Assembly: GCF_011045195.1 (NCBI RefSeq)
Contig: NZ_CP049200.1
Span: 124,001-188,000 of the forward strand
Origin: Caulobacter soli
GTDB taxonomy: Bacteria; Pseudomonadota; Alphaproteobacteria; Caulobacterales; Caulobacteraceae
DNA: 64,000 nt
Reading direction: 5' to 3'
The position numbers and the translations under genes were made by a program. The notes below the pieces were generated by a model. That model did no database searches, was not told the DNA's origin, and saw only the letters and a list, made by a program, of their open reading frames with translations. This document shows positions 1 to 64,000 of this stretch, in pieces. Position 1 is the stretch's first letter. Every line of letters starts with the position of its first letter.

Positions 1-256
1 GCTCGGGCATGCTCGCGCCCGACCGCTCGGTCTTGATGCGGAAGACGCGGTCCTCCAGCCCCTCGCGGCTGGGGTAGTAGATCAGCGAGACGTGCTGCTG
101 GGGATCCTCCACCAGTTGGTCGTCATCGTCCCAGGACGGCATCCAGAAGGTGGCGCTGGACGCATAGCAGGTCAGCCACTCGTCCCATCGCCGGTCATCG
201 AGCAGGCGCGCCTCGCGGTAGAGGAACGCCGACAGCGCCTGGTGGCTCGCGCTCAT
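1..256 (-). CDS. benB: Benzoate 1,2-dioxygenase small (beta) subunit, partial
   Basis: This is the N-terminal 85 residues of a ring-hydroxylating dioxygenase beta subunit, cut by the left edge of the window. BenB forms the structural beta subunit of the alpha3beta3 oxygenase that converts benzoate to the cis-diol carboxylate. The visible start MSASHQALSAFLYREARLLD followed by a region with RRWDEWL and FWMPSWDDDD is typical of BenB. The ATG at 256 overlaps the benA stop by the ATGA junction, so the two subunits are translationally coupled. benC and benD would be expected further left, outside the window. Confidence 0.9.
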   Translation of the reverse strand, partial: MSASHQALSAFLYREARLLDDRRWDEWLTCYASSATFWMPSWDDDDQLVEDPQQHVSLIYYPSREGLEDRVFRIKTERSGASMPE

Positions 257-1632
257 GCGGCCACCAGGGTCTTGCCGGCCGCGGCCGAACCGCCGCCGCC
301 GCCGTCCTGGCGGTCGAGCGCGGCGATCAGGGTCTGGGCCCAGTATTCATGCTGGCGCACGAACAGGCCCTCGTCCTCGCTGCGCTCGCCGCTGAGGATC
401 GGGGTGAGGCCCAGGGCCGCGGCGTTGGCGTCGGGCCCTTCGATCCACCGGGTCGCGCCGCGGCTCAGATCGTTCCACAGCTCGCCCGCGCCCTCGTAGG
501 CGTTCTGGCAGGCGCGAAATTCCTCCAGATCGTCGGGCGTGCCCATGCCGCTGACGTTGAAGAAGTCCTCGTACTGGCGAAGACGCAGGCTCCGCTCGGC
601 CAGGCTTTCGCCCTTGGGGGCGAAGCAATAGATGGTCACCTCGGTCTTATCGACGCTGACGGGCCGCACGACCCGGATCTGGGTCGAGAACTGGTCCATC
701 AGATAGACATTGGGGTAGAGGCCAAGGTTGCGGCTCTGGGCGACGATCTGGTCGGCGCGGGTCGGTCCCAGGCGCTCGGCCAGCGCCTGGCGGTGGGCGT
801 AGACCGGCCGGACCTCGGGATTGAGCAGGTTGGTCCACAGCAGGATGTGGCCGTGCTCGAAGCTGTAGACGCCGCCCACGCTCTTGGACCAGCCGTTGGC
901 GTCGACGGTGCGCGTGCCCTGGGCCTCGTAGTTGCGCCGCCCCATGGTCGCCGAATAGTTCCAGTGCACGGCGCTGACGTGATAGCCGTCCGCGCCGTTC
1001 TCCATCTGGAGCTTCCAGTTGCCGTCATAGACATAGGAAGAGTTGCCGCGCAGCACCTCCAGGCCGTCGGGCGCCTGGTCGACCATCTGGTCGATGATCA
1101 CCCGGGTCGAGCCCAGATGGTCCTCCAGAGGCATCACATCGGGATTGAGGCTGGCGAACAGGAAGCCGCGATAGGTCTCGAAACGGGCCACCTTCTTGAG
1201 ATCGTGGGAGCCTTCGGTGTTGAACGTCGGCGGATAGTCCGCCCCCTTGGCGTCCTTGACCTTCAGAAGCTTGCCGGTGTTGCTGAACGTCCAGCCGTGG
1301 AACTGGCAGGTAAAGCTGCCCTTGTTGCCGTGCTTGCGCCGGCACAGCATCGCGCCGCGATGGGCGCAGGCGTTGATCACCGCATGCAGCTGTCCGGTCC
1401 TGTCGCGGGTGACGACGACGGGCTGGCGGCCGATCCAGGTGGTGAAGTAGTCGTTGGGTTCGGGGATCTGGCTCTCGTGCGCCAGAAACACCCAGTTGCC
1501 CTCGAAGATCGTCTTCATCTCCAGTTCGAAGATCTCGGCGCTGGTGAAGATGTCGCGGCGGCAACGAAACACCCCCGCCGCCTTGTCTTCGACCACAGCG
1601 CCGGCCAGCTGTTCCTTGAGCGTCGTCGTCAT
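253..1632 (-). CDS. benA: Benzoate 1,2-dioxygenase large (alpha) subunit
   Basis: BenA is the catalytic alpha subunit that adds O2 to benzoate with electrons from BenC. The protein has 459 residues, usual for the family. The Rieske [2Fe-2S] ligands are visible as C89-x-H91 and C109-x2-H112. The mononuclear iron site is in the NGADGYHVSAVHWNY stretch, with H218 and H223, and an acidic ligand is likely near D367. The text around NPNVYLMDQF and PDDLEEFRACQ is characteristic of benzoate rather than naphthalene-type oxygenases. Anthranilate or methylbenzoate (XylX) oxygenases are the close alternatives, but the adjacent cat genes fit benzoate. It starts 24 bp after catA and overlaps benB, within a catBCA-benAB operon. 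Confidence 0.93.
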   Translation of the reverse strand: MTTTLKEQLAGAVVEDKAAGVFRCRRDIFTSAEIFELEMKTIFEGNWVFLAHESQIPEPNDYFTTWIGRQPVVVTRDRTGQLHAVINACAHRGAMLCRRKHGNKGSFTCQFHGWTFSNTGKLLKVKDAKGADYPPTFNTEGSHDLKKVARFETYRGFLFASLNPDVMPLEDHLGSTRVIIDQMVDQAPDGLEVLRGNSSYVYDGNWKLQMENGADGYHVSAVHWNYSATMGRRNYEAQGTRTVDANGWSKSVGGVYSFEHGHILLWTNLLNPEVRPVYAHRQALAERLGPTRADQIVAQSRNLGLYPNVYLMDQFSTQIRVVRPVSVDKTEVTIYCFAPKGESLAERSLRLRQYEDFFNVSGMGTPDDLEEFRACQNAYEGAGELWNDLSRGATRWIEGPDANAAALGLTPILSGERSEDEGLFVRQHEYWAQTLIAALDRQDGGGGGSAAAGKTLVAA

Positions 1633-1656
1633 GTCGAGCCTCCTAAAGGTCCAGGG

Positions 1657-2583
1657 TCAGTCGACCAGCACGCGCGGGCGTTCGGACAGCACCTCTTCCT
1701 GGGCCTGGCTGGCCGGGGTCAGGGTGAAGTCGAAGGCGATCTGGGCGAACGGCGCGTTCAGGCCCGCGGCGTGGATGTCGGCGGGGTCGGACTTGCGCTC
1801 CACCGGCGGGATCAGGTCGTCGCGCGTGGCGTAGGCGAAGTCGTCGTGCAGGAAGGGGTCGCCGTCGATGTTGATCTGGGTGGTCAGGTGGCGAAAGCCC
1901 GGCGCGCGAACGAAGAAGTGGATATGGGCCGGGCGGTTGCCATGGCGGCCCACGGCCTTGAGGATCTGATCGGTGCTGCCGCCGGGCGGCACGCTGTAGC
2001 CGGACGGCACGATGCTGCGAAACTCGTAGCGCCCGTCGGCGTCGGCCTTGATCCGTCGGCGCATGTTGTAGTCCGACTGCGAGGGATCGAAGTAGGAATA
2101 GTTGCCCTTGGTGTTGGCGTGCCAGACATCGACGACGGCCCCGGGGACCGGCTTGCCGTCCAGGTCGCGCACATGGCCGTGCATGATCAGCGCCTCGCCC
2201 GCGTCGCTGCCGTCGTCGATGCGCGCGCCGCTTTCCACCAGCGGCGCGCCGCCGACATAGAGCGGGCCCTCGATCGTCCGCGGCGTGCCGGGAGGGACGC
2301 CGGCCGCGGCGTCCTTCAGATCCATGCGCACGTCCAGGAAGTGCTCGAAGCCCAGGCCCGCGGCCCACAGGCCAAACTCCGGCGCGCCGGCCGCGACGAA
2401 GTTCAGGGCCTTCCAGAACTCGTCCTCGGTGACGTCGAAGCGGTCGATGGTGTCGAACAGATCGGCGATGATCTTGCGCACGATCTGTTTGGTGCGCGGG
2501 GCGCCCTCGGCCTGGGGATTGTCGACGCCCGAGATCTTGTCGAGAAACGCCTCGATGTCGGGCGAGGTGGTCAGATCGGTCAT
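1657..2583 (-). CDS. catA: Catechol 1,2-dioxygenase (intradiol)
   Basis: CatA cleaves catechol between the two hydroxyls to cis,cis-muconate with a non-haem Fe(III). The protein has 308 residues, the usual length. The four iron ligands can be placed at Y164 (within NYSYFD), Y196 (PSGYSVP), H220 and H222 (RPAHIHFF). The N-terminal helical dimerisation domain occupies roughly residues 1-100 and the beta-sandwich catalytic domain the rest. It lies between catC and benA, in the same direction with short gaps, so benzoate oxidation and catechol cleavage are co-transcribed. Confidence 0.95.
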   Translation of the reverse strand: MTDLTTSPDIEAFLDKISGVDNPQAEGAPRTKQIVRKIIADLFDTIDRFDVTEDEFWKALNFVAAGAPEFGLWAAGLGFEHFLDVRMDLKDAAAGVPPGTPRTIEGPLYVGGAPLVESGARIDDGSDAGEALIMHGHVRDLDGKPVPGAVVDVWHANTKGNYSYFDPSQSDYNMRRRIKADADGRYEFRSIVPSGYSVPPGGSTDQILKAVGRHGNRPAHIHFFVRAPGFRHLTTQINIDGDPFLHDDFAYATRDDLIPPVERKSDPADIHAAGLNAPFAQIAFDFTLTPASQAQEEVLSERPRVLVD

Positions 2584-2640
2584 GGTCTTGGATCTCCCTA
2601 GTCTTTTGTTCTTGGATCGCGGCGTCGTGGCCTTTGCGGC

Positions 2641-2931
2641 CTAGCGGTCGTCCTCATGGGCCGACGATGGGTGGCGACAGAGCGCCACGACCTTGATGTC
2701 CATGAAGGGATAGAGCGGCAGGCTCATCAGGATGTCGTGCAGGGCCGCATTGTTCTCGACATCGAAGATGCTGAGGTTGGCGTACTGCCCGACCACGCGC
2801 CAGATGTGGCGCCAGACGCCCGAGCGTTGCAGCTCCTGGAAGCGCGCTTTCTCGGCCGCCTTCAGCCGGTCGGCTTCGGCCTTGTCGAGGTCCAGCGGGA
2901 TGTTGACGATCATTTCGACCTGGAAAAGCAT
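2641..2931 (-). CDS. catC: Muconolactone delta-isomerase
   Basis: CatC isomerises muconolactone to 3-oxoadipate enol-lactone in the ortho-cleavage pathway. At 96 residues it has the family length, begins MLFQVEMIVNIPLDLD and contains the typical AEKARFQELQRSG and WRVVGQYANLSIFDV segments. It follows catB with a gap of only 3 bp and precedes catA by 57 bp, so it is the second gene of the operon. The C-terminus ends in a short charged tail (HEDDR) that is variable in the family. Confidence 0.95.
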   Translation of the reverse strand: MLFQVEMIVNIPLDLDKAEADRLKAAEKARFQELQRSGVWRHIWRVVGQYANLSIFDVENNAALHDILMSLPLYPFMDIKVVALCRHPSSAHEDDR

Positions 2932-2934
2932 CGG

Positions 2935-4095
2935 TCAGCTCCCGGCGGCGACGGCGTGAAGGGGCGCGGCGGTCCGGTCGCGGCGCAGTCGGGCGACCTT
3001 GTCCTCGTCCAGGGCGATGCCCAGGCCGGGGCCGGTCGGCACCTGCAGCGCGAAGTCCTCGTAGACCAGCGGCGTGGCGAGGATCTCCTGGGTCAACAGC
3101 AAGGGGCCGAAGAGTTCGGTCCCCCAGGTCAGGTCGGCGAAGGTGGAGAACAGGTGCGCCGAGGCCGCCGTGCCGACGGCCGCTTCCAGCATGGTGCCGC
3201 CATAGAGGCCGATCCCGGCGGCCTGGGCGATGTCGGCCACCGCCCGGGCGGCCAGCAGCCCTCCGGACTGGGCGATCTTGACCGCGAAGACCCGGGCGCT
3301 GCCGGCCTGCGACAGCGACCAGGCCGTCCGCGGTCCCTGCAGGGCCTCGTCGGCCATCAAGGGAATGACGTTCTTGGCCGACAGGCGGGCCATCATGCCC
3401 AGCGCATGGCCGGCGACCGGTTGTTCGACCAGGTCGACGCCGGCCTCGTGCAGCAAGCCCATGCCCAGGTCGGCCTGAGCCTCGTCCCAGGCTTGGTTGA
3501 CGTCGACCCGCACGCTGCCCCGGTCGCCCAGCGCGCGCTTGATGGCCGCGACGTGGGCGACGTCCTGGCGGACGGGGCGCTTGCCGATCTTCAGCTTGAA
3601 GATGTTGTGGCGACGGGCCAGGAGCATCGCCTCGGCCTCCTCGATGTCCTGGCCGGTGTCGCCGCTGGCCAGGGTCCACGCCACCGGCAGCCGGTCGCGC
3701 ACGCGTCCGCCGCCGATCAGCTCCGATACAGGCACGCCAAGCCGCTTGCCGGCCGCGTCCAGCAGCGCCGTCTCGACCGCGCACTTGGCGAAATGATTGC
3801 CGACCACGGTCTTGCCGATCCGGGCCATGGTCTGGCCCACGCGGCTCAGGTCGCAGGCGGCCAGGACCGGCGCGAAATAGGCGTCGATGGTCAGCTTGAT
3901 GCTTTCGGGGCTCTCGGGGCCATAGGCCAGGCCGCCGATCGTGGTGCCCTCGCCCAGGCCCTCGACGCCGTCGTCGCCGACGACGCGCACCAGCACGATC
4001 GACTGGCGATGCATCGTCGCCATGGCCAGGATGTGCGGCCGGATCGTCGGAACATCGACGATGATCGCTTCGATGCTCGCCAGGGCGACGGCCAT
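2935..4095 (-). CDS. catB: Muconate cycloisomerase
   Basis: CatB cyclises cis,cis-muconate to muconolactone. It is a 386-residue member of the enolase superfamily. The K-x-K catalytic motif (K167, K169), the metal ligands D198, E224 and D249, and the opposing lysine K273 all fall at the standard positions of Pseudomonas CatB numbering. The ATG at 4095 is preferred over an upstream start at 4143 because an AAGGGAG ribosome binding site lies 7 bp ahead and the protein then begins at the conserved region. It is the first gene of the operon and is divergent from the LysR gene at 4190. Confidence 0.94.
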   Translation of the reverse strand: MAVALASIEAIIVDVPTIRPHILAMATMHRQSIVLVRVVGDDGVEGLGEGTTIGGLAYGPESPESIKLTIDAYFAPVLAACDLSRVGQTMARIGKTVVGNHFAKCAVETALLDAAGKRLGVPVSELIGGGRVRDRLPVAWTLASGDTGQDIEEAEAMLLARRHNIFKLKIGKRPVRQDVAHVAAIKRALGDRGSVRVDVNQAWDEAQADLGMGLLHEAGVDLVEQPVAGHALGMMARLSAKNVIPLMADEALQGPRTAWSLSQAGSARVFAVKIAQSGGLLAARAVADIAQAAGIGLYGGTMLEAAVGTAASAHLFSTFADLTWGTELFGPLLLTQEILATPLVYEDFALQVPTGPGLGIALDEDKVARLRRDRTAAPLHAVAAGS

Positions 4096-4170
4096 GGATG
4101 TGCTCCCTTTGTCGGGGCGACCATCGTTCCGTCCAACGGTCAAGGCAAAGACCGTTGAAATACGGCGCGC

Positions 4171-4185
4171 ATACCTTCAGGGTAT
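4171..4185. promoter_or_regulatory. CatM/BenM-type LysR operator in the catB-catR intergenic region
   Basis: The sequence ATAC-CTTCAGG-GTAT matches the ATAC-N7-GTAT site known for BenM and CatM. A half-related ATAC repeat begins at 4160, consistent with an activation subsite. The site lies 5 bp upstream of the regulator ATG and 76 bp upstream of catB, the arrangement expected for autoregulation and muconate-dependent activation of catB. The motif is seen directly; the binding is inferred. Confidence 0.75.
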
Positions 4186-4189
4186 TGAC

Positions 4190-5125
4190 ATGGACCTTCG
4201 CCAGCTTCGCTATTTCGTGGCGGTCGCCGAGGAGCGCAGCTTCACCCGCGCGGCCGATCGTCTGCACATGGCCCAGCCGCCGCTCAGCCGCCAGATCCAG
4301 CAGCTGGAAGCGGAGATGGGCGCCGAACTGATCGACCGCGCGGCAAAGCCCCTGCGCCTGACCCCGATCGGCGCCCTCGTCTACGAACAGGCCGTTCAGA
4401 TGCTCAGGCGGGCCGGCGAGCTTCGCGAGATGGTCGCCCGGGCCCGTTCGACCGAGCGCCGAAGATTCGTGATCGGCTTTGTCGCCTCGACGATCTACGC
4501 CCGCCTGCCGCAGCTTATTCGCGAACTGCGCGCCACCGCGCCGCACCTGGATCTGTCCCTGCAGGAGATGGTGAGTCTAGAGCAGATCGCCGCCCTCAAG
4601 GACGGCCGCATCGATGTCGGCTTTGGCCGCATCCGCTTTGAAGACCCCGCCGTGCGCCGGATCGTCCTGCGCGAGGAAAGACTGGTCGCCGCGCTGCCGG
4701 CCGAGCATCCGCTGGCGCGCGGGACGGGCCCTTTGTCCTTGGCCGAACTGGCGGCCTATCCTCTGATCCTGTATCCGAGAGAACCGCGTCCCAGCTATGC
4801 GGATCAGGTATTGACCCTGTTCGCCGACCACGGCCTGTCGCCCGTCCTGGCGCACGAGGCTCGCGAGCTGCAGATCGCCATCGGCCTGGTGGCGGCCGAG
4901 GAAGGCGTCAGCGTCGTGCCGGAGTCCGTGCAGAAGTCGCGCGTCGACGATGTCCGATATCGCGAGCTGGCCGAGGCGGCCGTCTCGCCCATTATCATGA
5001 GTTGCCGGGTCAATGATCGATCGCCCGAACTGCGCATCATGGCTGATGTCATCGCCCGGCGGTACGGAAGCTGGGGCTATGGCGCGCCGGAGGCTCTCGT
5101 GCGATTGGCCTATGGCGAACCGTGA
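4190..5125 (+). CDS. catR: LysR-family regulator of the cat/ben operon (CatR/BenM-like)
   Basis: This is a 311-residue LysR-type activator with the usual start MDLRQLRYFVAVAEERSFTR, a winged helix-turn-helix at about residues 5-65 and an effector-binding domain from about 90 to 300. The FGRIRFEDPAVRR segment is typical of the CatR/BenM subgroup, which responds to cis,cis-muconate and sometimes benzoate. It is divergent from catB and shares the intergenic operator at 4171. The ATG at 4190 is chosen because the N-terminal helix begins there; the longer open frame upstream runs through catB in antisense. Confidence 0.9.
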   Translation: MDLRQLRYFVAVAEERSFTRAADRLHMAQPPLSRQIQQLEAEMGAELIDRAAKPLRLTPIGALVYEQAVQMLRRAGELREMVARARSTERRRFVIGFVASTIYARLPQLIRELRATAPHLDLSLQEMVSLEQIAALKDGRIDVGFGRIRFEDPAVRRIVLREERLVAALPAEHPLARGTGPLSLAELAAYPLILYPREPRPSYADQVLTLFADHGLSPVLAHEARELQIAIGLVAAEEGVSVVPESVQKSRVDDVRYRELAEAAVSPIIMSCRVNDRSPELRIMADVIARRYGSWGYGAPEALVRLAYGEP

Positions 5126-5163
5126 CGGGGACCCGCCGCCGTCGAGATCCGGCGCGGCTCGCC

Positions 5164-6567
5164 CTAGCGGGCTTCCAGGCGCGCCAGCGCGCGGTCAAAA
5201 GCCTCGACCAGGCGGTCGACGTCGTCTTGAGTATGGACGCCGGAAAGAAACGCCGCGCCCCGCGCGCCGATATCGACGCCTTCCAGGTTCAACGCCATCC
5301 TGAGCGCCCCAAGCCTGGTCAGATCCCGCGCCATATAGTCGGCTTGCGACAGCAGCCGGGGGTCTCGCCGCACGGGATCGATCGGCAGGACGTTCAGGGA
5401 CGAGAAGCGTCCGTAGGCCAGCCAGCCGGCGGCGCGCCGCTCGAACAGGGCGTTCAACGCCTCGCGGGCGCCCGCGGCCAATTGGCTGGCCCGGGCGCAA
5501 AGATCGCCGTCGGCGATCTCGGCGATCGTGACCACGGCGGCGGCGGCGGTGACCGGATTGCCGGTGAAGGTGCCTTGGTGGAGGACTTTGCGCGGGTTGG
5601 GATGGCCAAGGGCGTCCTTGCTGTCCAACACCGACATGACCTCGGCCGAGCCGATGACCACCCCGCCCGGCATGCCGCCCGCGGCGATCTTGGCCAGGCA
5701 GGTGAGATCTGGCCGCAGCCCCAGATAACCCTGCATCCCGCCCAGTCCGACCCGAAAGGCGCTGATCACCTCGTCGAAGATCAGCAGGACCCCCCGTCGC
5801 CTGGCCTCGGCGGCGGCCTCGAGCAGAAATTCGTCGCTTGTCGGGGTGTGGCCGAAATGGGCGCCCAGCGGCTCGACGATGATCGCGGCGATCTGGCCGG
5901 CGTGCTGGGCCAGGCAGGCCTTGAGCCCGGCGATGTCATCGGGTCTGACCAGAAGGGTGTTGGCCGCGATCTCGGGCAGCACCCCCGGCGCGGCCGATCC
6001 GTCGAACTGGCCGCTGTAGCCCGACACGGCCAGGTCGTGCCAGCCGTGATAGTGGCTCATGATCCGCACCAGCTTGGCGCGGCCCGAATAGGCCCGCGCC
6101 ATCCTGATCGCCAGCAAGGTGGCCTCGCTGCCGCTGCCCGTGAACCGCACCCGTTCGCCGCTGGGAAAGCACCTCTGGATCGCTTCGGCCCAAAGCAGTT
6201 CGCCGGGGTGGTTGGCCGCGAACTGAATGCCGTTCTGGAAGGCCTGGCGCACCGCGGCGACCACCTTGGGGTGGCTGTGCCCGAGCATCAGCGCGCCATG
6301 CCCGCCGAAGAAGTCGAGATATCGGTTTCCGTCGACGTCCCATTTTTCCCGCCCCTGGGCGCGGTCGATGAAGATGCCATAGGGCTCGAACACCCGGGTG
6401 TCGGTGGACACGCCGTTGGCCAGGACGCCCAGAGCGCGCTTGGCCAGTTGGGCCGAGCCCGGCGTCAGGGCGCGATAGGCGTCCAGCAGGGGAGATGGAT
6501 CCGGCCAGGCCGGGAAGGCCGGCGGCCGCTCGTCGGACGGGCCGGACCCCTCCAGTCGCGCGTTCAT
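5164..6567 (-). CDS. Class III PLP aminotransferase, D-phenylglycine aminotransferase-like
   Basis: This 467-residue fold-type I enzyme belongs to the group related to glutamate-1-semialdehyde aminomutase. The PLP ring aspartate is D265 in FDEVISAFRVG and the Schiff-base lysine is K293 in CLAKIAAGGMPGG. The segments NGVSTDTRVFEPYG, YLDFFGGHGALMLGH and FDGSAAPGVLPEIAANTLL match what I recall of D-phenylglycine aminotransferase of Pseudomonas stutzeri more closely than HemL. That enzyme moves the amino group of D-phenylglycine to 2-oxoglutarate and yields benzoylformate. The neighbouring ThDP decarboxylase and aldehyde dehydrogenase would carry benzoylformate to benzoate, which supports this. 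A beta-phenylalanine-type aminotransferase is the alternative. It is not HemL by context. Confidence 0.75.
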   Translation of the reverse strand: MNARLEGSGPSDERPPAFPAWPDPSPLLDAYRALTPGSAQLAKRALGVLANGVSTDTRVFEPYGIFIDRAQGREKWDVDGNRYLDFFGGHGALMLGHSHPKVVAAVRQAFQNGIQFAANHPGELLWAEAIQRCFPSGERVRFTGSGSEATLLAIRMARAYSGRAKLVRIMSHYHGWHDLAVSGYSGQFDGSAAPGVLPEIAANTLLVRPDDIAGLKACLAQHAGQIAAIIVEPLGAHFGHTPTSDEFLLEAAAEARRRGVLLIFDEVISAFRVGLGGMQGYLGLRPDLTCLAKIAAGGMPGGVVIGSAEVMSVLDSKDALGHPNPRKVLHQGTFTGNPVTAAAAVVTIAEIADGDLCARASQLAAGAREALNALFERRAAGWLAYGRFSSLNVLPIDPVRRDPRLLSQADYMARDLTRLGALRMALNLEGVDIGARGAAFLSGVHTQDDVDRLVEAFDRALARLEAR

Positions 6568-6883
6568 TCGACAACCCACTTCCGGTCCAAGGCCCCGCGC
6601 GCCGGTCGCCGCCGCATGGAGCGGCGGGCGTGGGGGCGGTGCGTTCGAGGCGAATGCCAACGGACTTGGATGGTCAACCTATCGGGCTGTCAAGACATCG
6701 GCGACGGCGACAGATCAGGCCTCGACGGCGAACCCGCGAGGCCGCTCCGGGGGCGCGGTCGTGGAATCTCACCCCGCGGCCTGACGCTCAAGAACGCCAT
6801 GGAGTCGGAAGAGCCGGGAGCGGAAGCGGACAGGCGGGCTTGCCGTCGTTCGGCGCGTGCGCCGGCTTGTCAGTCCAACCGGG
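6568..6883. other. Intergenic region, nothing recognised
   Basis: These 316 bases lie between the marR-like gene and the aminotransferase gene, both on the minus strand. A promoter for the aminotransferase may be here, but I see no convincing motif, repeat or conserved short gene. Open frames in it are GC-driven and resemble no family. Confidence 0.4.
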
Positions 6884-7417
6884 CTAGGCCGGCGCATCCC
6901 CGGCGGGGCCGGTCGGCAGGCCTGAAATCTTGGCGAGCAAGGTCAGCAGGGTTTCGCGTTCCTCCAGCGTCAGGTTCAGCGTCAGCTCGCGATCGTGAAC
7001 CTGGATGAGGCTGTCCACGCGCGTCAGGAGCTTCTCGCCCTGGGCGGTGGCCCAGATGTGGACATTGCGGCCGTCCTTGGCCCCGCGCTGGCGATCGACC
7101 AGACCGGCTTTCTCCAGGTGCTTTATGACGGGCACCAAGGTGGTTTGGTCCACGCCGGCGATGGCCGCGAGTTCCTTTTGGACCAACCCCGGGTTCTTGC
7201 TGAGGAACTTCAGGATGCTGTACTGACCCCAGGCCACCCCTCGACCGCTGATCAGTTCCTCCCACAGGGTGATGGATCGGGCGTTCACCCGGCGGATCTG
7301 GTAGCCCACATTGATGTTGAGGCCTCCCAGGTCGATCTCGCGCGTCGGCTCCAGGTCCGGCGCTTCGGTCGACGGCGCGCGCCTTGGCTTGGAAGTTGCT
7401 CGCGCCCGCGTCGTCAT
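6884..7417 (-). CDS. MarR-family transcriptional regulator
   Basis: The 177-residue protein has a winged helix-turn-helix of the MarR type at about residues 65-135. The recognition helix lies in QKELAAIAGVDQTTLVPVIKHLEKAGLVDRQ and the wing in KDGRNVHIWATAQG. The N-terminal 45 residues are basic and probably disordered. It sits inside the putative phenylglycine gene set, between the decarboxylase and the aminotransferase, all on the minus strand, so it is the likely ligand-responsive repressor of these genes. Two copies of a shared 35-36 bp box (7670 and 11003) are candidate operators. Confidence 0.85.
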   Translation of the reverse strand: MTTRARATSKPRRAPSTEAPDLEPTREIDLGGLNINVGYQIRRVNARSITLWEELISGRGVAWGQYSILKFLSKNPGLVQKELAAIAGVDQTTLVPVIKHLEKAGLVDRQRGAKDGRNVHIWATAQGEKLLTRVDSLIQVHDRELTLNLTLEERETLLTLLAKISGLPTGPAGDAPA

Positions 7418-7669
7418 CCCGTCCTCTTAAGCGGCCATCGGACCACCGATGGCCGAGTGACTCGCCACTCCATGCGACAATCGCGAAGCGGTCACAATCA
7501 CATTTCCGAAGAAACCCGACCGCTCGCGCAAGGCGCGAGGCGGGACGATGGTTGTGGCGCGCGGGGAGTCCGGCCGGGCTCCCCGCGGCCCGCCCCCTGT
7601 CCGGCCAAGCCGCCTTGCCCGGCGGCTTGGCCGGCGGTCCTGAGGCTCGCGCCCATGATGTTGGGCGGA

Positions 7670-7704
7670 AAAATAGATGGCCTATAAAACCATTTGATCG
7701 AGGC
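7670..7704 (-). promoter_or_regulatory. Copy 1 of a shared operator/promoter box
   Basis: AAAATAGATGG, 16 AT-rich bases, then ATCGAGGC. The same two blocks with a 17-base spacer recur at 11003-11038. This copy lies 253 bp upstream of the marR-like start, just after the end of the decarboxylase gene, in an otherwise GC-rich sequence. A MarR operator or the marR promoter is the simplest reading. Confidence 0.45.
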
Positions 7705-7710
7705 CGGGGC

Positions 7711-9423
7711 TCACGAGCGCGCGAGCCACACGTCCAGCACCGCGCAGCGCCCCTCCTCGCGCGTGACCCGCAAGGCCTCGGCGATGGCCTCGTCGAGCTC
7801 CTCGACCGTCTTGACGATGCGCGCATGGGCTCCGCCCGCCGCGGCCGCGACGCCGGCATAGTCCGGAGCCGGATCAAAGCTGATGTCCAGATCCTCGGTC
7901 GCGCTGGCGTAGCCGTCAGGATGGACGCCGAGCGCCGAATGCCGGGGCGCGCGCCAACCGCCGTTGTTGAGCACGATCTGTACGAAAGGCGTTCGATAGC
8001 GTCGCGCCATCCAATGGACGCTGGCCGGCACGCTGAACAGATAGGAGCCGTCGCCGCTGATCGCCACGACGTCCTTGTCGGGCGCGGCCAGCTTCATGCC
8101 GATGGCCGCGCCGCCGTTCCACCCCAGCGAACCGCCGCCGCTGGTGAAGATCGAGCCTGGCTGGGTGCGAGCCAGATGGTCAAACAGGACGTTGTAGTTG
8201 GTGATGCCTTCGTTGAGGACCAGGCCGTCCGATCCCAATTGCAACGCCAGGCGCGCCGCCAGATAGTGTGGCGTGATGCCGTCCGGCGAGGGACGCGCCT
8301 CGACCTCGAGCCGCGCCGCCCTCTGGGCGTGCAGGTCGCCGTAATGGGCCCGCCGCTCGACCAGGGCGGCCTGATCGATCGTCATCTGGTCCAGGCGCGC
8401 GTTGATCTGGGCCAGGGCGGTGGCCGCGTCGGCGCGGAACACGCCCTTGGCCTCGATGTACCAGAGCGGCATGGCCGTCTTCAGCGGATCCACGTCGATG
8501 TGGTGGATGACGGCCGTCGGATCGGGCCGGTTGACCTGCGGAATCCACGGCACGTCGCTGTCCAGCACCAGCACCAGGTCGGCTTGGGCGAGCGCCTGAT
8601 TTTGCTGCGCCAGATTCCATTGATTGCCCAGATAGAGCGGGTGGTCGTGCGGGAAGTTCATGTAGTTGGGCACGGACTCCAGCACGCCCATGCCCAACCG
8701 CTGGCAAAGCCGTTCCAGCTCGGCCACCGCCGCCGGACGACGCCCGACATAGGAGGTGACGACCAGGGGCCTGCGGGCCGCCAGCAGGTCGGCGACCAAG
8801 ATGTCGAGGCCCTCGGCCGAAAGCGCGCCCGGAGACACCGTCTCGGACCTGGGAGACGGCAGCTGGACGGGCGGGATCTCCTCTTCCATGGCCTCCCGCC
8901 CCCCCATCAAATAGACGGGGCCGGGCGGATCGCTATGGGCGAACTGCATCGCCCGGCGCACCAATTGTTTGACGTTGCGGCCGGTGCGGATTTCGTTGTC
9001 GTACTTCATGTAGCCGCGCACGAGGCCGCGCTGGTCGGCGACGTCCTGAATCCACTGGATGAATTCGTTGCGGCTGCCCAGCAACTCGCCTTCCTGGGTA
9101 TAGGGCGAGGCGCCGGCGTAGATCAGCACCGGGATGCGCCCCTTGGCGGCGTTATGCACGGCGCCGGCCAGGGCCTGGGTGCCGCATTCGACGTGGACGA
9201 CGACCGCCTGGGCCCGCCCGGTGACCTGCGCATAGCCGTGGGCCGCGCTCAGGCCGACCATCTCGTTGGGACAGGTGAGGACCGGCGGCGCCGGCAGCCC
9301 GAGCGCCTTGGCCTTGGCCAGATATTCGAGCAGACCGGGATGGTCGCTCCCGAAGTTGCCGAAGATGTAGCTTACGCCCGCATCGACGAGCGCTTCGACG
9401 AAAGCCGCACTTGCTGTGTACAT
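7711..9423 (-). CDS. Thiamine diphosphate-dependent decarboxylase, benzoylformate decarboxylase-like
   Basis: This 570-residue protein has the three-domain layout of the acetolactate synthase/pyruvate decarboxylase family. The N-terminal glutamate that activates ThDP is E54 (CPNEMVGLSAAHGYA). The ThDP/Mg motif starts at G457 (GDGSYLF) and ends with NN at 486-487. S26 in the FGNFGS stretch, and H77 in VVVHVECGT, sit where benzoylformate decarboxylase carries its S26 and H70 as I recall them. The downstream use of benzaldehyde by the preceding aldehyde dehydrogenase gene supports benzoylformate to benzaldehyde. The annotation 'ThDP-requiring protein' is the safe family call. ATG 9423 is preferred over 9450 because the family alignment starts there. 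The gene follows the dehydrogenase after 82 bp. Confidence 0.72.
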   Translation of the reverse strand: MYTASAAFVEALVDAGVSYIFGNFGSDHPGLLEYLAKAKALGLPAPPVLTCPNEMVGLSAAHGYAQVTGRAQAVVVHVECGTQALAGAVHNAAKGRIPVLIYAGASPYTQEGELLGSRNEFIQWIQDVADQRGLVRGYMKYDNEIRTGRNVKQLVRRAMQFAHSDPPGPVYLMGGREAMEEEIPPVQLPSPRSETVSPGALSAEGLDILVADLLAARRPLVVTSYVGRRPAAVAELERLCQRLGMGVLESVPNYMNFPHDHPLYLGNQWNLAQQNQALAQADLVLVLDSDVPWIPQVNRPDPTAVIHHIDVDPLKTAMPLWYIEAKGVFRADAATALAQINARLDQMTIDQAALVERRAHYGDLHAQRAARLEVEARPSPDGITPHYLAARLALQLGSDGLVLNEGITNYNVLFDHLARTQPGSIFTSGGGSLGWNGGAAIGMKLAAPDKDVVAISGDGSYLFSVPASVHWMARRYRTPFVQIVLNNGGWRAPRHSALGVHPDGYASATEDLDISFDPAPDYAGVAAAAGGAHARIVKTVEELDEAIAEALRVTREEGRCAVLDVWLARS

Positions 9424-9505
9424 GGTGTCACCGGATCGATGACGCCCCACGCGATCCCGAGGGATCGCGCCGGACGTTGTCTTGGCGGCGCCGCCGCCGC
9501 GGAGT

Positions 9506-10954
9506 TTAGAACGGGTAGTTCAGGGAGCCGGTGGTGATGGTGATCCATCGCAGGTCGGTGAACTCCGCGATGGCGGCCTTGCCGCCGAACCGGCCATAGC
9601 CGCTGGACCCCACGCCGCCGAACGGCATCTGCGGCTCGTCGTGCACGGTGGGGCCGTTGATGTGACAGATGCCCGAACGGATGCGTTTGGCCACCGCCAG
9701 GGCTCGTCCCACGTCGCGCCCGTAGATCGCCGCGGAGAGCCCATATTCGGTGTCGTTGGCGACCCTTATCGCCTCCTCCACGCCCTGGACGCGGATGATG
9801 GAGGCCACCGGCCCGAAGGACTCCTCGCTATGGATCCGCATCGCCGGCGAGACATGGTCGATCACCGTCGCCGCGACAATCGTGCCCTTGGCCTCGCCGC
9901 CGGCCGCCAGCACCGCGCCCTTGTCAACCGCGTCGGCGATCAGGTCGCTGACGCGCCGGGCCGATCTGACGTCGACCAGCCCCCCCAAGGCCACGTCGCC
10001 TTGCGCCGGGTCGCCCGTCGAAATCATCCGGGCCCGCGCCGCGAGCTTGGCCACGAAGGCGTCCGCGACCTGCTCGTCGACGATGACGCGCTCGGTCGAC
10101 ATGCAGATCTGGCCTTGGTTCAGATAGGCGCCGAAGATGGTCGCGTTCACCGCCTCGTCCAGATCGGCGTCGTCGAGCACGATCAGCGGCGCCTTGCCGC
10201 CCAACTCCAGCAGGACGGGCTTGAGATGCAGCGCCGCCTGCCGGGCGACCAAACGGCCCACATGGGTCGAGCCGGTGAAATTGATCCGCTTGACGGCCGG
10301 GTGGGCGATCAGCGCGTTGACCACGGCCTCCGCGTCGCCAGGGGCGTTGTTGATCACATTGACCGCGCCGGCCGGAGCGCCGGCGTCGCGCACCACCTGG
10401 CCGATCAGGCGGTGGGTGGCCGGGCAGACTTCGGAAGCTTTCAGGACAACGGTGTTGCCGCAAGCCAACGGCATGGCGATGGCGCGCGCGCCAAGAATGA
10501 TCGGCGCATTCCACGGCGCTATGCCCAGCACCACGCCGGCCGGCTGGCGAACGGCCATGGCGAAGGTGCCGGGTCGATCGGACGGGATCACCTCGCCGCC
10601 GATCTGAGTCGTCATGGCGGCGGCTTCGCGAAACAGCGCGACCGTGGCCTGCAGGTTGAAGTGGGCCCAGCCGGCCGTCGATCCCGTCTCGGCCATCATC
10701 AGGTCGACGAATTCGTCCGTGCGCTCGGCCATCAGATCGGCGGCCTTGGAGAGTACGGCGCGGCGAGCGTTCGGCCCCAGGCCCGACCAGCCCTCGAAGG
10801 CGGCCTGGGCTGCGTCGGCCGCCGCCAGGGCGTCGGCCGGCGTGGCCGCGACCGCGACGCTGACCAGGTTGTCGCTGACGGGATTGCGCCGCTCAAAGGT
10901 CGGCCGACCGGCCGGGGCGTCATCAAGATCACCAATCAAGAGACCGACTTCCAT
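9506..10954 (-). CDS. NAD(P)-dependent aldehyde dehydrogenase (benzaldehyde/vanillin dehydrogenase type)
   Basis: The 482-residue protein is a standard aldehyde dehydrogenase. The cofactor domain contains APWNAP with N149, the general base is E250 in LELGGKAP, and the nucleophile is C284 in NQGQICMSTE. The closest named groups by motif are vanillin, salicylaldehyde and benzaldehyde dehydrogenases. In this context it would oxidise benzaldehyde from the adjacent decarboxylase to benzoate for BenAB. The ATG at 10954 has an AAGGA ribosome site 7-8 bp upstream; longer starts run into an AT-rich regulatory stretch. It is the first gene of the minus-strand set. Confidence 0.85.
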   Translation of the reverse strand: MEVGLLIGDLDDAPAGRPTFERRNPVSDNLVSVAVAATPADALAAADAAQAAFEGWSGLGPNARRAVLSKAADLMAERTDEFVDLMMAETGSTAGWAHFNLQATVALFREAAAMTTQIGGEVIPSDRPGTFAMAVRQPAGVVLGIAPWNAPIILGARAIAMPLACGNTVVLKASEVCPATHRLIGQVVRDAGAPAGAVNVINNAPGDAEAVVNALIAHPAVKRINFTGSTHVGRLVARQAALHLKPVLLELGGKAPLIVLDDADLDEAVNATIFGAYLNQGQICMSTERVIVDEQVADAFVAKLAARARMISTGDPAQGDVALGGLVDVRSARRVSDLIADAVDKGAVLAAGGEAKGTIVAATVIDHVSPAMRIHSEESFGPVASIIRVQGVEEAIRVANDTEYGLSAAIYGRDVGRALAVAKRIRSGICHINGPTVHDEPQMPFGGVGSSGYGRFGGKAAIAEFTDLRWITITTGSLNYPF

Positions 10955-11002
10955 CGCGCGTCCTTCCCTGCCAGCTTCTACGAGCTTCGATGCATTGCAT
11001 CT

Positions 11003-11038
11003 AAAATAGATGGTATAGCAATGTATTATTATCGAGGC
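11003..11038 (-). promoter_or_regulatory. Copy 2 of a shared operator/promoter box, upstream of the aldehyde dehydrogenase
   Basis: AAAATAGATGG, 17 AT-rich bases, then ATCGAGGC, lying 49-84 bp upstream of the aldehyde dehydrogenase start. It repeats the blocks seen at 7670-7704. The surrounding 10955-11258 stretch has no gene; outside this box I see nothing in it beyond the recombinase ribosome site. Confidence 0.45.
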
Positions 11039-11258
11039 TTTGGGGTCAAGCGACATGGCGCGCCGTGATCGATCTGCCGACGGGTCTTGCAAGGCTTCGC
11101 AGACGGATCCTAGCCGACCGGCTGGGAGCGCCCGCCAGCGTCGCCGCGGCGACCGAAGATCCAGCAGCGGTCAGCGACCACGCACTTTACAGGTCAGGTC
11201 GCGGCCAAAACGCGCGGCCTGATTTTCGCAGAGCGCGGCCTTCCATGGGAGGATCCGC

Positions 11259-12197
11259 ATGTTGCTCACCAGAGCCGTTTCCAATTTTCTTGCCTATTGC
11301 GCTCTTGAGCGAAGACTTTCCCCGCTAACGGTCAACGCCTATGCCTCTGACCTGCGCGACTTCTCGAACTACGCTGCGCAATGTGACCTATTGAGCGATG
11401 TCTCCTGCGAAACACTGAGATCCTATCTCGACCATCTGCTCAACCATCGGGGTCTGAGCACGGCGACGGCGAAGAGACGCTTCGCGAGTCTGCAGGGACT
11501 ATTCGGCTGGGCCGCGGAGGCGGACGGCTGCGAAAGCCCGTTTCAGACCTGGCGTCCGAAAATGAAACGCCCCCGCCGCCTGCCCAGGACCCTGGCGCGC
11601 GACGATTTGCAGGAACTGATCGTCCACCCCGGCGCGGCCAAGGACATCCCCAGCCATGCCCTGACCCGCACCCTTATCATCCTCCTTGCGGCGACCGGCC
11701 TGCGCGTCAGCGAGGTCTGCGCCCTCAGCCGCGACGACGTGGCGCCGGACGGATCGGCCCTGCACGTCCATGGCAAGGGTTCCAGGGACCGGGTGGTGTA
11801 TGTCGCCGACGTCGGCTTGCAGCGTCGCATCGTAAGTCTTCTGAGAGCTTGCGGAGCGGAGGCTCGGGCGCCTCTGGCGGTGGGCGCGACGGGACGGCGG
11901 TTGTCTCCAGCCGCGGTGCGCGGACGCATCCATCGCTGGGTCGCGCGCACGCGATGCACCCGGCGGGTGACGCCCCACATGCTGCGCCATACCGCCGCGA
12001 CGCTGCTGATCGAGGAAGGCGTCGACATCCGCTACGTGCAGCGGCTTCTTGGACACGCCAGCATCGCCACCACGGAGATCTATACGCATATTTCCGACGA
12101 GACCCTTCGATCGACGCTGGTGCGCGCCAATGTGATCGGCCGCATCTTCGCGCGGTCCGCCGCAAACGCCGGCGGAGGTCCCGGCCTGTGCGCATAA
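11259..12197 (+). CDS. Tyrosine recombinase, XerC/XerD-like
   Basis: This 312-residue protein has an N-terminal SAM-like DNA-binding domain (residues 1-90) and a catalytic domain with the full residue set: R149 (ATGLRVSEVCAL), K173 (HGKGSRDR), H240 and R243 (PHMLRHTAAT), H266 (LLGHASIATT) and nucleophile Y275 (EIYTHIS). The length and HxLRH pattern are those of XerC/XerD and of small integron-like or IMEX integrases rather than large phage integrases. Its stop codon TAA lies inside a 19-bp sequence that recurs in inverted orientation at 16450. A GGGAGG ribosome site precedes the ATG. It probably recombines the dif-like sites next to it or moves the whole element. Confidence 0.9.
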   Translation: MLLTRAVSNFLAYCALERRLSPLTVNAYASDLRDFSNYAAQCDLLSDVSCETLRSYLDHLLNHRGLSTATAKRRFASLQGLFGWAAEADGCESPFQTWRPKMKRPRRLPRTLARDDLQELIVHPGAAKDIPSHALTRTLIILLAATGLRVSEVCALSRDDVAPDGSALHVHGKGSRDRVVYVADVGLQRRIVSLLRACGAEARAPLAVGATGRRLSPAAVRGRIHRWVARTRCTRRVTPHMLRHTAATLLIEEGVDIRYVQRLLGHASIATTEIYTHISDETLRSTLVRANVIGRIFARSAANAGGGPGLCA

Positions 12198-12208
12198 CTC
12201 TGAATTAT
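12190..12208 (+). repeat. Left arm of a perfect 19-bp inverted repeat, dif-like
   Basis: GCGCATAACTCTGAATTAT, repeated exactly in inverse orientation at 16450-16468. With its flank it reads TGTGCGCATAA, a 7-bp centre CTCTGAA, then TTAT. The first half matches 10 of 11 positions of the XerC half of the E. coli dif site (GGTGCGCATAA). It covers the recombinase stop codon and ends 1 bp before the GTG of the next gene. Confidence 0.8.
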
Positions 12209-12209
12209 C

Positions 12210-13157
12210 GTGCCGTTGACCGCCGGAAAATCCGATGGCGCGCGCTGCCTATTGCCGCAGTCGCCCTTGTCGTCGAGCAAGGCGCTGGCCGAGCGGTTTG
12301 GTTGCGACCTCGCCGTCCCCAGCAAAACCGGCATGGGCAATGTGCTCATGTACACGCGCCTTGCCGAAGACCTGTCGCGCAAGCTCGGACGCCCCCTGAC
12401 CTTGCTGAGCGGCCCGATGCGCACCGCCGCCGGCCGCGTCGAGGATGAGGAGCCCTATCCCGTCTGGGATGAGAACCCGCATGTGGGTGGCATCATCGAT
12501 CCTTCGGACCGGCATGCGCACGACATGCTGGCGATCGAGGAAGAACAGGACAACCTCTGTCAGTTCGGCCATTTCATCGAGAATTTGGCGTTCCACTACA
12601 ATGTTCGTTCCAGCGCGCTGCGTCCCAGTCTCTTCCTGTCCCGCGCCGAGTGCATGGCCGCCATGGAACGGTTGCGGAACCTGCCGCGTCCACTGATCTG
12701 CCTTCACCCCTATGGAACGAGTTCGCCCCTGCCGGGCCACAGCTGGCACTCAGCCAACTGGCGAACCCTGATCGAGAGGATCGCGCCGCTGGGCTCACTG
12801 TTCGAGGTCGGGCTGGACGGCATCGAACACAAAAACCTCGGCCTTCCGCGGTTTCGCACGCGCGTCCGAGAAATGATGGCGCTCGTCTGGGCGAGCGATT
12901 TGTTCATCGGCTTCGACAGTTCTGTCGCCCATATCGCAACCGCCTTCGCAAAGCCGGCGATTGTGCTGTGGGAGCCAATCCGCAAAGTCGAAATCGAGGA
13001 GCGCTATCAGCGAGGCTTCGGCGCGGCGGCGGTGTCCCGTTGGGGGTATCCACAAAATCGCAATCTGATGCTGCTGGGTGATCGGAGCGATGAACTCGTC
13101 GACATCATCGAGCATCAGGCCCGCCTGAGCCTGGATTCAGTGGGGTGGCGCAGCTAA
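12210..13157 (+). CDS. Glycosyltransferase family 9-like protein
   Basis: The 315-residue protein carries the GT9 (heptosyltransferase-type) C-terminal nucleotide-sugar domain, best seen in GFDSSVAHIATAFAKPAIVLW from residue 234. An N-terminal GMGNVLMYTRLAEDL segment is typical of ADP-heptose transferase-like folds. The GTG at 12210 directly follows the dif-like repeat, and an in-frame stop lies just upstream; ATG around 12330 is a shorter alternative. No other sugar gene is nearby, so its acceptor is unknown. It converges with the STAND gene and their 3' ends overlap by 21 bp. Confidence 0.65.
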   Translation: MPLTAGKSDGARCLLPQSPLSSSKALAERFGCDLAVPSKTGMGNVLMYTRLAEDLSRKLGRPLTLLSGPMRTAAGRVEDEEPYPVWDENPHVGGIIDPSDRHAHDMLAIEEEQDNLCQFGHFIENLAFHYNVRSSALRPSLFLSRAECMAAMERLRNLPRPLICLHPYGTSSPLPGHSWHSANWRTLIERIAPLGSLFEVGLDGIEHKNLGLPRFRTRVREMMALVWASDLFIGFDSSVAHIATAFAKPAIVLWEPIRKVEIEERYQRGFGAAAVSRWGYPQNRNLMLLGDRSDELVDIIEHQARLSLDSVGWRS

Positions 13158-16100
13158 TCGCAGGCCAGCGAGGTCGACTTGCCAGGCCGCTTGGGTGACC
13201 GACGTTGCGGTTTCACCATCCTTCAGGAGACGCAGGTTCTCCACGAGACTCCTGAAGGCGCCGCTACGAGCTGGCGCGGGGTGGGGGAACGCTATCGGAC
13301 TTGGGGCCTGCGCCTGGAAGCGCGCCGCCTGGCGCGCGGCCGCGTCGAGCAGTCCTTCGATGCGCTTCTCAATCCCGGTGCGCGCCTCCAGCCATGCGGT
13401 CGCGACCGCCTCGGCCCGCTGGCGAGCCGCAACGACCGCCGCGGCGTCTCCCTTCGACAGGGCCAAGATCAGATCGGCGTTGCGCAAGGCTGGCTCAAGA
13501 TAGGTCTGGCCATATAGCGCCACGGTTATGTCGGCTTGGTCCAAGAGCTTTCGCGCCAGCGTCAGGTCGCCGCTCTTCAGACAGGCGCAGGCTCGCAGCA
13601 GGTCCAGCCTGCCGCGCATGGTCACATAGCCTTTGTCGAGGACCTCCCGGCGTAGCGCTTCGGCATCACTTTCATCGAAAACGCCTTGGGCGGCGAAGGC
13701 GGCATTGAGCAAATCGAGCCGGGCGAACGCGCGCTGGCGCGGGGTTTCCGCCAGATCAAACGCCTGCTCCAGCATGGTCAACGCCGTGAACGGCGCCTGA
13801 TCCAGATAGGCATGGGCGGTGTCGGCGAGCAGGACGGCGGCGGCGTTCTCACCGGCGCCCTGCCCAACGAACGGCGCGGAGAGGCGCGCGAAATCCAGGC
13901 TCGCGCCGGGTTGATCCAGACGCGCGCAAGCCTGGACCAGCCGGTTCGATAGCGACGTAAAGCCTTCTCGCGAGCCGCCCAGGTCCAGGAAGCGTTCGAC
14001 TGAGGTGGTGAAGGCCGACCAGTCCGCCATCTCCAAGCTGACGCCAGCGGACCTGCGCAAACCGTCACTCGCTCGATAGCGGCTTTCGCGGAGCGGAATA
14101 TCCCAGTCCGCCAACGCCAGGGACCGGGTGGCGATCGCCTCATAGGCCTCGCGCGCCTCGACCAGGGATCCAGCCGTCCACTCAGCCCAACCCAAGGCGT
14201 CCAGGATCGTCAGGTGGGTTTCGATATCCGCCGTTCCCCGAGGGTCTTCATCGGCGTAGAGCGTCGCCAGTTTGCGGGTGATCCGTAGCCGTCCGTGAAA
14301 ATCCTCGGAGAGCACGGCCTGCTCATAGGCCGCGTTCAGCAGGCGTCGCGCTGTCGCTGTGTCGCCGGCGGCGATGGCCGCGTCGCCCAAGGGTTCACAC
14401 AGCATCGGTGTCGCCGACGCCGGCTCGGCCAAGCGACCAACGAGATCCCGAAAATCGCGCGAGGCCGAGGCCGCCTCCACCGCCGCCGTCCGCATAAGAT
14501 CATGCGCGAAGCGCCACCCCCCTGAGGACGTGACCTGGACGACGCCGGCCGCCGCCATCGCGGCCAGGATCTGGCCAATCGTTTCGGCGTCCAGGCCGAT
14601 CGCGTCGGTGAGCAATGGCTCGGCGCGTTGCTCCAGGACACCCAAGAGGCCGACGACCGCCTCGGTGGAAAGACCATCGGGCAGGCGCCGCGGCGTATCC
14701 CGCCAGTCGATTTGCTCGAGTTGTTTCCGCAGGATCGACTGGCCGGAAATCTCCAGGTCGCTTGAGGCCAGGAACGCGCTTGACGCCCGAATGAGCAGTT
14801 TGCCGTCGTCCTCGGTCTGGACGACGTTGCGCGCGGTCAGGGCCGCCAGATGGCTGGTCAGCAACAAGGGCAGGCCGCCGGTCCTACGGTAGAGCGCTTC
14901 AACGATCGGCGGATCGGCGCGTCGCAGGCGAGGCGTCAGCGCCTCGACGAACGCGGCCCTTCCCAACGGGACGAGCGTTTCAACGGTCATGGACTTTACG
15001 TGACCGGCCAGGCGCTGACGGAGCGTTCGCCAATGCGGAGTGTCCTGAGCGGGGTCGGCGCGGCTTTCCAAAATCAGGCGGATGCCGCCCCAGCCAAGAT
15101 CCTCCAGGCCCGTGACCAATAGCCAGATCCATTTGGCGGAAGCCTCGGAAACGAGATGGCAGTCGCGCAGGATCAGCAGACGGTCGCCCAGAGACGCCAG
15201 GCTGCGCACCAGAATCGGGATGATCGTCTCGGGCGCGTCCGAGGCGTCGACGATGTCATCGCCCGCCGCGCGGGCCACCAGCGCTTCCGCCAACACCGCG
15301 CCAATGCGGGCCCCGCCATGCGCGCGTGCGCTGGGCGGCGTGAAAATAGCGACCAGGATCCTCTGCAGCAGACTGGCCTCCCCGGTCGCCTCAAGGGTGA
15401 AGCGGTCGGCGTCGAAGCCGTGGAAGGCCCGCAGATTGGCGGCCAGTCGTTCGCAGAAATATGACTTTCCAACGCCGGCGACGCCTTCGACCAGAAGCAA
15501 TCGTGGCGTCGCGGCCCCCGCGAGCCGCGCGACCATGGTCCGGGTTTTCTCATCGCGGAGATCGTCTTGGACGCCCGGACCAGCCGTGGTGACCCTTAGC
15601 GGAACGGCGGGCATGGCCGACAGCGAAGCGCCGCCTCCACCCAGAATGACGAACATGCCGAAGTTGGCCTCGATCGCGGGTTCGGCAAACCGCATGAGGG
15701 CGTCAAACCGCAGGCCGGTGGCCGTCGAGCGCCGCGTGACCTGGGTGAGCTCGCAGCCGGCGGCGGCCGGTGCGAAGTCGAGCAAATGGTCGTTGCGCCT
15801 TGTCGCCGCGACGGCGGAGAGTCGATACAAGATACCGGCTTCCAGCCGGATGCCCGTCCCGGGCGGCTCCTCTGACGAATAGATCACCGGTTCGATGAAT
15901 GCGCGGCATTCGGAGATCGACCAGACGACCTGGGCGGTCGGGCTGGCGACGTCCCGCGATTCGACAAGCGTTGATCCGCGCCACGTGTCGGCGATCAAAT
16001 CTCCAAGCACGAAATGCCGAAAGACCGGATAGCGAAACATCGGCTGACGCTGCGGGTCGCCACTGAACAGTGCGTAGGCGTAGTCGATCGCCTGAGGCAG

Positions 16101-16451
16101 CAGGTGGGTCGATGACACCAGGTTCAGCGATAGGGGCTGATCGCGAACGCCGACCACCAGGGTCTTGGCGATCGTATCCAGCTCCAGCGGCCGGCTGTGA
16201 TGCTTACACTCGAAATAGTGCAGACGCGCCTCGGTGGGGAGGAAGGCTGGGCCAGGACGAGCACGTTCGGAGACCACGATGTCGATCGCGCCCTTGGGGT
16301 GTTCCTGCAGGTCGCAGCCATCCGGGAACTCCAAGACTTGCTCGACCATGGCCCAGAAGACCAACTTCTGGAAATCGTACCCACCGAGCGCGTCGGGTTC
16401 CTGGCCAGATCGCATTCGCGTCAGCAATGCCTTGGCTTCGGCGTAGATCAT
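13137..16451 (-). CDS. PD-(D/E)XK nuclease-STAND ATPase-TPR protein, putative anti-phage defence
   Basis: This 1104-residue protein begins with a restriction-endonuclease-like fold: GYDFQKLVFWAMVEQVL, then D57 in GAIDIVV and E81-x-K83 in YFECKHH, which is the D...ExK pattern. A P-loop follows at G323-S330 (GVAGVGKS) and a Walker B at 425-430 (LLILRD), with LILESRA downstream, as in STAND NTPases. From about residue 690 to 1000 there are repeated helical hairpins resembling TPRs. The order nuclease, STAND, TPR sensor is that of Avs-type and related NLR-like defence proteins, although it is shorter than most Avs proteins. The ATG lies inside the right arm of the 19-bp inverted repeat. The function is inferred from architecture only. 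Confidence 0.75.
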   Translation of the reverse strand: MIYAEAKALLTRMRSGQEPDALGGYDFQKLVFWAMVEQVLEFPDGCDLQEHPKGAIDIVVSERARPGPAFLPTEARLHYFECKHHSRPLELDTIAKTLVVGVRDQPLSLNLVSSTHLLPQAIDYAYALFSGDPQRQPMFRYPVFRHFVLGDLIADTWRGSTLVESRDVASPTAQVVWSISECRAFIEPVIYSSEEPPGTGIRLEAGILYRLSAVAATRRNDHLLDFAPAAAGCELTQVTRRSTATGLRFDALMRFAEPAIEANFGMFVILGGGGASLSAMPAVPLRVTTAGPGVQDDLRDEKTRTMVARLAGAATPRLLLVEGVAGVGKSYFCERLAANLRAFHGFDADRFTLEATGEASLLQRILVAIFTPPSARAHGGARIGAVLAEALVARAAGDDIVDASDAPETIIPILVRSLASLGDRLLILRDCHLVSEASAKWIWLLVTGLEDLGWGGIRLILESRADPAQDTPHWRTLRQRLAGHVKSMTVETLVPLGRAAFVEALTPRLRRADPPIVEALYRRTGGLPLLLTSHLAALTARNVVQTEDDGKLLIRASSAFLASSDLEISGQSILRKQLEQIDWRDTPRRLPDGLSTEAVVGLLGVLEQRAEPLLTDAIGLDAETIGQILAAMAAAGVVQVTSSGGWRFAHDLMRTAAVEAASASRDFRDLVGRLAEPASATPMLCEPLGDAAIAAGDTATARRLLNAAYEQAVLSEDFHGRLRITRKLATLYADEDPRGTADIETHLTILDALGWAEWTAGSLVEAREAYEAIATRSLALADWDIPLRESRYRASDGLRRSAGVSLEMADWSAFTTSVERFLDLGGSREGFTSLSNRLVQACARLDQPGASLDFARLSAPFVGQGAGENAAAVLLADTAHAYLDQAPFTALTMLEQAFDLAETPRQRAFARLDLLNAAFAAQGVFDESDAEALRREVLDKGYVTMRGRLDLLRACACLKSGDLTLARKLLDQADITVALYGQTYLEPALRNADLILALSKGDAAAVVAARQRAEAVATAWLEARTGIEKRIEGLLDAAARQAARFQAQAPSPIAFPHPAPARSGAFRSLVENLRLLKDGETATSVTQAAWQVDLAGLRLAAPPH

Positions 16452-16468
16452 AATTCAGAGTTATGCGC
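16450..16468 (-). repeat. Right arm of the 19-bp inverted repeat, dif-like
   Basis: Exact reverse complement of 12190-12208. Read on the minus strand it gives CCGCGCATAA, centre CTCTGAA, then TTATGATC, which matches 8 of 11 and 7 of 11 positions of the two dif half-sites. It lies between the stop of the 395-residue gene and the body of the nuclease-STAND gene, and contains part of that gene's ATG. Confidence 0.8.
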
Positions 16469-16505
16469 GGATGGGCGGGACATGTCCGGTCTCATTTCAA
16501 AAAGG

Positions 16506-17693
16506 TCAGGCGGTGATCTTCAGCCGTGTCCAGAGCGCGGCGAGCATCGTCGCGGTCGCCTCCCTCAGGCTGGCGTCATTGCGGATCGCGGCCGCATAGG
16601 CCGTCACCGCGGCGCCGACGATCTCCCGCTCGCGATCCGCCCGCAAAGCCCGCATGGCTAGGCGGCGTTCCGGAGCGATTTGCCCGCTGGATAGTTCGGC
16701 CTGCAGTTCATCGATTGGCACGTAGGGCGGCAAGGTGGTGTTGATCCGAAGACCGCCCACATCGACGATCACGACGCCGTCGCGCCAGAGGTTGGGTCCC
16801 TTGTCATTGTCCTTGCGGCGGATCTCTCCGGTGAGAAACACCCTGACCGAAGGCGCGGCCAATCCCTTGGCCAGCAACGCCATGCTCACCGCGTTCGAGA
16901 CGCCCCGGCAAAAGCGCCATTCCAGCTCGTCCCAGCGCTGCTCGACGCTCATCGCGGCGCGATCGTCCTCTCGCAGCCTGGCGCGTTCGGCGAAGATCAG
17001 GTTGCAACGGTTGCGCGCGAAGAGCGCGGTGATCTTGGCGGCGTTTTCAGGACTGATCCGGCCGCCCGAAAGCACGGGCAGGCCATAGGCGCGAAGCAGC
17101 AGCAGGTTGGCGACGTGATCGGCCTCAAAATCGGAGTCCTCGCGGGCGTAACCGCCGAAGTCGCGATAGTTGGCGGTGGTGATGCCCTGCAGGGCCCGGT
17201 GAACGAAGTTGTGCCAGAAATTCTTGACCAGATAATTGGTCGCGCAGTGGCGCACGAAGCTTGGCGACGTCGAATCGCCGCCAAAATCGGCCAGGCCCAG
17301 CTCGACGTCCGAGCCCCTGGGCGGGGTCAGCTTGGCGTAGCCCCAGTCGAGAAAAGGTTCGGGCACAACGAACCGGGCGACCCGCGTCTTGGCGGTGTGT
17401 GGAAAATCCACGTCGCAATAAAAGAAGTACTCGGCTTGAAACTGATCGTTGTTGGTCGTGAACGCGTCCCGCTGCGTGGGATGAAAACGGATGAGGTCCT
17501 TGTCCCAGTCGTTCTTCACGAACAGCGCCGCCAATTCATCATCGGACCGGGCCAGCTTGGCTGACCGGCACCGATCATGCGGCGGTTTCGAATTCAGTGT
17601 CGCGGCGACCCGACGAAGGGCGTTGCGAAAGCACTCGGCATACCAATCCGGACGAGCGCTCACGCTCCCGTCAGGCCACGCGGCCTCAGACAT
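16506..17693 (-). CDS. Hypothetical protein upstream of the nuclease-STAND gene
   Basis: I do not recognise this 395-residue protein. It is soluble, without signal peptide or membrane segment, rich in Trp, Phe and Tyr in the first half (for example AEYFFYCDVDFPHTAKTRVARF and NFWHNFVHRALQG), with charged helices in the second half. It is on the same strand as, and 54 bp upstream of, the nuclease-STAND gene, so the two may be co-transcribed through the dif-like repeat. A defence accessory role is possible from position only. The start ATG at 17693 gives a good fit to the divergent intergenic space. Confidence 0.6.
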   Translation of the reverse strand: MSEAAWPDGSVSARPDWYAECFRNALRRVAATLNSKPPHDRCRSAKLARSDDELAALFVKNDWDKDLIRFHPTQRDAFTTNNDQFQAEYFFYCDVDFPHTAKTRVARFVVPEPFLDWGYAKLTPPRGSDVELGLADFGGDSTSPSFVRHCATNYLVKNFWHNFVHRALQGITTANYRDFGGYAREDSDFEADHVANLLLLRAYGLPVLSGGRISPENAAKITALFARNRCNLIFAERARLREDDRAAMSVEQRWDELEWRFCRGVSNAVSMALLAKGLAAPSVRVFLTGEIRRKDNDKGPNLWRDGVVIVDVGGLRINTTLPPYVPIDELQAELSSGQIAPERRLAMRALRADREREIVGAAVTAYAAAIRNDASLREATATMLAALWTRLKITA

Positions 17694-18030
17694 CTAGCTT
17701 CCCCCAAGCCTCGCCGTAACCATAACAACCCTAGGGCGGCGGGGCAAATCCAACGACCGCTTGGGGCGTCCTGATCCGCCCTTTCCACGCCTTGTCGCGG
17801 GGCGAGCCCGCCCTGCCGGTCAAGACGCCGAGAGCGTCGATCCGCCGGAGCCTGTCGATCCCGCTTCTGCAAGCCGGACCGCAGCGCTCGCCGGCGGCCG
17901 CCGGCAAGCTTTGGCGCGGGATATTTGCTGCAGCACAATCCCGCCAGCAGATTTTCGCCCCGCATTTCCGCGGAATTGTCGTCGCCGCGCCGACTTGCCA
18001 CGGTCGTCCCGACGCAATCGAGGGACGCCC
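17694..18030. other. Divergent intergenic region ahead of the trb operon
   Basis: These 337 bases separate the minus-strand hypothetical gene from trbC. They must hold the trb promoter, yet I find no trbB or other gene here. The one clear element is the inverted repeat at 17916-17944. Confidence 0.5.
17916..17944. promoter_or_regulatory. Inverted repeat upstream of trbC, candidate operator
   Basis: Arms GCGGGAT and ATCCCGC enclose 15 bases whose middle is the 10-bp palindrome TGCTGCAGCA (17926-17935), so the two symmetries are nearly concentric. It is located 87 bp before the trbC ATG. A candidate binding site for the ribbon-helix-helix protein at the end of the operon or another repressor. 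Confidence 0.4.
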
Positions 18031-18375
18031 ATGCCGCCGCTGCTCAAAGCCCGTCCAGCATCACCCGGCGCCCTGCGCTTGGCCTTGGGTCTGGCGCTCG
18101 CGACCCTCCTGGCCGGGCCGGCCCTGGCGGGCGGCACGGGCGGGGGCATGCCGTGGGACGATTGGATGACCTCGATCGCCGACTCCATCACCGGGCCGGT
18201 GGCCAAGGCGATCGGGGTGATCGCCATCGCCGCCACGGCCCTGGGGGTGGCGATCTCGGAGGGCGGGTCGTGGGTGCGCAAGGGCATGCAGGTGATGTTC
18301 GCCCTGTCCATCGCCTTCAGCGCCTCGACCTTCTTCCTGGGCTTTCTGGGCTTCACCGGCGGGGCGGGGTTCTGA
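18031..18375 (+). CDS. trbC: Type IV secretion pilin TrbC (VirB2)
   Basis: The 114-residue protein has a signal peptide (hydrophobic run around LRLALGLALATLLAGPALAGG) and two membrane helices, GVIAIAATALGVAISEGG and MFALSIAFSASTFFLGFLGF, as expected for a VirB2/TrbC pilin precursor. The segment SITGPVAKAIGVIAIAATALG is typical. It is the first trb gene here and ends with a TGATG overlap into trbD. In the canonical order trbB precedes it, but it is absent. An AGGGA ribosome site precedes the ATG. Confidence 0.88.
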   Translation: MPPLLKARPASPGALRLALGLALATLLAGPALAGGTGGGMPWDDWMTSIADSITGPVAKAIGVIAIAATALGVAISEGGSWVRKGMQVMFALSIAFSASTFFLGFLGFTGGAGF

Positions 18376-18638
18376 TGAGCGCCGCGCCGGACGGTTTCGA
18401 AATCGATTTCCATGGCTCGCTGTCGGAGACGGTGACCCTGGCGGGCGTGCCGCGGATGGCCGCGATCCTGATCGGCGCCCTGACGGCGGTTCTGGCGCTG
18501 GGCCTGCAGACGCCGTGGATCGGCCTGCCGCTGGGCGCCCTGCTCTACGGAACGGCGCTGTGGATGGCCAAGCGCGATCCGTACGTCTTCGACATCCTGG
18601 GCCGGCATCTGCGCCAGCCCGACTATCTGGACGGCTAG
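18375..18638 (+). CDS. trbD: Type IV secretion protein TrbD (VirB3)
   Basis: This 87-residue protein is a small inner-membrane component of the mating-pair-formation channel. It has the VirB3 pattern: a short N-terminal strand (GFEIDFHGSLSETVTLAGVPR), one membrane hairpin (MAAILIGALTAVLALGL, then WIGLPLGALLYGTALWMA) and the conserved ending KRDPYVFDILGRHLRQPDYL. It shares one base with trbC and is followed after 3 bp by trbE. Confidence 0.88.
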   Translation: MSAAPDGFEIDFHGSLSETVTLAGVPRMAAILIGALTAVLALGLQTPWIGLPLGALLYGTALWMAKRDPYVFDILGRHLRQPDYLDG

Positions 18639-18641
18639 GCG

Positions 18642-21101
18642 ATGCTGTTTCTCAACGAGTATCGTTCGCGCTCCAGCCGCCTGTCGGATCATCTGCCCTG
18701 GGCCCTGCTGATCGCGCCTGGCGTGGTGCTCAACAAGGACGGTGCGTTCCAGCAAAGCCTGGAGTTTCGCGGGCCGGACCTGGCCAGCGCCACTCCCGCC
18801 GGGCTGATGGCCGTGCGCGCTCAGCTCAACAACGCCCTGCGCCGCCTGGGCTCGGGCTGGTGCCTGCACGTCGAGGCCGTGCGGGCCGCCTCCCAGTCCT
18901 ATCCGCCCAGCGCCTTCCCCGATCCCGTCAGCCATCTGATCGACGAGGAGCGGCGCGCGGGGTTCGAGGCCGAAGGCGCGCATTTCGAAAGCCGCTACTA
19001 CGCCACCTTCACCTACTTGCCCGCCCAGGATGTCATCGGCCGGGCCGAGAGCCTGCTGGTGGAGAACCTGCCCCAGGGCCGGGGCGCGGCCGGTCTCTAC
19101 CGCCTGGCGCTGGAGGAGTTTCGCGCCACGGTCGCGGGGGTTCGCGACATCCTGTCGGGGGTGTTTCCGCTGGTGCGGCCGCTCGACGACGCTGAGACCC
19201 TGACCTATCTGCACGCCTGCGTCTCCACCAAGCGCCATCCGGTCACGCCGCCCGATCCGCCGGCCTATCTCGACGCGGTCCTGACCGACGACGATTTCCA
19301 GGGCGGGCTGCATCCGCGCCTGGGCGAGCTCTACCTGCGCACCATCTCGGTGCGGGCCTATCCGTCCGCATCGTGGCCGGGGATTCTCGACCAGCTCAAC
19401 AGCCTGGGCGTGGCCTATCGCTGGGTCTGCCGGTTCCTGCCGCTGGACAAGGAGGACGCGCGGCGGTCGATCACCACCTTGCGCAAGCGCTGGTTCTCCA
19501 AGCGCAAAGGCATGTTGGCGCTCCTGAAGGAAGCCATCACCCACGAGCCCTCGCTGCTGGAGGATCCCGACGCCCTGCAAAAGACCCAGGACGCCGACGC
19601 GGCCTTGACGATCCTGGGCGGAGATGCGGCGTCCATGGGCTATTTCACGCCCACGGTGACCCTCGTCGACGCCGATCCCGATCGCCTGGCCGCCAAGGCG
19701 CGGCTGGTGGACGGGGTCATCAACCGCGCCGGCTTCGTGACCAAGATCGAGGACCTCAACGCCGTGGAGGCCTGGCTTGGCGGCCTGCCCGGCCAGGCCT
19801 ACGCCGACGTGCGTCGGCCCATGGTCAGCACGCTCAATCTCTGCGACGTGCTGCCGGTCTCGGCGATCTGGCCTGGGCCCGTCCGCAACGCCCACCTGAC
19901 CCAAGAGTGCGCCAAGCAGGGCTTCGCGGGGGTGCAGCCGCCGCTGATGCACGCCCGCACCGATCTCACCACGCCTTTTCGGCTGGATCTCCATCAGGGC
20001 GATGTCGGTCACACCTTCGTCGTCGGCCCGACCGGGGCGGGCAAATCGGTGCTGCTCAACATCCTGGCCTTGCAGTGGCGGCGCTATCCCAGCGCCCGGG
20101 TGGTGATCTTCGACAAGGGCCGCAGCAGCCGCGCCTCGAGCCTGCTGGTGGGCGGGGGGTTCTACGACCTGGGTCCGTGGGACGATGAGCTGTCGTTTCA
20201 GCCCCTTGCCGCGATCGATCGCGCCGACGAGCGGATCTGGGCCCAGGACTGGATCTTGGACCTGCTGGCGGCGTCCGGCGTGGCGGCCGATCCCGCCGCC
20301 AAGGACGAGCTTTGGAAAGCCCTGGCCAATCTGGCCGCCGGTCCGCGCGAGCAGCGGACCCTGACGGTCCTGGCCGCCACCCTTCAGGACATGGCGCTCA
20401 AGGCCGCGCTCAAGCCTTTCACCTTGGAAGGACCTCATGGACGCCTGCTGGACGCCGCGGCCGAACGCCTGACCATGCGCGCCTGGCAGGCCTTCGAGCT
20501 GGGCGGCCTGATGGAGAGCCCCGCCGCGCTCGGCCCGGTGCTGACCTATCTCTTCCATGTCCTGGAGCGCGGCTTCGACGGCCGACCGACCATCCTCGTC
20601 CTGGACGAAGCCTGGCGTTTCCTGGAGTCGACCGCCTTCGCGCTGAAGATCCGCGAGTGGCTCTGGACCGTTCGCAAGCTCAATGTCAGCGTGGTGTTCA
20701 GCACGCTGAGCCTGTCGAGCATCGCCGCAAGCCCGATCGCCGCGGCCTTGATGGAAGCTTGTCCGACCCGGATCTTCCTCCCCAATCCGGAGGCCCGATC
20801 TCCATTGGTGGCCCGGGGTTACGCCGACTTCGGCCTCAATGATCAGCAGATCGAGATCATCGCCGCCGCCGCGCCCAAGCGCGAGTACTACTATCAGAGC
20901 GCGGCCGGAAACCGCCTGTTCGAGTTGGGGCTGGGGCCTGTCGCCCTGGCGGCGGTCGGCTCGGCCAGCCCGGGCGACCAGGCCCTGATCGATCGTCTGC
21001 TGGCCGACGGCGGCGCCGACGGGTTCGCGGCGGCCTTCTACCGCGCCAAGGGTCTGGCCGAGGTCGGTGATTTTCTCGACGAGGCCCGGCGTGCGGCCTG
21101 A
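18642..21101 (+). CDS. trbE: Type IV secretion ATPase TrbE (VirB4)
   Basis: At 819 residues this is a full-length VirB4-family ATPase that powers pilus assembly and substrate transfer. The N-terminal CagE/TrbE domain covers about residues 180-390. The ATPase domain has Walker A at G462-S469 (GPTGAGKS) and Walker B ending at D655-E656 (ILVLDEAW), with the following WTVRKLNVSVVFSTLSL arm typical of the family. It lies 3 bp after trbD and its end overlaps the next small gene by 11 bp. Confidence 0.95.
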   Translation: MLFLNEYRSRSSRLSDHLPWALLIAPGVVLNKDGAFQQSLEFRGPDLASATPAGLMAVRAQLNNALRRLGSGWCLHVEAVRAASQSYPPSAFPDPVSHLIDEERRAGFEAEGAHFESRYYATFTYLPAQDVIGRAESLLVENLPQGRGAAGLYRLALEEFRATVAGVRDILSGVFPLVRPLDDAETLTYLHACVSTKRHPVTPPDPPAYLDAVLTDDDFQGGLHPRLGELYLRTISVRAYPSASWPGILDQLNSLGVAYRWVCRFLPLDKEDARRSITTLRKRWFSKRKGMLALLKEAITHEPSLLEDPDALQKTQDADAALTILGGDAASMGYFTPTVTLVDADPDRLAAKARLVDGVINRAGFVTKIEDLNAVEAWLGGLPGQAYADVRRPMVSTLNLCDVLPVSAIWPGPVRNAHLTQECAKQGFAGVQPPLMHARTDLTTPFRLDLHQGDVGHTFVVGPTGAGKSVLLNILALQWRRYPSARVVIFDKGRSSRASSLLVGGGFYDLGPWDDELSFQPLAAIDRADERIWAQDWILDLLAASGVAADPAAKDELWKALANLAAGPREQRTLTVLAATLQDMALKAALKPFTLEGPHGRLLDAAAERLTMRAWQAFELGGLMESPAALGPVLTYLFHVLERGFDGRPTILVLDEAWRFLESTAFALKIREWLWTVRKLNVSVVFSTLSLSSIAASPIAAALMEACPTRIFLPNPEARSPLVARGYADFGLNDQQIEIIAAAAPKREYYYQSAAGNRLFELGLGPVALAAVGSASPGDQALIDRLLADGGADGFAAAFYRAKGLAEVGDFLDEARRAA

Positions 21102-21369
21102 TCCCGTCCCCCAGCCCTCCGCCGCGCCCCCGGCCGGCCGACGCCCGGCGCGCCTGGCCTTGGTTCTGAGCCTGACGCCTGGCGCGGTGATCACCATGAT
21201 CCTGGCGCCCGGCCTGCGCAGCCCCGTTCTCCTGGCCGCGGGCCTGGCCCTGGTGATCCTCGCCGTCCTCGCCCACGGCCCGCTCTCGACCTGGATTTTC
21301 GCCAGGTGCGGCGATCAGGGCGCGCGCGCCTCCCGATCGTCTCGACCTCAGCCTCCGGAGATCTGGTGA
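21091..21369 (+). CDS. Small membrane protein within the trb operon
   Basis: This 92-residue ORF has a proline/arginine-rich start and two hydrophobic segments, LALVLSLTPGAVITMILAPG and VLLAAGLALVILAVLAHG. It occupies a place between trbE and trbJ where some alphaproteobacterial trb operons carry a small unnamed membrane gene. It overlaps trbE by 11 bp and joins trbJ by TGATG, so it is likely translated. The GTG at 21091 has a GACGAGG site upstream; a GTG at 21067 is the alternative start. Confidence 0.6.
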   Translation: MRPDPVPQPSAAPPAGRRPARLALVLSLTPGAVITMILAPGLRSPVLLAAGLALVILAVLAHGPLSTWIFARCGDQGARASRSSRPQPPEIW

Positions 21370-22094
21370 TGCCCTGTTCTCGTCGCGCCCTGCTGCGGTC
21401 GGCTCCGGCCCTGGCCCTGACGGCGGGGCTTTCGAGCCTGGCGCCGGTCGCCCGCGCCCAGGTCACCGTCTACGACCCCGCCGCCGTGGCCCAGGCCGTC
21501 AAGCAGGTGCAGCAGGGCCTGCAACAGGTGCAGGCCCTGCAGAGCCAGTTGGCCCAGCAGACGCGCATGCTCCAAGGCCTGGGCGTGGACGTCACCGGGC
21601 CGTTGCGCGACATCGCCGGCCAGGCCGCCGCCCTGCTGCAGCAGGCCCGGGGCCTGGGCTATCAGGCCGCCAGCATCAGCCAGGGTTTCGCCGATCTTTA
21701 TCCCGACGACCTGAGCGGGGCGTCGGCCAGGGATCTGGCCGCGCGCCTGGCGGCCTGGAGCCAGAACAGCCGCCAGACCCTGCAAGAGGCCATGCAGGTC
21801 CAAAACCAGATCGTCCAGGCCCAGGGCGTCACCAGCCAAGCGGTGGCGAGCGCGGTCGGCGCCTCCCAGTCGGCCGCCGGCCAGACCGCGGCCGTCCAGG
21901 CCACCAACCAGCTGCTGGCGGCGCTCTCCACCCAGTTGACCCAGCTGCAGACCTTGATGATCACCCAGGCCCGCCAGGCGGAAACCTGGGAGGCCGAGCG
22001 GCGCGGGCTCGTCGTCAAGGGCGAGGCCGACCGGCGCCGCAATTCGGCGGTGACCCGGATCGCGCCTCGTTTTTCCGGAGACGTGCTGCAATGA
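21369..22094 (+). CDS. trbJ: Type IV secretion protein TrbJ (VirB5-like)
   Basis: The 241-residue protein has a signal peptide (ALLRSAPALALTAGLSSLAPVARA) followed by a long glutamine-rich coiled coil, with repeats such as VKQVQQGLQQVQALQSQLAQQ and a second helical region around AAVQATNQLLAALSTQLTQLQ. This is the VirB5/TrbJ pattern, a minor pilus-tip component acting in the periplasm. It begins in the TGATG overlap with the previous gene and ends in an ATGA overlap with the lipoprotein gene. Confidence 0.88.
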   Translation: MPCSRRALLRSAPALALTAGLSSLAPVARAQVTVYDPAAVAQAVKQVQQGLQQVQALQSQLAQQTRMLQGLGVDVTGPLRDIAGQAAALLQQARGLGYQAASISQGFADLYPDDLSGASARDLAARLAAWSQNSRQTLQEAMQVQNQIVQAQGVTSQAVASAVGASQSAAGQTAAVQATNQLLAALSTQLTQLQTLMITQARQAETWEAERRGLVVKGEADRRRNSAVTRIAPRFSGDVLQ

Positions 22095-22327
22095 CCCCCG
22101 CCGCAATGACCCAAGTCCGCAACGCCCTGATCGGCGCCCTGACGCTGGCCTTGCCCCTGGCCGCCTGCGAGCCCAAGGCGCCCGAGCCGCAAAAGGTCGC
22201 CGCCAAGCCGCCGGTCGCCAAGACGCGCCGCTGCCCCGATCCCGACATCCGCGACGCCAAGAACCCCTGCTCGGTGGCCTACATCCAGCGCACGCCTGGA
22301 CGCCTGTCCGAGCGCGACCTGCACTAG
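22091..22327 (+). CDS. Small lipoprotein in the TrbK position (entry exclusion candidate)
   Basis: The 78-residue protein has a signal sequence ending in a lipobox, LPLAAC, then a proline/lysine-rich linker and a short tail with two more cysteines (RRCPDPD and NPCSVAY). Between trbJ and trbL the IncP-type operon encodes TrbK, the entry exclusion lipoprotein, and this gene occupies that slot. Sequence similarity to TrbK itself cannot be claimed. Its ATG overlaps the trbJ stop by 4 bp. Confidence 0.65.
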   Translation: MTPAAMTQVRNALIGALTLALPLAACEPKAPEPQKVAAKPPVAKTRRCPDPDIRDAKNPCSVAYIQRTPGRLSERDLH

Positions 22328-22336
22328 GCCCGCGCG

Positions 22337-23635
22337 ATGCAGACCGCCTCCCCCGCCGCCCTGGACGAATACATCGCCCGCTTCACCCAGCAGGTCGGCG
22401 GCGGGTTCGGCCTGATCCAGGGCGACGTGCGCACCACGTTCGCGGCGCTGATCGTCATCAGCCTGGGTCTGGCGGCCCTGCTGTGGGCCGTGGACGAGAA
22501 CGACAACGTCCCCGCGGCCCTGATCCGCAAGTTGCTCTTGTTCGGGTTCTTCGCCTGGCTGATCAGCAACTGGCACAGTCTGACCCTGACCGTGATCAAA
22601 GGCTTCACGGCGCTGGGCCTTAAGGCCGGCGGCGGGCGCATGAGCGTTGCGGACCTGCTCAACTCCCCGTCCAAGATCGTCTGGGACGGCCTGGAGGTGG
22701 CGTTTGATCTGCTCAAGTACGTCGGCCGACTGGCCAGCGAGGGCATGGGCGTGGGCTTCTTCACCCACATCGACACCATCCTGGTCACCGCCATCGTCAT
22801 CATCGGCGTGATCCTGGCCTTCGTGCTCCTGGGCGTGGAGGTCGTGGTCACGGTGATCGAATTCTATGTGGTCACGCTGATCTCGTTCGTGATGGTGCCG
22901 TTCGGGATCCTCACCCAGACCGCGTTCCTGGCCGAGCGGGCGATCGCCTACGTGCCCGCCGTCGGGGCCAAGCTGATGGCCCTGGCCCTGGTCATCTCGA
23001 TCGGCGAGCAGATCTTCGCCAGCTATGTCGTCTCGGCCGAGCCGACCTGGCAGGAGAGCTGCGGCCTGCTGGTGGCGGCCATCGTCTTCCTGATGCTGGC
23101 CCTGAAGATCCCCTCCGTCGCCGCGGCCCAGATCACCGGCTCGCCGCAGCTGAGCGCGGGTTCGGCGGCCTCCAGCGTCGTGGGCCTGGCCGCCTCGGCC
23201 GGCGGCCTGGCCCTGGCGGGGCGCTGGGCGGCCGGAGGGCTGGCGGCCGGGGCCGGGGCCAGCGCCGCCCGAGGCGCGGCCGGGCTGCGCGGTCTGGCGG
23301 GCGGACGCGGTCCAGGCGCCGCCTCCGGCGGCGGCGCTGGTCCTTCCCCGGGCGGCGGGCCGTCCGGCGGCGGCGCCCCGTCGCTGGGCGGGGTCGTGTC
23401 GCGGGCGCGCTCTTCCTTCTCGCCGCAGGCGTCGTCGCCATCGCCGTCTCCCCCGCCGTCTCCCTCGCCATCAGGGGACCAAACGGGGGGTGGCGATGCT
23501 CCGCCGGTCTCTTCGGCGCCCCGCCGACGCGGCCGCGCGGCCTGGACGGCGGCCGGCGCGGCGCCTTGGCGCGAAGACGCCGCCGGCCAGCCGGCCGGCA
23601 TGCCCAGGATCCATCCGCCGACCGACGAAGCCTAG
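22337..23635 (+). CDS. trbL: Type IV secretion protein TrbL (VirB6)
   Basis: This 432-residue polytopic inner-membrane protein has about six membrane segments in the first 275 residues (for example LIVISLGLAALLWAV, LLLFGFFAWLISNWH, ILVTAIVIIGVILAFVLLGV, VVTLISFVMVPFGILTQ). The C-terminal 150 residues are low-complexity Gly, Ala, Pro and Ser, as is common in TrbL. It forms the channel platform with VirB8 and VirB10 homologues. It follows the lipoprotein gene after 9 bp. Confidence 0.92.
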   Translation: MQTASPAALDEYIARFTQQVGGGFGLIQGDVRTTFAALIVISLGLAALLWAVDENDNVPAALIRKLLLFGFFAWLISNWHSLTLTVIKGFTALGLKAGGGRMSVADLLNSPSKIVWDGLEVAFDLLKYVGRLASEGMGVGFFTHIDTILVTAIVIIGVILAFVLLGVEVVVTVIEFYVVTLISFVMVPFGILTQTAFLAERAIAYVPAVGAKLMALALVISIGEQIFASYVVSAEPTWQESCGLLVAAIVFLMLALKIPSVAAAQITGSPQLSAGSAASSVVGLAASAGGLALAGRWAAGGLAAGAGASAARGAAGLRGLAGGRGPGAASGGGAGPSPGGGPSGGGAPSLGGVVSRARSSFSPQASSPSPSPPPSPSPSGDQTGGGDAPPVSSAPRRRGRAAWTAAGAAPWREDAAGQPAGMPRIHPPTDEA

Positions 23636-23653
23636 GCGCCGGAGCCCGTTGCG

Positions 23654-24340
23654 ATGTCCCTCATCTTCAAGCGCGCCCAGGAACGCTACGGCGACGCCGC
23701 GCCGATCGAGACGCCCTATCAGCGGGCCGCCCAGGTCTGGGACGACCGGATCGGCGCAGCGCGCGTCCAGGCCCGCAACTGGCGGCTGATGGCCATGCTG
23801 TGCGCCGGCTTGGCCGCGCTGACCCAGGGCGCCTACATCTACGAGCGCCAGTCCAGCCGGGTGCGCACCTACATCGTCCCGGTCGACCGGTTCGGACAGG
23901 CGGGGCGGATCGAACTGGCCGACGCGGCCTATCGGCCCGATCAGGCCGACAAGGCCGCCTTCGTCAAAGACTATGTCGAAAAGGTCCGCGGCAAGAGCAC
24001 CGACGGCGTCGTGCTGCGAGACAACTGGGAGCGGGCCAAGCGCGCCTCGGGCAAGGACGCGACCGTCGCCCTGATGCAGTACGCCCAGGCGCGCAATCCC
24101 GCCGAGCGTCTGGGCGAGGAGGCCGTCGCCGTCGAGATCGTCTCGGTGCTGCCGCGCAGCCCGTCCACCTTCCAGGTCCAGTGGCGCGAGACGACCTATC
24201 TGCACGGCGCGCCCGCGCCGCCCGAGCGCTGGACGGGTCTGTTCACCGTCGGACCTCGCGCCCCGACGAACGAAGCTCAACTGCTGGCCAATCCAAAGGG
24301 CCTGGAAATCACCAGCTTCCAATGGAGTCGCGACCTATGA
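23654..24340 (+). CDS. trbF: Type IV secretion protein TrbF (VirB8)
   Basis: The 228-residue bitopic protein has a cytoplasmic N-terminus with the conserved PYQRAAQVWDDRIG segment, one membrane helix (LMAMLCAGLAALTQGAYIY) and a periplasmic VirB8-like domain with STFQVQWRETTY and WTGLFTV. It is the assembly hub linking the inner-membrane platform to TrbI. Its stop overlaps the trbG start by ATGA. Confidence 0.93.
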   Translation: MSLIFKRAQERYGDAAPIETPYQRAAQVWDDRIGAARVQARNWRLMAMLCAGLAALTQGAYIYERQSSRVRTYIVPVDRFGQAGRIELADAAYRPDQADKAAFVKDYVEKVRGKSTDGVVLRDNWERAKRASGKDATVALMQYAQARNPAERLGEEAVAVEIVSVLPRSPSTFQVQWRETTYLHGAPAPPERWTGLFTVGPRAPTNEAQLLANPKGLEITSFQWSRDL

Positions 24341-25398
24341 ACGCCTTGGTCCAACGATCGCGCGCGATGCTCACCGCCGCGCTGGCCTTGTCGATCCAGG
24401 TCTCCGCGCCTGGACCGGCTCGCGCCGCGGCGGGTCCGGTTTGGTCCGCCGCCGCGTCATCGGCGTCGACGGCCCGCTCCGCAGCGGCGGCCCCGCCGGC
24501 CGCCGCTCGCAGCTCAAGCGCGCCAGCTTCGGCCTCCGCCCCCGCCGCGGGCGCATCCAGGCCCGTTCGGCGGACGGTCCGACACCGCCCCGCCCGACCC
24601 GACCCGGGGTCTTCCGCCCCCGGGTCGCTGACCACGATCGCACGGGCCAACGCCCAGGCGCGTGACTGGCCCAGTCCCGGCGCCTACGTCAATTCGGCGC
24701 TCTATTATGACTTCGAGCCAGGTCGGCTCTACACCGTCCACACCAGCCCGCGGTTCCTGACCACCATCACCCTCAAGCCGGGGGAGAAGCTGATCTCCAA
24801 GGCCGCGGGCGACACGGTGCGCTGGGTGCTGGGCGAGACGGAGGCCGGATCCGGCGACGCCGTCCAGGTGGTGATCTTCGTCAAGCCGGTCCGACCCGGC
24901 CTTCGCACCAACATCGTGCTGACGACCGATCAGAGGACCTATCTGATCGACGCGGTCAGCACCGCCTCCAGCGCCTACACCAGCGTGTTGAGCTGGACCT
25001 ATCCGCAGGATCTGGCGCGCGAGGCCGCCGCCCAGCGCCAGCGGGCCCTGGCCGCCGAGCAGGTCGCGGCCGCCGCCGGCGCCGCGAGCGACGTCGCCGT
25101 CGAGCGCCTGAATTTTCGCTACCGGATCGACCCGGTCGACAAGCGGCCGCCGGCCTGGACGCCGGTCAGGGTCTTCGACGACGGAGCCAAGACCTATGTC
25201 GAATTCCCAGCCGATCTGGCGACCCGTCCGGCGCCGCCGCTCTTCTTGCTGGGCGACAAGGATCGCGCGGAACTCGTCAACTATCGCCAGAGCGGCGTCT
25301 ACTACGTGGTCGACCGGCTGATCGACCGCGCCGAACTGCGTCTGGGCGAGCGGCGCCAGGACGTGGTGCGCATTCGTCGCGTCGAGGCGCGGCCTTGA
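24337..25398 (+). CDS. trbG: Type IV secretion protein TrbG (VirB9)
   Basis: This 353-residue periplasmic/outer-membrane core protein has a signal peptide (AALALSIQVSAPGPARA), an unusually long Ala/Ser/Pro-rich linker up to about residue 105, and the VirB9 beta-sandwich domains with YTVHTSPRFLTTITLKPGEK, RTNIVLTTDQRTYLI and FNFRYRID-like segments. It would pair with TrbI and the outer-membrane ring. ATG 24337 is set by the ATGA overlap with trbF. The end overlaps trbI by 4 bp. Confidence 0.93.
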   Translation: MNALVQRSRAMLTAALALSIQVSAPGPARAAAGPVWSAAASSASTARSAAAAPPAAARSSSAPASASAPAAGASRPVRRTVRHRPARPDPGSSAPGSLTTIARANAQARDWPSPGAYVNSALYYDFEPGRLYTVHTSPRFLTTITLKPGEKLISKAAGDTVRWVLGETEAGSGDAVQVVIFVKPVRPGLRTNIVLTTDQRTYLIDAVSTASSAYTSVLSWTYPQDLAREAAAQRQRALAAEQVAAAAGAASDVAVERLNFRYRIDPVDKRPPAWTPVRVFDDGAKTYVEFPADLATRPAPPLFLLGDKDRAELVNYRQSGVYYVVDRLIDRAELRLGERRQDVVRIRRVEARP

Positions 25399-26600
25399 GC
25401 GCGGGACCCGAGTCCGACCCGGGCCCGCCGCCCCAGGTCTCGGCCGCCGCCAAGGCCTCGCCGCGCTCGGTGCTGCAGGCGCCCCGCCGGCCGATCGCCC
25501 GCTATCGGCCGGCGATCATCGTGGGGGCGGGCTTCGTCGTCCTGCTGCTGGTGGGTCTTGGGTTCATGATCGCCTTCGGCGAGGGCCGTCCCACGCCCAA
25601 GACCCCGGCCGAGGCGGTGGCCAGCGCCGATCCGCCGCCCACGGCTCCGATCGATGATCGCCTGCCGGCCACCTATGGCGACCTGGGGCCGCCGACGGGC
25701 GCAAAGCCCGGCGGCTCCAGGCCGCCGGCCTCGCCGGCGCCGGCGGCCGCGGGGACCGCCTCGCCCCTCGACCCCGCTCAGCAACGCGGTCTGGAGGATC
25801 GGAACGCGGCGCGGCGGGCCGGACCGTTCTTCGGCGGCGCGCCTGGCTCGCCCCCCGTCGCCGCGCCCTCCCCGCCGCCGATGATGTGGCAGGTCACGCC
25901 GCCGGACGTCTCGCCCGTCGCGCCGCCGGCCGGCGGTGCGGCCAAGGAGGCCTTCGTCGCCCGGGCTTCGGCGGCTGGGCCAAGCTATGCGGCCGGCCTG
26001 CCTCAGCCGCCGCTGTCGCCCTACGAGGTAAAGGCTGGAACGGTGATCCCCGCCGCCCTGATCACCGGGCTCAATTCCGATCTGCCCGGCATGGCGGTGG
26101 CTCAGGTCACCGAGCCGGTGTTCGACCATCGCACCGGCCGCAGGGTGCTGATCCCCCAGGGCGCGCGGCTGATCGGCAAGTACGACAGTCAGGTCGGCTA
26201 TGGCCAGGACCGGCTGCTGCTGGTCTGGACGCGCCTGATCTATCCCAGCGGCCGGTCGGTCGAACTGGGCGGCATGATCGGGGCCGACGCCACCGGCGTG
26301 GCGGGTCTCTCCGACCGGGTCGACGCCCATCTCACCGTTCTGGCGCGCGCGATCGGACTGTCGACCCTGATCTCGATCGGGGCGGCGGCGGCGCAGAACA
26401 GTCAGGCGCGCGGCGGCGACAGTCTCGTGCTGCAGGACGCCGCCGGCGGCGTCGCGGCCCAGGCCAGCCAAACCGGCCAGCGTCTGGTCGATCGCGACCT
26501 GCAGCGCGCTCCGACCTTGAGGATCCGACCAGGCTTTCCGGTCCGGGTCATGGTCGACAAGGACCTGATCTTGCCGCCGGAAGTCGAGGCGGGGCGATGA
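25395..26600 (+). CDS. trbI: Type IV secretion protein TrbI (VirB10)
   Basis: The 401-residue protein has one membrane helix (PAIIVGAGFVVLLLVGLGFMI), a long proline-rich periplasmic spacer (residues 60-205) and a C-terminal VirB10/TrbI beta-barrel domain from YEVKAGTVIPAALITGLNSD onwards, with GARLIGKYDSQVGYGQDRLLLVWTRL and the ending PGFPVRVMVDKDLIL. It bridges inner and outer membranes. The start is a TTG in a TTGA overlap with trbG. The end overlaps the next small ORF by ATGA. Confidence 0.93.
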   Translation: MSAGPESDPGPPPQVSAAAKASPRSVLQAPRRPIARYRPAIIVGAGFVVLLLVGLGFMIAFGEGRPTPKTPAEAVASADPPPTAPIDDRLPATYGDLGPPTGAKPGGSRPPASPAPAAAGTASPLDPAQQRGLEDRNAARRAGPFFGGAPGSPPVAAPSPPPMMWQVTPPDVSPVAPPAGGAAKEAFVARASAAGPSYAAGLPQPPLSPYEVKAGTVIPAALITGLNSDLPGMAVAQVTEPVFDHRTGRRVLIPQGARLIGKYDSQVGYGQDRLLLVWTRLIYPSGRSVELGGMIGADATGVAGLSDRVDAHLTVLARAIGLSTLISIGAAAAQNSQARGGDSLVLQDAAGGVAAQASQTGQRLVDRDLQRAPTLRIRPGFPVRVMVDKDLILPPEVEAGR

Positions 26601-26731
26601 GCAGACACCACCGGGCCCCGGTGGCCGATTCTTCTTCAGTTCAAGGACTTTATTCGCGCGCGACGTGTCTTGGTTGGCGACCTTTATTAGTTGTCGCTGG
26701 TGGAATCGCGATCTTATCGGCGGCGCCATGA
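26597..26731 (+). CDS. Possible 44-residue ORF after trbI
   Basis: The ORF starts inside the trbI stop (ATGA) and its own stop overlaps the next gene's ATG in the same way. The product has a basic start and one hydrophobic segment (RPLLVVAGGIAILSAAP). No family is recognised. The base composition drops here, so the stretch may alternatively hold a promoter for the ribbon-helix-helix gene. The two 4-bp overlaps are the argument for translation. Confidence 0.35.
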   Translation: MSRHHRAPVADSSSVQGLYSRATCLGWRPLLVVAGGIAILSAAP

Positions 26732-26964
26732 CGACCGCACGCGACCTTGAATATCAAGCGCAATATCAGCGCCGCCTTCGGGCGGAAGCGCGTGCGCGCG
26801 GCAAGGGACAACTGAACGCGCTGGTGCCTTCGGAACTGATCGACAGGCTCGATCGCATGAAGAGCGCGCGTGGTCTCACCAATCGAAACGACGCCCTGGC
26901 GCTGCTGCTGGCGGAGTATTTCGAGCGGGGCGAAACGGAAAGGAACCATGCCGTGAGCGCATAG
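26728..26964 (+). CDS. Ribbon-helix-helix (CopG-type) DNA-binding protein
   Basis: This 78-residue protein has a basic N-terminal helix and then a ribbon-helix-helix core: KGQLNALVPSELIDRLDRMKSARGLTNRNDALALLLAEYF, with the beta-strand at LNALVP and two helices around residues 45-70. Such proteins autoregulate plasmid maintenance or transfer operons. Its place as last gene of the trb operon, just before repC, suggests control of transfer or replication. A stem-loop follows directly. Confidence 0.8.
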   Translation: MTTARDLEYQAQYQRRLRAEARARGKGQLNALVPSELIDRLDRMKSARGLTNRNDALALLLAEYFERGETERNHAVSA

Positions 26965-26967
26965 AAA

Positions 26968-26995
26968 AACCCGGCTCGCCGAAACGCGCCGGGTT
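26968..26995 (+). terminator. Stem-loop terminator after the trb operon
   Basis: AACCCGGC and GCCGGGTT form an 8-bp perfect stem with a 12-base loop, directly after the stop at 26964. An A-run precedes the stem and only a short T pair follows, so it would also work for the opposite strand. It separates the trb transcript from repC. Confidence 0.6.
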
Positions 26996-27145
26996 CATCC
27001 AGGTCATTCGCTAGACGAGGCGCCAACCTCGACCGAGCTCTCAAGTCCCGCTCTTTCTACCGAATCACCGACATCGCTGCAATCCAAAAACGCGCGTTCG
27101 CGCGACGGGAACCTGTGCGCCTGGCCTCTCTAGGAGGAGCAGGAA

Positions 27146-28408
27146 ATGCAGACCGTCCAGAACGGGACTGGCGACGTGCGTCGTCTGGCGGACGCCCAAT
27201 GGGCGGCCGCCAGACTCGTCGACGCCTATGGGGGACTCCCGGAAGGGATCTCCAAGGCCATGTTGCTCGATCGCTTCGAGCGCGCCGCCCCCAGGCTGGG
27301 GTTCGGCGACGGGATCGTGCGCCTGATCCGCGCCTTGGTCCGCGTCACTCAGGAGCAGGACTGGACGGGCAAGACCCACCCGATCGCCTGGCCGTCCAAT
27401 GACGCCCTGGGCGAGGAGCTGCAGCGCTCGCGCACCGTCATCCAGGGCCTGATCCGCAGCGCCGTCCGCGCCGGCCTGGTGCACATGAAAGACAGCGGCA
27501 ACGGCAAGCGCTGGGGCTATCGCGGCGAGCGCGGCCAGATCATCGAGGCTTTCGGCTTTGATCTGTCGCCCCTGGCCGTGCGCTGGGACGAGTTCGCCGA
27601 TCTCGCCGCCGCCCGGGGTCTGGAGCAGGAACGCCGGCGTCAGCTCAAGCGCAAGCTGGGCGAGGTCCGCCGCGAGATCCGCACGGTGTGCGCCGACGCC
27701 CTGCAGCACGAGCTGCCCGGCTTCGGCTGGAACGAGGCGATCGCCCGGGCCAGCGGCCGGCTGCCCAGAACCCCGTCTCTTGGCGAGCTTGAAGGACTGC
27801 TCGACGTCTTCTCGGGTCTGCTCGCGGCGGTGGACGCCGCCTGGATCGAGGCTCGGAGATCATCAGATATGGAGCCCAGGGGCTTTGAAAGCCGAGCCCA
27901 GAAAGAACCTACAACCCAGCCTAGATCTAAAAGAACAACGTATCTGGCTCATCGAGACGAAGTAGCGGATCGGTCGGCGCGACCCGGCCAAGGCGGGGGC
28001 GCCGCCGACCTGGATGCGGCCGAGGCCAGGATCAGCGAGGAGGTGATCCCGTTGTCGCTGGTGCTGGAGGCCATCCCGGAAATCCAGGGGCACCTGGACG
28101 ACGTCGCGGCCGCGGAGTGGGAGGATCTGGTCGACGCGGTCGGCCGTGTCGCGCCGCTGATGGGGATCAACGTCTCGGCGCTGCGCGAGGCGCGTCAGAC
28201 CCTGGGCCGAAACCGGGCGGCGATCGCCGTGGCGACGGTCCTGGCGCGCTGGAAGGACGGCGAGATCACCAGTTCGGCCGGCGGCTATCTGCGGGCGATG
28301 TGTGAGCGCGAGCGGATCGGGGCCCTGCATCTGCTGCCCAGCCTCTATGGGCTCAAGGAGCGGCACAGTCCGCGGAAGAAATCGCCGTCCAGGCGCACGG
28401 AGCGATGA
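27146..28408 (+). CDS. repC: Plasmid replication initiator RepC-like
   Basis: The 420-residue protein matches the RepC initiators of alphaproteobacterial repABC plasmids. A winged helix-turn-helix lies at about residues 75-130 (NDALGEELQRSRTVIQGLIRSAVRAGLVHMKDSGNGKRWGYR in segments). A variable basic linker spans 240-280, and the C-terminal RepC domain contains the DLVDAVGRVAPLMGIN and SAGGYLRAMCERE stretches. A strong AGGAGGAGCAGGA ribosome site precedes the ATG. No repA or repB (parA/parB) genes are adjacent, which is unusual for repABC and suggests a standalone repC replicon or a relic in an integrated element. Confidence 0.82.
   Translation: MQTVQNGTGDVRRLADAQWAAARLVDAYGGLPEGISKAMLLDRFERAAPRLGFGDGIVRLIRALVRVTQEQDWTGKTHPIAWPSNDALGEELQRSRTVIQGLIRSAVRAGLVHMKDSGNGKRWGYRGERGQIIEAFGFDLSPLAVRWDEFADLAAARGLEQERRRQLKRKLGEVRREIRTVCADALQHELPGFGWNEAIARASGRLPRTPSLGELEGLLDVFSGLLAAVDAAWIEARRSSDMEPRGFESRAQKEPTTQPRSKRTTYLAHRDEVADRSARPGQGGGAADLDAAEARISEEVIPLSLVLEAIPEIQGHLDDVAAAEWEDLVDAVGRVAPLMGINVSALREARQTLGRNRAAIAVATVLARWKDGEITSSAGGYLRAMCERERIGALHLLPSLYGLKERHSPRKKSPSRRTER
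27862..27965. other. Lower-GC stretch inside repC, candidate oriV
   Basis: Within GC-rich repC, the linker-coding stretch from about 27862 to 27965 is clearly richer in A and T (for example CTAGATCTAAAAGAACAACG). In repABC plasmids the replication origin lies inside repC in an AT-rich patch, so this is the natural place to look. No iterons are seen. Confidence 0.35.
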
Positions 28409-28511
28409 GCGCTGCGGCCAGGCCGCCGATGGCGGCGCAGGAGGCTGTTTTGTCAGCTCTTGGAGTTTCACCAGGGCGAAGTCCAAGACCTGACGAAGCG
28501 GAGCGGGATGT

Positions 28512-29846
28512 TCAGCCCGTCTTGGCGGCTTCGGTTTGCAGGTGGCGTGCGATCTGGCCAAGGCGTGCGTGGGCGTTTTGGGCGATCGGACCGCTGACCG
28601 CCGGCGGAAAGTCCTTGGGCAGGGCCGTCAGAACCTGGTCGAGGGCGGCCGGCCCGGTTTGGGCCAACTGGCTCAACAGCGACTGGACCGTTTCGGCGGC
28701 GATCCCCGCGGCGACGCCGGTCTGGACGAAGTGGCGAGGCGCGACGTCGCCGATGCGGTAGTAGCGCCTGTCGCCGACCGCCATGGCCAGCTTCATCTGC
28801 TTGGGTTCGATCTGACGCGCGGCGCGACTGGGTTCGGCCGACAGCACGTCGTAGAGCGGCGTGAGGCGAAAGCCGCCGCCGGGCTGAAGGAAAACGCTGA
28901 AGTTCTTGGCGTGGCCGTCGGTCGCCCCCAGCAGCCAGAAGACGACCTGGGCCTTGAGGAAGGTCAGGCGATCGCGCGTCGGCGCGTCGCTGGCCGCCAG
29001 GAGGTCCAGGCCTTGGAGGACGCCCGGTCCGCCGTCGGTTTCATACTTGGCCACCCAAGGAACGGAGAGCGCCTGGCAGAAATCTTCCTGGGGTTGGCGC
29101 AGGAGCCGTCCGTCCCGGGTTTCCGTCCGGTCGAAGCGCTCGATGATCAGCACCTTGCGGTCTTCGAAGCGCGCCATCTCCACCTTGGCGCTCGGCAGTC
29201 CCCAGGCGGCGGTCAAGGTCAGGCACAGATACTCGTTCTCGACGCTGTCGGAGAGATCCAAACCATTGGGCAACTGGCCGATCGCCGGCTTGAAGATGTG
29301 CGTGGTCGGGGTTGCGCCGAGCGGTCGAAGCCATTGGCCGTCCCTTCGCAGGAAGGCGGTCTTCTCCTGAGCCCCGGCGATGGAGATCCGAAAATCGTCC
29401 TCGGCCTCCAGGCCCAGCGGCGCGCGCGCCAGATTGGCCAGGATCCGGGCGATGTCGGCGCTGGACACCGGCTCGCCCTCGATCTGGCCGGCGACCGGCG
29501 GGGCCGCCTCCTCGGGCAGGAACTGCAGCGCGCCGACACAGTCTCGGCCCAGGGCGGCAAGCAGGCTGTAGGGATCCACGCCCTGCGCGCCGATCTTGCC
29601 GGCGATCTTGGCGCGGATCTCGACATTGTCGGGCAGGAGGTTGTCGAAGACGGCGATCACCGGCGCGCCGATATAGCGATCCTCGCGCAGCGGCAGCGAC
29701 AGGGAGACCGGCAAGGCGCCGCGCGCGTCCAACCAGTCAGGATCGTAGGTGAAGTCGACGGCGCCGCTGGATTCGCGGCGCAAGGTCCCCACCTTGCGGC
29801 CGTTCATATAGACCGCCAAAGGCGCGTAGCGCGGCCGGCGCGCCAT
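28512..29846 (-). CDS. hipA: HipA-family serine/threonine kinase toxin
   Basis: The 444-residue protein has the HipA N-terminal subdomain (LAVYMNGRKVGTL, then LPVSLSLPL), the ATP-binding SIAGAQEKTAFL segment and the kinase motif with D310 and N315 in GATDGHAKNFS, followed by LTPLYDVLSAEP. HipA kinases phosphorylate aminoacyl-tRNA synthetases and cause growth arrest unless held by HipB. It shares one base with the upstream antitoxin gene (TGATG). All catalytic residues I can check are present, so it should be active. Confidence 0.92.
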   Translation of the reverse strand: MARRPRYAPLAVYMNGRKVGTLRRESSGAVDFTYDPDWLDARGALPVSLSLPLREDRYIGAPVIAVFDNLLPDNVEIRAKIAGKIGAQGVDPYSLLAALGRDCVGALQFLPEEAAPPVAGQIEGEPVSSADIARILANLARAPLGLEAEDDFRISIAGAQEKTAFLRRDGQWLRPLGATPTTHIFKPAIGQLPNGLDLSDSVENEYLCLTLTAAWGLPSAKVEMARFEDRKVLIIERFDRTETRDGRLLRQPQEDFCQALSVPWVAKYETDGGPGVLQGLDLLAASDAPTRDRLTFLKAQVVFWLLGATDGHAKNFSVFLQPGGGFRLTPLYDVLSAEPSRAARQIEPKQMKLAMAVGDRRYYRIGDVAPRHFVQTGVAAGIAAETVQSLLSQLAQTGPAALDQVLTALPKDFPPAVSGPIAQNAHARLGQIARHLQTEAAKTG

Positions 29847-30094
29847 CAGAAGAGATCTTCGATCGCGATCTTGTCGCCCGCGTCGCGCGGGCGCACGACC
29901 AGTTCCAGATTGAGGGCGCTCAGGACCGCAAACAGGGTCTCCAGCTTGGCGCCCGAACCGGCTTCCAGCTCGGAGATCGTCGCTTGGCGCATCTGCACGG
30001 CGCGGCCGACGTCGGCTTGGGTCAAGCCGGCCTTCTTGCGAAAACGGCGAAGGCTCGCCGCCAGCTGAGCTTCGTTTCGGGCGATCAGATTCAT
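29846..30094 (-). CDS. hipB: HipB-like antitoxin, Xre-family DNA-binding protein
   Basis: This 82-residue protein is almost wholly a Cro/C1-type helix-turn-helix: LAASLRRFRKKAGLTQADVGRAVQMRQATISELEAG, residues 11-46, followed by the LETLFAVLSALNLELVV helix and a short acidic C-terminal tail that may reach into HipA. The ATG at 30094 is chosen over an upstream in-frame start at 30166 because the longer version would translate through the operators. It neutralises HipA and represses the operon. Confidence 0.9.
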   Translation of the reverse strand: MNLIARNEAQLAASLRRFRKKAGLTQADVGRAVQMRQATISELEAGSGAKLETLFAVLSALNLELVVRPRDAGDKIAIEDLF

Positions 30095-30102
30095 GGGGGC
30101 TG

Positions 30103-30174
30103 TATACGGAGAAGCGTATATGGTGTCAATATACGGATTGGCGTATATGATGAAGATATACGCCAATCCGTATA
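30103..30174. promoter_or_regulatory. Three phased HipB operators
   Basis: TATACG-N6-CGTATA occurs three times, at 30103-30120, 30130-30147 and 30157-30174, with centres exactly 27 bp apart. The second and third are reverse complements of each other including the spacer, so they form one larger inverted repeat around 30152. They overlie the hipBA promoter region. This has the layout of cooperative HipB binding sites. Confidence 0.8.
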
Positions 30175-30268
30175 GTCGTGAATTATGCGGTGCGGCGTAT
30201 GGAAACGACCGTTTGGCGGTCCGCGCAGACTTCTTTGCCGATCGCGCGACCGGCCCTAGGATAGACCC

Positions 30269-30622
30269 ATGACGCCGGTCGAAGCCCTGCTCGCCATCGT
30301 GACGATCGCCGCCGCCGCGATCAGCGGCCTGGCCGATCTCGACGGCGCCTGGGAACGCTGCGTGTCGATCCGCAAGGCCTATAAAAAAACGCTTCGAAGT
30401 TCACAGGATGTGAACTTCGCGGCTGGCCGAAACGGCTGGAGGCATCAAAAAAAAGCCTGCGAGGTTTCCAAAAAGGCAACCTGGACGGCGACGTCGGCGG
30501 TCAAAAAAAACTCTGCCGGGTTCGGTTTTTCCGAACTTTTGGCGACGTCGGCGGCGCCGCCGCGCCAGACCATTGGCCGCGGGGCCAGCGCGGCGCGGTT
30601 GGCGCGTTCAGCCCAGGCCTAG
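30269..30622 (+). CDS. Doubtful ORF across a repeat-rich patch
   Basis: The 117-residue frame starts with a hydrophobic segment (ALLAIVTIAAAAISGLADL) and then runs through A-runs and inverted repeats, giving lysine-rich low-complexity sequence. No family is recognised. The first 35 residues could be a small membrane peptide. The remainder looks like non-coding, structured DNA, so the call is weak. Confidence 0.25.
   Translation: MTPVEALLAIVTIAAAAISGLADLDGAWERCVSIRKAYKKTLRSSQDVNFAAGRNGWRHQKKACEVSKKATWTATSAVKKNSAGFGFSELLATSAAPPRQTIGRGASAARLARSAQA
30383..30554. repeat. A-tracts, hairpins and a direct repeat: candidate origin or terminator cluster
   Basis: Runs of A7 (30383), A8 (30447), A5 (30470) and A8 (30503) alternate with a perfect hairpin CGAAGTTCAC-AGGAT-GTGAACTTCG (30395-30419), a second hairpin GTTCGG-TTTTT-CCGAAC followed by TTTT (30520-30540), and a 14-bp direct repeat GGCGACGTCGGCGG (30487 and 30541). 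This density of AT tracts is exceptional in the window. It could be a plasmid origin, an oriT or a bidirectional terminator. Confidence 0.5.
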
Positions 30623-31900
30623 GATCGACCACAACGCCGCGGCGCTGGCCACGAGCGCAGGAGGCGCCGCAACCGTGGCGATGATGTTTTCTGCGATCGA
30701 GCGCAAGGTTCGCCCGCCCTCCGCCAGGATGACGCCGTTGGGTTTGGCTTTTCGCAACTGGGCGCGGAGGGTGTCGATTTCGGCCTCGGCGTTTTGACGA
30801 ACGCTCGGGTCCAATGACAGCGCGCCCAGCGCTGCGGCGAAGGCTTCCAGGCGAGCGACGATGGCGGTGGACTCCATCGTCACCGAGACGGTCTGGGTCG
30901 CGCCCGGCGAGTGGGCCAGCACGCTGACAGGGCCGTCGCCTTGGGTGTGGACGTGGACCGATCCGGCTGGCGGCGCGGCGGGCGCCAGCAGACCCTTGCG
31001 TTCGAGATAGTCGACCAGGTCCTGCTCCCAGGGCACGATGACCTGGTCGACCAGGTTGCGCCAGGCGGCGATATTGGCCGCGCCGTCGGCATAGAAGTTG
31101 AACGCCAGGTCCACGGCGCGCTCTTCGTTTTCCGCCAGATAGTCGATCAGCCCAATGACCAGGCCCAGCTCCTCGTCGCCGGGCCCCGGCCAGGGCAGCG
31201 GATCGCCCAGATCGTCGGCTTCAGCCTCGGCGGCTTGCAGGAAGGCCGTGAAATTCACCTTCGCCGTCAACGCGTCGCGCACGGGCCCGAGAGGCGCCTC
31301 GCGCAGGATCGCCGAGAGCCGTTTGGCCTGTCGGGCAAAGGAGCCGTCGCTGGCCAGGCGCATGGCTCCGACGCCATCGGCGAGACGGGTGAGGGTCGAG
31401 GGGGCGATGGCCAAGGTCTTCAGCTCCGCGCGGCGCAGGGCCGCAAGTCGAACGTTCAGTCGGGTGTCGATGGGGATCCGGGCGACACCATAATAGTCGA
31501 TGGCGCTCGGCTTGGGCGCGCGGCCATCGGCCAGAAGCCGCCCCTTGACCTCCTCGGCGCGCCGGATCAGCCGGCCGCGGGCCTGGTTCAGCGCGCGGGA
31601 CGCATCATCGGCGAAGGCCGTACGGTCTTCCCGGGCGACCTCGGCCAGCTGGTCTTCGACCACACGGACATATTGGTCCGTCAACGCCTCGACGCTGTAG
31701 GCGACATAGTGATCGTAAGCTTCGGCGGGCGAGCCCCAGAACGCCACGCCGTCATAGGCGATCTCGCCCAGATGAGGATGGTTCAGGCGAAGCGGCGTCT
31801 TGGCGCTGAAGGCCATCAGCCACGGCGTGATCGCGGTCCGGTCCAACGTCATGACCTGGGCGTCGAGGTCCTGCCGCAGCCGGTGGATGAGGGTGTGCAT
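30608..31900 (-). CDS. Hypothetical protein with C-terminal membrane anchor
   Basis: I do not recognise this 430-residue protein. It has a helical N-terminal half (LIHRLRQDLDAQVMTLDR, then AYDHYVAYSVEALTDQYVRVVEDQLAEVAREDRTAF), a middle region with GLVIGLIDYLAENEERAVDLAFNF, a coiled segment near 370 and a hydrophobic C-terminal tail (IIATVAAPPALVASAAALWSIL). The ATG at 31900 avoids overlap with the divergent Toprim gene, but about 35 upstream codons also look protein-like, so the start is uncertain. It is located between HipBA and replication genes. Confidence 0.55.
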   Translation of the reverse strand: MHTLIHRLRQDLDAQVMTLDRTAITPWLMAFSAKTPLRLNHPHLGEIAYDGVAFWGSPAEAYDHYVAYSVEALTDQYVRVVEDQLAEVAREDRTAFADDASRALNQARGRLIRRAEEVKGRLLADGRAPKPSAIDYYGVARIPIDTRLNVRLAALRRAELKTLAIAPSTLTRLADGVGAMRLASDGSFARQAKRLSAILREAPLGPVRDALTAKVNFTAFLQAAEAEADDLGDPLPWPGPGDEELGLVIGLIDYLAENEERAVDLAFNFYADGAANIAAWRNLVDQVIVPWEQDLVDYLERKGLLAPAAPPAGSVHVHTQGDGPVSVLAHSPGATQTVSVTMESTAIVARLEAFAAALGALSLDPSVRQNAEAEIDTLRAQLRKAKPNGVILAEGGRTLRSIAENIIATVAAPPALVASAAALWSILGLG

Positions 31901-32017
31901 TCCAGCCTTGATATCCTGGCGACGGAGCTTGGGCGACGACCAAATCGCGCGGTGAAAGGGGAAAGTCAGGTCGTCGGCGGTGAGCCGGATTGGTCCGGCG
32001 ATAGCCGGATGGCGTTC

Positions 32018-32935
32018 ATGTCCCTCAAAACCATCGTCCGTGTTCTGGGCGGCGACCTCTATGACGGCGGTCGTCGCGCCAATATCCCCGCGCCAGGCCA
32101 CAGCCGCCATGACCGTTCCGTCTCGCTGCTCGAGCGCGACGGTCGCCTGATCGTCCATGCCTTCGGTGACGGCGACTGGCGGCGGGTCCGCGACGACCTG
32201 CGCGCGCGGGGCCTTCTGGATGATCGAGAAGCGACCGATCGGAGCGAACGGCTCGCCCCATCGCCGGCAGGTCCCGCTCGGGCGGCGCGGCGCGAGGTCG
32301 CCTTGGCGCTGTGGTCGGCGGGACGGGCGATCGAGGGCGCCCTCTCGGAGCGTCATTGCCGCCTTCGCGGCGTTCAGGGCCCTCTCCCCGGCGACCATGC
32401 GTTGCGCCACCATGGCCTAGTCCCGCTGGCGGTCTATCGCCGGGGTTCGGCCACCCGCCCGGCGCTTCTGGCCGCGGTCCGCGACGCCGAGGGCGCGGTG
32501 ACCGCGGTGGAGATCACCTATCTGGGTCCGGGCGGCCGCCGCGCGGCCGGGCTTCGCCTGGCCCGAAAGACGGTGGGCGTGGTCCCGCCGGGCAGCGCCG
32601 TCCGGCTCGACCCGCCGGGTCCGGACATGCTGGTGGCCGAAGGGGTGTTCACCGCCCTGTCGGCGCGGCGGCGGTTCGGCCTGCCGGCCTGGGCGTTGCT
32701 GTCGACCTCCAATCTTCGATCCTGGCGGCCGCCTCCCGGGGTGCGCTCGGTGCTGATCGCCGCCGACCGCGGCCCGGACGGCGAGGCTTCGGCGCGGATC
32801 CTGGCCAAGGCGCTGTGGACCCTGGGGATCAGGACCAGGATCGTCCTGCCGCCGGCGCCTCATGGGGATTGGAACGAGGCCGAACAGGCCGGCCGGCCCA
32901 GCGGCGGCGGAGCCGGCTGGGGAAAGGGGGAGTGA
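32018..32935 (+). CDS. Toprim-domain protein (plasmid primase-like)
   Basis: The 305-residue protein begins with a DUF7146-like region (IVRVLGGDLYDGGRRANIPAPGHSRHDRSVSL, in two parts) seen in mobile-element primases. It ends with a Toprim fold: the conserved glutamate in DMLVAEGVFTALSA and the acidic motif in VLIAADRGPDGE. Toprim proteins of this kind make primers or manipulate DNA during plasmid transfer and replication. No helicase domain is fused. The ATG at 32018 begins MSLKTIVRVLGG, the conserved start; the long upstream frame is antisense to the hypothetical gene. Confidence 0.78.
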   Translation: MSLKTIVRVLGGDLYDGGRRANIPAPGHSRHDRSVSLLERDGRLIVHAFGDGDWRRVRDDLRARGLLDDREATDRSERLAPSPAGPARAARREVALALWSAGRAIEGALSERHCRLRGVQGPLPGDHALRHHGLVPLAVYRRGSATRPALLAAVRDAEGAVTAVEITYLGPGGRRAAGLRLARKTVGVVPPGSAVRLDPPGPDMLVAEGVFTALSARRRFGLPAWALLSTSNLRSWRPPPGVRSVLIAADRGPDGEASARILAKALWTLGIRTRIVLPPAPHGDWNEAEQAGRPSGGGAGWGKGE

Positions 32936-32998
32936 GGGTCGGGGCGGGTGCGCCCAAGCGGCAGGATGGCCCTGACCGGCGGCGCTGGAACCTGCGTC

Positions 32999-34972
32999 AT
33001 GACCCGTTCGACTTCCGCGGCCCTGCTCGACCAGACTCAGAGCCTGACCAAGATCCGCATCCGTCTGCGCCAGTTCGGCCTGGCCCGCGAAAACCTCCGC
33101 TATGACGAGCCGGCCGACGACGGCGTGCCTCAGCTGGCCGACACCATCGCCGCGGCCGGGGTCATCGTGCCGCCGATCGTGCGGCCTGGCCGCAAGGGCG
33201 AACTGGACTACATGGCCCTGGACGGCCGCCGTCGCCGCATGGGCCTGCTGGTGCTGCTCGAACGCGGGGTGATCACCGAGGATTACGAATTCGACGTCTT
33301 CCTGGTAGTCGACAAGGCCGCCCAGGCCGCCGCCATCGTCCTGCCCAACGCCGAGCACGCGCCCGTCCATGTCGCCGCGATCATCGCGGCGATCGGCAAG
33401 TTCCGCAAAGCCAGGATGGACACCGCCTTCATCGCCGCCTCGCTCGGCTATTCGGAGGTGGAGATCAGGCGCCTGGAGGCGCTGGCCGGGGTCCACCCCC
33501 TGGTGCTGGCGGCCCTGCGCCAAGGCAAGCTGACCCTCAAGCAGGTGCGGGGGTTTGCCCGGATCGGCGACAAGACCCAGCAGGCGCAACTGGCCCAGTC
33601 CGCGCTGGACGGCCACTTCCAGGACTACCAGCTGCGCACTTTGCTCAGCGAGGGGCAGGTGACGGTCGAGGACGGCCGTTTTGGCCTGGTCGGGGCGTCG
33701 CGTTACGCCGCCGCGGGCGGCCGGCTGGTGTCGGATCTCTTCGGGGAGCTGCCCGACAAGGTCGTGGATCCGGAGATCCTCGACGCCCAGTGGCGCGATC
33801 GCATCGCGCCACTGATCCAGGCCTTCAAGGGTCAGGGGCTGGCGGTCTATGTCGGTCCCGACAACGGCTATCGCGCGCCCGACGGCTTTGAGTCCCTGCC
33901 CTATGTCTATCATGGCGATCTGACCGCGGCCCAAAAGACCGCCCGCGCGGAAGCGCGCGCCCTGCTCGACGACGAGGTCGCGGCGTTGCGCCAGGCGCCG
34001 ATGGAGGCGGAAGGCTCTCTGGATCTGGTCGCCAATGTGCTGGCCGCTCGCCAGCGGTTGGCGCAGGCGGCCCTGGGCGACCGGACGCTGGGCGCGGTGC
34101 TGTTGACGCCCAGCGCCGATCTGGGCGTGGACGTCACCTTCTACGCCCTGCCCGCGTCCGAGATCGAGGAGGACGACGAGGCGGCGCCGGACGACCAAGC
34201 CGATGAGGACGAGATCGGCGCGGTCGTCGAGCTGGTCACGCCCAGAACCGTCGTCGTGGTCGACGGGGTCGGCCATAGCCTGCACGAGACGCGCACGGAC
34301 ATCGCCACCCGGGGCCTGATCCGCGACCTGGCCGATCATCCCGGCGCGGCCCTGACCGCCCTTGTGGCCCAGCTCTTCAAGCTCCTGGCCCTGAAGACCC
34401 ATGTCCGCCAGGGGGAGTCGGCCCTGACCCTGTCGGCGGCCCCTTACAAGCGCGGCGCCCTGCCCGCCCATCCCGCGCTCGATGGCGAGGTTCGCGCCCG
34501 GCTGGAGACGCGCCGCGAGACCTATCTGGCCTCGGGGCTGCGGCCCGTCGCCTTCGTCGACAGTCTGGCGCATGGGGAGAAGATGGCGCTGCTGGCCGAA
34601 CTCGTCGCCGTCAGCCTCGATGTCCGCGAAGCCCGCACCAGCCTCGTGCGCCACGGGGCTCGGGCCGAGGCCGCCGAGATCGCCGCGCTCTGCGACGCCG
34701 AGCTCAGTCTCCACTGGACGCCCGATCGGGCCTTCCTCGCCGCCCATTCCAAGGCCCAACTGCTGGCGATGCTGGCGGAAATGGGCGTGGAGGACGCCCG
34801 CGCCGCGAGCCTGAAGAAGGACGAACTGGTCGTCTTCGTCGGCGAGGCGGCGGCCGAACGTCAGTGGACGCCTTCGGCCCTGGCGTGGACGGCGCCGATC
34901 CAGGCCGAGGCGCCCGAGGAGACGCCCGACGTCGAGGCGACGGGCGCGGCGCCCGACGCGGCGGCGGCCTGA
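32999..34972 (+). CDS. ParB-like N-terminal domain protein (plasmid type)
   Basis: This 657-residue protein has a ParB/Spo0J-like N-terminal nuclease/CTPase-type domain ([19 protein letters not shown], corresponding to the ParB G-E-R-R region) and a helix-turn-helix part ([32 protein letters not shown]). A long C-terminal region of unknown fold follows. Such large ParB-like proteins are common in alphaproteobacterial plasmids beside strawberry-notch helicase genes, as here. No ParA is adjacent, so a segregation role is not assured. The start is uncertain: ATG 32999, ATG 32966 and GTG 32948 are in frame. Confidence 0.8.
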
Positions 34973-35057
34973 TCCGATCCGAGCCCTCGCCGACGGCGGG
35001 GGCTCGGGCTTTGCAGCCCCTGGCGGCGGCGAGGCCTTGGCCGCTAGAGTGGGCGAT

Positions 35058-35354
35058 ATGCCGATGGATGAAGACACCCAACTGGCCTTGAGCCGGCTCG
35101 TCGCCCTGGCGATGGACGACGGCGCGGCGAGCAAGGCCGCGGCCGATTTCCTGCTGGCCTGGTGGGACGTGGAGGCCTGGGGCGGCTTTGGGCCCAACCA
35201 GGCCTGGCTGCTGGACGATCAGGCCGCGGCCGATCTGGCGCGGGTGTTCGCCTTCGTCGCCCGAGCCCAGATCTATCCGGACGCGGTGATGGACCGCGCC
35301 GAGCTCGAGGCCCTGGCGCGCCGCTGGCGGCCGGGCGCGGCCAAGGCCGTCTAA
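35058..35354 (+). CDS. DUF7673-like small protein
   Basis: The 98-residue protein contains the pattern LLAWWDVEAWGGFG followed by a D-rich helix and WRPG near the end, which I associate with DUF7673, a family found on proteobacterial plasmids next to ParB-like and strawberry-notch genes. The function is unknown. The ATG at 35058 opens MPMDEDTQLALSRLVALAMDD. It lies between those two large genes in the same direction. Confidence 0.65.
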   Translation: MPMDEDTQLALSRLVALAMDDGAASKAAADFLLAWWDVEAWGGFGPNQAWLLDDQAAADLARVFAFVARAQIYPDAVMDRAELEALARRWRPGAAKAV

Positions 35355-35414
35355 GGCTCGGGCCCAAAGGTCAGGTGAAGGCGGGGGACGGGCGAGCCCG
35401 TCGGGTCTGGAGGG

Positions 35415-38400
35415 ATGAGCCCTTCGCGGCGGGTGAGCCAGAGCCCCGCCATGGACGCGCTTCTTCCGCTCTTCGCCGCCTCGCCCGCCGCTTCCGCCGA
35501 CACCAGCGCCAATCTGCTGGCCGCCGCCCGAGCCCTCTCGGCCCAGCTCAATCGCTCCCGTCCGCTGGACCGCAAGCTGATCTCCGGCGTGATGACCACC
35601 ACCTTCGGCGGCGCCGACGTCGACGGCGCCTGGTCCTGGCGTGACGCCTATGACGCGGTCGAGGCGGCGCTGGTGCTGCAGATCCGGCGCCTGGCGCCGC
35701 AGGTCGCGCGCCTGGAAGACGCGCCGGCCGAAATCTGCGCCCTCCTGGCCAGCCTCTCGGCCCTGACCCCGACCCAGAGCCGGCGCTCGGAGGAACAGGT
35801 GGCGCTGGACCAGTTTTCCACGCCGCCCGCGCTGGGCGCCCTGGCGGTGCTGGCCGGCCAGGTGCGGCCTGGCGACACGGTGCTCGAACCCTCGGCCGGG
35901 ACAGGGTTGCTGGCGGTGCTGGCCGAGGTCTGCGGGGCGCAATTGACGCTCAACGAGCTGGCGGCCGGCCGCGCCGGCTTGCTCGACGGGCTTTTCGCTG
36001 GGGCTGCGCGCACCCGTCACGACGCGGTTCATCTGAAGGATCTTCTGGAAGCCTCCGGATCGTTCGACGCCGTGGTGCTCAATCCGCCCTTCCAGGCGCT
36101 GGCGGCGCATCTGGAGGCGGCGCTCGAGGTGCTGGCCGAGGGCGGGCGCTTGTCGGCGATCGTCCCGGCGCGCCTGTTCGAGGACGAGGCGGCGTTGAAG
36201 CGCCTGTCGCGCCACGGCGCCGTGGTCGCGCGCATCGCCTTCCCGGCTCGCGCCTATGCCGGCCACGGAACCTCGGTCGAGACCGGACTGCTGGTGATCG
36301 ATCGCGGCGTGGCGGCCGCTTGCGGCGCCGTCGTCGCCGCCGAAACCCTCGCCGATGCGGCCAAGGCCGCCGCCGCGGTGACCGCGCGGGCCAGCGCCAA
36401 GCCCCGGCGCTTTGTCAGCGTGGCCCAGGTCTCGGTGCTGGCGCCGCGGGCCCGGTCCTTGGCGACACCCGCCGGACGCCTCTCCCTGATCAACGCGACC
36501 GAGCCGCTCGACTATCGGGTCATCGACTGGACGGGCGAGGGCCAGGACGTGGGCCTCTACCAGGCTTATCGCCTGGGACGGATCGCCATCGATCGCGCCG
36601 CCCCCCACCCGTCGGCCCTGGTGGAGTCGCGGCCCATGGCCTCGGTGGCGCCGCCGGCCCCGACCTACCGGCCGATCCTGCCCTCGCGGCTCCTGGCCGA
36701 GAACCGGTTGTCGGACGCCCAACTGGAGACGGTGATCTATGCCGGCGAGGCCCATGCGGTGATGCTGCCCGGCGCCTGGACGATCTCCCAAGCGCCTCAC
36801 ATCGCCTTGTCGGTCGGCGCCGACACGCCCGAGGCGGTGCATTTCCGGCGCGGCTTCTTCCTGGGTGACGGCACCGGCTGCGGCAAGGGCCGGCAGATCG
36901 CCGGGATCATCGCCGACAACATGGCCCAGGGCCGGGTCCAGGCGGTGTGGCTGTCCAAGAACGACGCCCTGTTGGAAGACGCGCGCCGCGACTGGTCGGC
37001 CATCGGCGGGACGGCCAGCGACATTGTCGCCCAAGGGTCCTGGAAGCAGGCCGACGCCATCCGCCTGGACCGGGGCGTCCTCTATTCGACCTACGCCACC
37101 TTGCGTCAGCCGGCGCGGGGAACGCGGCCCTCGCGCCTGGATCAGGTCGTCGCCTGGCTCGGCGAGGACTTCGAGGGGGTGATCGTCTTCGACGAGGCCC
37201 ACGCCATGGCCAACGCCGCCGGCGGCGGCAAGGGCGCGCGCAGCCCCAAGAAGGCCTCGCAGCAGGGCATGGCGGGTCTGGCCCTGCAGAACCGCTTGCC
37301 AAAGGCCCGCGTCCTCTATGTCTCGGCGACGGGCGCGACGACGCCGGAGAACCTGGCCTACGCCTCGCGCCTGGGTCTGTGGGGCGGGGTCGAGGCGCCG
37401 TTCGTCAATCGCGAAACCTTCCTGGACGCCATCGAATCCGGCGGCGTGGCGGTCATGGAGCTGATCGCCCGGGAGCTGAAGGCGTTGGGGCTCTATATCG
37501 CCCGCTCGCTGTCGTTCGACGGCGTCGAGTACGAGGCGCTGGGTCATCCGCTGACGGCGCAGGACATCGAGATCTGGAACAGCTGGGCCGACGCCTACCA
37601 GCTGATCCATCGCAATCTGCGCGAGGCCCTGAAGGCCACCGGCGTGATCAACGAGGACGGCAAGGTCAAGAGCGGCCAGGCCGCCTCGGCGGTGATGTCG
37701 GCCTTCGAAGGCGCCAAGCTTCGGTTTTTCGGCCACCTCCTGGCCGGGCTGAAGACCCCCAGCCTGATCGCCGCGATCCGCGAGGATCTCACCCATGATC
37801 GCTGCGCCGTCGTCCAGGTCGTCTCCACCAACGCCGCGGTGATGGAGCGCAAGCTGGCCCAGCTCCCGGTCGAGGAGTGGAACAACCTCTCCATCGACCT
37901 GACGCCCAAGGAGCAGGTGCTGGACTATCTGATGTCGGCCTTCCCGGTGCAGGCCATGACCGAGGTCGAGGACGAGGCCGGCGAGATCACCCTGGTCCCG
38001 TTGCTGGAGGACGGCGCGCCCGTCCTGAGCCAGGCGGCCTTGCGCCTGCGCGAGGACACCGTCGCGCATTTGGCCTGTCTGCCGGCCGTGCCGGGGGTGC
38101 TGGACGCGGTGCTGGAGGCCTTGAGTCCGGACCTGGTCGCCGAGATCACCGGGCGCGCTCGGCGGGTCGTTTCTCGCGGCGGCCGCAAGGTCGTGGAGCG
38201 CCGCAGCGGCTCGGCGGCCACGGTCGAGACCGACGCCTTCATGGCGGGCAAGAAGCGCGTGCTGGTCTTCTCCGACGCCGGTGGGACCGGGCGCAGCTAT
38301 CACGCCGATCTGGCCGCCGCCAACCAGCAGCGCCGGGTCCATTACCTGGTCGAACCGGGCTGGCGGGCCGACGCGGCCATCCAGGGCCTGGGCCGGTCGC

Positions 38401-39704
38401 ACCGCACCAACCAGGCCAGCGCCCCGATGTTCCGGCCGGTGACGACCGACATCCACGGCGAGAAGCGCTTCTTGTCGACCATCGCCCGACGCCTGGACAG
38501 CCTGGGCGCCCTGACCCGGGGCGAGCGGCGCTCGGCCGGCAATGGCCTGTTTCGGCCCGAGGACAACCTGGAAAGCCCCTGGGCGCATCGCGCGCTGCAG
38601 GCCTTCTACGTCGCCCTGTTTTCCGGCCAGGTGGAGGCCATGAGCCGCGAAGACTTCGAGGCCAGGACCGGGCTGTCGTTGCTCGACCATGACGGCGCCC
38701 TCAAGAGCTCGGACGACCTGCCGCCGATGAACACCTTCCTCAATCGACTGCTGGCCCTGCGGATCGAGGACCAGAACGGTCTGTTCGCCGCCTTCGACGC
38801 CATCCTGTCCGGCATCCTGGAGCGGGCGGCCGCCTCGGGCGCGCTCGACCGGGGCATGGAGGACATCGTCGCCGACGATCTGGAGGTGTTGGGCGAGGAG
38901 GTCCTGCGCACCGATGTGGCCACCCGCGCCGAAACCCGGCTGGTGCGGTTTTCGGTCCGAACGCGCCGCCCGCTGATCTCGGCCGACGAGGCCTTGGCCG
39001 GTCAGGATGCGGCCGCGCTGCTGATGGCCGTCAATTCCAAATCGGGCCGCGCGGCCCTGGTGGTTCAGGGCCTGACCACCACGGACGACAACGATCGCCT
39101 GATCCAGGCCGTGCGCCTGATCCGGCCCGAAAAGCGCACTGTCGCCGCGCTCAAGGCGTTCGAGGAGTCCGCGTGGGAGCCGGTCGACGAGACCGCCTGG
39201 CGGACGGCCTGGGCCGCCGAGGTCGCCGCCGCCGACCCGTGGGTTTCACGGGAGATGGCCCTGGTCACCGGGCTGCTGCTGCCGGTGTGGTCAAGCCTGC
39301 CGGGCAAGCAGGCGACGGTGCGCCGCCTGAAGGCCCCCGACGGCCGGCGCTGGCTGGGCCGGGTGCTGGATCCAGGCCAGGTTCCGGCCCTGAAGGTGGC
39401 GCTTGGCCTGACCGACACCGCCCGGGCCGTGGGCGAAAGCGGCGTCGCCCGGCGCATGATCCTGGACGAAGGCGCGTCCCTGTCCCTGGCGGGCGGCCTG
39501 TGGCTGCGACGCGCCAAGGTGATGGACCGCTGGCGGATCGAGGTGGTCGGGGCGGCCGCCCAGCGACAGGCCTTCGTCCAGCTCGGCTGCTTTGTCGAGA
39601 TCATCAACTATCAGCCGCGGGTGTTTGTGCCCGCCGATCAGGAGGCGGTGCTGTCGGCGGTCCTGGAGAAGTGGCCGGCCCAGACCATTTTGGCCGCGGC
39701 CTAG
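35415..39704 (+). CDS. Strawberry notch-like helicase with N-terminal DNA methyltransferase domain
   Basis: This 1429-residue protein has three parts. Residues about 110-330 are a class I SAM methyltransferase fold with LEPSAGTGLLAVLAE (SAM motif) and NPPF at 223-226 (catalytic N6-adenine type). Residues about 420-760 form a superfamily-2 NTPase of the strawberry-notch type with GDGTGCGK (484-491) and DEAH (593-596). Residues about 860-1100 form the helicase C-terminal half (SDAGGTGRSYHADL, QGLGRSHRTNQ). It is a typical large plasmid gene of alphaproteobacteria, proposed to protect or process transferred DNA; this role is inferred. At ATG 35415 the GGAGGG site lies directly adjacent, so ATG 35451 remains possible. 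Confidence 0.85.
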   Translation: MSPSRRVSQSPAMDALLPLFAASPAASADTSANLLAAARALSAQLNRSRPLDRKLISGVMTTTFGGADVDGAWSWRDAYDAVEAALVLQIRRLAPQVARLEDAPAEICALLASLSALTPTQSRRSEEQVALDQFSTPPALGALAVLAGQVRPGDTVLEPSAGTGLLAVLAEVCGAQLTLNELAAGRAGLLDGLFAGAARTRHDAVHLKDLLEASGSFDAVVLNPPFQALAAHLEAALEVLAEGGRLSAIVPARLFEDEAALKRLSRHGAVVARIAFPARAYAGHGTSVETGLLVIDRGVAAACGAVVAAETLADAAKAAAAVTARASAKPRRFVSVAQVSVLAPRARSLATPAGRLSLINATEPLDYRVIDWTGEGQDVGLYQAYRLGRIAIDRAAPHPSALVESRPMASVAPPAPTYRPILPSRLLAENRLSDAQLETVIYAGEAHAVMLPGAWTISQAPHIALSVGADTPEAVHFRRGFFLGDGTGCGKGRQIAGIIADNMAQGRVQAVWLSKNDALLEDARRDWSAIGGTASDIVAQGSWKQADAIRLDRGVLYSTYATLRQPARGTRPSRLDQVVAWLGEDFEGVIVFDEAHAMANAAGGGKGARSPKKASQQGMAGLALQNRLPKARVLYVSATGATTPENLAYASRLGLWGGVEAPFVNRETFLDAIESGGVAVMELIARELKALGLYIARSLSFDGVEYEALGHPLTAQDIEIWNSWADAYQLIHRNLREALKATGVINEDGKVKSGQAASAVMSAFEGAKLRFFGHLLAGLKTPSLIAAIREDLTHDRCAVVQVVSTNAAVMERKLAQLPVEEWNNLSIDLTPKEQVLDYLMSAFPVQAMTEVEDEAGEITLVPLLEDGAPVLSQAALRLREDTVAHLACLPAVPGVLDAVLEALSPDLVAEITGRARRVVSRGGRKVVERRSGSAATVETDAFMAGKKRVLVFSDAGGTGRSYHADLAAANQQRRVHYLVEPGWRADAAIQGLGRSHRTNQASAPMFRPVTTDIHGEKRFLSTIARRLDSLGALTRGERRSAGNGLFRPEDNLESPWAHRALQAFYVALFSGQVEAMSREDFEARTGLSLLDHDGALKSSDDLPPMNTFLNRLLALRIEDQNGLFAAFDAILSGILERAAASGALDRGMEDIVADDLEVLGEEVLRTDVATRAETRLVRFSVRTRRPLISADEALAGQDAAALLMAVNSKSGRAALVVQGLTTTDDNDRLIQAVRLIRPEKRTVAALKAFEESAWEPVDETAWRTAWAAEVAAADPWVSREMALVTGLLLPVWSSLPGKQATVRRLKAPDGRRWLGRVLDPGQVPALKVALGLTDTARAVGESGVARRMILDEGASLSLAGGLWLRRAKVMDRWRIEVVGAAAQRQAFVQLGCFVEIINYQPRVFVPADQEAVLSAVLEKWPAQTILAAA

Positions 39705-39830
39705 GCCGGTGGGCGGTCGGATCGCCAGGATCTGGTCGCGGCCAACGCCGCCAGGGACCGGCGATCCGTACCCTCCCCGGGGTCGGATCGCCTCGCGACC
39801 CCTAGGACCGGCCCACGCCCCGGCCGAGGA

Positions 39831-40304
39831 TCAAAGCCCCAGATCGGTCAGGCTCGGATGGTCGTCAGGTCTTGGCCCGCTGCGATCCCAGTGGAACTTG
39901 CGATCGGCGTCCTTGATGGGAAGATCGTTGATGCAGGCATGGCGTTGCTCCATCAGGCCCGCGTCGTTGAACTGCCAGTTCTCGTTGCCGTAGGAGCGGA
40001 ACCAGTTGCCGCTGTCGTCGCGCCACTCATAGGCGAAGCGCACGGCGATCCTATTGCCCGTGAACGCCCAAAGCTCCTTGATCAGTCGGTAGTCCAGCTC
40101 GCGAACCCACTTTTTCTGCAGGAAGGCGATGATGGCCGGACGGCCCACGACAAATTCGCTGCGATTGCGCCAGCGGCTGTCTGGCGTGTAGGCCAGCGCC
40201 ACACCCTCCGGATTGCAGGTGTTCCAGCCGTTTTCGGCGAGGCGAACCTTCTGAATCGCCGTCTCTTGCGTGAACGGCGGAAATGGAGGACGCGATTCAG
40301 TCAT
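39831..40304 (-). CDS. DUF1348 / SnoaL-like NTF2-fold protein
   Basis: The 157-residue protein belongs to the DUF1348 family of NTF2-like proteins, recognised from [53 protein letters not shown] and the C-terminal [27 protein letters not shown] (in parts). The biochemical role is unknown. It is divergent from the flavin-binding PPOX-type gene at 40598, and the two often occur together with oxidoreductase genes under a TetR regulator. Confidence 0.85.
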
Positions 40305-40404
40305 GTCATGGGTCCGATCGATGGCGGTGAACGCCGAGATTGAGATTGGCCGCCAGCGGGCCCGCCGGCGTCATTCGAGCACGGCTTGGCGACCGATCAA
40401 CGGT

Positions 40405-40447
40405 TTGCCAAACACCGGCGGCTTGTATAATTGGCCAACCGAACGGT
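40405..40447 (+). promoter_or_regulatory. Promoter with overlapping palindrome upstream of the PPOX gene
   Basis: TTGCCA (40405-40410) and TATAAT (40426-40431) are separated by 15 bp and face the PPOX-type gene. Seven bases downstream lies ACCG-AA-CGGT (40438-40447), a palindrome of the kind bound by TetR-family repressors. No tetR gene is in the window, so the regulator would be encoded elsewhere. Confidence 0.5.
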
Positions 40448-40597
40448 CAATTAATAGGCGCGATGGGACGGTCTCCAAAGTGTCTGGGCCGCGGCGAGAT
40501 CCGCGACAGGTTTGCGGATTGGGGGATGTTCAAGGCGCGTCCAAAACAGCGCCATCGCAAAGCGTCTTAAATGGCGATCACAAAGCGGAGCCCGAAC

Positions 40598-41230
40598 ATG
40601 TCGCATGGCTTTCTCGATATCGCGGTGACGCCGAGCGTTCGCGCCGTGCAGGCCAAGATGGGCGCCGACCACCTATGGGACAACTTCAACTCACGGCGAG
40701 ACTTTGATCGGTTCACCGAGAACGAGGGCGCGTTCATCGCCGCCCGCGACAGCTTCTATATGGCTTCGGTTTCGGAAACCGGCTGGCCCTATGTCCAGCA
40801 CCGGGGCGGGCCGCGGGGCTTTCTCAAGCTGATCGACGAGCGCACGCTCGCCTTCGCCGACTATCGGGGCAATCGTCAGTACATCAGCGCCGGAAATTTC
40901 GCGGCGGACAATCGTGCGTGTTTGTTTTTGATGGACTACGCCCACAGGGCGCGACTGAAGATCTATGTTCACGTCCAGACCCTTGAACTCGACACCGATC
41001 CGACCTTCACGGACCGGGTTATGGATCGCGACTACAAGGCCAAGCCGGAGCGCTTGTTCCGGCTCGGCCTGGACGCTTTCGATTGGAACTGCCCCCAACA
41101 CATCACCCCGCGCTTCACCGAGCACGAGGTGTCCGAGGCGGTTCAGCCGCTTCGCGATCGTCTGGCCCAACTTGAAGCCGAGAACGCCGCGCTTCAGGCT
41201 CGGCTCGCCGCCATCGGCGACGTGGTCTGA
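40598..41230 (+). CDS. Pyridoxamine 5'-phosphate oxidase-family flavoprotein
   Basis: The 210-residue protein has the FMN-binding split-barrel pattern: SFYMASVSETGWPYVQHRGGPRGFL, then LAFADYRGNRQYISAGNF and a dimer strand. The last 30 residues are a coiled coil (LRDRLAQLEAENAALQARLAA). These small flavoproteins reduce or bind flavin and are not true PdxH. The ATG at 40598 has a CGGAG ribosome site at suitable distance; ATG 40571 has none. Confidence 0.85.
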   Translation: MSHGFLDIAVTPSVRAVQAKMGADHLWDNFNSRRDFDRFTENEGAFIAARDSFYMASVSETGWPYVQHRGGPRGFLKLIDERTLAFADYRGNRQYISAGNFAADNRACLFLMDYAHRARLKIYVHVQTLELDTDPTFTDRVMDRDYKAKPERLFRLGLDAFDWNCPQHITPRFTEHEVSEAVQPLRDRLAQLEAENAALQARLAAIGDVV

Positions 41231-41518
41231 AAGCGCGGACCGCCCACGGCGTCGAGCCGCCGCAGGGCGTGATCCGCGGTGCGACCGGCGCCTCCAGTTG
41301 ACCGGCGTCCAGGCGGGGGGCGAAACATCCAACCGTCTGGGTTTGTGTGTCCAATGGGTGGGGCGTAGCCGCAGCCCAGCTGCTCGAACGGCGGGTCCCA
41401 GATGCTCGGACCTGGGCTTGCTGCGCCGACGCGGCCGGCGCTCATAAAGGGAAAAGGGAGGCGGTCGGCGATCGAGCGATCCGGAGCTTGGTCCGGCGCC
41501 GACAGCGCCGAGAGCGCC

Positions 41519-42295
41519 ATGTCCACCTCCCCTTCTCCTTCCTCTTCAGGCGTCCAGTCCGATCTCCCCGGCCCCTCTGCGGCGAACACGGCTTTGTCCT
41601 CCGTGGCCGACGCTGTCGGTACGATGCGATTTGATGTGATCGACGACGACGGCTCGGCCCGCGTCCGAGCCTTGGCCCGGCGATATGGCCTCGACGCGCT
41701 GCGCGAGGACGAACTGCTGGAACTGCATCTGGCGCGTCTTGGCCATCGCCAGGCGCGCGCAATGGCCAAGGCGTTGATGACGCGGTTTGGCGGGCTGGTC
41801 GCTGTTCTGGCCGCCGATCGCATTGCGTTGGAGCGCCATGTCGGACCCGAAGCGGCCCTCGACCTGAAGATCGTGCGTGAAACCGCCGTGCGCCTGGCCG
41901 CCGGCGTCCTGCCCAAGCGTCTGCTTCTGAGCTCGAACGTTCAGGTCGCGGCCTATCTGAAGACCCTGATGGCCGGCCTGCCCCGCGAGGAGTTCTGGGT
42001 GCTGTTCCTGGATCGCAAGAACCAGTTGCTGCGGGCCGAGCGCTTGGGCGTGGGGACGGTCGATCATGCGCCGGTCTATCCGCGCGAAGTGCTGCGTCGG
42101 GCTTTGGAGCTGAACGCCTCGGCGATGATCCTGGCCCACAACCATCCCTCCGGCGATCCGCAGCCGTCTCGCCCCGACATCGAGATGACCACGACCCTGA
42201 TCGACGCCGGCAAGATCCTGCAGATCACCGTCCACGACCATATGATCGTCGGTGGCGCGGAGGTGAGCAGTCTGCGGAGCATGGGCTTGATCTAG
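41519..42295 (+). CDS. radC: RadC-family JAMM domain protein
   Basis: This 258-residue protein has an N-terminal helix-hairpin-helix-like region (DELLELHLARLGHRQARAMAKAL) and a C-terminal JAMM/MPN domain with the metal motif H207-N-H209-P-S-G and D220 (RPDIEMT). RadC homologues like this are common accessory genes of plasmids, ICEs and genomic islands; the DNA-repair role is doubtful. ATG 41519 is used; a longer frame upstream lacks conservation. The last codons lie within the left 77-bp direct repeat. Confidence 0.88.
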   Translation: MSTSPSPSSSGVQSDLPGPSAANTALSSVADAVGTMRFDVIDDDGSARVRALARRYGLDALREDELLELHLARLGHRQARAMAKALMTRFGGLVAVLAADRIALERHVGPEAALDLKIVRETAVRLAAGVLPKRLLLSSNVQVAAYLKTLMAGLPREEFWVLFLDRKNQLLRAERLGVGTVDHAPVYPREVLRRALELNASAMILAHNHPSGDPQPSRPDIEMTTTLIDAGKILQITVHDHMIVGGAEVSSLRSMGLI

Positions 42296-42340
42296 CCCGC
42301 TCGCGTCAGGATCTACGAATTGCGGCCGTGACCTCCGGCG
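42264..42340 (+). repeat. Left copy of a 77-bp direct repeat (radC 3' end plus lysE 3' end)
   Basis: This copy has 73 of 77 bases identical to 51062-51138, at an offset of 8798 bp, with mismatches at 42271, 42273, 42279 and 42302. It contains the last codons of intact radC followed by the final codons of lysE in antisense. The two copies bracket the catabolic segment. Confidence 0.9.
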
Positions 42341-42460
42341 CAAGCTGGCCGTGAGCACATCGCCCGCGATGGGATCGCTCAGATAGGCCTTGCCTTCGGC
42401 GAGGCCGTAGTTGCCGCCGGTGAGTTGCGCCTCGCCCGAGAACGTTTTCGTGGGCCCGCC
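42341..42460 (-). pseudogene. TonB-dependent receptor fragment
   Basis: Read on the minus strand this gives PTKTFSGEAQLTGGNYG, LAEGKAYLSDPIAGDVLTAS, a piece of the plug/barrel junction of a TonB receptor. It resembles the same stretch of the intact receptor at 46907-49159 (DDFHGEVQASAGNYG, LVQGKAYLSGP). No start, plug or barrel remains. The fragment begins exactly where the left 77-bp repeat ends. Confidence 0.7.
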
Positions 42461-42478
42461 AAATCCGCATCAGCCGGT

Positions 42479-43258
42479 TCAACGCCCCTTGAAGACGGGC
42501 GGCCTTTTCTCCTCAAAGGCCTTCAGGCCTTCCGCGAAGTCTTGCGTGGTGAAGATGCGCTGCGCGCTCTCGAACGCGTGGGACAGCAGTAGGGAATTGT
42601 CGACCGACCCTGCCCTGCGCATCAACGCCTTCGCCGCGGCGAGCGCGATCGGCTGCTTGGACGCAATCTTTTCCGCCATTTTTCGAACCGTGGTCTCGAG
42701 TTGGTCCGAAGGTACGACGCGATTTACAAAACCCGCGTCAGCCAGGTCCGCGGCGGTCCAGATGTCACCGGTAAAGAGGAGTTCGGCCGCCTTCTTGCGC
42801 GACATCAGATAGGGCGCCAACGCTGCGGACGCCGGGCCAAAACCGACAAAGTTGGCATGGCCGTCGCCCATCTTTGCGTCTTCAGCGGCGATCACGATGT
42901 CAGCGTAGCAGCAAAGTTCGAAGCCGCCCGCGACAGCGATCCCGTTCACCGCCGCGATGACCGGCGTTCGGAACTCCTCGAGTTTGCGAAACATGCTCGG
43001 AGCAAGGGCGTAGAAGCGCTCGCGGAGCGAAGCATCGCTCTCCCAGCCCTTGAGCTCCTTGATATCGGCGCCGACGCAAAACGCCTTCCCAACGCCCGTC
43101 AAGATCAGCACGCGAACGTCGTGATCCGCGGCGGCCTCGGTCAGGACCGCGTCAAACTGCTCGATCATGCTGATGTTGATCGCGTTCATCGCTTCTGGGC
43201 GATTCATGCGGATGGTCGCGATATGACCATCCTTCACATAGTCGATTGGCCCGCTCAT
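42479..43258 (-). CDS. Enoyl-CoA hydratase/isomerase-family protein
   Basis: The 259-residue crotonase has the oxyanion-hole segments GKAFCVGADIKEL and VNGIAVAGGFELCCYADIVIA, with a glutamate-containing catalytic stretch around KMGDGHANFVGFGPA. The exact reaction (hydration, isomerisation, ring cleavage) cannot be told. It is the last gene of a five-gene minus-strand set with a hydrolase, a substrate-binding protein, an acyl-CoA ligase and a TonB receptor, which suggests CoA-dependent degradation of an imported carboxylic acid. Confidence 0.88.
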   Translation of the reverse strand: MSGPIDYVKDGHIATIRMNRPEAMNAINISMIEQFDAVLTEAAADHDVRVLILTGVGKAFCVGADIKELKGWESDASLRERFYALAPSMFRKLEEFRTPVIAAVNGIAVAGGFELCCYADIVIAAEDAKMGDGHANFVGFGPASAALAPYLMSRKKAAELLFTGDIWTAADLADAGFVNRVVPSDQLETTVRKMAEKIASKQPIALAAAKALMRRAGSVDNSLLLSHAFESAQRIFTTQDFAEGLKAFEEKRPPVFKGR

Positions 43259-43298
43259 ATAGCTGCTCCGGCGCCTTGAAATTAATGTGTCGAAACTC

Positions 43299-44027
43299 TC
43301 AGGCCTTGATCAGGACGTCGGCCACCGCCTCGGGCGCATCGAGCATCAGCTCGTGCCCATACGGCAGATCGACCTTGGCCCAGCGGTCGTCCAAGGCGAT
43401 GCGGCTGTAGGCGTCGAAGCCGAGCTGGTCGTAGCCGCCCCATCCCGTGGCGCGCACATAGGTTCTGCGCTCGATCTTTTCATGAGCCCCAGAGAGCTGG
43501 ATGGGTTCGCAGAACGTCGCCAACGGCTGTGGTGTCGCCAACCGCTCGACGAGCGCGATGTCGGCCGGGTTTGTGTTGAGCATCGCAGCCGGCAACGGAG
43601 GTGCCGAGCGCCCCCCTGTGGCCGCCGCGCCCTGCAGCACGGCGCTGACGATTTCCGCGTTGCCGTTGATCCCCAGCACTGATTTGCCGGACTCGGGGAT
43701 GATCGCGTCGAGATAGACGAGCGCCTGGATACGGTCGGGCTGCGCGTCCGCCACTGCGGTGACGATCACCCCGGCATAGGAGTGACCCACCAGGATCACC
43801 TCGGTGAGATCCTCATAGCGGAGGAGGTTGGCGATATCATCGATGTGGGTTTGAGCGGTGACCGTCATCGCATCGGCAAGATGGACGCGTTCGCCGAGCC
43901 CCGTCATCGTGGGGGTGAAGACGCGGTGCCCCTGAGCGCGCAGCAATTGGGCGACGCGGCTAAAACACCAACCGCCACGCCACGCGCCATGAACAAGCAC
44001 GAACGTCTTGTGCACTGTGGTCATCAC
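43299..44027 (-). CDS. Alpha/beta hydrolase
   Basis: This 242-residue protein has the alpha/beta hydrolase fold with the oxyanion region VLVHGAWRGGWCF, the nucleophile elbow GHSYAG (about residues 100-105) and the C-terminal histidine in PYGHELMLD. It resembles the methylesterase/hydroxynitrile lyase-like subgroup of small esterases. The start overlaps the stop of the substrate-binding protein gene, so they are co-translated. The likely role is hydrolysis of an ester or lactone in the same pathway. Confidence 0.85.
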   Translation of the reverse strand: MMTTVHKTFVLVHGAWRGGWCFSRVAQLLRAQGHRVFTPTMTGLGERVHLADAMTVTAQTHIDDIANLLRYEDLTEVILVGHSYAGVIVTAVADAQPDRIQALVYLDAIIPESGKSVLGINGNAEIVSAVLQGAAATGGRSAPPLPAAMLNTNPADIALVERLATPQPLATFCEPIQLSGAHEKIERRTYVRATGWGGYDQLGFDAYSRIALDDRWAKVDLPYGHELMLDAPEAVADVLIKA

Positions 44028-45217
44028 TTTGGCTTAGCCTCTTTGCTACGAGCGGCCCGCTCCAGCTCAGCCGCTGACCAGGGGGTCAAACGAAATTGTC
44101 CTTGGATGATTTGGGCAATCGCGACGTCATCGATCGACAGACCCGAATGATCGTTCGCGGTGTATCGGTATTGCCCCTGCGGTGTGGGCAGGACCATGCC
44201 TTCGAGCGCGTTTCGGATGGCGGCCGGATCATCGCTCCCCGCCTTCTCGATCGCCGCCGCGATCAGCTTGACGGCGACATAGCCGTCGAGCGCGAACTGC
44301 GACGGCGCATGACCGTGGGCCCTGATGAACGCCGCGACCATACCGGCGGTCATCGTCTTGGTCGCGCCTTTGGGCAGGTCCGCCGCAACGGTGGCCAGGG
44401 GAGCGGCGACGATGATCCCGTTCGCGTCGGCGCCCACGGCGTTGACGAATGCGGGACCAGCCACCCCATGAGGCATCAACAGCGGAGGTCGCCGCGGCGA
44501 CTTTCCGTAGGCCTGTGCGAAAGCGATCGCCGGCGGACCGGTCAGCCAAGCCATGACCGCTTGCGGTCGGGCCGTGGCGACGCCTTGGAGGATCGGCGAA
44601 AAGTCCTTCGTGTCGACATGAACCGCGTGCGCCTCGAGCACCTCGATTCCATACCGCGCCAACTTCTCTTTCTGGATCGCCCAGCCGGTGCGGCCAAAGA
44701 GGCTGTCGGCGTCGTAGACCACCACGATGCGGGTCAGCCGTTGCGCTTTCATGTAGCGGAGCAGCTGCTCGCCGACGAGCCGGCCGGTCAACGGCGTGAT
44801 GAAGACGTAGGGTCGTACGGGCCTGATCTGGGCCTCGGCGGCGCCCGTCGACACATAGGGGATGCGCGCCGCTTCGACCGAGGGAATCGCAGCCAGGCTC
44901 GCGTTGGAGAACGAACTCCCGACGACCGCTGCGACGTCCTGCCGCTCAAGCCGAGCAAAGGCGTCGATCGCCCCCTGAGGATTGGTCTGATCGTCCTCCA
45001 GACGCAGCTCGATCCGTCGGCCATTCAGAATTCCGCCATGCGCGTTGATCTCGGCCGCGGCCAGGGCGGCGCCCTGCTCGTTTTCCAGACCGCCGGGATT
45101 GTTTCCGGTGCGCGAGACCAACTGGCCAATAACCACGGGTGATGGCGCCATAGCTTCCGCGTTCGCGGGGCTGGAAAGCAACAGGGCGCCCGCCAGGACC
45201 GTCCATGATATCTTCAT
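44024..45217 (-). CDS. Branched-chain amino acid-type periplasmic substrate-binding protein
   Basis: The 397-residue protein has a signal peptide (MKISWTVLAGALLLSSPANAEA) and a type I periplasmic binding fold, with VIGQLVSRTGNNPGG, AAAEINAHGGILNGRRIELRLEDDQ (in parts) and IRIVVVYDADSLFGRTG-like segments typical of LivJ relatives. No permease or ATPase genes accompany it, so it may serve a distant transporter or bind an aromatic or fatty acid substrate as a sensor. It overlaps the hydrolase gene by 4 bp. Confidence 0.88.
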   Translation of the reverse strand: MKISWTVLAGALLLSSPANAEAMAPSPVVIGQLVSRTGNNPGGLENEQGAALAAAEINAHGGILNGRRIELRLEDDQTNPQGAIDAFARLERQDVAAVVGSSFSNASLAAIPSVEAARIPYVSTGAAEAQIRPVRPYVFITPLTGRLVGEQLLRYMKAQRLTRIVVVYDADSLFGRTGWAIQKEKLARYGIEVLEAHAVHVDTKDFSPILQGVATARPQAVMAWLTGPPAIAFAQAYGKSPRRPPLLMPHGVAGPAFVNAVGADANGIIVAAPLATVAADLPKGATKTMTAGMVAAFIRAHGHAPSQFALDGYVAVKLIAAAIEKAGSDDPAAIRNALEGMVLPTPQGQYRYTANDHSGLSIDDVAIAQIIQGQFRLTPWSAAELERAARSKEAKPK

Positions 45218-45263
45218 TTTGACCTACACGAGCTTCCAGGATCGAACTCTTGGGTATGTCAAT

Positions 45264-46829
45264 TCAGTTGACCATGCGCTCTCGCCCGTCCCAGTAGGCG
45301 GCCCGGATGACCTTCTTGTCGACCTTGCCAACGGAGGTGACCGGCAGGGACTCGACCACCTCGACACTCTTGGGAGTTTGGTGAGCGCCCTTACGCTGCC
45401 GAACGATGTCGATGATCGCCTGAGCGTCGACCCGCGCGCCGGGGCGCGCCACGACCACGGCCTTGACCGCCTCGCCCCATTTGTCGTCCGGTACGCCGAT
45501 CACGGCGACCATCGAGACCTCGGGCAGAGTGGCGATGACGTCCTCGATTTCCTTGGGATAGACGTTGAATCCGCCCGTGACGATCATGTCCTTCTTGCGG
45601 TCAACGATGTAGAGGAAGCCCCGGTCATCCCGCATGGCCAAGTCGCCGGTATGCAGCCAGTCGCCGCTCAGGGCTTCAGCCGTCTCGTCAGGCATCTTGT
45701 GATAGCCACGCATGACGCCCGCTCCGCGCACGCAGATCTCGCCGACATCGCCGACCCCGACCGGCTGATTATCCTGGTCGAGGATATCGACGCGCATGCC
45801 GATGACGGGCCGGCCGCAGGACCGCAGAAGATCGGGATCGCCGAGCGGGTCGTGCTCGTCTTTGCGCAGCGTTGTCGCGAACGAAACGCACTCTGTCTGA
45901 CCATAGGCCTGCAGCAGCACCGGACCCAGCAGCTCGTGCGCTTCGGCGATGCGGGTGGGCGACATGGGCGAGGAGCCGTACATCAGGGTTTCGAGCGAGG
46001 TGAGATCGAATCCGCCCGCCTTGCCGCTATCCAGCAGCGCATAGAGCATCGTGGGCACGATGAAGCTCCAGTTCACCTGCTCCTCCTGCACGACCTTGAG
46101 CCATTGCTGGGGGTTGAAGCCATTTTGCAGGATGACGGTCCCACCCCGCAGAAGCGTCGGCAGAATGGGCAGAATGCCCGCGTGGGAGATGGGCGCCACG
46201 GCCAGAAAACGAGGGCGTTCGGGGAGGCCGAGCGAACTGATGACGGTCTGGACCTGCTGCACCAGCGCCCGGTCGGGGATCTCGACGCCTTTCGAGCGCC
46301 CGGTGGTGCCGCCGGTGTAGGCGATCCAGTGGACGTCATCATCGGCGAGCCGCCGCCGCCGCAGCGCGACGTCCGAAGCCGCTTCGGACAGCTCCAGCAA
46401 ATCTTCCGCGCCATCGGACGCACCGAGCGACAGGATGTTCCGGATCGACGGTGCGCGAGCGGCCAGGGCGTGCGCGCGTTCCATATAGTCAGGATGGACG
46501 ATCAGCGTCTCGACGGCGGCGTGGTCGCAGATATAGGCGTAGTCATCGACGGCGCCGAGGGGGTGCAGGCCGCTGAAGCGCGCGCCCAGCAGGTAGATGG
46601 CCGCTTGCGCCATCCAGACTTCAGGCACGTTGGAGCTCAGCACGGCGATGGCGCTGCCCGGCATAATCCCGCGCGCCGCCAGCACGTGCATGAACCGACC
46701 GATCCGGCGAGACGCCTGCCGATAGGTCACCCGGCGCGCCCCGAACACGAAAGCCTCGCGGTCGGGATAACGATCCAGGGCCTCGACGATCATGTCGGTG
46801 TAGTTCACGTCCCGCGCCAAAATACTCAA
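45264..46829 (-). CDS. AMP-dependent acyl-CoA synthetase/ligase
   Basis: This 521-residue adenylate-forming enzyme has the P-loop WIAYTGGTTGRSKGV, the A5/A6 region (LQAYGQTECV), the A7 aspartate in WLHTGDLA, the hinge DRKKDMIVTGGFNVYP and the catalytic lysine near VGKVDKKVIR. It should activate a carboxylic acid to the CoA thioester for the crotonase downstream. The start is taken as the TTG at 46829, with GGAGG 5 bp upstream; the open frame continues to 46910 but that part is not family-like. Confidence 0.88.
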   Translation of the reverse strand: MSILARDVNYTDMIVEALDRYPDREAFVFGARRVTYRQASRRIGRFMHVLAARGIMPGSAIAVLSSNVPEVWMAQAAIYLLGARFSGLHPLGAVDDYAYICDHAAVETLIVHPDYMERAHALAARAPSIRNILSLGASDGAEDLLELSEAASDVALRRRRLADDDVHWIAYTGGTTGRSKGVEIPDRALVQQVQTVISSLGLPERPRFLAVAPISHAGILPILPTLLRGGTVILQNGFNPQQWLKVVQEEQVNWSFIVPTMLYALLDSGKAGGFDLTSLETLMYGSSPMSPTRIAEAHELLGPVLLQAYGQTECVSFATTLRKDEHDPLGDPDLLRSCGRPVIGMRVDILDQDNQPVGVGDVGEICVRGAGVMRGYHKMPDETAEALSGDWLHTGDLAMRDDRGFLYIVDRKKDMIVTGGFNVYPKEIEDVIATLPEVSMVAVIGVPDDKWGEAVKAVVVARPGARVDAQAIIDIVRQRKGAHQTPKSVEVVESLPVTSVGKVDKKVIRAAYWDGRERMVN

Positions 46830-46906
46830 GCTCGCCTCCGTCGATATATTGAATTGGAATGGAGGTGGGCGGCCGGAGCGTCGCTCGGCGGCCGCCCACC
46901 CCAAGA

Positions 46907-49159
46907 TCACCAGCTCTTGGTAAGTTGAACTGCGACGGTCCGCGGCGAGCCGCCCAGGCCGGCGGGCACGACACGATTTCCCGCGATCGTGATCAGGTAG
47001 TTGGTGTCGGCGAGGTTCTTCCCGATCAGACGCAGGCTCCAGTTATCCTTGTCGTCAACGAATCCAATCGAGGCATTGATCAGGTCATAGGGCTTCTGAC
47101 TCATGATGAGCGCGTTGGTTGGATCGTAGTAGGAACGGCTCTGGTAGTAATATTCGCCGCGGATGACGAACGCCCCGTCGCCGAACGGGTACTCGTACTG
47201 TCCAGTTGCTGAAAGCGACGACTTCGGCGCGGCGGTCAGTCGATTTCCAGTCGCATTGTAGGTTCGGCCGACCGGATCGTAGAGCGGCGAGGTCTGCACG
47301 TAGGGAATGAGCGCGGACGGGACCGCGGAAGCGGGGAAACTTTTGTAGCGGGTATCGAGCAGCGCATAGTTGAACGTCGCGGTGAACCCGGCGAACGGCT
47401 TGGCGACCGTCTCCAGCTCAAGACCCTTGACCTTGGCGCTGGTGGCGTTGCCGATCGCGACGACGCCCGGCGCGAGCAGCGACTGGACCTGCAAGTCTCG
47501 ATAGTCGTAGGTGAAGCCGGTCAGGTTCACGCGCAGGCGCCGGTCGAGCCAGTCCGTCTTGACGCCCGCTTCGTAGCTCCACAGGGTTTCCGGATCGAAG
47601 CTCAAGCCCAAGGGGTTCGTGGCCGCGAAATTGGTGCCGCCGCTCTTGTACCCGCGCGTGATCGACCCGTAGGCGAACACATTGGACGTCGCCTGCCAGT
47701 CGAGCCCGAACTTCGGGGTCCATGCCTTGAAGTCGCGGGTGACGCTCGCGATGAAAGGAAAGCCGGCGGTCGGCGCCAGGGGCGTGGCCGGATTGAGCGA
47801 CACCCGGTCGATATGATGGTCCAGCTCTTTGCGATCTTCGGTGTAGCGGATCCCGGCCGTCGCGCTCAGCGTCCCGGTGATGTTGTAGGTGCCTTGGACA
47901 AACAGCGCTTGGGACCTGGCATGCGCATCGGGCGTCGTCGTCGTCCGGTTGGCCCGCGTCGGGGCTGTCGCGATGCTGGGCGGGGTGTCGTTGATCAGCG
48001 TGCTCGACTGATGTTCATGGAAATAGTACGCCCCAAGAACCGCCCTGAACCGTTCGGTCTTGATGTTGACGTTGAATTCCTGGGTAAACTGCTTGGATAG
48101 ATCCGACTGGTCGGCGAAATTGATCGGTTGTTCGGTGCCGTCCGAATCCCCGTCGCCGACATAGGAGCTGCGGCGATAGGCCGTGAGCGACTTCAGGCTT
48201 ACGATGTCGTTGAGATCATAGTTGACCTCTCCCGACACGCCCCAGATCTTGGTCTCCGTCGACAGGGGGTCATCGACCGCCATGTGACGATAGTCGCCCA
48301 CCAATGAGGAGGCCAACGGCGCGAGCGGCGTCGTCGCCAGAAGCTGCGTGTAGCTGCCGCCGCGTTCGACGCCGCGGTTCCAGTCGCCGCGAACAATCAC
48401 TTCCAGCTTGTTCGACGGTGTAAGACGCAGCTGGCCGCGAAGACCGCCGTGGTCGGCGTTGCCCAGACCGTCCACGTTGGGCACGATATTTTTCACATAG
48501 TCGTCGTGCTTGACGTAGTTCCCGGAGAGGCTCGCCTGCAGCAGGCCTGGGATGAGAGGACCGCTCAGATAAGCCTTGCCCTGCACCAGGCCGTAATTGC
48601 CGGCCGAGGCCTGCACCTCGCCGTGGAAATCGTCGCTGGGCTTGCGCGAAATGATGTTGATCGTCCCGCCGACGGCGTTGCGGCCGTAGAGCGTGCCCTG
48701 GGGACCTCGAAGCACCTCGATACGGTCGATATCGACGAAATCGGCGAACTGGCCAAAGGCGCGGGCGATGTACACGCCGTCCGCCTGAACCGTCACGTCG
48801 GGATCGGATCCGTTGAAGACGTTGTTGCTGCCAATGCCTCGAATGTAGATCTGGGCGCTCGAGGAGGCCTGGCCGACGCTCAAGTTCGGCGTCAGGACGA
48901 CCAGATCCTTGACGTTGTCGATCTTCGAGGCCGCGAGCTGCTCGGCGGAAAAGACCGAGATGGCGATCGGGGTCTTCTGCGCCGCCGAAGCTCCCGTGCG
49001 GGTCGCGGTCACGATGATGTCGTCAATGACATTTTGGTCGGCCTTCGCGGCCTGATTGGCGGTGTCGGTCGTCGTCGACTGCGCGTACGCCATCGTGCCG
49101 GCGAGCAGCACCGGAACCACGATAGCCGCAGCACTCATCTTTGATGATTTACTCAACAA
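46907..49159 (-). CDS. TonB-dependent outer-membrane receptor
   Basis: The 750-residue receptor has a signal peptide (AAAIVVPVLLAGTMAYAQ), a plug domain with the TonB-box-like IDDIIVTATRTG and the motifs LRGPQGTLYGRNAVGGTINIIS, and a beta-barrel ending in the expected aromatic residue (VQLTKSW). No STN domain is present, so it is a transporter without sigma/FecR signalling. It is upstream of the ligase and binding-protein genes and probably takes up the pathway substrate. A TTG start at 49159 has GGGGAGG ahead; ATG 49138 is the alternative. Confidence 0.9.
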   Translation of the reverse strand: MLSKSSKMSAAAIVVPVLLAGTMAYAQSTTTDTANQAAKADQNVIDDIIVTATRTGASAAQKTPIAISVFSAEQLAASKIDNVKDLVVLTPNLSVGQASSSAQIYIRGIGSNNVFNGSDPDVTVQADGVYIARAFGQFADFVDIDRIEVLRGPQGTLYGRNAVGGTINIISRKPSDDFHGEVQASAGNYGLVQGKAYLSGPLIPGLLQASLSGNYVKHDDYVKNIVPNVDGLGNADHGGLRGQLRLTPSNKLEVIVRGDWNRGVERGGSYTQLLATTPLAPLASSLVGDYRHMAVDDPLSTETKIWGVSGEVNYDLNDIVSLKSLTAYRRSSYVGDGDSDGTEQPINFADQSDLSKQFTQEFNVNIKTERFRAVLGAYYFHEHQSSTLINDTPPSIATAPTRANRTTTTPDAHARSQALFVQGTYNITGTLSATAGIRYTEDRKELDHHIDRVSLNPATPLAPTAGFPFIASVTRDFKAWTPKFGLDWQATSNVFAYGSITRGYKSGGTNFAATNPLGLSFDPETLWSYEAGVKTDWLDRRLRVNLTGFTYDYRDLQVQSLLAPGVVAIGNATSAKVKGLELETVAKPFAGFTATFNYALLDTRYKSFPASAVPSALIPYVQTSPLYDPVGRTYNATGNRLTAAPKSSLSATGQYEYPFGDGAFVIRGEYYYQSRSYYDPTNALIMSQKPYDLINASIGFVDDKDNWSLRLIGKNLADTNYLITIAGNRVVPAGLGGSPRTVAVQLTKSW

Positions 49160-49329
49160 AACCTCCCCAAGTTTTATGTAATCTAGTTTTATCTAGATAT
49201 TTATTGCTCTCGCGATAGTCATCACTGCCACGACGACCGTCGCGACGAGCGATTGAACACCGCCTTTGCACAGGGGAATGCTAGTGCTATTGAGTGGGTA
49301 GTCTGTAGCCGAACGGCCTTGTTTCTTGA

Positions 49330-50385
49330 CTAAACATCCGGCTGCGCCCCCTTTGTGGTTCCCGCGGCGAGCCGGCGAAGCGCGCCTGGCGGTGTGCCGC
49401 TCCACTTTCGGAACGCGCGGTTAAACGCGGCTTCCGAGCTATAGCCTGTCATGTCCGCGATGCTGGCGATGGAGGCGGTGCCATGCTGCAGGATATCGGC
49501 GGCCCGCGCCATTCGCACGGCGGTCACAAACTGGGCCGGAGCCATCCCCATCACAGTCTTGAACCGCCCGGCCAAGGCTGACCTCGATAGACCGACGGAA
49601 CTGGACATCTTCAACAACGTCCAGTCACTTCGCGGATCGTTCTGGACCGCGCCGATGATTTTCGACAGGTACGGATCCTTAAGGCCGCGATAGAAACCTG
49701 GCCGCTCTTCTCCCGCCGCGCCAAGGGCTTCGGAAAGGACCTTGACGAGCAGCGCCTCCGCCAGGCGTGTCGCGGTCATCTGACCCGACAAACCTTCCCC
49801 GCCATGGGTCGCGATTTCGCTTAGCATCGCATCGACAAAAGTCTCGTTGCGTTGGGCGAACTTCGGAAGATGGATCACCGCCGGCAGACCATCGAGCAGC
49901 GCTGAAGGGGAGTCATGATCGAAGAACATGCGCAGGGCCGTGAACGCCACCGAAACGTTCTGAGCGTCCGCGGCTGCGTGGCGAAAGGGCGAGACAAACA
50001 ACGATTTCCACTTCGCCTCGACCCCGTCGATGTCGCCCAGTTCGTCGCGAAGCAGTTCCTCGAGCGGGACAGGCGGGATGCTCGCGTCCTTGGCCATCAG
50101 GCAGCGGCCGGGTAACGGCAGCAGCAGGGCGTCGCCGGGGTTCAGGTCCACGAGGCGCCGCGGCTGAAGCGTGCCGCCGACACAACTGCCCTGTGTGACG
50201 ATGTAGAGGATGATGCAGTCGGTCGGATGAGGGATGGACGCGGCCCAGTTTCCCGACCCGATCGCGATCCGACTTGCCAGGACACCGGTTACACGGATTG
50301 TTCGCAGCGTCTGCGCCAGAGGCTCGCCGCGCTGCAGGTTGATCGGATTGGTTATTACCGGGTCGACGTCTTGGTCAGTCTTCAT
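49330..50385 (-). CDS. AraC-family transcriptional regulator
   Basis: This 351-residue protein has an N-terminal AraC-type ligand-binding domain (residues 20-200) and a C-terminal double helix-turn-helix from about 250, with WTLLKMSSSVGLSRSALAGRFKTVMG and IASIADMTGYSSEAAFNRAFRKWSGTPPGALR (in parts). It is upstream of the TonB receptor on the same strand and is the likely activator of the 42.5-49.2 kb module. ATG 50385 overlaps the end of a LysR remnant. Confidence 0.88.
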   Translation of the reverse strand: MKTDQDVDPVITNPINLQRGEPLAQTLRTIRVTGVLASRIAIGSGNWAASIPHPTDCIILYIVTQGSCVGGTLQPRRLVDLNPGDALLLPLPGRCLMAKDASIPPVPLEELLRDELGDIDGVEAKWKSLFVSPFRHAAADAQNVSVAFTALRMFFDHDSPSALLDGLPAVIHLPKFAQRNETFVDAMLSEIATHGGEGLSGQMTATRLAEALLVKVLSEALGAAGEERPGFYRGLKDPYLSKIIGAVQNDPRSDWTLLKMSSSVGLSRSALAGRFKTVMGMAPAQFVTAVRMARAADILQHGTASIASIADMTGYSSEAAFNRAFRKWSGTPPGALRRLAAGTTKGAQPDV

Positions 50386-50775
50386 AGCGGGGGCGGCGCC
50401 TTCCGGTGGTCGAGATGACGCGCGACATGCGATGCGCCTTTCATCATGGGGGGCAGTTCGCGTTCGAGACATTCCACCACGCCTCGGACCTTGGGAAGCA
50501 GATGACGACGCAGCGATAAACCGCCCAGATCGGTTCATCCGCCGGCTGGAAGTCCTCAAGCAACACTTCAACCATGCCGTTTCGATCAAGGGTTGGATAT
50601 AGCAGTCGGGCAGCTGACAGACGCCCAATCCCGCGACGCAGGCTTCGATCACCGCATGGCCGCTGTTGCATTGGAAGCGACCGATGGGATGGTGCGGAGC
50701 CTCCTGCCCGTCCACGTTGAACCGCCAGGCCGCGGCCGTGCCGCGAAGGCGTTCATGACGCCCAAGGTCCCCCAC
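50382..50775 (-). pseudogene. LysR-family regulator remnant
   Basis: Pieces of a LysR effector-binding domain are readable in different frames: WRFNVDGQEAPHHPIG, AVIEACVAGLGVCQLPD, then MVEVLLEDFQPADEPIWAVY and finally HLLPKVRGVVECLERELPP. Two frameshifts separate them and the DNA-binding half is missing. The remnant ends in the start codon of the AraC gene. It shows that the right part of this segment has decayed. Confidence 0.75.
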
Positions 50776-51061
50776 GGCGGCCGTTCACGCGACGGCGCCT
50801 GGCCGACTCTGTCAGCGCGCCCGAGCAATTTGTGATGTCCGCCGATGGCCTGACCCTGGACCAGGCCGCCATGATCGAGTTCCTGGCGATCGGAGCCACG
50901 CGGTGCGCCGAACAGAGGTCAAAAAGGATGAAAAGGTCCTGGTGGTCGGCGCAGGACCCATCGCTCTGGGCGCGGCTCTGTTCGCGCGTCTGCGGGGCGC
51001 GGGTCTGGGTCGTCGACAGTCGCGAGGATCGCCTGGCCTTCGCCGCCAAAACCATCGGGGT
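50759..51061 (+). pseudogene. Zinc-type alcohol dehydrogenase remnant
   Basis: The fragment carries the catalytic-to-Rossmann junction of a medium-chain dehydrogenase: LTLDQAAMIEFLAIGA, then after a one-base loss EVKKDEKVLVVGAGPI and ALGAALFARLRGA, and after a compensating gain RVWVVDSREDRLAFAAKTIG. Both ends are missing. It stops where the right 77-bp repeat begins. Confidence 0.75.
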
Positions 51062-51138
51062 TGAGCAGCCCGCGGAACATGGGCTTGATCTAGCCCGCTT
51101 GCGTCAGGATCTACGAATTGCGGCCGTGACCTCCGGCG
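51062..51138 (+). repeat. Right copy of the 77-bp direct repeat
   Basis: This copy matches 42264-42340 at 73 of 77 positions. It contains the last codons of a second, truncated radC end followed by the 3' end of intact lysE. Together with the left copy it defines an 8.8-kb segment. Confidence 0.9.
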
Positions 51139-51752
51139 AAGGCGGCGGTCAAGCCAAGGCCGATCAGAAGAACTCCGCTGACCTGGCGTTCGACCGTCAG
51201 AAAGCGACGATTTTTCTTCAGCCATCCCGCCGCAATCCCCGCGATCAACGCGTAGCTGCTGTCGGTGATCAGCCCCAGGATAATATAGATCAAACCCAAC
51301 GCGCCTATTTGCATCGGAACATGCGGGCGGTTCAAGTCCACAAACTGTGGCAGGAAAGCAAGAAAGAACAGCGCGGTTTTCGGGTTGAGCAGGTTTACGA
51401 CGAACCCATCTCCGAGAAGTCGAGAGTATTTGCGCGGCTTTGGATCAAGAGGCGCCTCAACCGCCGGCGCGTGACTGAGGATCCGTTTCACGCCAAGCCA
51501 GATGAGATAGGCCGCGCCGGCGTACTTGATGACATTGAAGGCCAAGGTCGAGGACGCCAAAATCGCCGACAAGCCCAGAACCGCGACCAGGACATGGACG
51601 AGCGTCGCCGCATGAATGCCGATGATCGAGATGAAGCCGGCAAGACGGCCTTGTTCTATCGAGCGAGCGAAGATGTAGAGGACCGACGGGCCCGGGATCG
51701 CCAGTAAGAGAAAGGAGGCGCTGACAAACAGCCACAGGTTATTGGTGCTCAC
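51111..51752 (-). CDS. LysE/RhtB-family amino acid exporter
   Basis: The 213-residue membrane protein has six predicted helices and the family features: FLLLAIPGPSVLYIFARS near the N-terminus, AGAAYLIWLGVKRIL, and GFVVNLLNPKTALFFLAFLPQFVD. RhtB/LysE proteins export amino acids or derivatives. Its last codons lie in the right 77-bp repeat, and a copy of them also follows radC at 42.3 kb, so lysE was probably once radC's convergent neighbour. Confidence 0.9.
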   Translation of the reverse strand: MSTNNLWLFVSASFLLLAIPGPSVLYIFARSIEQGRLAGFISIIGIHAATLVHVLVAVLGLSAILASSTLAFNVIKYAGAAYLIWLGVKRILSHAPAVEAPLDPKPRKYSRLLGDGFVVNLLNPKTALFFLAFLPQFVDLNRPHVPMQIGALGLIYIILGLITDSSYALIAGIAAGWLKKNRRFLTVERQVSGVLLIGLGLTAAFAGGHGRNS

Positions 51753-51841
51753 CGTATGGGATCTCCAAATGATCTAGGGCCAGCTATCCTCAAGGTCGCG
51801 GTGCGGCCGCGGGTTCTGCCGCCGGGTGCGCGGGGAACGCG

Positions 51842-53098
51842 CTAGGATCGCTCGTCGGAAGGAACAGTCGAGCCGCCGTCGGCGGTCCTGACCCTGGGAC
51901 GGGCCGTGGCGCGATTGCGCCCCGGCCAGGTCTGGACGCCCGGCATGAGCCGCTCGAAGGTGATGAAATGCAGGACCAGCCAGACCAGAACGTCGCGTAG
52001 TCCGCGCGCGACGCGGCCGCCCAGGACGAACAGGATCGGGTTGTCGTTGGCGTCGAGGGGAAAGAGCGCGGCGTACCGGCCGATGGCGATCGCCTGGGCG
52101 AAGGTGGAGAAGCTGAACGGCCGGATTGTCGACCCGGCGGCGCGGGCGAGGGCCTGCTCGGCGGCGTAGACGCCGGAGACGGCGGCGGTCAGGGCGGAGG
52201 GGCGGAACGGGGCTCCGGTCGAACCCTCGGGATGAGCGCTGTCGCCGACCGCGATCACGCTGGGATGTGAGACGGACCTCAGGTCCGTTCCGACCACCAC
52301 TCGATCCTGGGCGTCGACCTTGAGCCCGGCCCGCCTGGCTAGCGAGGGCGCGCGCATGCCGGCCGACCAGATGCAGAGGTCGAAGGACAGGCGACGCCCG
52401 CTCGCCGTGACCAGCTCGTTCTCGCGGATCTCGCGCACGCGCTCGTCATCGACAAGCGTGACGCCCAGTCTCGTCAGGTCGCGCCTGAGCACGGTCTGAA
52501 CCTTCGGGCTGATGAAGTCCCCAGCCCGCGTGGCGCTGACCAGCGTGACATCCATGTTCGGCCACGTGGTTTTGACCTCGCCGGCCGCCTCGATCGAAAG
52601 CGGCCCGCCGCCGACCGCGAGGACTCGGGCGGGACGTCCGGCCAGTTGGCCGAGCGCGGTCCGCAAGGCGGCGGCGGAGCGCGGACCTTCGCCAGGGTCG
52701 AGCCGAAAGGCGTGCTGCGACGCGCCTGGCGCGTTGTCGGCGTCGACACGGGACCCAAGCGCGTAGATGAGCTGACTGAACTCCACCTCCCGCACCAAAC
52801 CGCCGGCCTCGATGGTGATGCTGTTTCGCGCCAGATCGATCGACCGCGCGCGCGCCTGGATGAAGTGGACGGGCGTGGCCGCCAGATAGGCGGCGAGGGA
52901 GGGGATCCGCGGCCTGACCGGGGCGATCATCGCTTCCTGCAGACGCACCCGTTCGACGAACTGGTCCTCGGCGTTGATCAGGGCGACGTGAAGCCCAAGC
53001 TGGCGTCGGCTCAGCCGAAGAGCGGCCATCAGCCCCCCGTAGCCGGCGCCCAGAACCACGACATCATAGGGTTTGTCCGAGGCCGGCAAAGACGACAT
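51842..53098 (-). CDS. FAD-dependent NAD(P)H oxidoreductase (NDH-2-like)
   Basis: This 418-residue flavoprotein has an N-terminal FAD-binding Rossmann motif (VVLGAGYGGLMAALRLSRR), a second dinucleotide motif (VLAVGGGPLSIEAAGEV) and the third FAD segment VIAVGDSAHPEG. The order matches type II NADH dehydrogenases and related quinone or carotenoid-like oxidoreductases. There is no membrane helix at the C-terminus, which ends in a basic, disordered tail. It follows the small membrane protein gene after 40 bp on the same strand. Confidence 0.85.
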   Translation of the reverse strand: MSSLPASDKPYDVVVLGAGYGGLMAALRLSRRQLGLHVALINAEDQFVERVRLQEAMIAPVRPRIPSLAAYLAATPVHFIQARARSIDLARNSITIEAGGLVREVEFSQLIYALGSRVDADNAPGASQHAFRLDPGEGPRSAAALRTALGQLAGRPARVLAVGGGPLSIEAAGEVKTTWPNMDVTLVSATRAGDFISPKVQTVLRRDLTRLGVTLVDDERVREIRENELVTASGRRLSFDLCIWSAGMRAPSLARRAGLKVDAQDRVVVGTDLRSVSHPSVIAVGDSAHPEGSTGAPFRPSALTAAVSGVYAAEQALARAAGSTIRPFSFSTFAQAIAIGRYAALFPLDANDNPILFVLGGRVARGLRDVLVWLVLHFITFERLMPGVQTWPGRNRATARPRVRTADGGSTVPSDERS

Positions 53099-53138
53099 GA
53101 GGCGTTCCTTAATGTGGATTTTTCCGTCGCCGCCACGA

Positions 53139-53579
53139 TCAGACGTAGCGCGCCGCGGCCATGGCCGCGGCCGCGATCGCCAGCAGAACGGCCGCGGCGC
53201 GATGACCGACGATGAGACGCGCGCGGTTGGGGGGCTTGCTCTCCGGTCCGGGCTCGTGTCGCAGCGCGCCGCCGACCACGGTCGCTTGAACGGCTAGAGC
53301 CACAAGCGCGGCGCCGGCGCCGACCGCCAAGACCTGCTCGGCGGTTCCAAAGGGTCCCCCGTGCAAGGCATGCCAAAGATAGGCGCCGGCGGCGATCGCG
53401 AGCGCCGCGGCGATCAGTTGGGGAAAGAAGAGCTGCTGGCTTCCCTTCCCCGCCATGCGCGCCAAGGCGAACGTGGAGCCGGCCCAGAACGTGGCGGCGA
53501 GGACGTGAACGGCTATGGCTGCAACGAGCGCCAGTTGCATGACATGAAATCCTGCGAGCGGGTCAAAATAGATATACAT
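53139..53579 (-). CDS. Four-helix membrane protein, DUF2269/CopD-like
   Basis: The 146-residue protein has four hydrophobic segments, including LALVAAIAVHVLAATFWAGSTFAL, IAAALAIAAGAYLW and AAVLLAIAAAAMAAARYV (in parts). The HVLAATFWAGS motif with conserved His and Trp is typical of DUF2269 and copper-resistance D-like proteins. It is probably co-transcribed with the flavoprotein downstream and might be its membrane partner; this is inferred from position. Confidence 0.7.
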   Translation of the reverse strand: MYIYFDPLAGFHVMQLALVAAIAVHVLAATFWAGSTFALARMAGKGSQQLFFPQLIAAALAIAAGAYLWHALHGGPFGTAEQVLAVGAGAALVALAVQATVVGGALRHEPGPESKPPNRARLIVGHRAAAVLLAIAAAAMAAARYV

Positions 53580-53923
53580 TGTGTTTATTGAATTTCAAGC
53601 GACGACGATGATGAGGGGACGCGCGCCATGTCGGCGTGGCTCGGACCAAGGCGCCCGCCCGTCGTTCGCCAAGAGGATTGGCGGGCTTTTCGCCGGCCGC
53701 GGCCGTCAAGGCCGACGATGCGGGGCGGCTGAATGGACCGCCGCCGATCCGGGCGTGGGTGAGGCGGGCTCGGCCAGGCGCTGCCGATCCACCCCCTGGA
53801 TTTCTCTGGAATGGATCGGCCCGGCGATCCGGTCATGATCGCCGGGTTGGACATCGGCCAACGCCTCAGGGCGAAGGAGAGGCTGGAGAGGGCCGCCGGC
53901 CGGATCATCGGTGAGGAGCGAAG
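53580..53923. other. Intergenic region, nothing recognised
   Basis: These 344 bases lie between the divergent membrane-protein gene and the GntR gene. Open frames exist but show no family signature. The only useful signal is the GAGGAGCGAAG ribosome site just before the GntR start. Confidence 0.4.
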
Positions 53924-54547
53924 ATGATCGAGCGTGAAGCCACGGGCGAGCGCGTCTATCTGGCCATCAAGGCCTTCCTTCTGTCCGACGGCGACCATTG
54001 GCCCGGCGACAGGATCGATATCGCGGGCCTGTCGCGACGCGTCGGGTCCAGCGCCACGCCCGTCCGCGCCGCCCTGCACCGGATGGCCGGCGAACGTCTC
54101 CTGGTCAGCCATCAGGGCGAGGGGTTCTCCCTGCCTCGGATCACCGAGCCGGGATTGAGCGATCTCTACGCCTGGAACGCCTCGGTGATCGTCCAGGCCG
54201 TGCGCAGCGCGCCGGCCGGTCCGGCGCCGTCCAGCGTCGCGATCGATGCGCAGGAGCCGGTTCTCGCCATCGAGCGGCTGTTCGCGGTGATCGCCGCGCA
54301 GTCGGACAATGTGGAGGTGGAATGGGCCGTGGCGGGGGCCAGCGATCGACTGCACCGCGCGCGCCGCGCCGAGCTGGCCCTGATGGCCGATCCCGCCGGC
54401 GAGGCGGCGGGACTGGCCGAGCTGGCGGCCGGCGACGACGCGGCCGCTCTTCGCCAAGCCCTGGTCGCCTATCATCGACGGCGGCTGCGTCTGGTGCCGG
54501 CCCTGGTGCGGGCGTTGCACGGGCTGGGCGATCGTCAGCCGCGCTGA
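53924..54547 (+). CDS. GntR-family regulator of the lasso-peptide locus
   Basis: The 207-residue protein has an N-terminal GntR winged helix (WPGDRIDIAGLSRRVGSSATPVRAALHRMAGERLLV, in parts, residues 25-65) and a helical FCD-like C-terminal domain with alternating Ala/Leu/Arg helices. Its stop lies 122 bp before the first lasso precursor gene, in the same direction. GntR regulators are often found at this position in lasso clusters of the astexin/caulosegnin type, so it probably controls precursor expression. Confidence 0.8.
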   Translation: MIEREATGERVYLAIKAFLLSDGDHWPGDRIDIAGLSRRVGSSATPVRAALHRMAGERLLVSHQGEGFSLPRITEPGLSDLYAWNASVIVQAVRSAPAGPAPSSVAIDAQEPVLAIERLFAVIAAQSDNVEVEWAVAGASDRLHRARRAELALMADPAGEAAGLAELAAGDDAAALRQALVAYHRRRLRLVPALVRALHGLGDRQPR

Positions 54548-54669
54548 GCCCGGCGAGATCCGCGGCGAACTTTCGCGAAATTCGCTCGCTATTGCGTTCG
54601 GGTTCTCCGCCGCAGGCCGCAGGCTTGGCGGGTCGCCAACAAGGTGACGATCAGCAAGGGATACCGATC

Positions 54670-54795
54670 ATGGACCGGTTCAACGACGAGGATCCGATCG
54701 ACCTGGGCGCCGCCAGCGTCGAAACCAAGGGGCCGCTGGAGGGCCATGTCGAGTTCGGCGGCCGCCAGCCGATCACGGGTCTGGCCGAGGACTGA
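54670..54795 (+). CDS. Lasso peptide precursor A1
   Basis: The ORF encodes a 41-residue precursor. The leader (20 residues) ends in ETK, with the threonine at position -2 that lasso proteases and cyclases need. The core begins GPLEGHVE, which would close an 8-residue macrolactam between G1 and E8, and the 13-residue remainder is FGGRQPITGLAED. The AAGGG ribosome site is 9 bp before the ATG. A second, related precursor follows, and the processing genes B and C are downstream. Tail residues suitable as steric plugs include R12, Q13 and L18. Confidence 0.88.
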   Translation: MDRFNDEDPIDLGAASVETKGPLEGHVEFGGRQPITGLAED

Positions 54796-54848
54796 GGCGA
54801 CGGCGCGCGTGAGCGCGCTTCGGCTCCTGCCTCGGCGCCCGGATCACC

Positions 54849-54886
54849 GGCCGCGCGGGGGCCGGGGTCCCCGGCTCCGCGCGGCC
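54849..54886 (+). terminator. Stem-loop between the two precursor genes, attenuator candidate
   Basis: GGCCGCGCGG (54849-54858) pairs perfectly with CCGCGCGGCC (54877-54886), with an inner GGCCGGGG/CCCCGGCT-type pairing. A T5 run begins 16 bases later at 54902. It would give partial termination or protect the A1 message, raising precursor over enzyme levels. Confidence 0.55.
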
Positions 54887-54959
54887 AGCGATCCGCGGGC
54901 CTTTTTCTTCATCCGGGCCTGCCCGTCGCCCGAGGGCGCGGGGGCCAAGGGAGACCACC

Positions 54960-55094
54960 ATGGAACGCAAAGAACCCACAGCCGAGGACGTCGTGATCGA
55001 CCTGGGCGCGGCCAGCCGCGAAACCCGCGGGCCGTTCAACGGCATGGTCGAATTCAGCGGCCATCTGCCGGCGGCCGGCGTCGCCGAGGACTGA
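54960..55094 (+). CDS. Lasso peptide precursor A2
   Basis: This 44-residue precursor is a sibling of A1. The 23-residue leader shares IDLGAAS and ends in ETR, again with threonine at -2. The core starts GPFNGMVE, giving an 8-residue ring closed at E8, followed by FSGHLPAAGVAED. The AAGGGAG ribosome site lies 6 bp before the ATG. The first, second, fifth, seventh, eighth and ninth core residues and the final AED match A1, so both are substrates of the same B and C enzymes. Confidence 0.88.
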   Translation: MERKEPTAEDVVIDLGAASRETRGPFNGMVEFSGHLPAAGVAED

Positions 55095-55100
55095 ACCTGC

Positions 55101-55127
55101 GGCGAGGCGCGGTCTGCGCGTCTCGCC
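55101..55127 (+). terminator. Stem-loop between precursor A2 and lasso gene B
   Basis: GGCGAG-G-CGCG, loop GTCTG, CGCG-T-CTCGCC: an 11-bp stem with one mismatch, 6 bases after the A2 stop. No T-run follows. Such A-to-processing-gene hairpins stabilise the precursor message in known lasso operons. Confidence 0.55.
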
Positions 55128-55146
55128 AACCGCCGCCAGGGAGCCG

Positions 55147-55809
55147 ATGATGACCTATGGGTTGCGCCCCGGCGTCAGTTTCTGCGAGGCCGAAGGCCGG
55201 GTGATCGTCCTTGATGTCGTGGCGGACCGCTATTTTCAGCTGGGCCCCGGGCCGGCGACGTGTCTGCGCGCGCTCGTGGCCGGCGAGACCTCGGCTGGCG
55301 ATGTGAGCGCCCTGGTCGCTTGCGGCCTCCTGGTCAAGGACGCCGAGGGCGCCCGGCGCGGCGTGGCGCCGTTCTGCTGGCCGCAGGCGCGCGGCAGCGT
55401 CGGCGAAGCGGCCCGGGCGGGCGGGCGGGCGCGGATGGTCGATCTGATCGGCGTGTCCGTGGCTCTGGCGCGCGCCTGGATGCTGCTGGAAACCTGGCCC
55501 TTCGCGCGGGTCCTGGCGCGGTTGTCGGCGCGCAAGCCGCGCCTGTCGATCCTGGGGCCTGGACCGGAGGCCGAGGCGTGGGCGGCTCGGTTCACCGCCT
55601 GCAGAAGCCTGTTGCCGCTCAAGGCCGTCTGCCTTCGCGACTCCCTGGCCCTGCTCGAATTCCTGGCCGACAAGGGTCTGGTCGCGGATCTGGTGATCGG
55701 CGTGGAGGTCGCGCCGTTCTCCGCCCATTGCTGGGTCCAGGCCGCCGACCAGGCGCTCAACGACACCGTGCTGCGGGTGCGCCGCCACACCCCGATCCTG
55801 GCGGTGTGA
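55147..55809 (+). CDS. Lasso peptide B protein: RRE domain plus transglutaminase-like cysteine protease
   Basis: The 220-residue protein has an N-terminal PqqD-like recognition element (residues 5-75, LRPGVSFCEAEGRVIVLDV then YFQLGP) that binds the leader. The C-terminal half is the B-type protease with a Cys-His-Asp triad at C162 (KAVCLRDSLALLEFL), H194 (PFSAHCWVQ) and D206. It removes the leader before ring closure. The AHAW motif usual in the family is AHCW here. Its gene is followed after 2 bp by the cyclase gene. Confidence 0.9.
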   Translation: MMTYGLRPGVSFCEAEGRVIVLDVVADRYFQLGPGPATCLRALVAGETSAGDVSALVACGLLVKDAEGARRGVAPFCWPQARGSVGEAARAGGRARMVDLIGVSVALARAWMLLETWPFARVLARLSARKPRLSILGPGPEAEAWAARFTACRSLLPLKAVCLRDSLALLEFLADKGLVADLVIGVEVAPFSAHCWVQAADQALNDTVLRVRRHTPILAV

Positions 55810-55811
55810 TC

Positions 55812-57587
55812 ATGCGGTTCCTGGCGGTCCCCGGCGCATCCCGCCTGTCCGCCGCCCCGAGCCGGGCGGCGCTTGCCGTGCGGCTGGCCCAGGCGGGACT
55901 GACATGCGTGACGGACGAGGAGGACCTGCTCCTGTTCGCCGACGCCAGCTTGCCGCTCCTGCGGCTGCCGGGCGCGCGGGGCGCGGTGCTGGGCCATGTC
56001 TTCGCCGGCGATCGGCGTCTGGACGACCTGTCGCCTCACCAGGTCGACATCAGCGAGAGCGGCGGCCGATGGCTGGTCGAGCGATGCTGGGGCCGTTATG
56101 TCGCCTTCGTTCTGGCCGGCCCGGGCCGCCGGCTGAGGGTGCTGCGCGATCCGTCCGGCGGCCTGTCCTGCTACAGGGTGGGCGATCGCCGCGCGCCGGT
56201 CTTCTGTTCGGACCTGGCCACGGCCTTGGCCGCCGGTCTGCCGCGGCCGGCGATCGACTGGCGCAGCGTCGCCCACGACCTGCTTTATCGTCGAGTGCGC
56301 GGCGCCCGCACGAGCCTGGTGGAAGTGGACGAGCTGCTGCCCGGCCTGACCTGGGCGTCCGATCCGCCAGGCGGCGCGACCGAGTTGGCCTGGGATCCCT
56401 GGTCTCATGCCGCCGCCGGGCGGCGGCTCAATTCGCCGGCTCAGGCCGCCGACCTGCTGCGCCAGGAGGTGGTCCGGTGCGTCGGCGCTCTGGGCGCGGC
56501 TTTTCCCCGCCTGACCCTGGAGCTGTCCGGAGGCCTGGACTCCTCGATCGTCGCCATGGGCCTCGCCGGCCACCAGGGCGCGCTGGCCGTCAACTGCGTA
56601 TCGCCAGGCCCCGAGGGCGACGAGCGCGACTATGCCCGGGCCGCGGCGGCGGCGGCCCGTCTTGAGCTGGAGGAGCGGGTGCTGGGGACGGCCGGCTTCG
56701 ATCCCGCCGCGGCGCCGACGCCCTGTCTCGCCCGTCCGGGGCGTCCGATGGTGTTGCGGTCGGCGCATGACGCGGTGCTGGACCATGTCGCGCGGCATGG
56801 GTCGCACGCCGTCTTCAACGGGGCGGGCGGCGACAGTCTGTTTTGCGCGCTCAACACCGCCGCCCCAGTGGTCGATCGATTCCGGACCGAAGGACCGAGC
56901 CTGGGGGTGTTGCGCACGATCGGCGACGTGGCGGCTCTGCACGGCTGCTCGATATGGACCGTCGCCCGTCTGGCGTGGCGATCGCGTCGCCGTCCGTTCG
57001 ACGCGGCCAAGGGCGCGGACGCCGCCTTCCTGCGGGCCGAGGCCTTGCCGGCGGCCCTGGACCTGCATCCGTGGCTGGCGGCCGCGCCGCCGGACGCATC
57101 CCTGGCGCGCTTGCGCCATCTGGCCGCCATCACCTTCATCCAGGGCTATATCGAAGGTCAGGGGCGTTCGTCGACCCTGCCGACCGTCGCACCCTTGCTG
57201 GCCCAGCCGTTGCTCGAACTGTGCCTGCGGATCCCGACCTGGGAGTGGATGTCGGGCGGCCGTGACCGCGCCATTGCTCGGCTGGCCTTCGCCGGACGGG
57301 CGCCGGACGCCGTGATCTATCGCCGCTCCAAGGGCGCGATCGATCATTTCGTGATCGCTCTGTTCGAGGCCGGCCGCGCCCAGATCAGGATGCTGCTGCT
57401 GGACGGGCTTCTGGCGCAAAACGGGGTCATCGACGTCCCCGCCGTGGCCGCGGCCCTGGATCGTCCCGAACACCTGCGCGCCCGGGACGCTCACCGCTTG
57501 CTCGACCTGGCCGACGCCGAGGCATGGGCCCGGTCGTGGGCCATCCCGCCGGCGCCGGTCAGGGCGACGGCCGCGCCGACTTCATAG
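55812..57587 (+). CDS. Lasso peptide C protein: asparagine synthetase-like macrolactam cyclase
   Basis: This 591-residue protein resembles asparagine synthetase B: an N-terminal glutaminase-like domain without the catalytic Cys1 (it starts MRFLAVPGASRL) and a C-terminal ATP-pyrophosphatase domain with SGGLDSS at 239-245 and HAVFNGAGGDSLFC. It adenylates the ring Glu8 of the core and joins it to Gly1. The gene ends with a 29-bp overlap with the convergent isopeptidase gene. Confidence 0.92.
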   Translation: MRFLAVPGASRLSAAPSRAALAVRLAQAGLTCVTDEEDLLLFADASLPLLRLPGARGAVLGHVFAGDRRLDDLSPHQVDISESGGRWLVERCWGRYVAFVLAGPGRRLRVLRDPSGGLSCYRVGDRRAPVFCSDLATALAAGLPRPAIDWRSVAHDLLYRRVRGARTSLVEVDELLPGLTWASDPPGGATELAWDPWSHAAAGRRLNSPAQAADLLRQEVVRCVGALGAAFPRLTLELSGGLDSSIVAMGLAGHQGALAVNCVSPGPEGDERDYARAAAAAARLELEERVLGTAGFDPAAAPTPCLARPGRPMVLRSAHDAVLDHVARHGSHAVFNGAGGDSLFCALNTAAPVVDRFRTEGPSLGVLRTIGDVAALHGCSIWTVARLAWRSRRRPFDAAKGADAAFLRAEALPAALDLHPWLAAAPPDASLARLRHLAAITFIQGYIEGQGRSSTLPTVAPLLAQPLLELCLRIPTWEWMSGGRDRAIARLAFAGRAPDAVIYRRSKGAIDHFVIALFEAGRAQIRMLLLDGLLAQNGVIDVPAVAAALDRPEHLRARDAHRLLDLADAEAWARSWAIPPAPVRATAAPTS

Positions 57588-59580
57588 CCCGCCAGCGAGC
57601 ATATTGTTCGGACTTGGCCGGATCGGGATCGACGTGGTCCTGCAGCCAGAACCGGAACCAGTCGAGATTGCGGGCATAGGCGGCGGCGCGATGGCGCGGC
57701 TGAACCAGAATGTGGGCCTCGTTGGGAAAGGCGTAGACCTCCGATGGCGTGGTCGAGCGCGACAGCCGGGCGATGAACTCCGGGATCAGGCGATATTCCT
57801 GTTCGGGCGTCTGGATCAGCATCGGCGCGCGGATCTTGTCGACATTGAAGGCGGGCGAGAGCGCGCGCCAAGCTTCGGGCGTGATGTCGGGCGGGCCCAG
57901 GCCCCAGACCTTGTTCAGCAGATCCGGGACGTCGCGGCCGGCCATGGCGTTGATCCAGTAGTAGGTCGGCTCGATCTGGGTCGAGGCGATCGAGGCCGCG
58001 GCCAGCAGGTTCGAGCGCGCCGCGATCCAGGTGGTGACCTCGCTGCCGAAGCTGAGCCCGCCCATGCCGACCCGCGACCTGTCGACCAGGCCCCGCTCGG
58101 ACAGCAGGTCGATCGCCGCGGCGACCCCCGACAGGGCGGCGTTGTAGTCCGCCACCGCGTCGTAGACTCCGGGCGCGGACGGCGTCTTGTTGATGCACAA
58201 GGCCGCCACGCCGCCGTCGGCCAGGGCCGACAGCGGCCATTCGTCCCCTTCCCCGCCGCGCAGGAATCCGGCGCAGCGATAATAGGTGACGAACAGCGGC
58301 CAGGGCGTGGCCGGCGCGCCGGGACCTGGCCGCACCAACTGACCCGTGAACAGGCGGCCGGTCTTGTCCCGCCAGGTCAGGGCCTCGACGGTGGCGGGGC
58401 GTTGCGCCAGGTTCCGATTGGGCTCGGCCAGGACGGTCGCGGCGCCGGTGTCGAGCGCCCAGGCGACCAGGCGCGGCGGCTGGGCCGCCGAAGCGACCAC
58501 GCAGACGGCTGTATGATCATCGACCGCGCAGGACGTCGGCACGACCCCGCCGCCATTGAGCAGGCCTTCTCCGGTGGCCACCGTTCGGACCCGGTCGTCG
58601 CCGACCCGCCAGGCCAGAAGGGTCTGGCGCTTGGCGGCGTCGAGGGTGCTCAGGATCACCTCGTCCCGATCTCCGCGCCAGGCCAGGCTCTCGATCCGCT
58701 CGCGACAGGCGCTGGCCGGGCAGGTCACGCGCCCGCCCTCCGGCCGCAGGATCTGCAAGACGCGTTCGGCCCCCTCGCCGGAGACCTGGGCGACGCCGCG
58801 GCCGGCCGGTGAAACGGCGCTGACGGTCGGGGTTCCGAGCACCTTGCCCAGGCTCGGCGCGGGCCCCAGGCCCGACGCGCTGACTTCCTGCGAGGTCGCC
58901 GCGCGCGGCGCCTGGGTGAGCGGATCGACGGCCAGGTAACGCCGGGGCTGGTCGGCCAGCAGCGGCGCGCGGTCGAACCAGCGGCCCACGAACCGTTGGC
59001 TGGCCAGGCGGCCTTCGATCTCGATGGCCGCGAACAGGTTCTGCGCCGGATCGACGCTGGCGTCGATCCGCACCCCCTCATCGCGCTGCCGGGCTTCGGC
59101 CTGGACGATCTCGTCGCGGGTGGCGCCGACCGCATAGACCAACAGGCCGTTGGCGGCCAGGCCGAAGGCGGAGACATTGGCCGGGTCGCGGGTCAGCCGC
59201 CGGGCGGCTCCGCCGTCGAGCGGCGCGCGCCAGACCTGCACCGCGCCGTCGATCAGGGCGCGGAAATAGACCGAGCGGGAATCGGGCGACCAGCGCGGCG
59301 CCTCGGCGTGCAGGATCCCGTAGTCCCGCCACAGGGCGTCGCCGCCGTCGGCCAGCCGGCGAGGCGCGGTCTTGCCGTCGAGGTCGACGATCCACCATGA
59401 CAGATCCTGGCGATTGCGCTCGATCGAGGCCTGGTCCTGACGGAAGACGACCCGGCGTCCGTCGGGCGACAGGGCGAGGCTGGAGATGTCGACCGTCTCG
59501 ATCAGGTCGCGCATCCCGGGGCCGGCGGCGGCCGGCCAGGCCGACAGCAGGGCGGCGAGGACCAACAGCAACCTCACCAT
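57559..59580 (-). CDS. Lasso peptide isopeptidase, S9 (prolyl oligopeptidase) family
   Basis: The 673-residue protein has a signal peptide (VRLLLVLAALLSAWPAAA), a WD/propeller-like N-terminal domain and a C-terminal alpha/beta hydrolase domain. S510 (GGLSFGS) is the nucleophile and H623 (NEAHIL) the base. At the acid position the TPEQEY stretch offers E593 or E595, not an aspartate, as in the known lasso isopeptidase AtxE2 as I recall it. It would cut the Gly1-Glu8 isopeptide bond in the periplasm. The start overlaps the TonB receptor stop by 7 bp. Confidence 0.88.
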   Translation of the reverse strand: MVRLLLVLAALLSAWPAAAGPGMRDLIETVDISSLALSPDGRRVVFRQDQASIERNRQDLSWWIVDLDGKTAPRRLADGGDALWRDYGILHAEAPRWSPDSRSVYFRALIDGAVQVWRAPLDGGAARRLTRDPANVSAFGLAANGLLVYAVGATRDEIVQAEARQRDEGVRIDASVDPAQNLFAAIEIEGRLASQRFVGRWFDRAPLLADQPRRYLAVDPLTQAPRAATSQEVSASGLGPAPSLGKVLGTPTVSAVSPAGRGVAQVSGEGAERVLQILRPEGGRVTCPASACRERIESLAWRGDRDEVILSTLDAAKRQTLLAWRVGDDRVRTVATGEGLLNGGGVVPTSCAVDDHTAVCVVASAAQPPRLVAWALDTGAATVLAEPNRNLAQRPATVEALTWRDKTGRLFTGQLVRPGPGAPATPWPLFVTYYRCAGFLRGGEGDEWPLSALADGGVAALCINKTPSAPGVYDAVADYNAALSGVAAAIDLLSERGLVDRSRVGMGGLSFGSEVTTWIAARSNLLAAASIASTQIEPTYYWINAMAGRDVPDLLNKVWGLGPPDITPEAWRALSPAFNVDKIRAPMLIQTPEQEYRLIPEFIARLSRSTTPSEVYAFPNEAHILVQPRHRAAAYARNLDWFRFWLQDHVDPDPAKSEQYARWRAMKSARPSP

Positions 59581-62501
59581 GCCTTGGTGACCTGGAAGGC
59601 GATCAGCCGGCCGGCCGGACTGGCGTTGTCGGCGTCGTATCCGATCACCGAGCTGGGTGTGCGCAGCACCGCGAAGGGCGGATCGCGATCAAACAGGTTG
59701 GAGATCGACAGGCTGGCGCGAAGACCGGCTCGGGGTCCGGTCGAGACCGGAGACCGATAGCTCAGCTGCAGGTCGGTCGTGGTCCAGGCCTCGACGTGCT
59801 GGGCGGGGGTGATCGTCTGGTTGCGGTAGCCGTCGACGAAGTTGACGAAGCCGTTCAGGGCCCAGTCGCCCCGGCTCCAGCCGATCGCGCCGCGGGCCCG
59901 CAGCGGCGGGGGATTGCCGACGGTCCCCAGTACGTCGACGCGCGGCGCCGTGGGCGTGAAGCCCTGCTTGAGGTGGAAGATATAGCTGCCGGTCAGGCCC
60001 AGACTCAGTTGGCCGCCGCCCAGGAGGGTGTCGTAGCCAAGATCGAAATCGACGCCGTCCTGACGCACGACCGAGAGGTTCTGGACGCGAAGGTCGAGAA
60101 TGATCTGCACGGCCGAGGCCGGGATGTTGTCGGGATTGTAGAGAAACGGCGTGGCGTAGTAGCCGGCGACCTTGGCCAGGGCCGGGGCGTCCTCGATCAG
60201 GCTGGCGTAGACCCCGCGATTGAACAGCACGTCGAAGGCCGCCGAGTTGGGATCGGCGATCCGGTCGCGATAGCGGATATTGTAGTAGCTGGCGCCGGCG
60301 TGCAGGCCCGGCAGCGCCGTGGGGCGCACCTCCAGGCCGGCGGTCCAGGTCTTGGCCCGCTCGGGGCCGATGTCGGCGGTGTTGCCCAGCAGGCCCAGCA
60401 CCGTGGAGACCCCGGTCGGCGACTGCGGATCGGGAATGGTGATCGGCTGATAGGCCACGTAGCCGGGGCCCAGGATCTGTTCCTGGAAGCCTGGGGCGCG
60501 GAACGACGTCCCGTAGGATCCCCGCAGGGTGACGCCCTCGATCGGCCGCCAGTCGAGCCCGATCTTGGGGTTGGAGGTTGAACCAAAGCCGTCATAGCGC
60601 TCGACCCGGCCGGCCAGGGACAGGTCGATCCGGCGCACGAGCGAACCGCGCTCGCCGATGACGGGGATCAGCAGTTCGCCATAGGCCGCGGAGATTTCTC
60701 GGGACGGCGGATAGACGTTGGCGACGGCCTGGGGGGCCGCGTAGTAGACGTCGTTGAGCGAGGTCTGCTTGAAGCGCTCCTGGCGATGTTCGGCGCCGAC
60801 GGCGAGTTTGACCGTTCCGGCGGGCAGGTCCAGCAACGCGCCGTCGAGCTTGGCGCCGACGAACCACACGTCATAGAGGCCTCGGCTGGAGGTGAAGCCG
60901 CGGACGGCGGCGATCGTCGCGCGATTGGTCGAGCCGGCGTCGCCGAACAGGTTGTAGGCGCTCGCCGGATTGGGATCGCTGACCGCGACGCCCAGACGGT
61001 TGCGGTTGATCATGTTGTCGGTGCGCGTGGATTCGGTCTGCTCGCCAAAGCCCGCGGTCACCGTGCCCGACCAGCCGTTCAGCCGCGCCACGGCGCCGAC
61101 CACCCCGTTATAGGCCCGCACCGTTCCCGACGAGGTCGTGGGGCCAAGGTCCCCGGTGAAGTTGTAACGCAGCGAGATCGGCTGGCCCGTGCCCAGCGGG
61201 TCGACATAGAAGGGATTGCCCGGAGATACGGTCACCGCCTGCAGGTCGGGGATCACCCGGCTGTCGAACTTGCGCTGCGCCCAGAGCAGATCGCCAAAGA
61301 CCGTCACCCGCGCGTTGAGATCCTGACGGATCGCCGCATAGGCCGAATGGCGGGTCTGGCGCGGCAGAAGGTCAGCCTGGGCCCAGGCGTCGCCGCGATT
61401 GGCCTGATCGGCCGCCAACTGGACGGCGGCCAGATTGCGACCGTTCTGACCCGCCGGAATCGCGAAGTTGCGGCCGCCGGCCACGATGGTGCCGGGGCCG
61501 GCGTAGGTCGAGCGATAGTCCAGACCGCCCAGACCGCTGAGATTTTCGCTGGCGTAGTCGCGGTCGGCGGCGGCCAGGCGGTCGCGCCGATAGACCTCGT
61601 AGGCGATCACCGCGTGGCCGCTGGACCAGCGGCGACCGAACAGTTGGCTGGCTTGAGACTCGTTGAACCCGTCGGCCGCGCCGTAGCGCAGGCTGGTTTC
61701 CGCGCCGTCGAAGGCTCGCCGGGGCGCCAGATTGACCACGCCGGCCACGGCGTCGGAGCCATAGAGGGCCGAGGCGCCGTCGGCCAGGACCTCGACCCGC
61801 TCGATCACGCTGGAGGGCACCAGCGACAGATCCGCGAAGGTTCCGGAGACCCCCCCGAGCGCGGGCCTCACGCCGTCGATCAGCACCAGCGTCGAACTGG
61901 GGCCCAAGCCGCGGAGATTGACGCTGGAGCCCTTGGCGATGTTGTTGCCCGCTCCGTTGCGAATGCTCATTCCGGCGGTGGCGTCATTGGGGCCGCCGCC
62001 ATAGTTCTGCGGCAGAGCCTGGACGATCTGTTGGGTGGTGGCGTAGCCGCTGGCTTCGATGTCCCTGCGGGTGATGGCGATCAGGTTGGAGCCCACCGGC
62101 GCCGCGCCCCGAATCCGGGTGCCGGTCACCACGATTTCCGACAGGCTTTCAGCGGCGGCGGGTTGCGGCTCCCCCGGGGCGGCGGCCTGCAGAACCAACA
62201 CCGCGCCGACCGGGGTGACCTTCAGGTTCTGGCGGGCCAGCAGGGCGTCATAGGCCTGTTCGGCGGTGTAGCGGCCCTTGAGGGCCGGGGCGGTCTTGTC
62301 GCGCACCAGGCTGGAGGAGACCACGACCTGGCGGCCGCTGACGCGGGCGACCTCGCCCAGGGACTTGCCCAGGGCTTGGGCGGGCAGGTCATAGTCGCGC
62401 GTCGCCTCCTGGGCCGGGGCCGGCGTGGCGGCGACCAGGGCGAGGGCGGCGGCTCCGATCAACAGGCCGTGGCGATGTGAGACGTGATGGTGGTTGAACA
62501 T
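59574..62501 (-). CDS. TonB-dependent transducer with STN domain, lasso receptor
   Basis: At 975 residues this receptor has a signal peptide (GLLIGAAALALVAATPAPAQE), an STN signalling domain (YDLPAQALGKSLGEVARVSG, residues 35-110), a plug (SEIVVTGTRIRGAAPVGSN) and a C-terminal barrel ending VTKAW. The STN domain contacts FecR, so it senses its ligand and signals to the FecI-like factor encoded upstream. In this locus the ligand is expected to be the lasso peptide. ATG 62501 is used; a TTG six codons upstream is the alternative. Confidence 0.92.
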   Translation of the reverse strand: MFNHHHVSHRHGLLIGAAALALVAATPAPAQEATRDYDLPAQALGKSLGEVARVSGRQVVVSSSLVRDKTAPALKGRYTAEQAYDALLARQNLKVTPVGAVLVLQAAAPGEPQPAAAESLSEIVVTGTRIRGAAPVGSNLIAITRRDIEASGYATTQQIVQALPQNYGGGPNDATAGMSIRNGAGNNIAKGSSVNLRGLGPSSTLVLIDGVRPALGGVSGTFADLSLVPSSVIERVEVLADGASALYGSDAVAGVVNLAPRRAFDGAETSLRYGAADGFNESQASQLFGRRWSSGHAVIAYEVYRRDRLAAADRDYASENLSGLGGLDYRSTYAGPGTIVAGGRNFAIPAGQNGRNLAAVQLAADQANRGDAWAQADLLPRQTRHSAYAAIRQDLNARVTVFGDLLWAQRKFDSRVIPDLQAVTVSPGNPFYVDPLGTGQPISLRYNFTGDLGPTTSSGTVRAYNGVVGAVARLNGWSGTVTAGFGEQTESTRTDNMINRNRLGVAVSDPNPASAYNLFGDAGSTNRATIAAVRGFTSSRGLYDVWFVGAKLDGALLDLPAGTVKLAVGAEHRQERFKQTSLNDVYYAAPQAVANVYPPSREISAAYGELLIPVIGERGSLVRRIDLSLAGRVERYDGFGSTSNPKIGLDWRPIEGVTLRGSYGTSFRAPGFQEQILGPGYVAYQPITIPDPQSPTGVSTVLGLLGNTADIGPERAKTWTAGLEVRPTALPGLHAGASYYNIRYRDRIADPNSAAFDVLFNRGVYASLIEDAPALAKVAGYYATPFLYNPDNIPASAVQIILDLRVQNLSVVRQDGVDFDLGYDTLLGGGQLSLGLTGSYIFHLKQGFTPTAPRVDVLGTVGNPPPLRARGAIGWSRGDWALNGFVNFVDGYRNQTITPAQHVEAWTTTDLQLSYRSPVSTGPRAGLRASLSISNLFDRDPPFAVLRTPSSVIGYDADNASPAGRLIAFQVTKAW

Positions 62502-62553
62502 GAAAGCCCCCAAACCCAAGGACCGCGCCGATCGCGGTCTGTCTGGGGGCCTT

Positions 62554-62590
62554 GACGAGATCGCCGCGGGCGACCTCCCAAAAAACTTTC
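62554..62590 (-). promoter_or_regulatory. Possible ECF (FecI-type) promoter of the TonB receptor-isopeptidase operon
   Basis: On the minus strand GAAAGTTTTTT is followed 22 bases later by CGTC, in the 91-110 bp between fecR and the receptor gene. An AT-rich GAAA-TTTT block with a CGTC -10 element is usual for FecI-type factors. Spacing is at the long end, so the call is tentative. Confidence 0.35.
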
Positions 62591-62610
62591 ACGGTTTCAG
62601 AGAAAATGCG

Positions 62611-63585
62611 TCATGCCGCCTTGCGGGCGAGCAGCAGTTCGCCCTGCGGGGTCTGGGTGAGGGTCAGGCCAAACGCGGCGGCCAGGGCCTTGGCCAGCTC
62701 CTCGGGGCGCGTGACCCGGAAGCCGCCGGTGACGCGCAGGCGGCCGAGCGACGGGTCCGCCAGGCGGATCTTGCGAACTCCGTAGCGGTTGGCCTCGGCG
62801 ACGACCTCGCCCAGCGGCGCGCCGTCGAAGGCGCGAAGGCCGCTGGGCCAGTCGCGGCCGGCGGTCGCGGCTGGGCGCGGCGTGGCGGCCCCGCCCTGTC
62901 CGATCGTCACCTGCTGACCAGGCTGCAGACGCAGCGACCGAACCGGAATGGGGCCCGACCCGGGCTGGGCCAGGGCGATGTCGAGTCCGCCGCTCATCGC
63001 CGCGACCTCGAGGGCCTGGTCGTCTCGGCGCGCGAGGTCGAAGACCCCGCGGTCGGCGGCGATGCGGATCGCGCCGGCCCGCACCGCCACCGGGCCGGTC
63101 GTCTGAACGCGGGCCCGGCCGCGCTCCAGCCGCAGCTGCGGGCGGCCGTCTCTCGAGCCGGCGACCAGGCGGCTGTCGGTGTCCAGGGTGACCAAGATCC
63201 CGTCGGCCAGGGCCACGGTGCGGATCTCGCCGACCGCGGTGTCGTACCGCTCGCCGCCCAGGTTCGACCAGGGCGCCCGGCCCTGGATGAGAACGGCCAG
63301 GGCGATCGCGCCCGTCAGGCAGACCGCCAGGGCGCCCCACAGGGCCGGCGGCGGCCCGGCGCGGCGGGCGCGGCTGGTGCGGATGCGCAGGTCGGCCAGG
63401 CGGGAGTGGCCCAGGATCGCCGACTCGTCGAACCGCCGGACCAATTGGTCATAGGCGCGCTGGTGGACCGTCGTGGCCCGCCAGGCGTCGAAATCCTCGC
63501 GCGCGGCCTCGCCGCCGGGTCCTCGCATGCGCGCGAACCAGGCCGACGCCTCGCGGCGCAGCCGCTCTTCTTCCCCCGTGTTCAT
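62611..63585 (-). CDS. FecR-family anti-sigma/sigma regulator
   Basis: The 324-residue protein has a cytoplasmic N-terminus with the FecR segment EASAWFARMRGPGG and AWRATTVHQRAYDQL, a membrane helix (GALAVCLTGAIALAVLIQG, about 82-102) and a periplasmic domain with RYDTAVGEIRTVALADGI and LRAFDGAPLGEVVAEANRYG. It relays the receptor signal to the sigma factor. It starts 9 bp after the sigma factor gene. Confidence 0.9.
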   Translation of the reverse strand: MNTGEEERLRREASAWFARMRGPGGEAAREDFDAWRATTVHQRAYDQLVRRFDESAILGHSRLADLRIRTSRARRAGPPPALWGALAVCLTGAIALAVLIQGRAPWSNLGGERYDTAVGEIRTVALADGILVTLDTDSRLVAGSRDGRPQLRLERGRARVQTTGPVAVRAGAIRIAADRGVFDLARRDDQALEVAAMSGGLDIALAQPGSGPIPVRSLRLQPGQQVTIGQGGAATPRPAATAGRDWPSGLRAFDGAPLGEVVAEANRYGVRKIRLADPSLGRLRVTGGFRVTRPEELAKALAAAFGLTLTQTPQGELLLARKAA

Positions 63586-63594
63586 CGCAACAGT

Positions 63595-64000
63595 CTAGAG
63601 CCGGCTCAACGCGCGGTCGATATGGGCGATGGCCTTCATCATCTGCTTTGTGACCCCGCTTTCGCTGAGACCGACGATCTGGGCGATCTCGACATAGGAC
63701 TTCCCGTCCAGTCGATGCAGCAGAAAGATCTCGCGGGTCTTTGGCTTGAGCCCCATCACCGCGGCTTCGTAACGCGCCAGGGTCTGGCGGGCGACCAGCG
63801 CCTGGTGTGGATCGCCATCGTGGGCGGGGTGGGCTTCGGGGTCGAACGGGGCGTGGCCGCGTTCGTATCGGCCCGCCGCGCTCTTGGCGCGGTCGCGCAG
63901 CAGATTGCGGGCGATGCGCTGAAGATAGGCCTCGGGATTGAGCAGCGCCTGCCTGTCCACGATCCGGGTCAGGCGCAGGAAAGCCTCCTGAGCCAGATCA
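63595..64000 (-). CDS. FecI-type ECF sigma factor, partial
   Basis: The C-terminal 134 residues of an ECF sigma factor, cut by the right window edge. Region 2 is visible as DLAQEAFLRLTRI before position 63961, and region 4 as LKPKTREIFLLHRLDGKSYVEIAQ, then SESGVTKQMMKAI. The reading frame continues to the last base, so the true start lies outside; the GTG at 63960 is internal. It should drive the receptor-isopeptidase transcript. Confidence 0.9.
   Translation of the reverse strand, partial: DLAQEAFLRLTRIVDRQALLNPEAYLQRIARNLLRDRAKSAAGRYERGHAPFDPEAHPAHDGDPHQALVARQTLARYEAAVMGLKPKTREIFLLHRLDGKSYVEIAQIVGLSESGVTKQMMKAIAHIDRALSRL

What the first reader, a model, noticed from the sequence alone, without database searches (positions are those of the whole stretch)
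12190..16468. Cassette bounded by an inverted pair of dif-like sites beside a XerC/D-like recombinase
A perfect 19-bp inverted repeat encloses 4.3 kb holding two convergent genes. Each arm lies between the stop of an outside gene and the start of an inside gene. The arms read as GCGCATAA, a 7-bp centre and TTAT, close to XerC/XerD half-sites, and a tyrosine recombinase gene ends inside the left arm. Known relatives are pdif modules and Xer-exploiting elements. Inversion would swap which inner gene follows the recombinase gene and which follows the 395-residue gene, so this could be an invertible defence/surface switch or a mobile cassette. The repeat is seen; activity is inferred.
Basis: partly seen in the sequence, partly recalled or inferred. 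Interest (0 to 1): 0.85.

Follow-up and report, generated by a model that had tools for sequence, protein, structure and literature searches.

The report
Flippable two-gene cassette with own recombinase
A bacterial plasmid carries two head-on genes, one of them immune-like, between two mirror-image recombination sites beside a recombinase gene, and the same layout with other genes and other site sequences recurs in several bacterial phyla, where draft assemblies suggest that the segment really flips.

Summary
In detail: a perfect 19-bp inverted repeat (12190-12208, 16450-16468), present only twice in the genome, encloses two convergent genes beside an intact Xer-type recombinase. It is not isolated. 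Relatives of this recombinase (30-46% identity where measured) have the same layout with other site sequences: an inverted pair of ATAA-N7-TTAT next to the recombinase, bounding two mostly convergent genes that start at or just inside the sites. I count 17 closed exact pairs, in four phyla, plus one split over three contigs. Eleven draft contigs that carry such a recombinase stop 0-9 bp past the site. In the isolate Evtepia gabavorous KLE1738 the 4.4-kb cassette is its own contig with a site at each end, and both flanks stop at the site: the pattern expected if both orientations are present. Best reading: dedicated DNA-inversion switches that swap which of two unrelated genes follows the recombinase-side promoter. 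Twelve of 18 cassettes carry AAA/STAND, TPR, TIR, SIR2 or Mrr-type domains (window and L018 below Pfam cut-offs), one a convergent Thoeris-like ThsA/TIR pair, often opposite an ATP-grasp or glycosyltransferase gene; four carry other genes. It is not a pdif module. Inversion in the window's strain, and function, are untested. Nine literature searches found nothing on it.

The parts
11259..12197 (+). Xer-type tyrosine recombinase, 312 aa; catalytic-type motifs present around residues 146-150 (R), 171-175 (K), 240-244 (HxxR), 263-267 (H), 274-278 (Y); stop codon lies in the left site
   Evidence: PF00589 E 1.4e-32, PF02899 E 2e-13; best NCBIfam XerC 212 bits, below its 335-bit cut-off; motif positions (residue roles recalled)
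12190..12208 (+). left recombination site, GCGC-ATAA-CTCTGAA-TTAT (core 12194-12208)
12210..13157 (+). inner gene 1, GT9-like glycosyltransferase, 315 aa, starts 1 nt inside the site
   Evidence: PF01075 E 1.1e-6, above cut-off; 41.8% identity over residues 19-298 to a Nostoc plasmid ORF
13137..16451 (-). inner gene 2, 1104 aa, AAA/STAND-type ATPase with weak TPR match; N-terminal stretch with an ECKxxSR motif like the Mrr-type proteins of L006 and L114 (by eye)
   Evidence: AAA_16 E 2.2e-5, below Pfam cut-off; TPR_12 E 0.034; no PADLOC or solved-structure match
16450..16468 (-). right recombination site, inverted copy of the left one (core 16450-16464); forms part of the ATG of inner gene 2
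16506..17693 (-). outer ORF, 395 aa, reads towards the right site and ends 37 nt before it; family unknown
   Evidence: no Pfam hit up to E 10, none in NCBIfam, no plasmid homolog

Best explanation
The segment is an invertible two-gene cassette. The adjacent Xer-type recombinase (inferred) recombines the two inverted ATAA-N7-TTAT sites; as they are inverted and the centre CTCTGAA is not palindromic, the product is inversion of the 4.3-kb segment. The inner genes have almost no leader inside the cassette, so their promoter must come from outside. Inversion therefore swaps which inner gene follows the recombinase and which follows the 395-aa ORF. Shown: the repeat, the layout, its recurrence with unrelated sites and genes, and, in some relatives, contig ends that imply both junctions in the sequenced culture. 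Inferred: that this recombinase acts on these sites, that inversion occurs in this strain, and that it alternates expression of a GT9-like enzyme and a STAND-type, probably immune-type, ATPase.
For: Site unique in the genome. Closed exact inverted pairs beside a related recombinase: window plus 16 other loci; 0 of 520 dinucleotide shuffles of 26 loci give one. All 27 site-bearing recombinases of a 54-row tree lie in one 42-row branch, SH-aLRT 93. In isolate G1033 the site occurs 4 times: 3 bp from each end of a 4428-bp contig and at one end of each of two other contigs. Contig ends within 300 nt past the recombinase match: 8 of 17 site-bearing loci, 1 of 63 others, Fisher p 6.7e-6. Small or large gene on the recombinase side varies: small in 6, large in 4 of the 10 cassettes compared.
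Against: Only one orientation is seen in the window's own assembly, and no relative with the window's inner genes was found to compare. 15 of the 42 recombinases in the branch have no ATAA-N7-TTAT site, seven of them with a single longer-centred site. L003 has a site but no partner in the 3 kb held, L023 has direct, L020 short-spaced copies. 8 closed pairs assembled without a break in draft genomes found by the same searches as the broken ones (L105, L107, L108, L005, L006, L008, L018, L019). Inner starts in Bacillota lie up to about 100 nt inside, so an in-cassette leader is possible there. The Thoeris-like pair in L206 would normally need both proteins. No promoter was identified.
Confidence: 0.72

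Rival explanations
1. The two inner genes are one functional module and both are expressed in either orientation from promoters on both flanks; inversion changes only their ratio, or lets the two proteins meet only after a flip.
For: L206 pairs a ThsA-like protein (E 7.8e-101) with a TIR protein on opposite strands, and Thoeris needs both (recalled). Gene pairs stay together across distant hosts: ATP-grasp-like plus TPR-type protein in L108 and L018, PEP mutase plus hydrolase-STAND in L105 and L107. In the window a co-directional ORF precedes each inner gene.
Against: Other pairs (for example methyltransferase with a membrane-like ORF, L008) show no obvious joint role; far-flank ORFs point inward in some loci and outward in others.
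Confidence: 0.17
2. The recombinase resolves plasmid multimers; the second inverted site is a by-product.
For: Nine fetched plasmids (L097, L112, L113, L115-L118, L120, L121) have one ATAA-N8 to N12-TTAT site about 80-100 nt upstream of a related recombinase and no partner.
Against: Inverted, not direct, pairs in 17 loci; many loci come from large contigs rather than known plasmids; inner genes start at the sites.
Confidence: 0.05
3. A mobile gene cassette whose inverted sites mark the ends of a unit that is captured or exchanged.
For: Similar recombinases with different cassettes (L206 and L209); the unit is not in the two related Caulobacter plasmids near the same trb genes.
Against: Centres differ between loci, so direct exchange between them is not expected; no empty site with one copy was found; related Arcobacter and Phaeobacter plasmids gave no clean border.
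Confidence: 0.04
4. A pdif-like module moved by the host XerC/XerD.
For: The left arm TGTGCGCATAA resembles a XerC half-site (E. coli dif recalled).
Against: 7-nt centre, a recombinase of its own beside it, identical centres on both sides, and a dif-like pattern gave no better matches than its reversed control.
Confidence: 0.02

Closest known systems
Moraxella pilin inversion and phage Mu G segment (details recalled; Moraxella bovis inversion named in PMC11868660, passages)
   Same: Invertible segment with two convergent coding units of which one joins an outside promoter
   Different: There the recombinases are not Xer-type and the units are alternative versions of one protein; here the recombinase is Xer-type and the two genes are unrelated
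Tyrosine-recombinase switches such as RecV of Clostridioides difficile and PsrA/hsdS of Streptococcus pneumoniae (abstract starts and passages)
   Same: Tyrosine recombinase, short inverted repeats, reversible inversion
   Different: Those move promoter-type elements or hsdS pieces; here whole unrelated genes with the site at the gene start
pdif modules and dif/XerCD (recalled; Acinetobacter examples in search listings)
   Same: ATAA...TTAT half-site look, Xer-type enzyme
   Different: Own recombinase, 7-nt centre, inverted identical pair
STAND and GT4 conflict systems (PMC8195603, passages)
   Same: STAND NTPases with TIR, nuclease or glycosyltransferase company
   Different: No hit for recombinase or inversion in that text
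Thoeris (recalled; PADLOC models)
   Same: ThsA-like and TIR proteins in cassette L206
   Different: Convergent genes inside an invertible segment; not the window's own genes

Membership tests
Site-specific invertible element with a tyrosine recombinase | inverted pair of identical sites with a non-palindromic centre | tested here: met
Site-specific invertible element with a tyrosine recombinase | linked tyrosine recombinase with its motifs | tested here: met
Site-specific invertible element with a tyrosine recombinase | both orientations exist | tested here: inconclusive
   implied by contig geometry in relatives, best in isolate G1033; not testable for the window's strain
Site-specific invertible element with a tyrosine recombinase | recombinase catalyses the inversion | not testable with these tools
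   needs an assay
pdif module / host dif | 6-nt centre between the half-sites | tested here: not met
   7 nt
pdif module / host dif | no recombinase of its own; uses host XerC/XerD | tested here: not met
   dedicated-looking recombinase beside the site; host Xer-type proteins on another branch
Chromosomal XerC or XerD | NCBIfam equivalog cut-off | tested here: not met
   212 bits against 335 (XerC), 189 against 330 (XerD)
Known anti-phage system (PADLOC) | window proteins hit a defence model | tested here: not met
   0 of 4 proteins at E 0.001; 1104-aa protein also none at 0.01

The most novel reading that the evidence does not exclude
A previously undescribed, cross-phylum class of dedicated Xer-type invertases whose sites double as the start region of two unrelated convergent genes, used to toggle or gate immune effectors (STAND, TIR, SIR2, nuclease) against biosynthetic enzymes (ATP-grasp, glycosyltransferase, PEP mutase), including an invertible split Thoeris-like pair.
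Probability: 0.55. Interest if true: 0.87.

Novelty: new variant of a known kind. Interest (0 to 1): 0.76.

Why it matters
DNA inversion is known for promoters and for alternative versions of one gene. A dedicated invertase family that swaps two unrelated genes, often an immune-type ATPase or NADase against a biosynthetic enzyme, would be a new logic for bet-hedging of costly immunity. It would explain some orphan Xer-like recombinases beside defence-like genes, and it gives a simple signature (recombinase plus inverted ATAA-N7-TTAT pair at gene starts) for finding new candidate immune genes.

Tried and rejected
Host dif: a dif-like pattern gave 37 matches, all with 3 mismatches, against 38 for the reversed control, so no dif was recognised. 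Homologs of the 1104-aa and 395-aa proteins: none in the plasmid collection. The GT9 homolog on a Nostoc plasmid has no inverted ATAA-N7-TTAT pair within the 18.8 kb fetched. Fold of the N-terminal 290 residues of the 1104-aa protein: pLDDT 32, not used. Orientation test in Phaeobacter: the three plasmid records are identical over the query, hence uninformative. Searches of the orders of G524 and G388 covered only 2 and 5 genomes. Viral contigs: one weak relative without a motif site. Empty-site comparison with Arcobacter and Phaeobacter plasmids gave no clear border. The 26 loci of the shuffle control include loci chosen because a pair had been seen, so only the shuffles are a control; other denominators are in the full report. 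In the contig-end test the 63 other loci are mostly Bacteroidota, L015 counts among the 8 although its contig runs 123 nt past the site, and L017, whose contig ends 7 nt past a site 384 nt after the stop, fell outside the 300-nt limit; that script printed a wrong value for L017, the right one follows.

Full report
What is there. The window is 124001-188000 of contig C2 (420.5 kb) of a two-contig genome of 5.68 Mb. A perfect 19-bp inverted repeat at 12190-12208 and 16450-16468 is the only such sequence in the genome up to 3 mismatches. Left of it a 312-aa Xer-type recombinase ends in the repeat. Inside are a GT9-like ORF and an 1104-aa AAA/STAND-type ORF, convergent and overlapping by 21 bp. 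Right of it a 395-aa ORF of unknown family reads towards the repeat.

A conserved layout. A related recombinase on Methylobacterium plasmid pMRAD01 (39.8% identity) also ends in an inverted repeat, of another sequence, that bounds two convergent genes. Both repeats have the form ATAA-N7-TTAT. Looking for that form beside relatives gave: of 5 relatives among 384 other genomes of the class sample (E <= 1e-50), 3 with a closed exact pair, 1 with a single site, 1 with none. One relative among 298 other genomes of the family sample (E <= 1e-45), with a site at its contig end. Two relatives among 397 others of the phylum sample, no site. 19 plasmid regions fetched around a recombinase match, out of thousands of weaker hits, with 3 exact pairs (L096, L114, L168) and one with a mismatch (L098). 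14 relatives among 299 other genomes of the family of G1033 (E <= 1e-70): 9 with a site, 5 closed pairs. With the window that makes 17 closed exact pairs: 6 in the window's class or named Alphaproteobacteria (window, L096, L105, L107, L108, L114), 3 in Acidobacteriota (L005, L006, L019), 2 in Campylobacterota (L008, L168), 6 in Bacillota (L018, and L198, L204, L206, L208, L209, whose group is inferred from Evtepia). G1033 adds one split over contigs.

Is it chance? 0 of 520 dinucleotide shuffles of 26 loci gave an adjacent exact pair, while 12 of the 26 real loci did; some of the 26 were included because a pair had been seen. In a quick tree of 54 recombinases all 27 site-bearing ones lie in one branch of 42 (SH-aLRT 93), outside which are the two Xer-type proteins of the window genome's large contig and ten other recombinases. 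The tree is midpoint-rooted, with long branches.

Anatomy of the site. In 13 cassettes, read from outside to inside, positions 4-7 of the centre hold at least three purines in 12 (exception G1033), and G precedes ATAA in 20 of 26 sites. In the window, pMRAD01 and L006 the stop codon of the recombinase lies in ATAA. Inner start codons lie 0 to about 20 nt inside the site in most cassettes outside Bacillota (the starts of the large genes of L006 and L114 are unclear), and about 4 to 100 nt inside in Bacillota. The sites of L197 and L198 are extended palindromes around the 7-nt centre, as expected of symmetric half-sites. That the purine run acts as a ribosome-binding site is inference.

Evidence that it flips. 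A repeat of 15-20 bp is shorter than usual assembly words, so it should not break a contig unless reads continue in two ways (reasoning, not tested on reads). In Evtepia gabavorous KLE1738 (G1033; an isolate by its record title) the pattern occurs four times: 3 bp from each end of the 4428-bp contig C46, and at the ends of C67 (recombinase side) and C20. Eleven recombinase-bearing contigs stop 0-9 bp past the site: L007, L009, L013, L014, L016, L021, L022, L017, L104 of G239, L200, L205. Far-flank contigs do so too in G1033, G1038, G1040 and G583 (8 bp). The two contigs of G1039 and one of G583 stop 121-124 bp past it. Contig ends within 300 nt past the recombinase match: 8 of 17 site-bearing loci, 1 of 63 others. 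Mixed strains could cause this in metagenome assemblies, hardly in an isolate. Which inner gene lies on the recombinase side varies: the small enzyme in window, L096, L114, L006, L018, L208; the large protein in L105, L107, L108, L168.

Cargo. Of 18 cassettes (17 closed plus G1033), 12 have an AAA/STAND, TPR, TIR, SIR2 or Mrr-type protein: L096, L105, L114, L006, L168, G1033, L198, L206 and L209 with a match above a Pfam cut-off, L107 as a 48% homolog of L105, window and L018 with matches below the cut-off. L108 (homolog of the L018 protein) and L208 (803 aa, no hit) are uncertain. L005, L008, L019 and L204 carry other genes (lycopene-cyclase-like, methyltransferase, a weak carotenoid-synthesis match, spermine-synthase-like). 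Partners: ATP-grasp type in L096, L168, G1033 and L208, weakly or by homology in L108 and L018; glycosyltransferases in window, L114 and L209; PEP-mutase/methyltransferase in L105 and L107. L209 is larger (7.7 kb) and holds further ORFs, two of them on the strand of its first gene, so it is not a plain convergent pair. L206 has a ThsA-like protein (E 7.8e-101) opposite a TIR protein (ThsB model E 1e-10). The defence reading is common but not general, and for the window it rests on domains only: no PADLOC model hits it.

Mechanism. Most likely inversion by the adjacent recombinase decides which inner gene is the last cistron of the recombinase transcription unit; in the window the other gene then follows the 395-aa ORF. 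Where the recombinase reads away from the site (L105, L107, L108, L114) the promoter would lie between them. No convincing promoter was found (1 consensus match, 0.6 expected). The Thoeris-like pair is the main argument for the rival in which both genes must work together.

Known or new. Nine full-text searches listed no paper that, by title or abstract start, describes such cassettes; the library lacks preprints and most subscription papers. Passages were seen in PMC8195603, PMC7159879, PMC11868660 and PMC5903667; other papers only as listings and abstract starts. PMC12529663 (listing and abstract start) says that recombinases often lie beside anti-phage genes with unknown function and studies a serine recombinase. 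I rate this a new variant of a known kind, the invertible element, with unusual breadth and cargo.

Noticed in passing
L006 16123 and 17802: A second inverted pair, ATAACTAGGAATTAT, 1.7 kb apart, near the first cassette of this Acidobacteriota contig, bounding a further ORF; no recombinase of its own was noted.
   Followed up: partly
L097, L112, L113, L115-L118, L120, L121, upstream of the recombinase: Nine Roseobacter-group plasmids have a single site with a longer, variable centre (ATAA-N8 to N12-TTAT) and a conserved ATTATCGTTAC arm; perhaps a resolution site.
   Followed up: partly
L023 10953/10988 and 12140/12175; L020 142, 177, 314: Direct or clustered copies of the site beside a relative of the recombinase, as if arrays existed.
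   Followed up: no
L119 8811: A fragmentary relative of the recombinase on an Agrobacterium plasmid ends near a single site ATAACTAGGAATTAT, the same core as the second pair of L006.
   Followed up: no
L206 (recombinase-oriented 9698-11939): ThsA-like and TIR genes, a Thoeris-like pair, lie convergent between inverted sites.
   Followed up: partly
window 16506-17693: 395-aa ORF without any family match or plasmid homolog.
   Followed up: partly
window 18112-20000: Start of a trb-type conjugation operon, 85% and 78% identical to two Caulobacter plasmids, in which the annotated genes upstream of it are others.
   Followed up: partly
L114 5995-6690 and 6621-7777: The Phaeobacter cassette has a third gene (HAD hydrolase), and its glycosyltransferase is split into two ORFs.
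   Followed up: no
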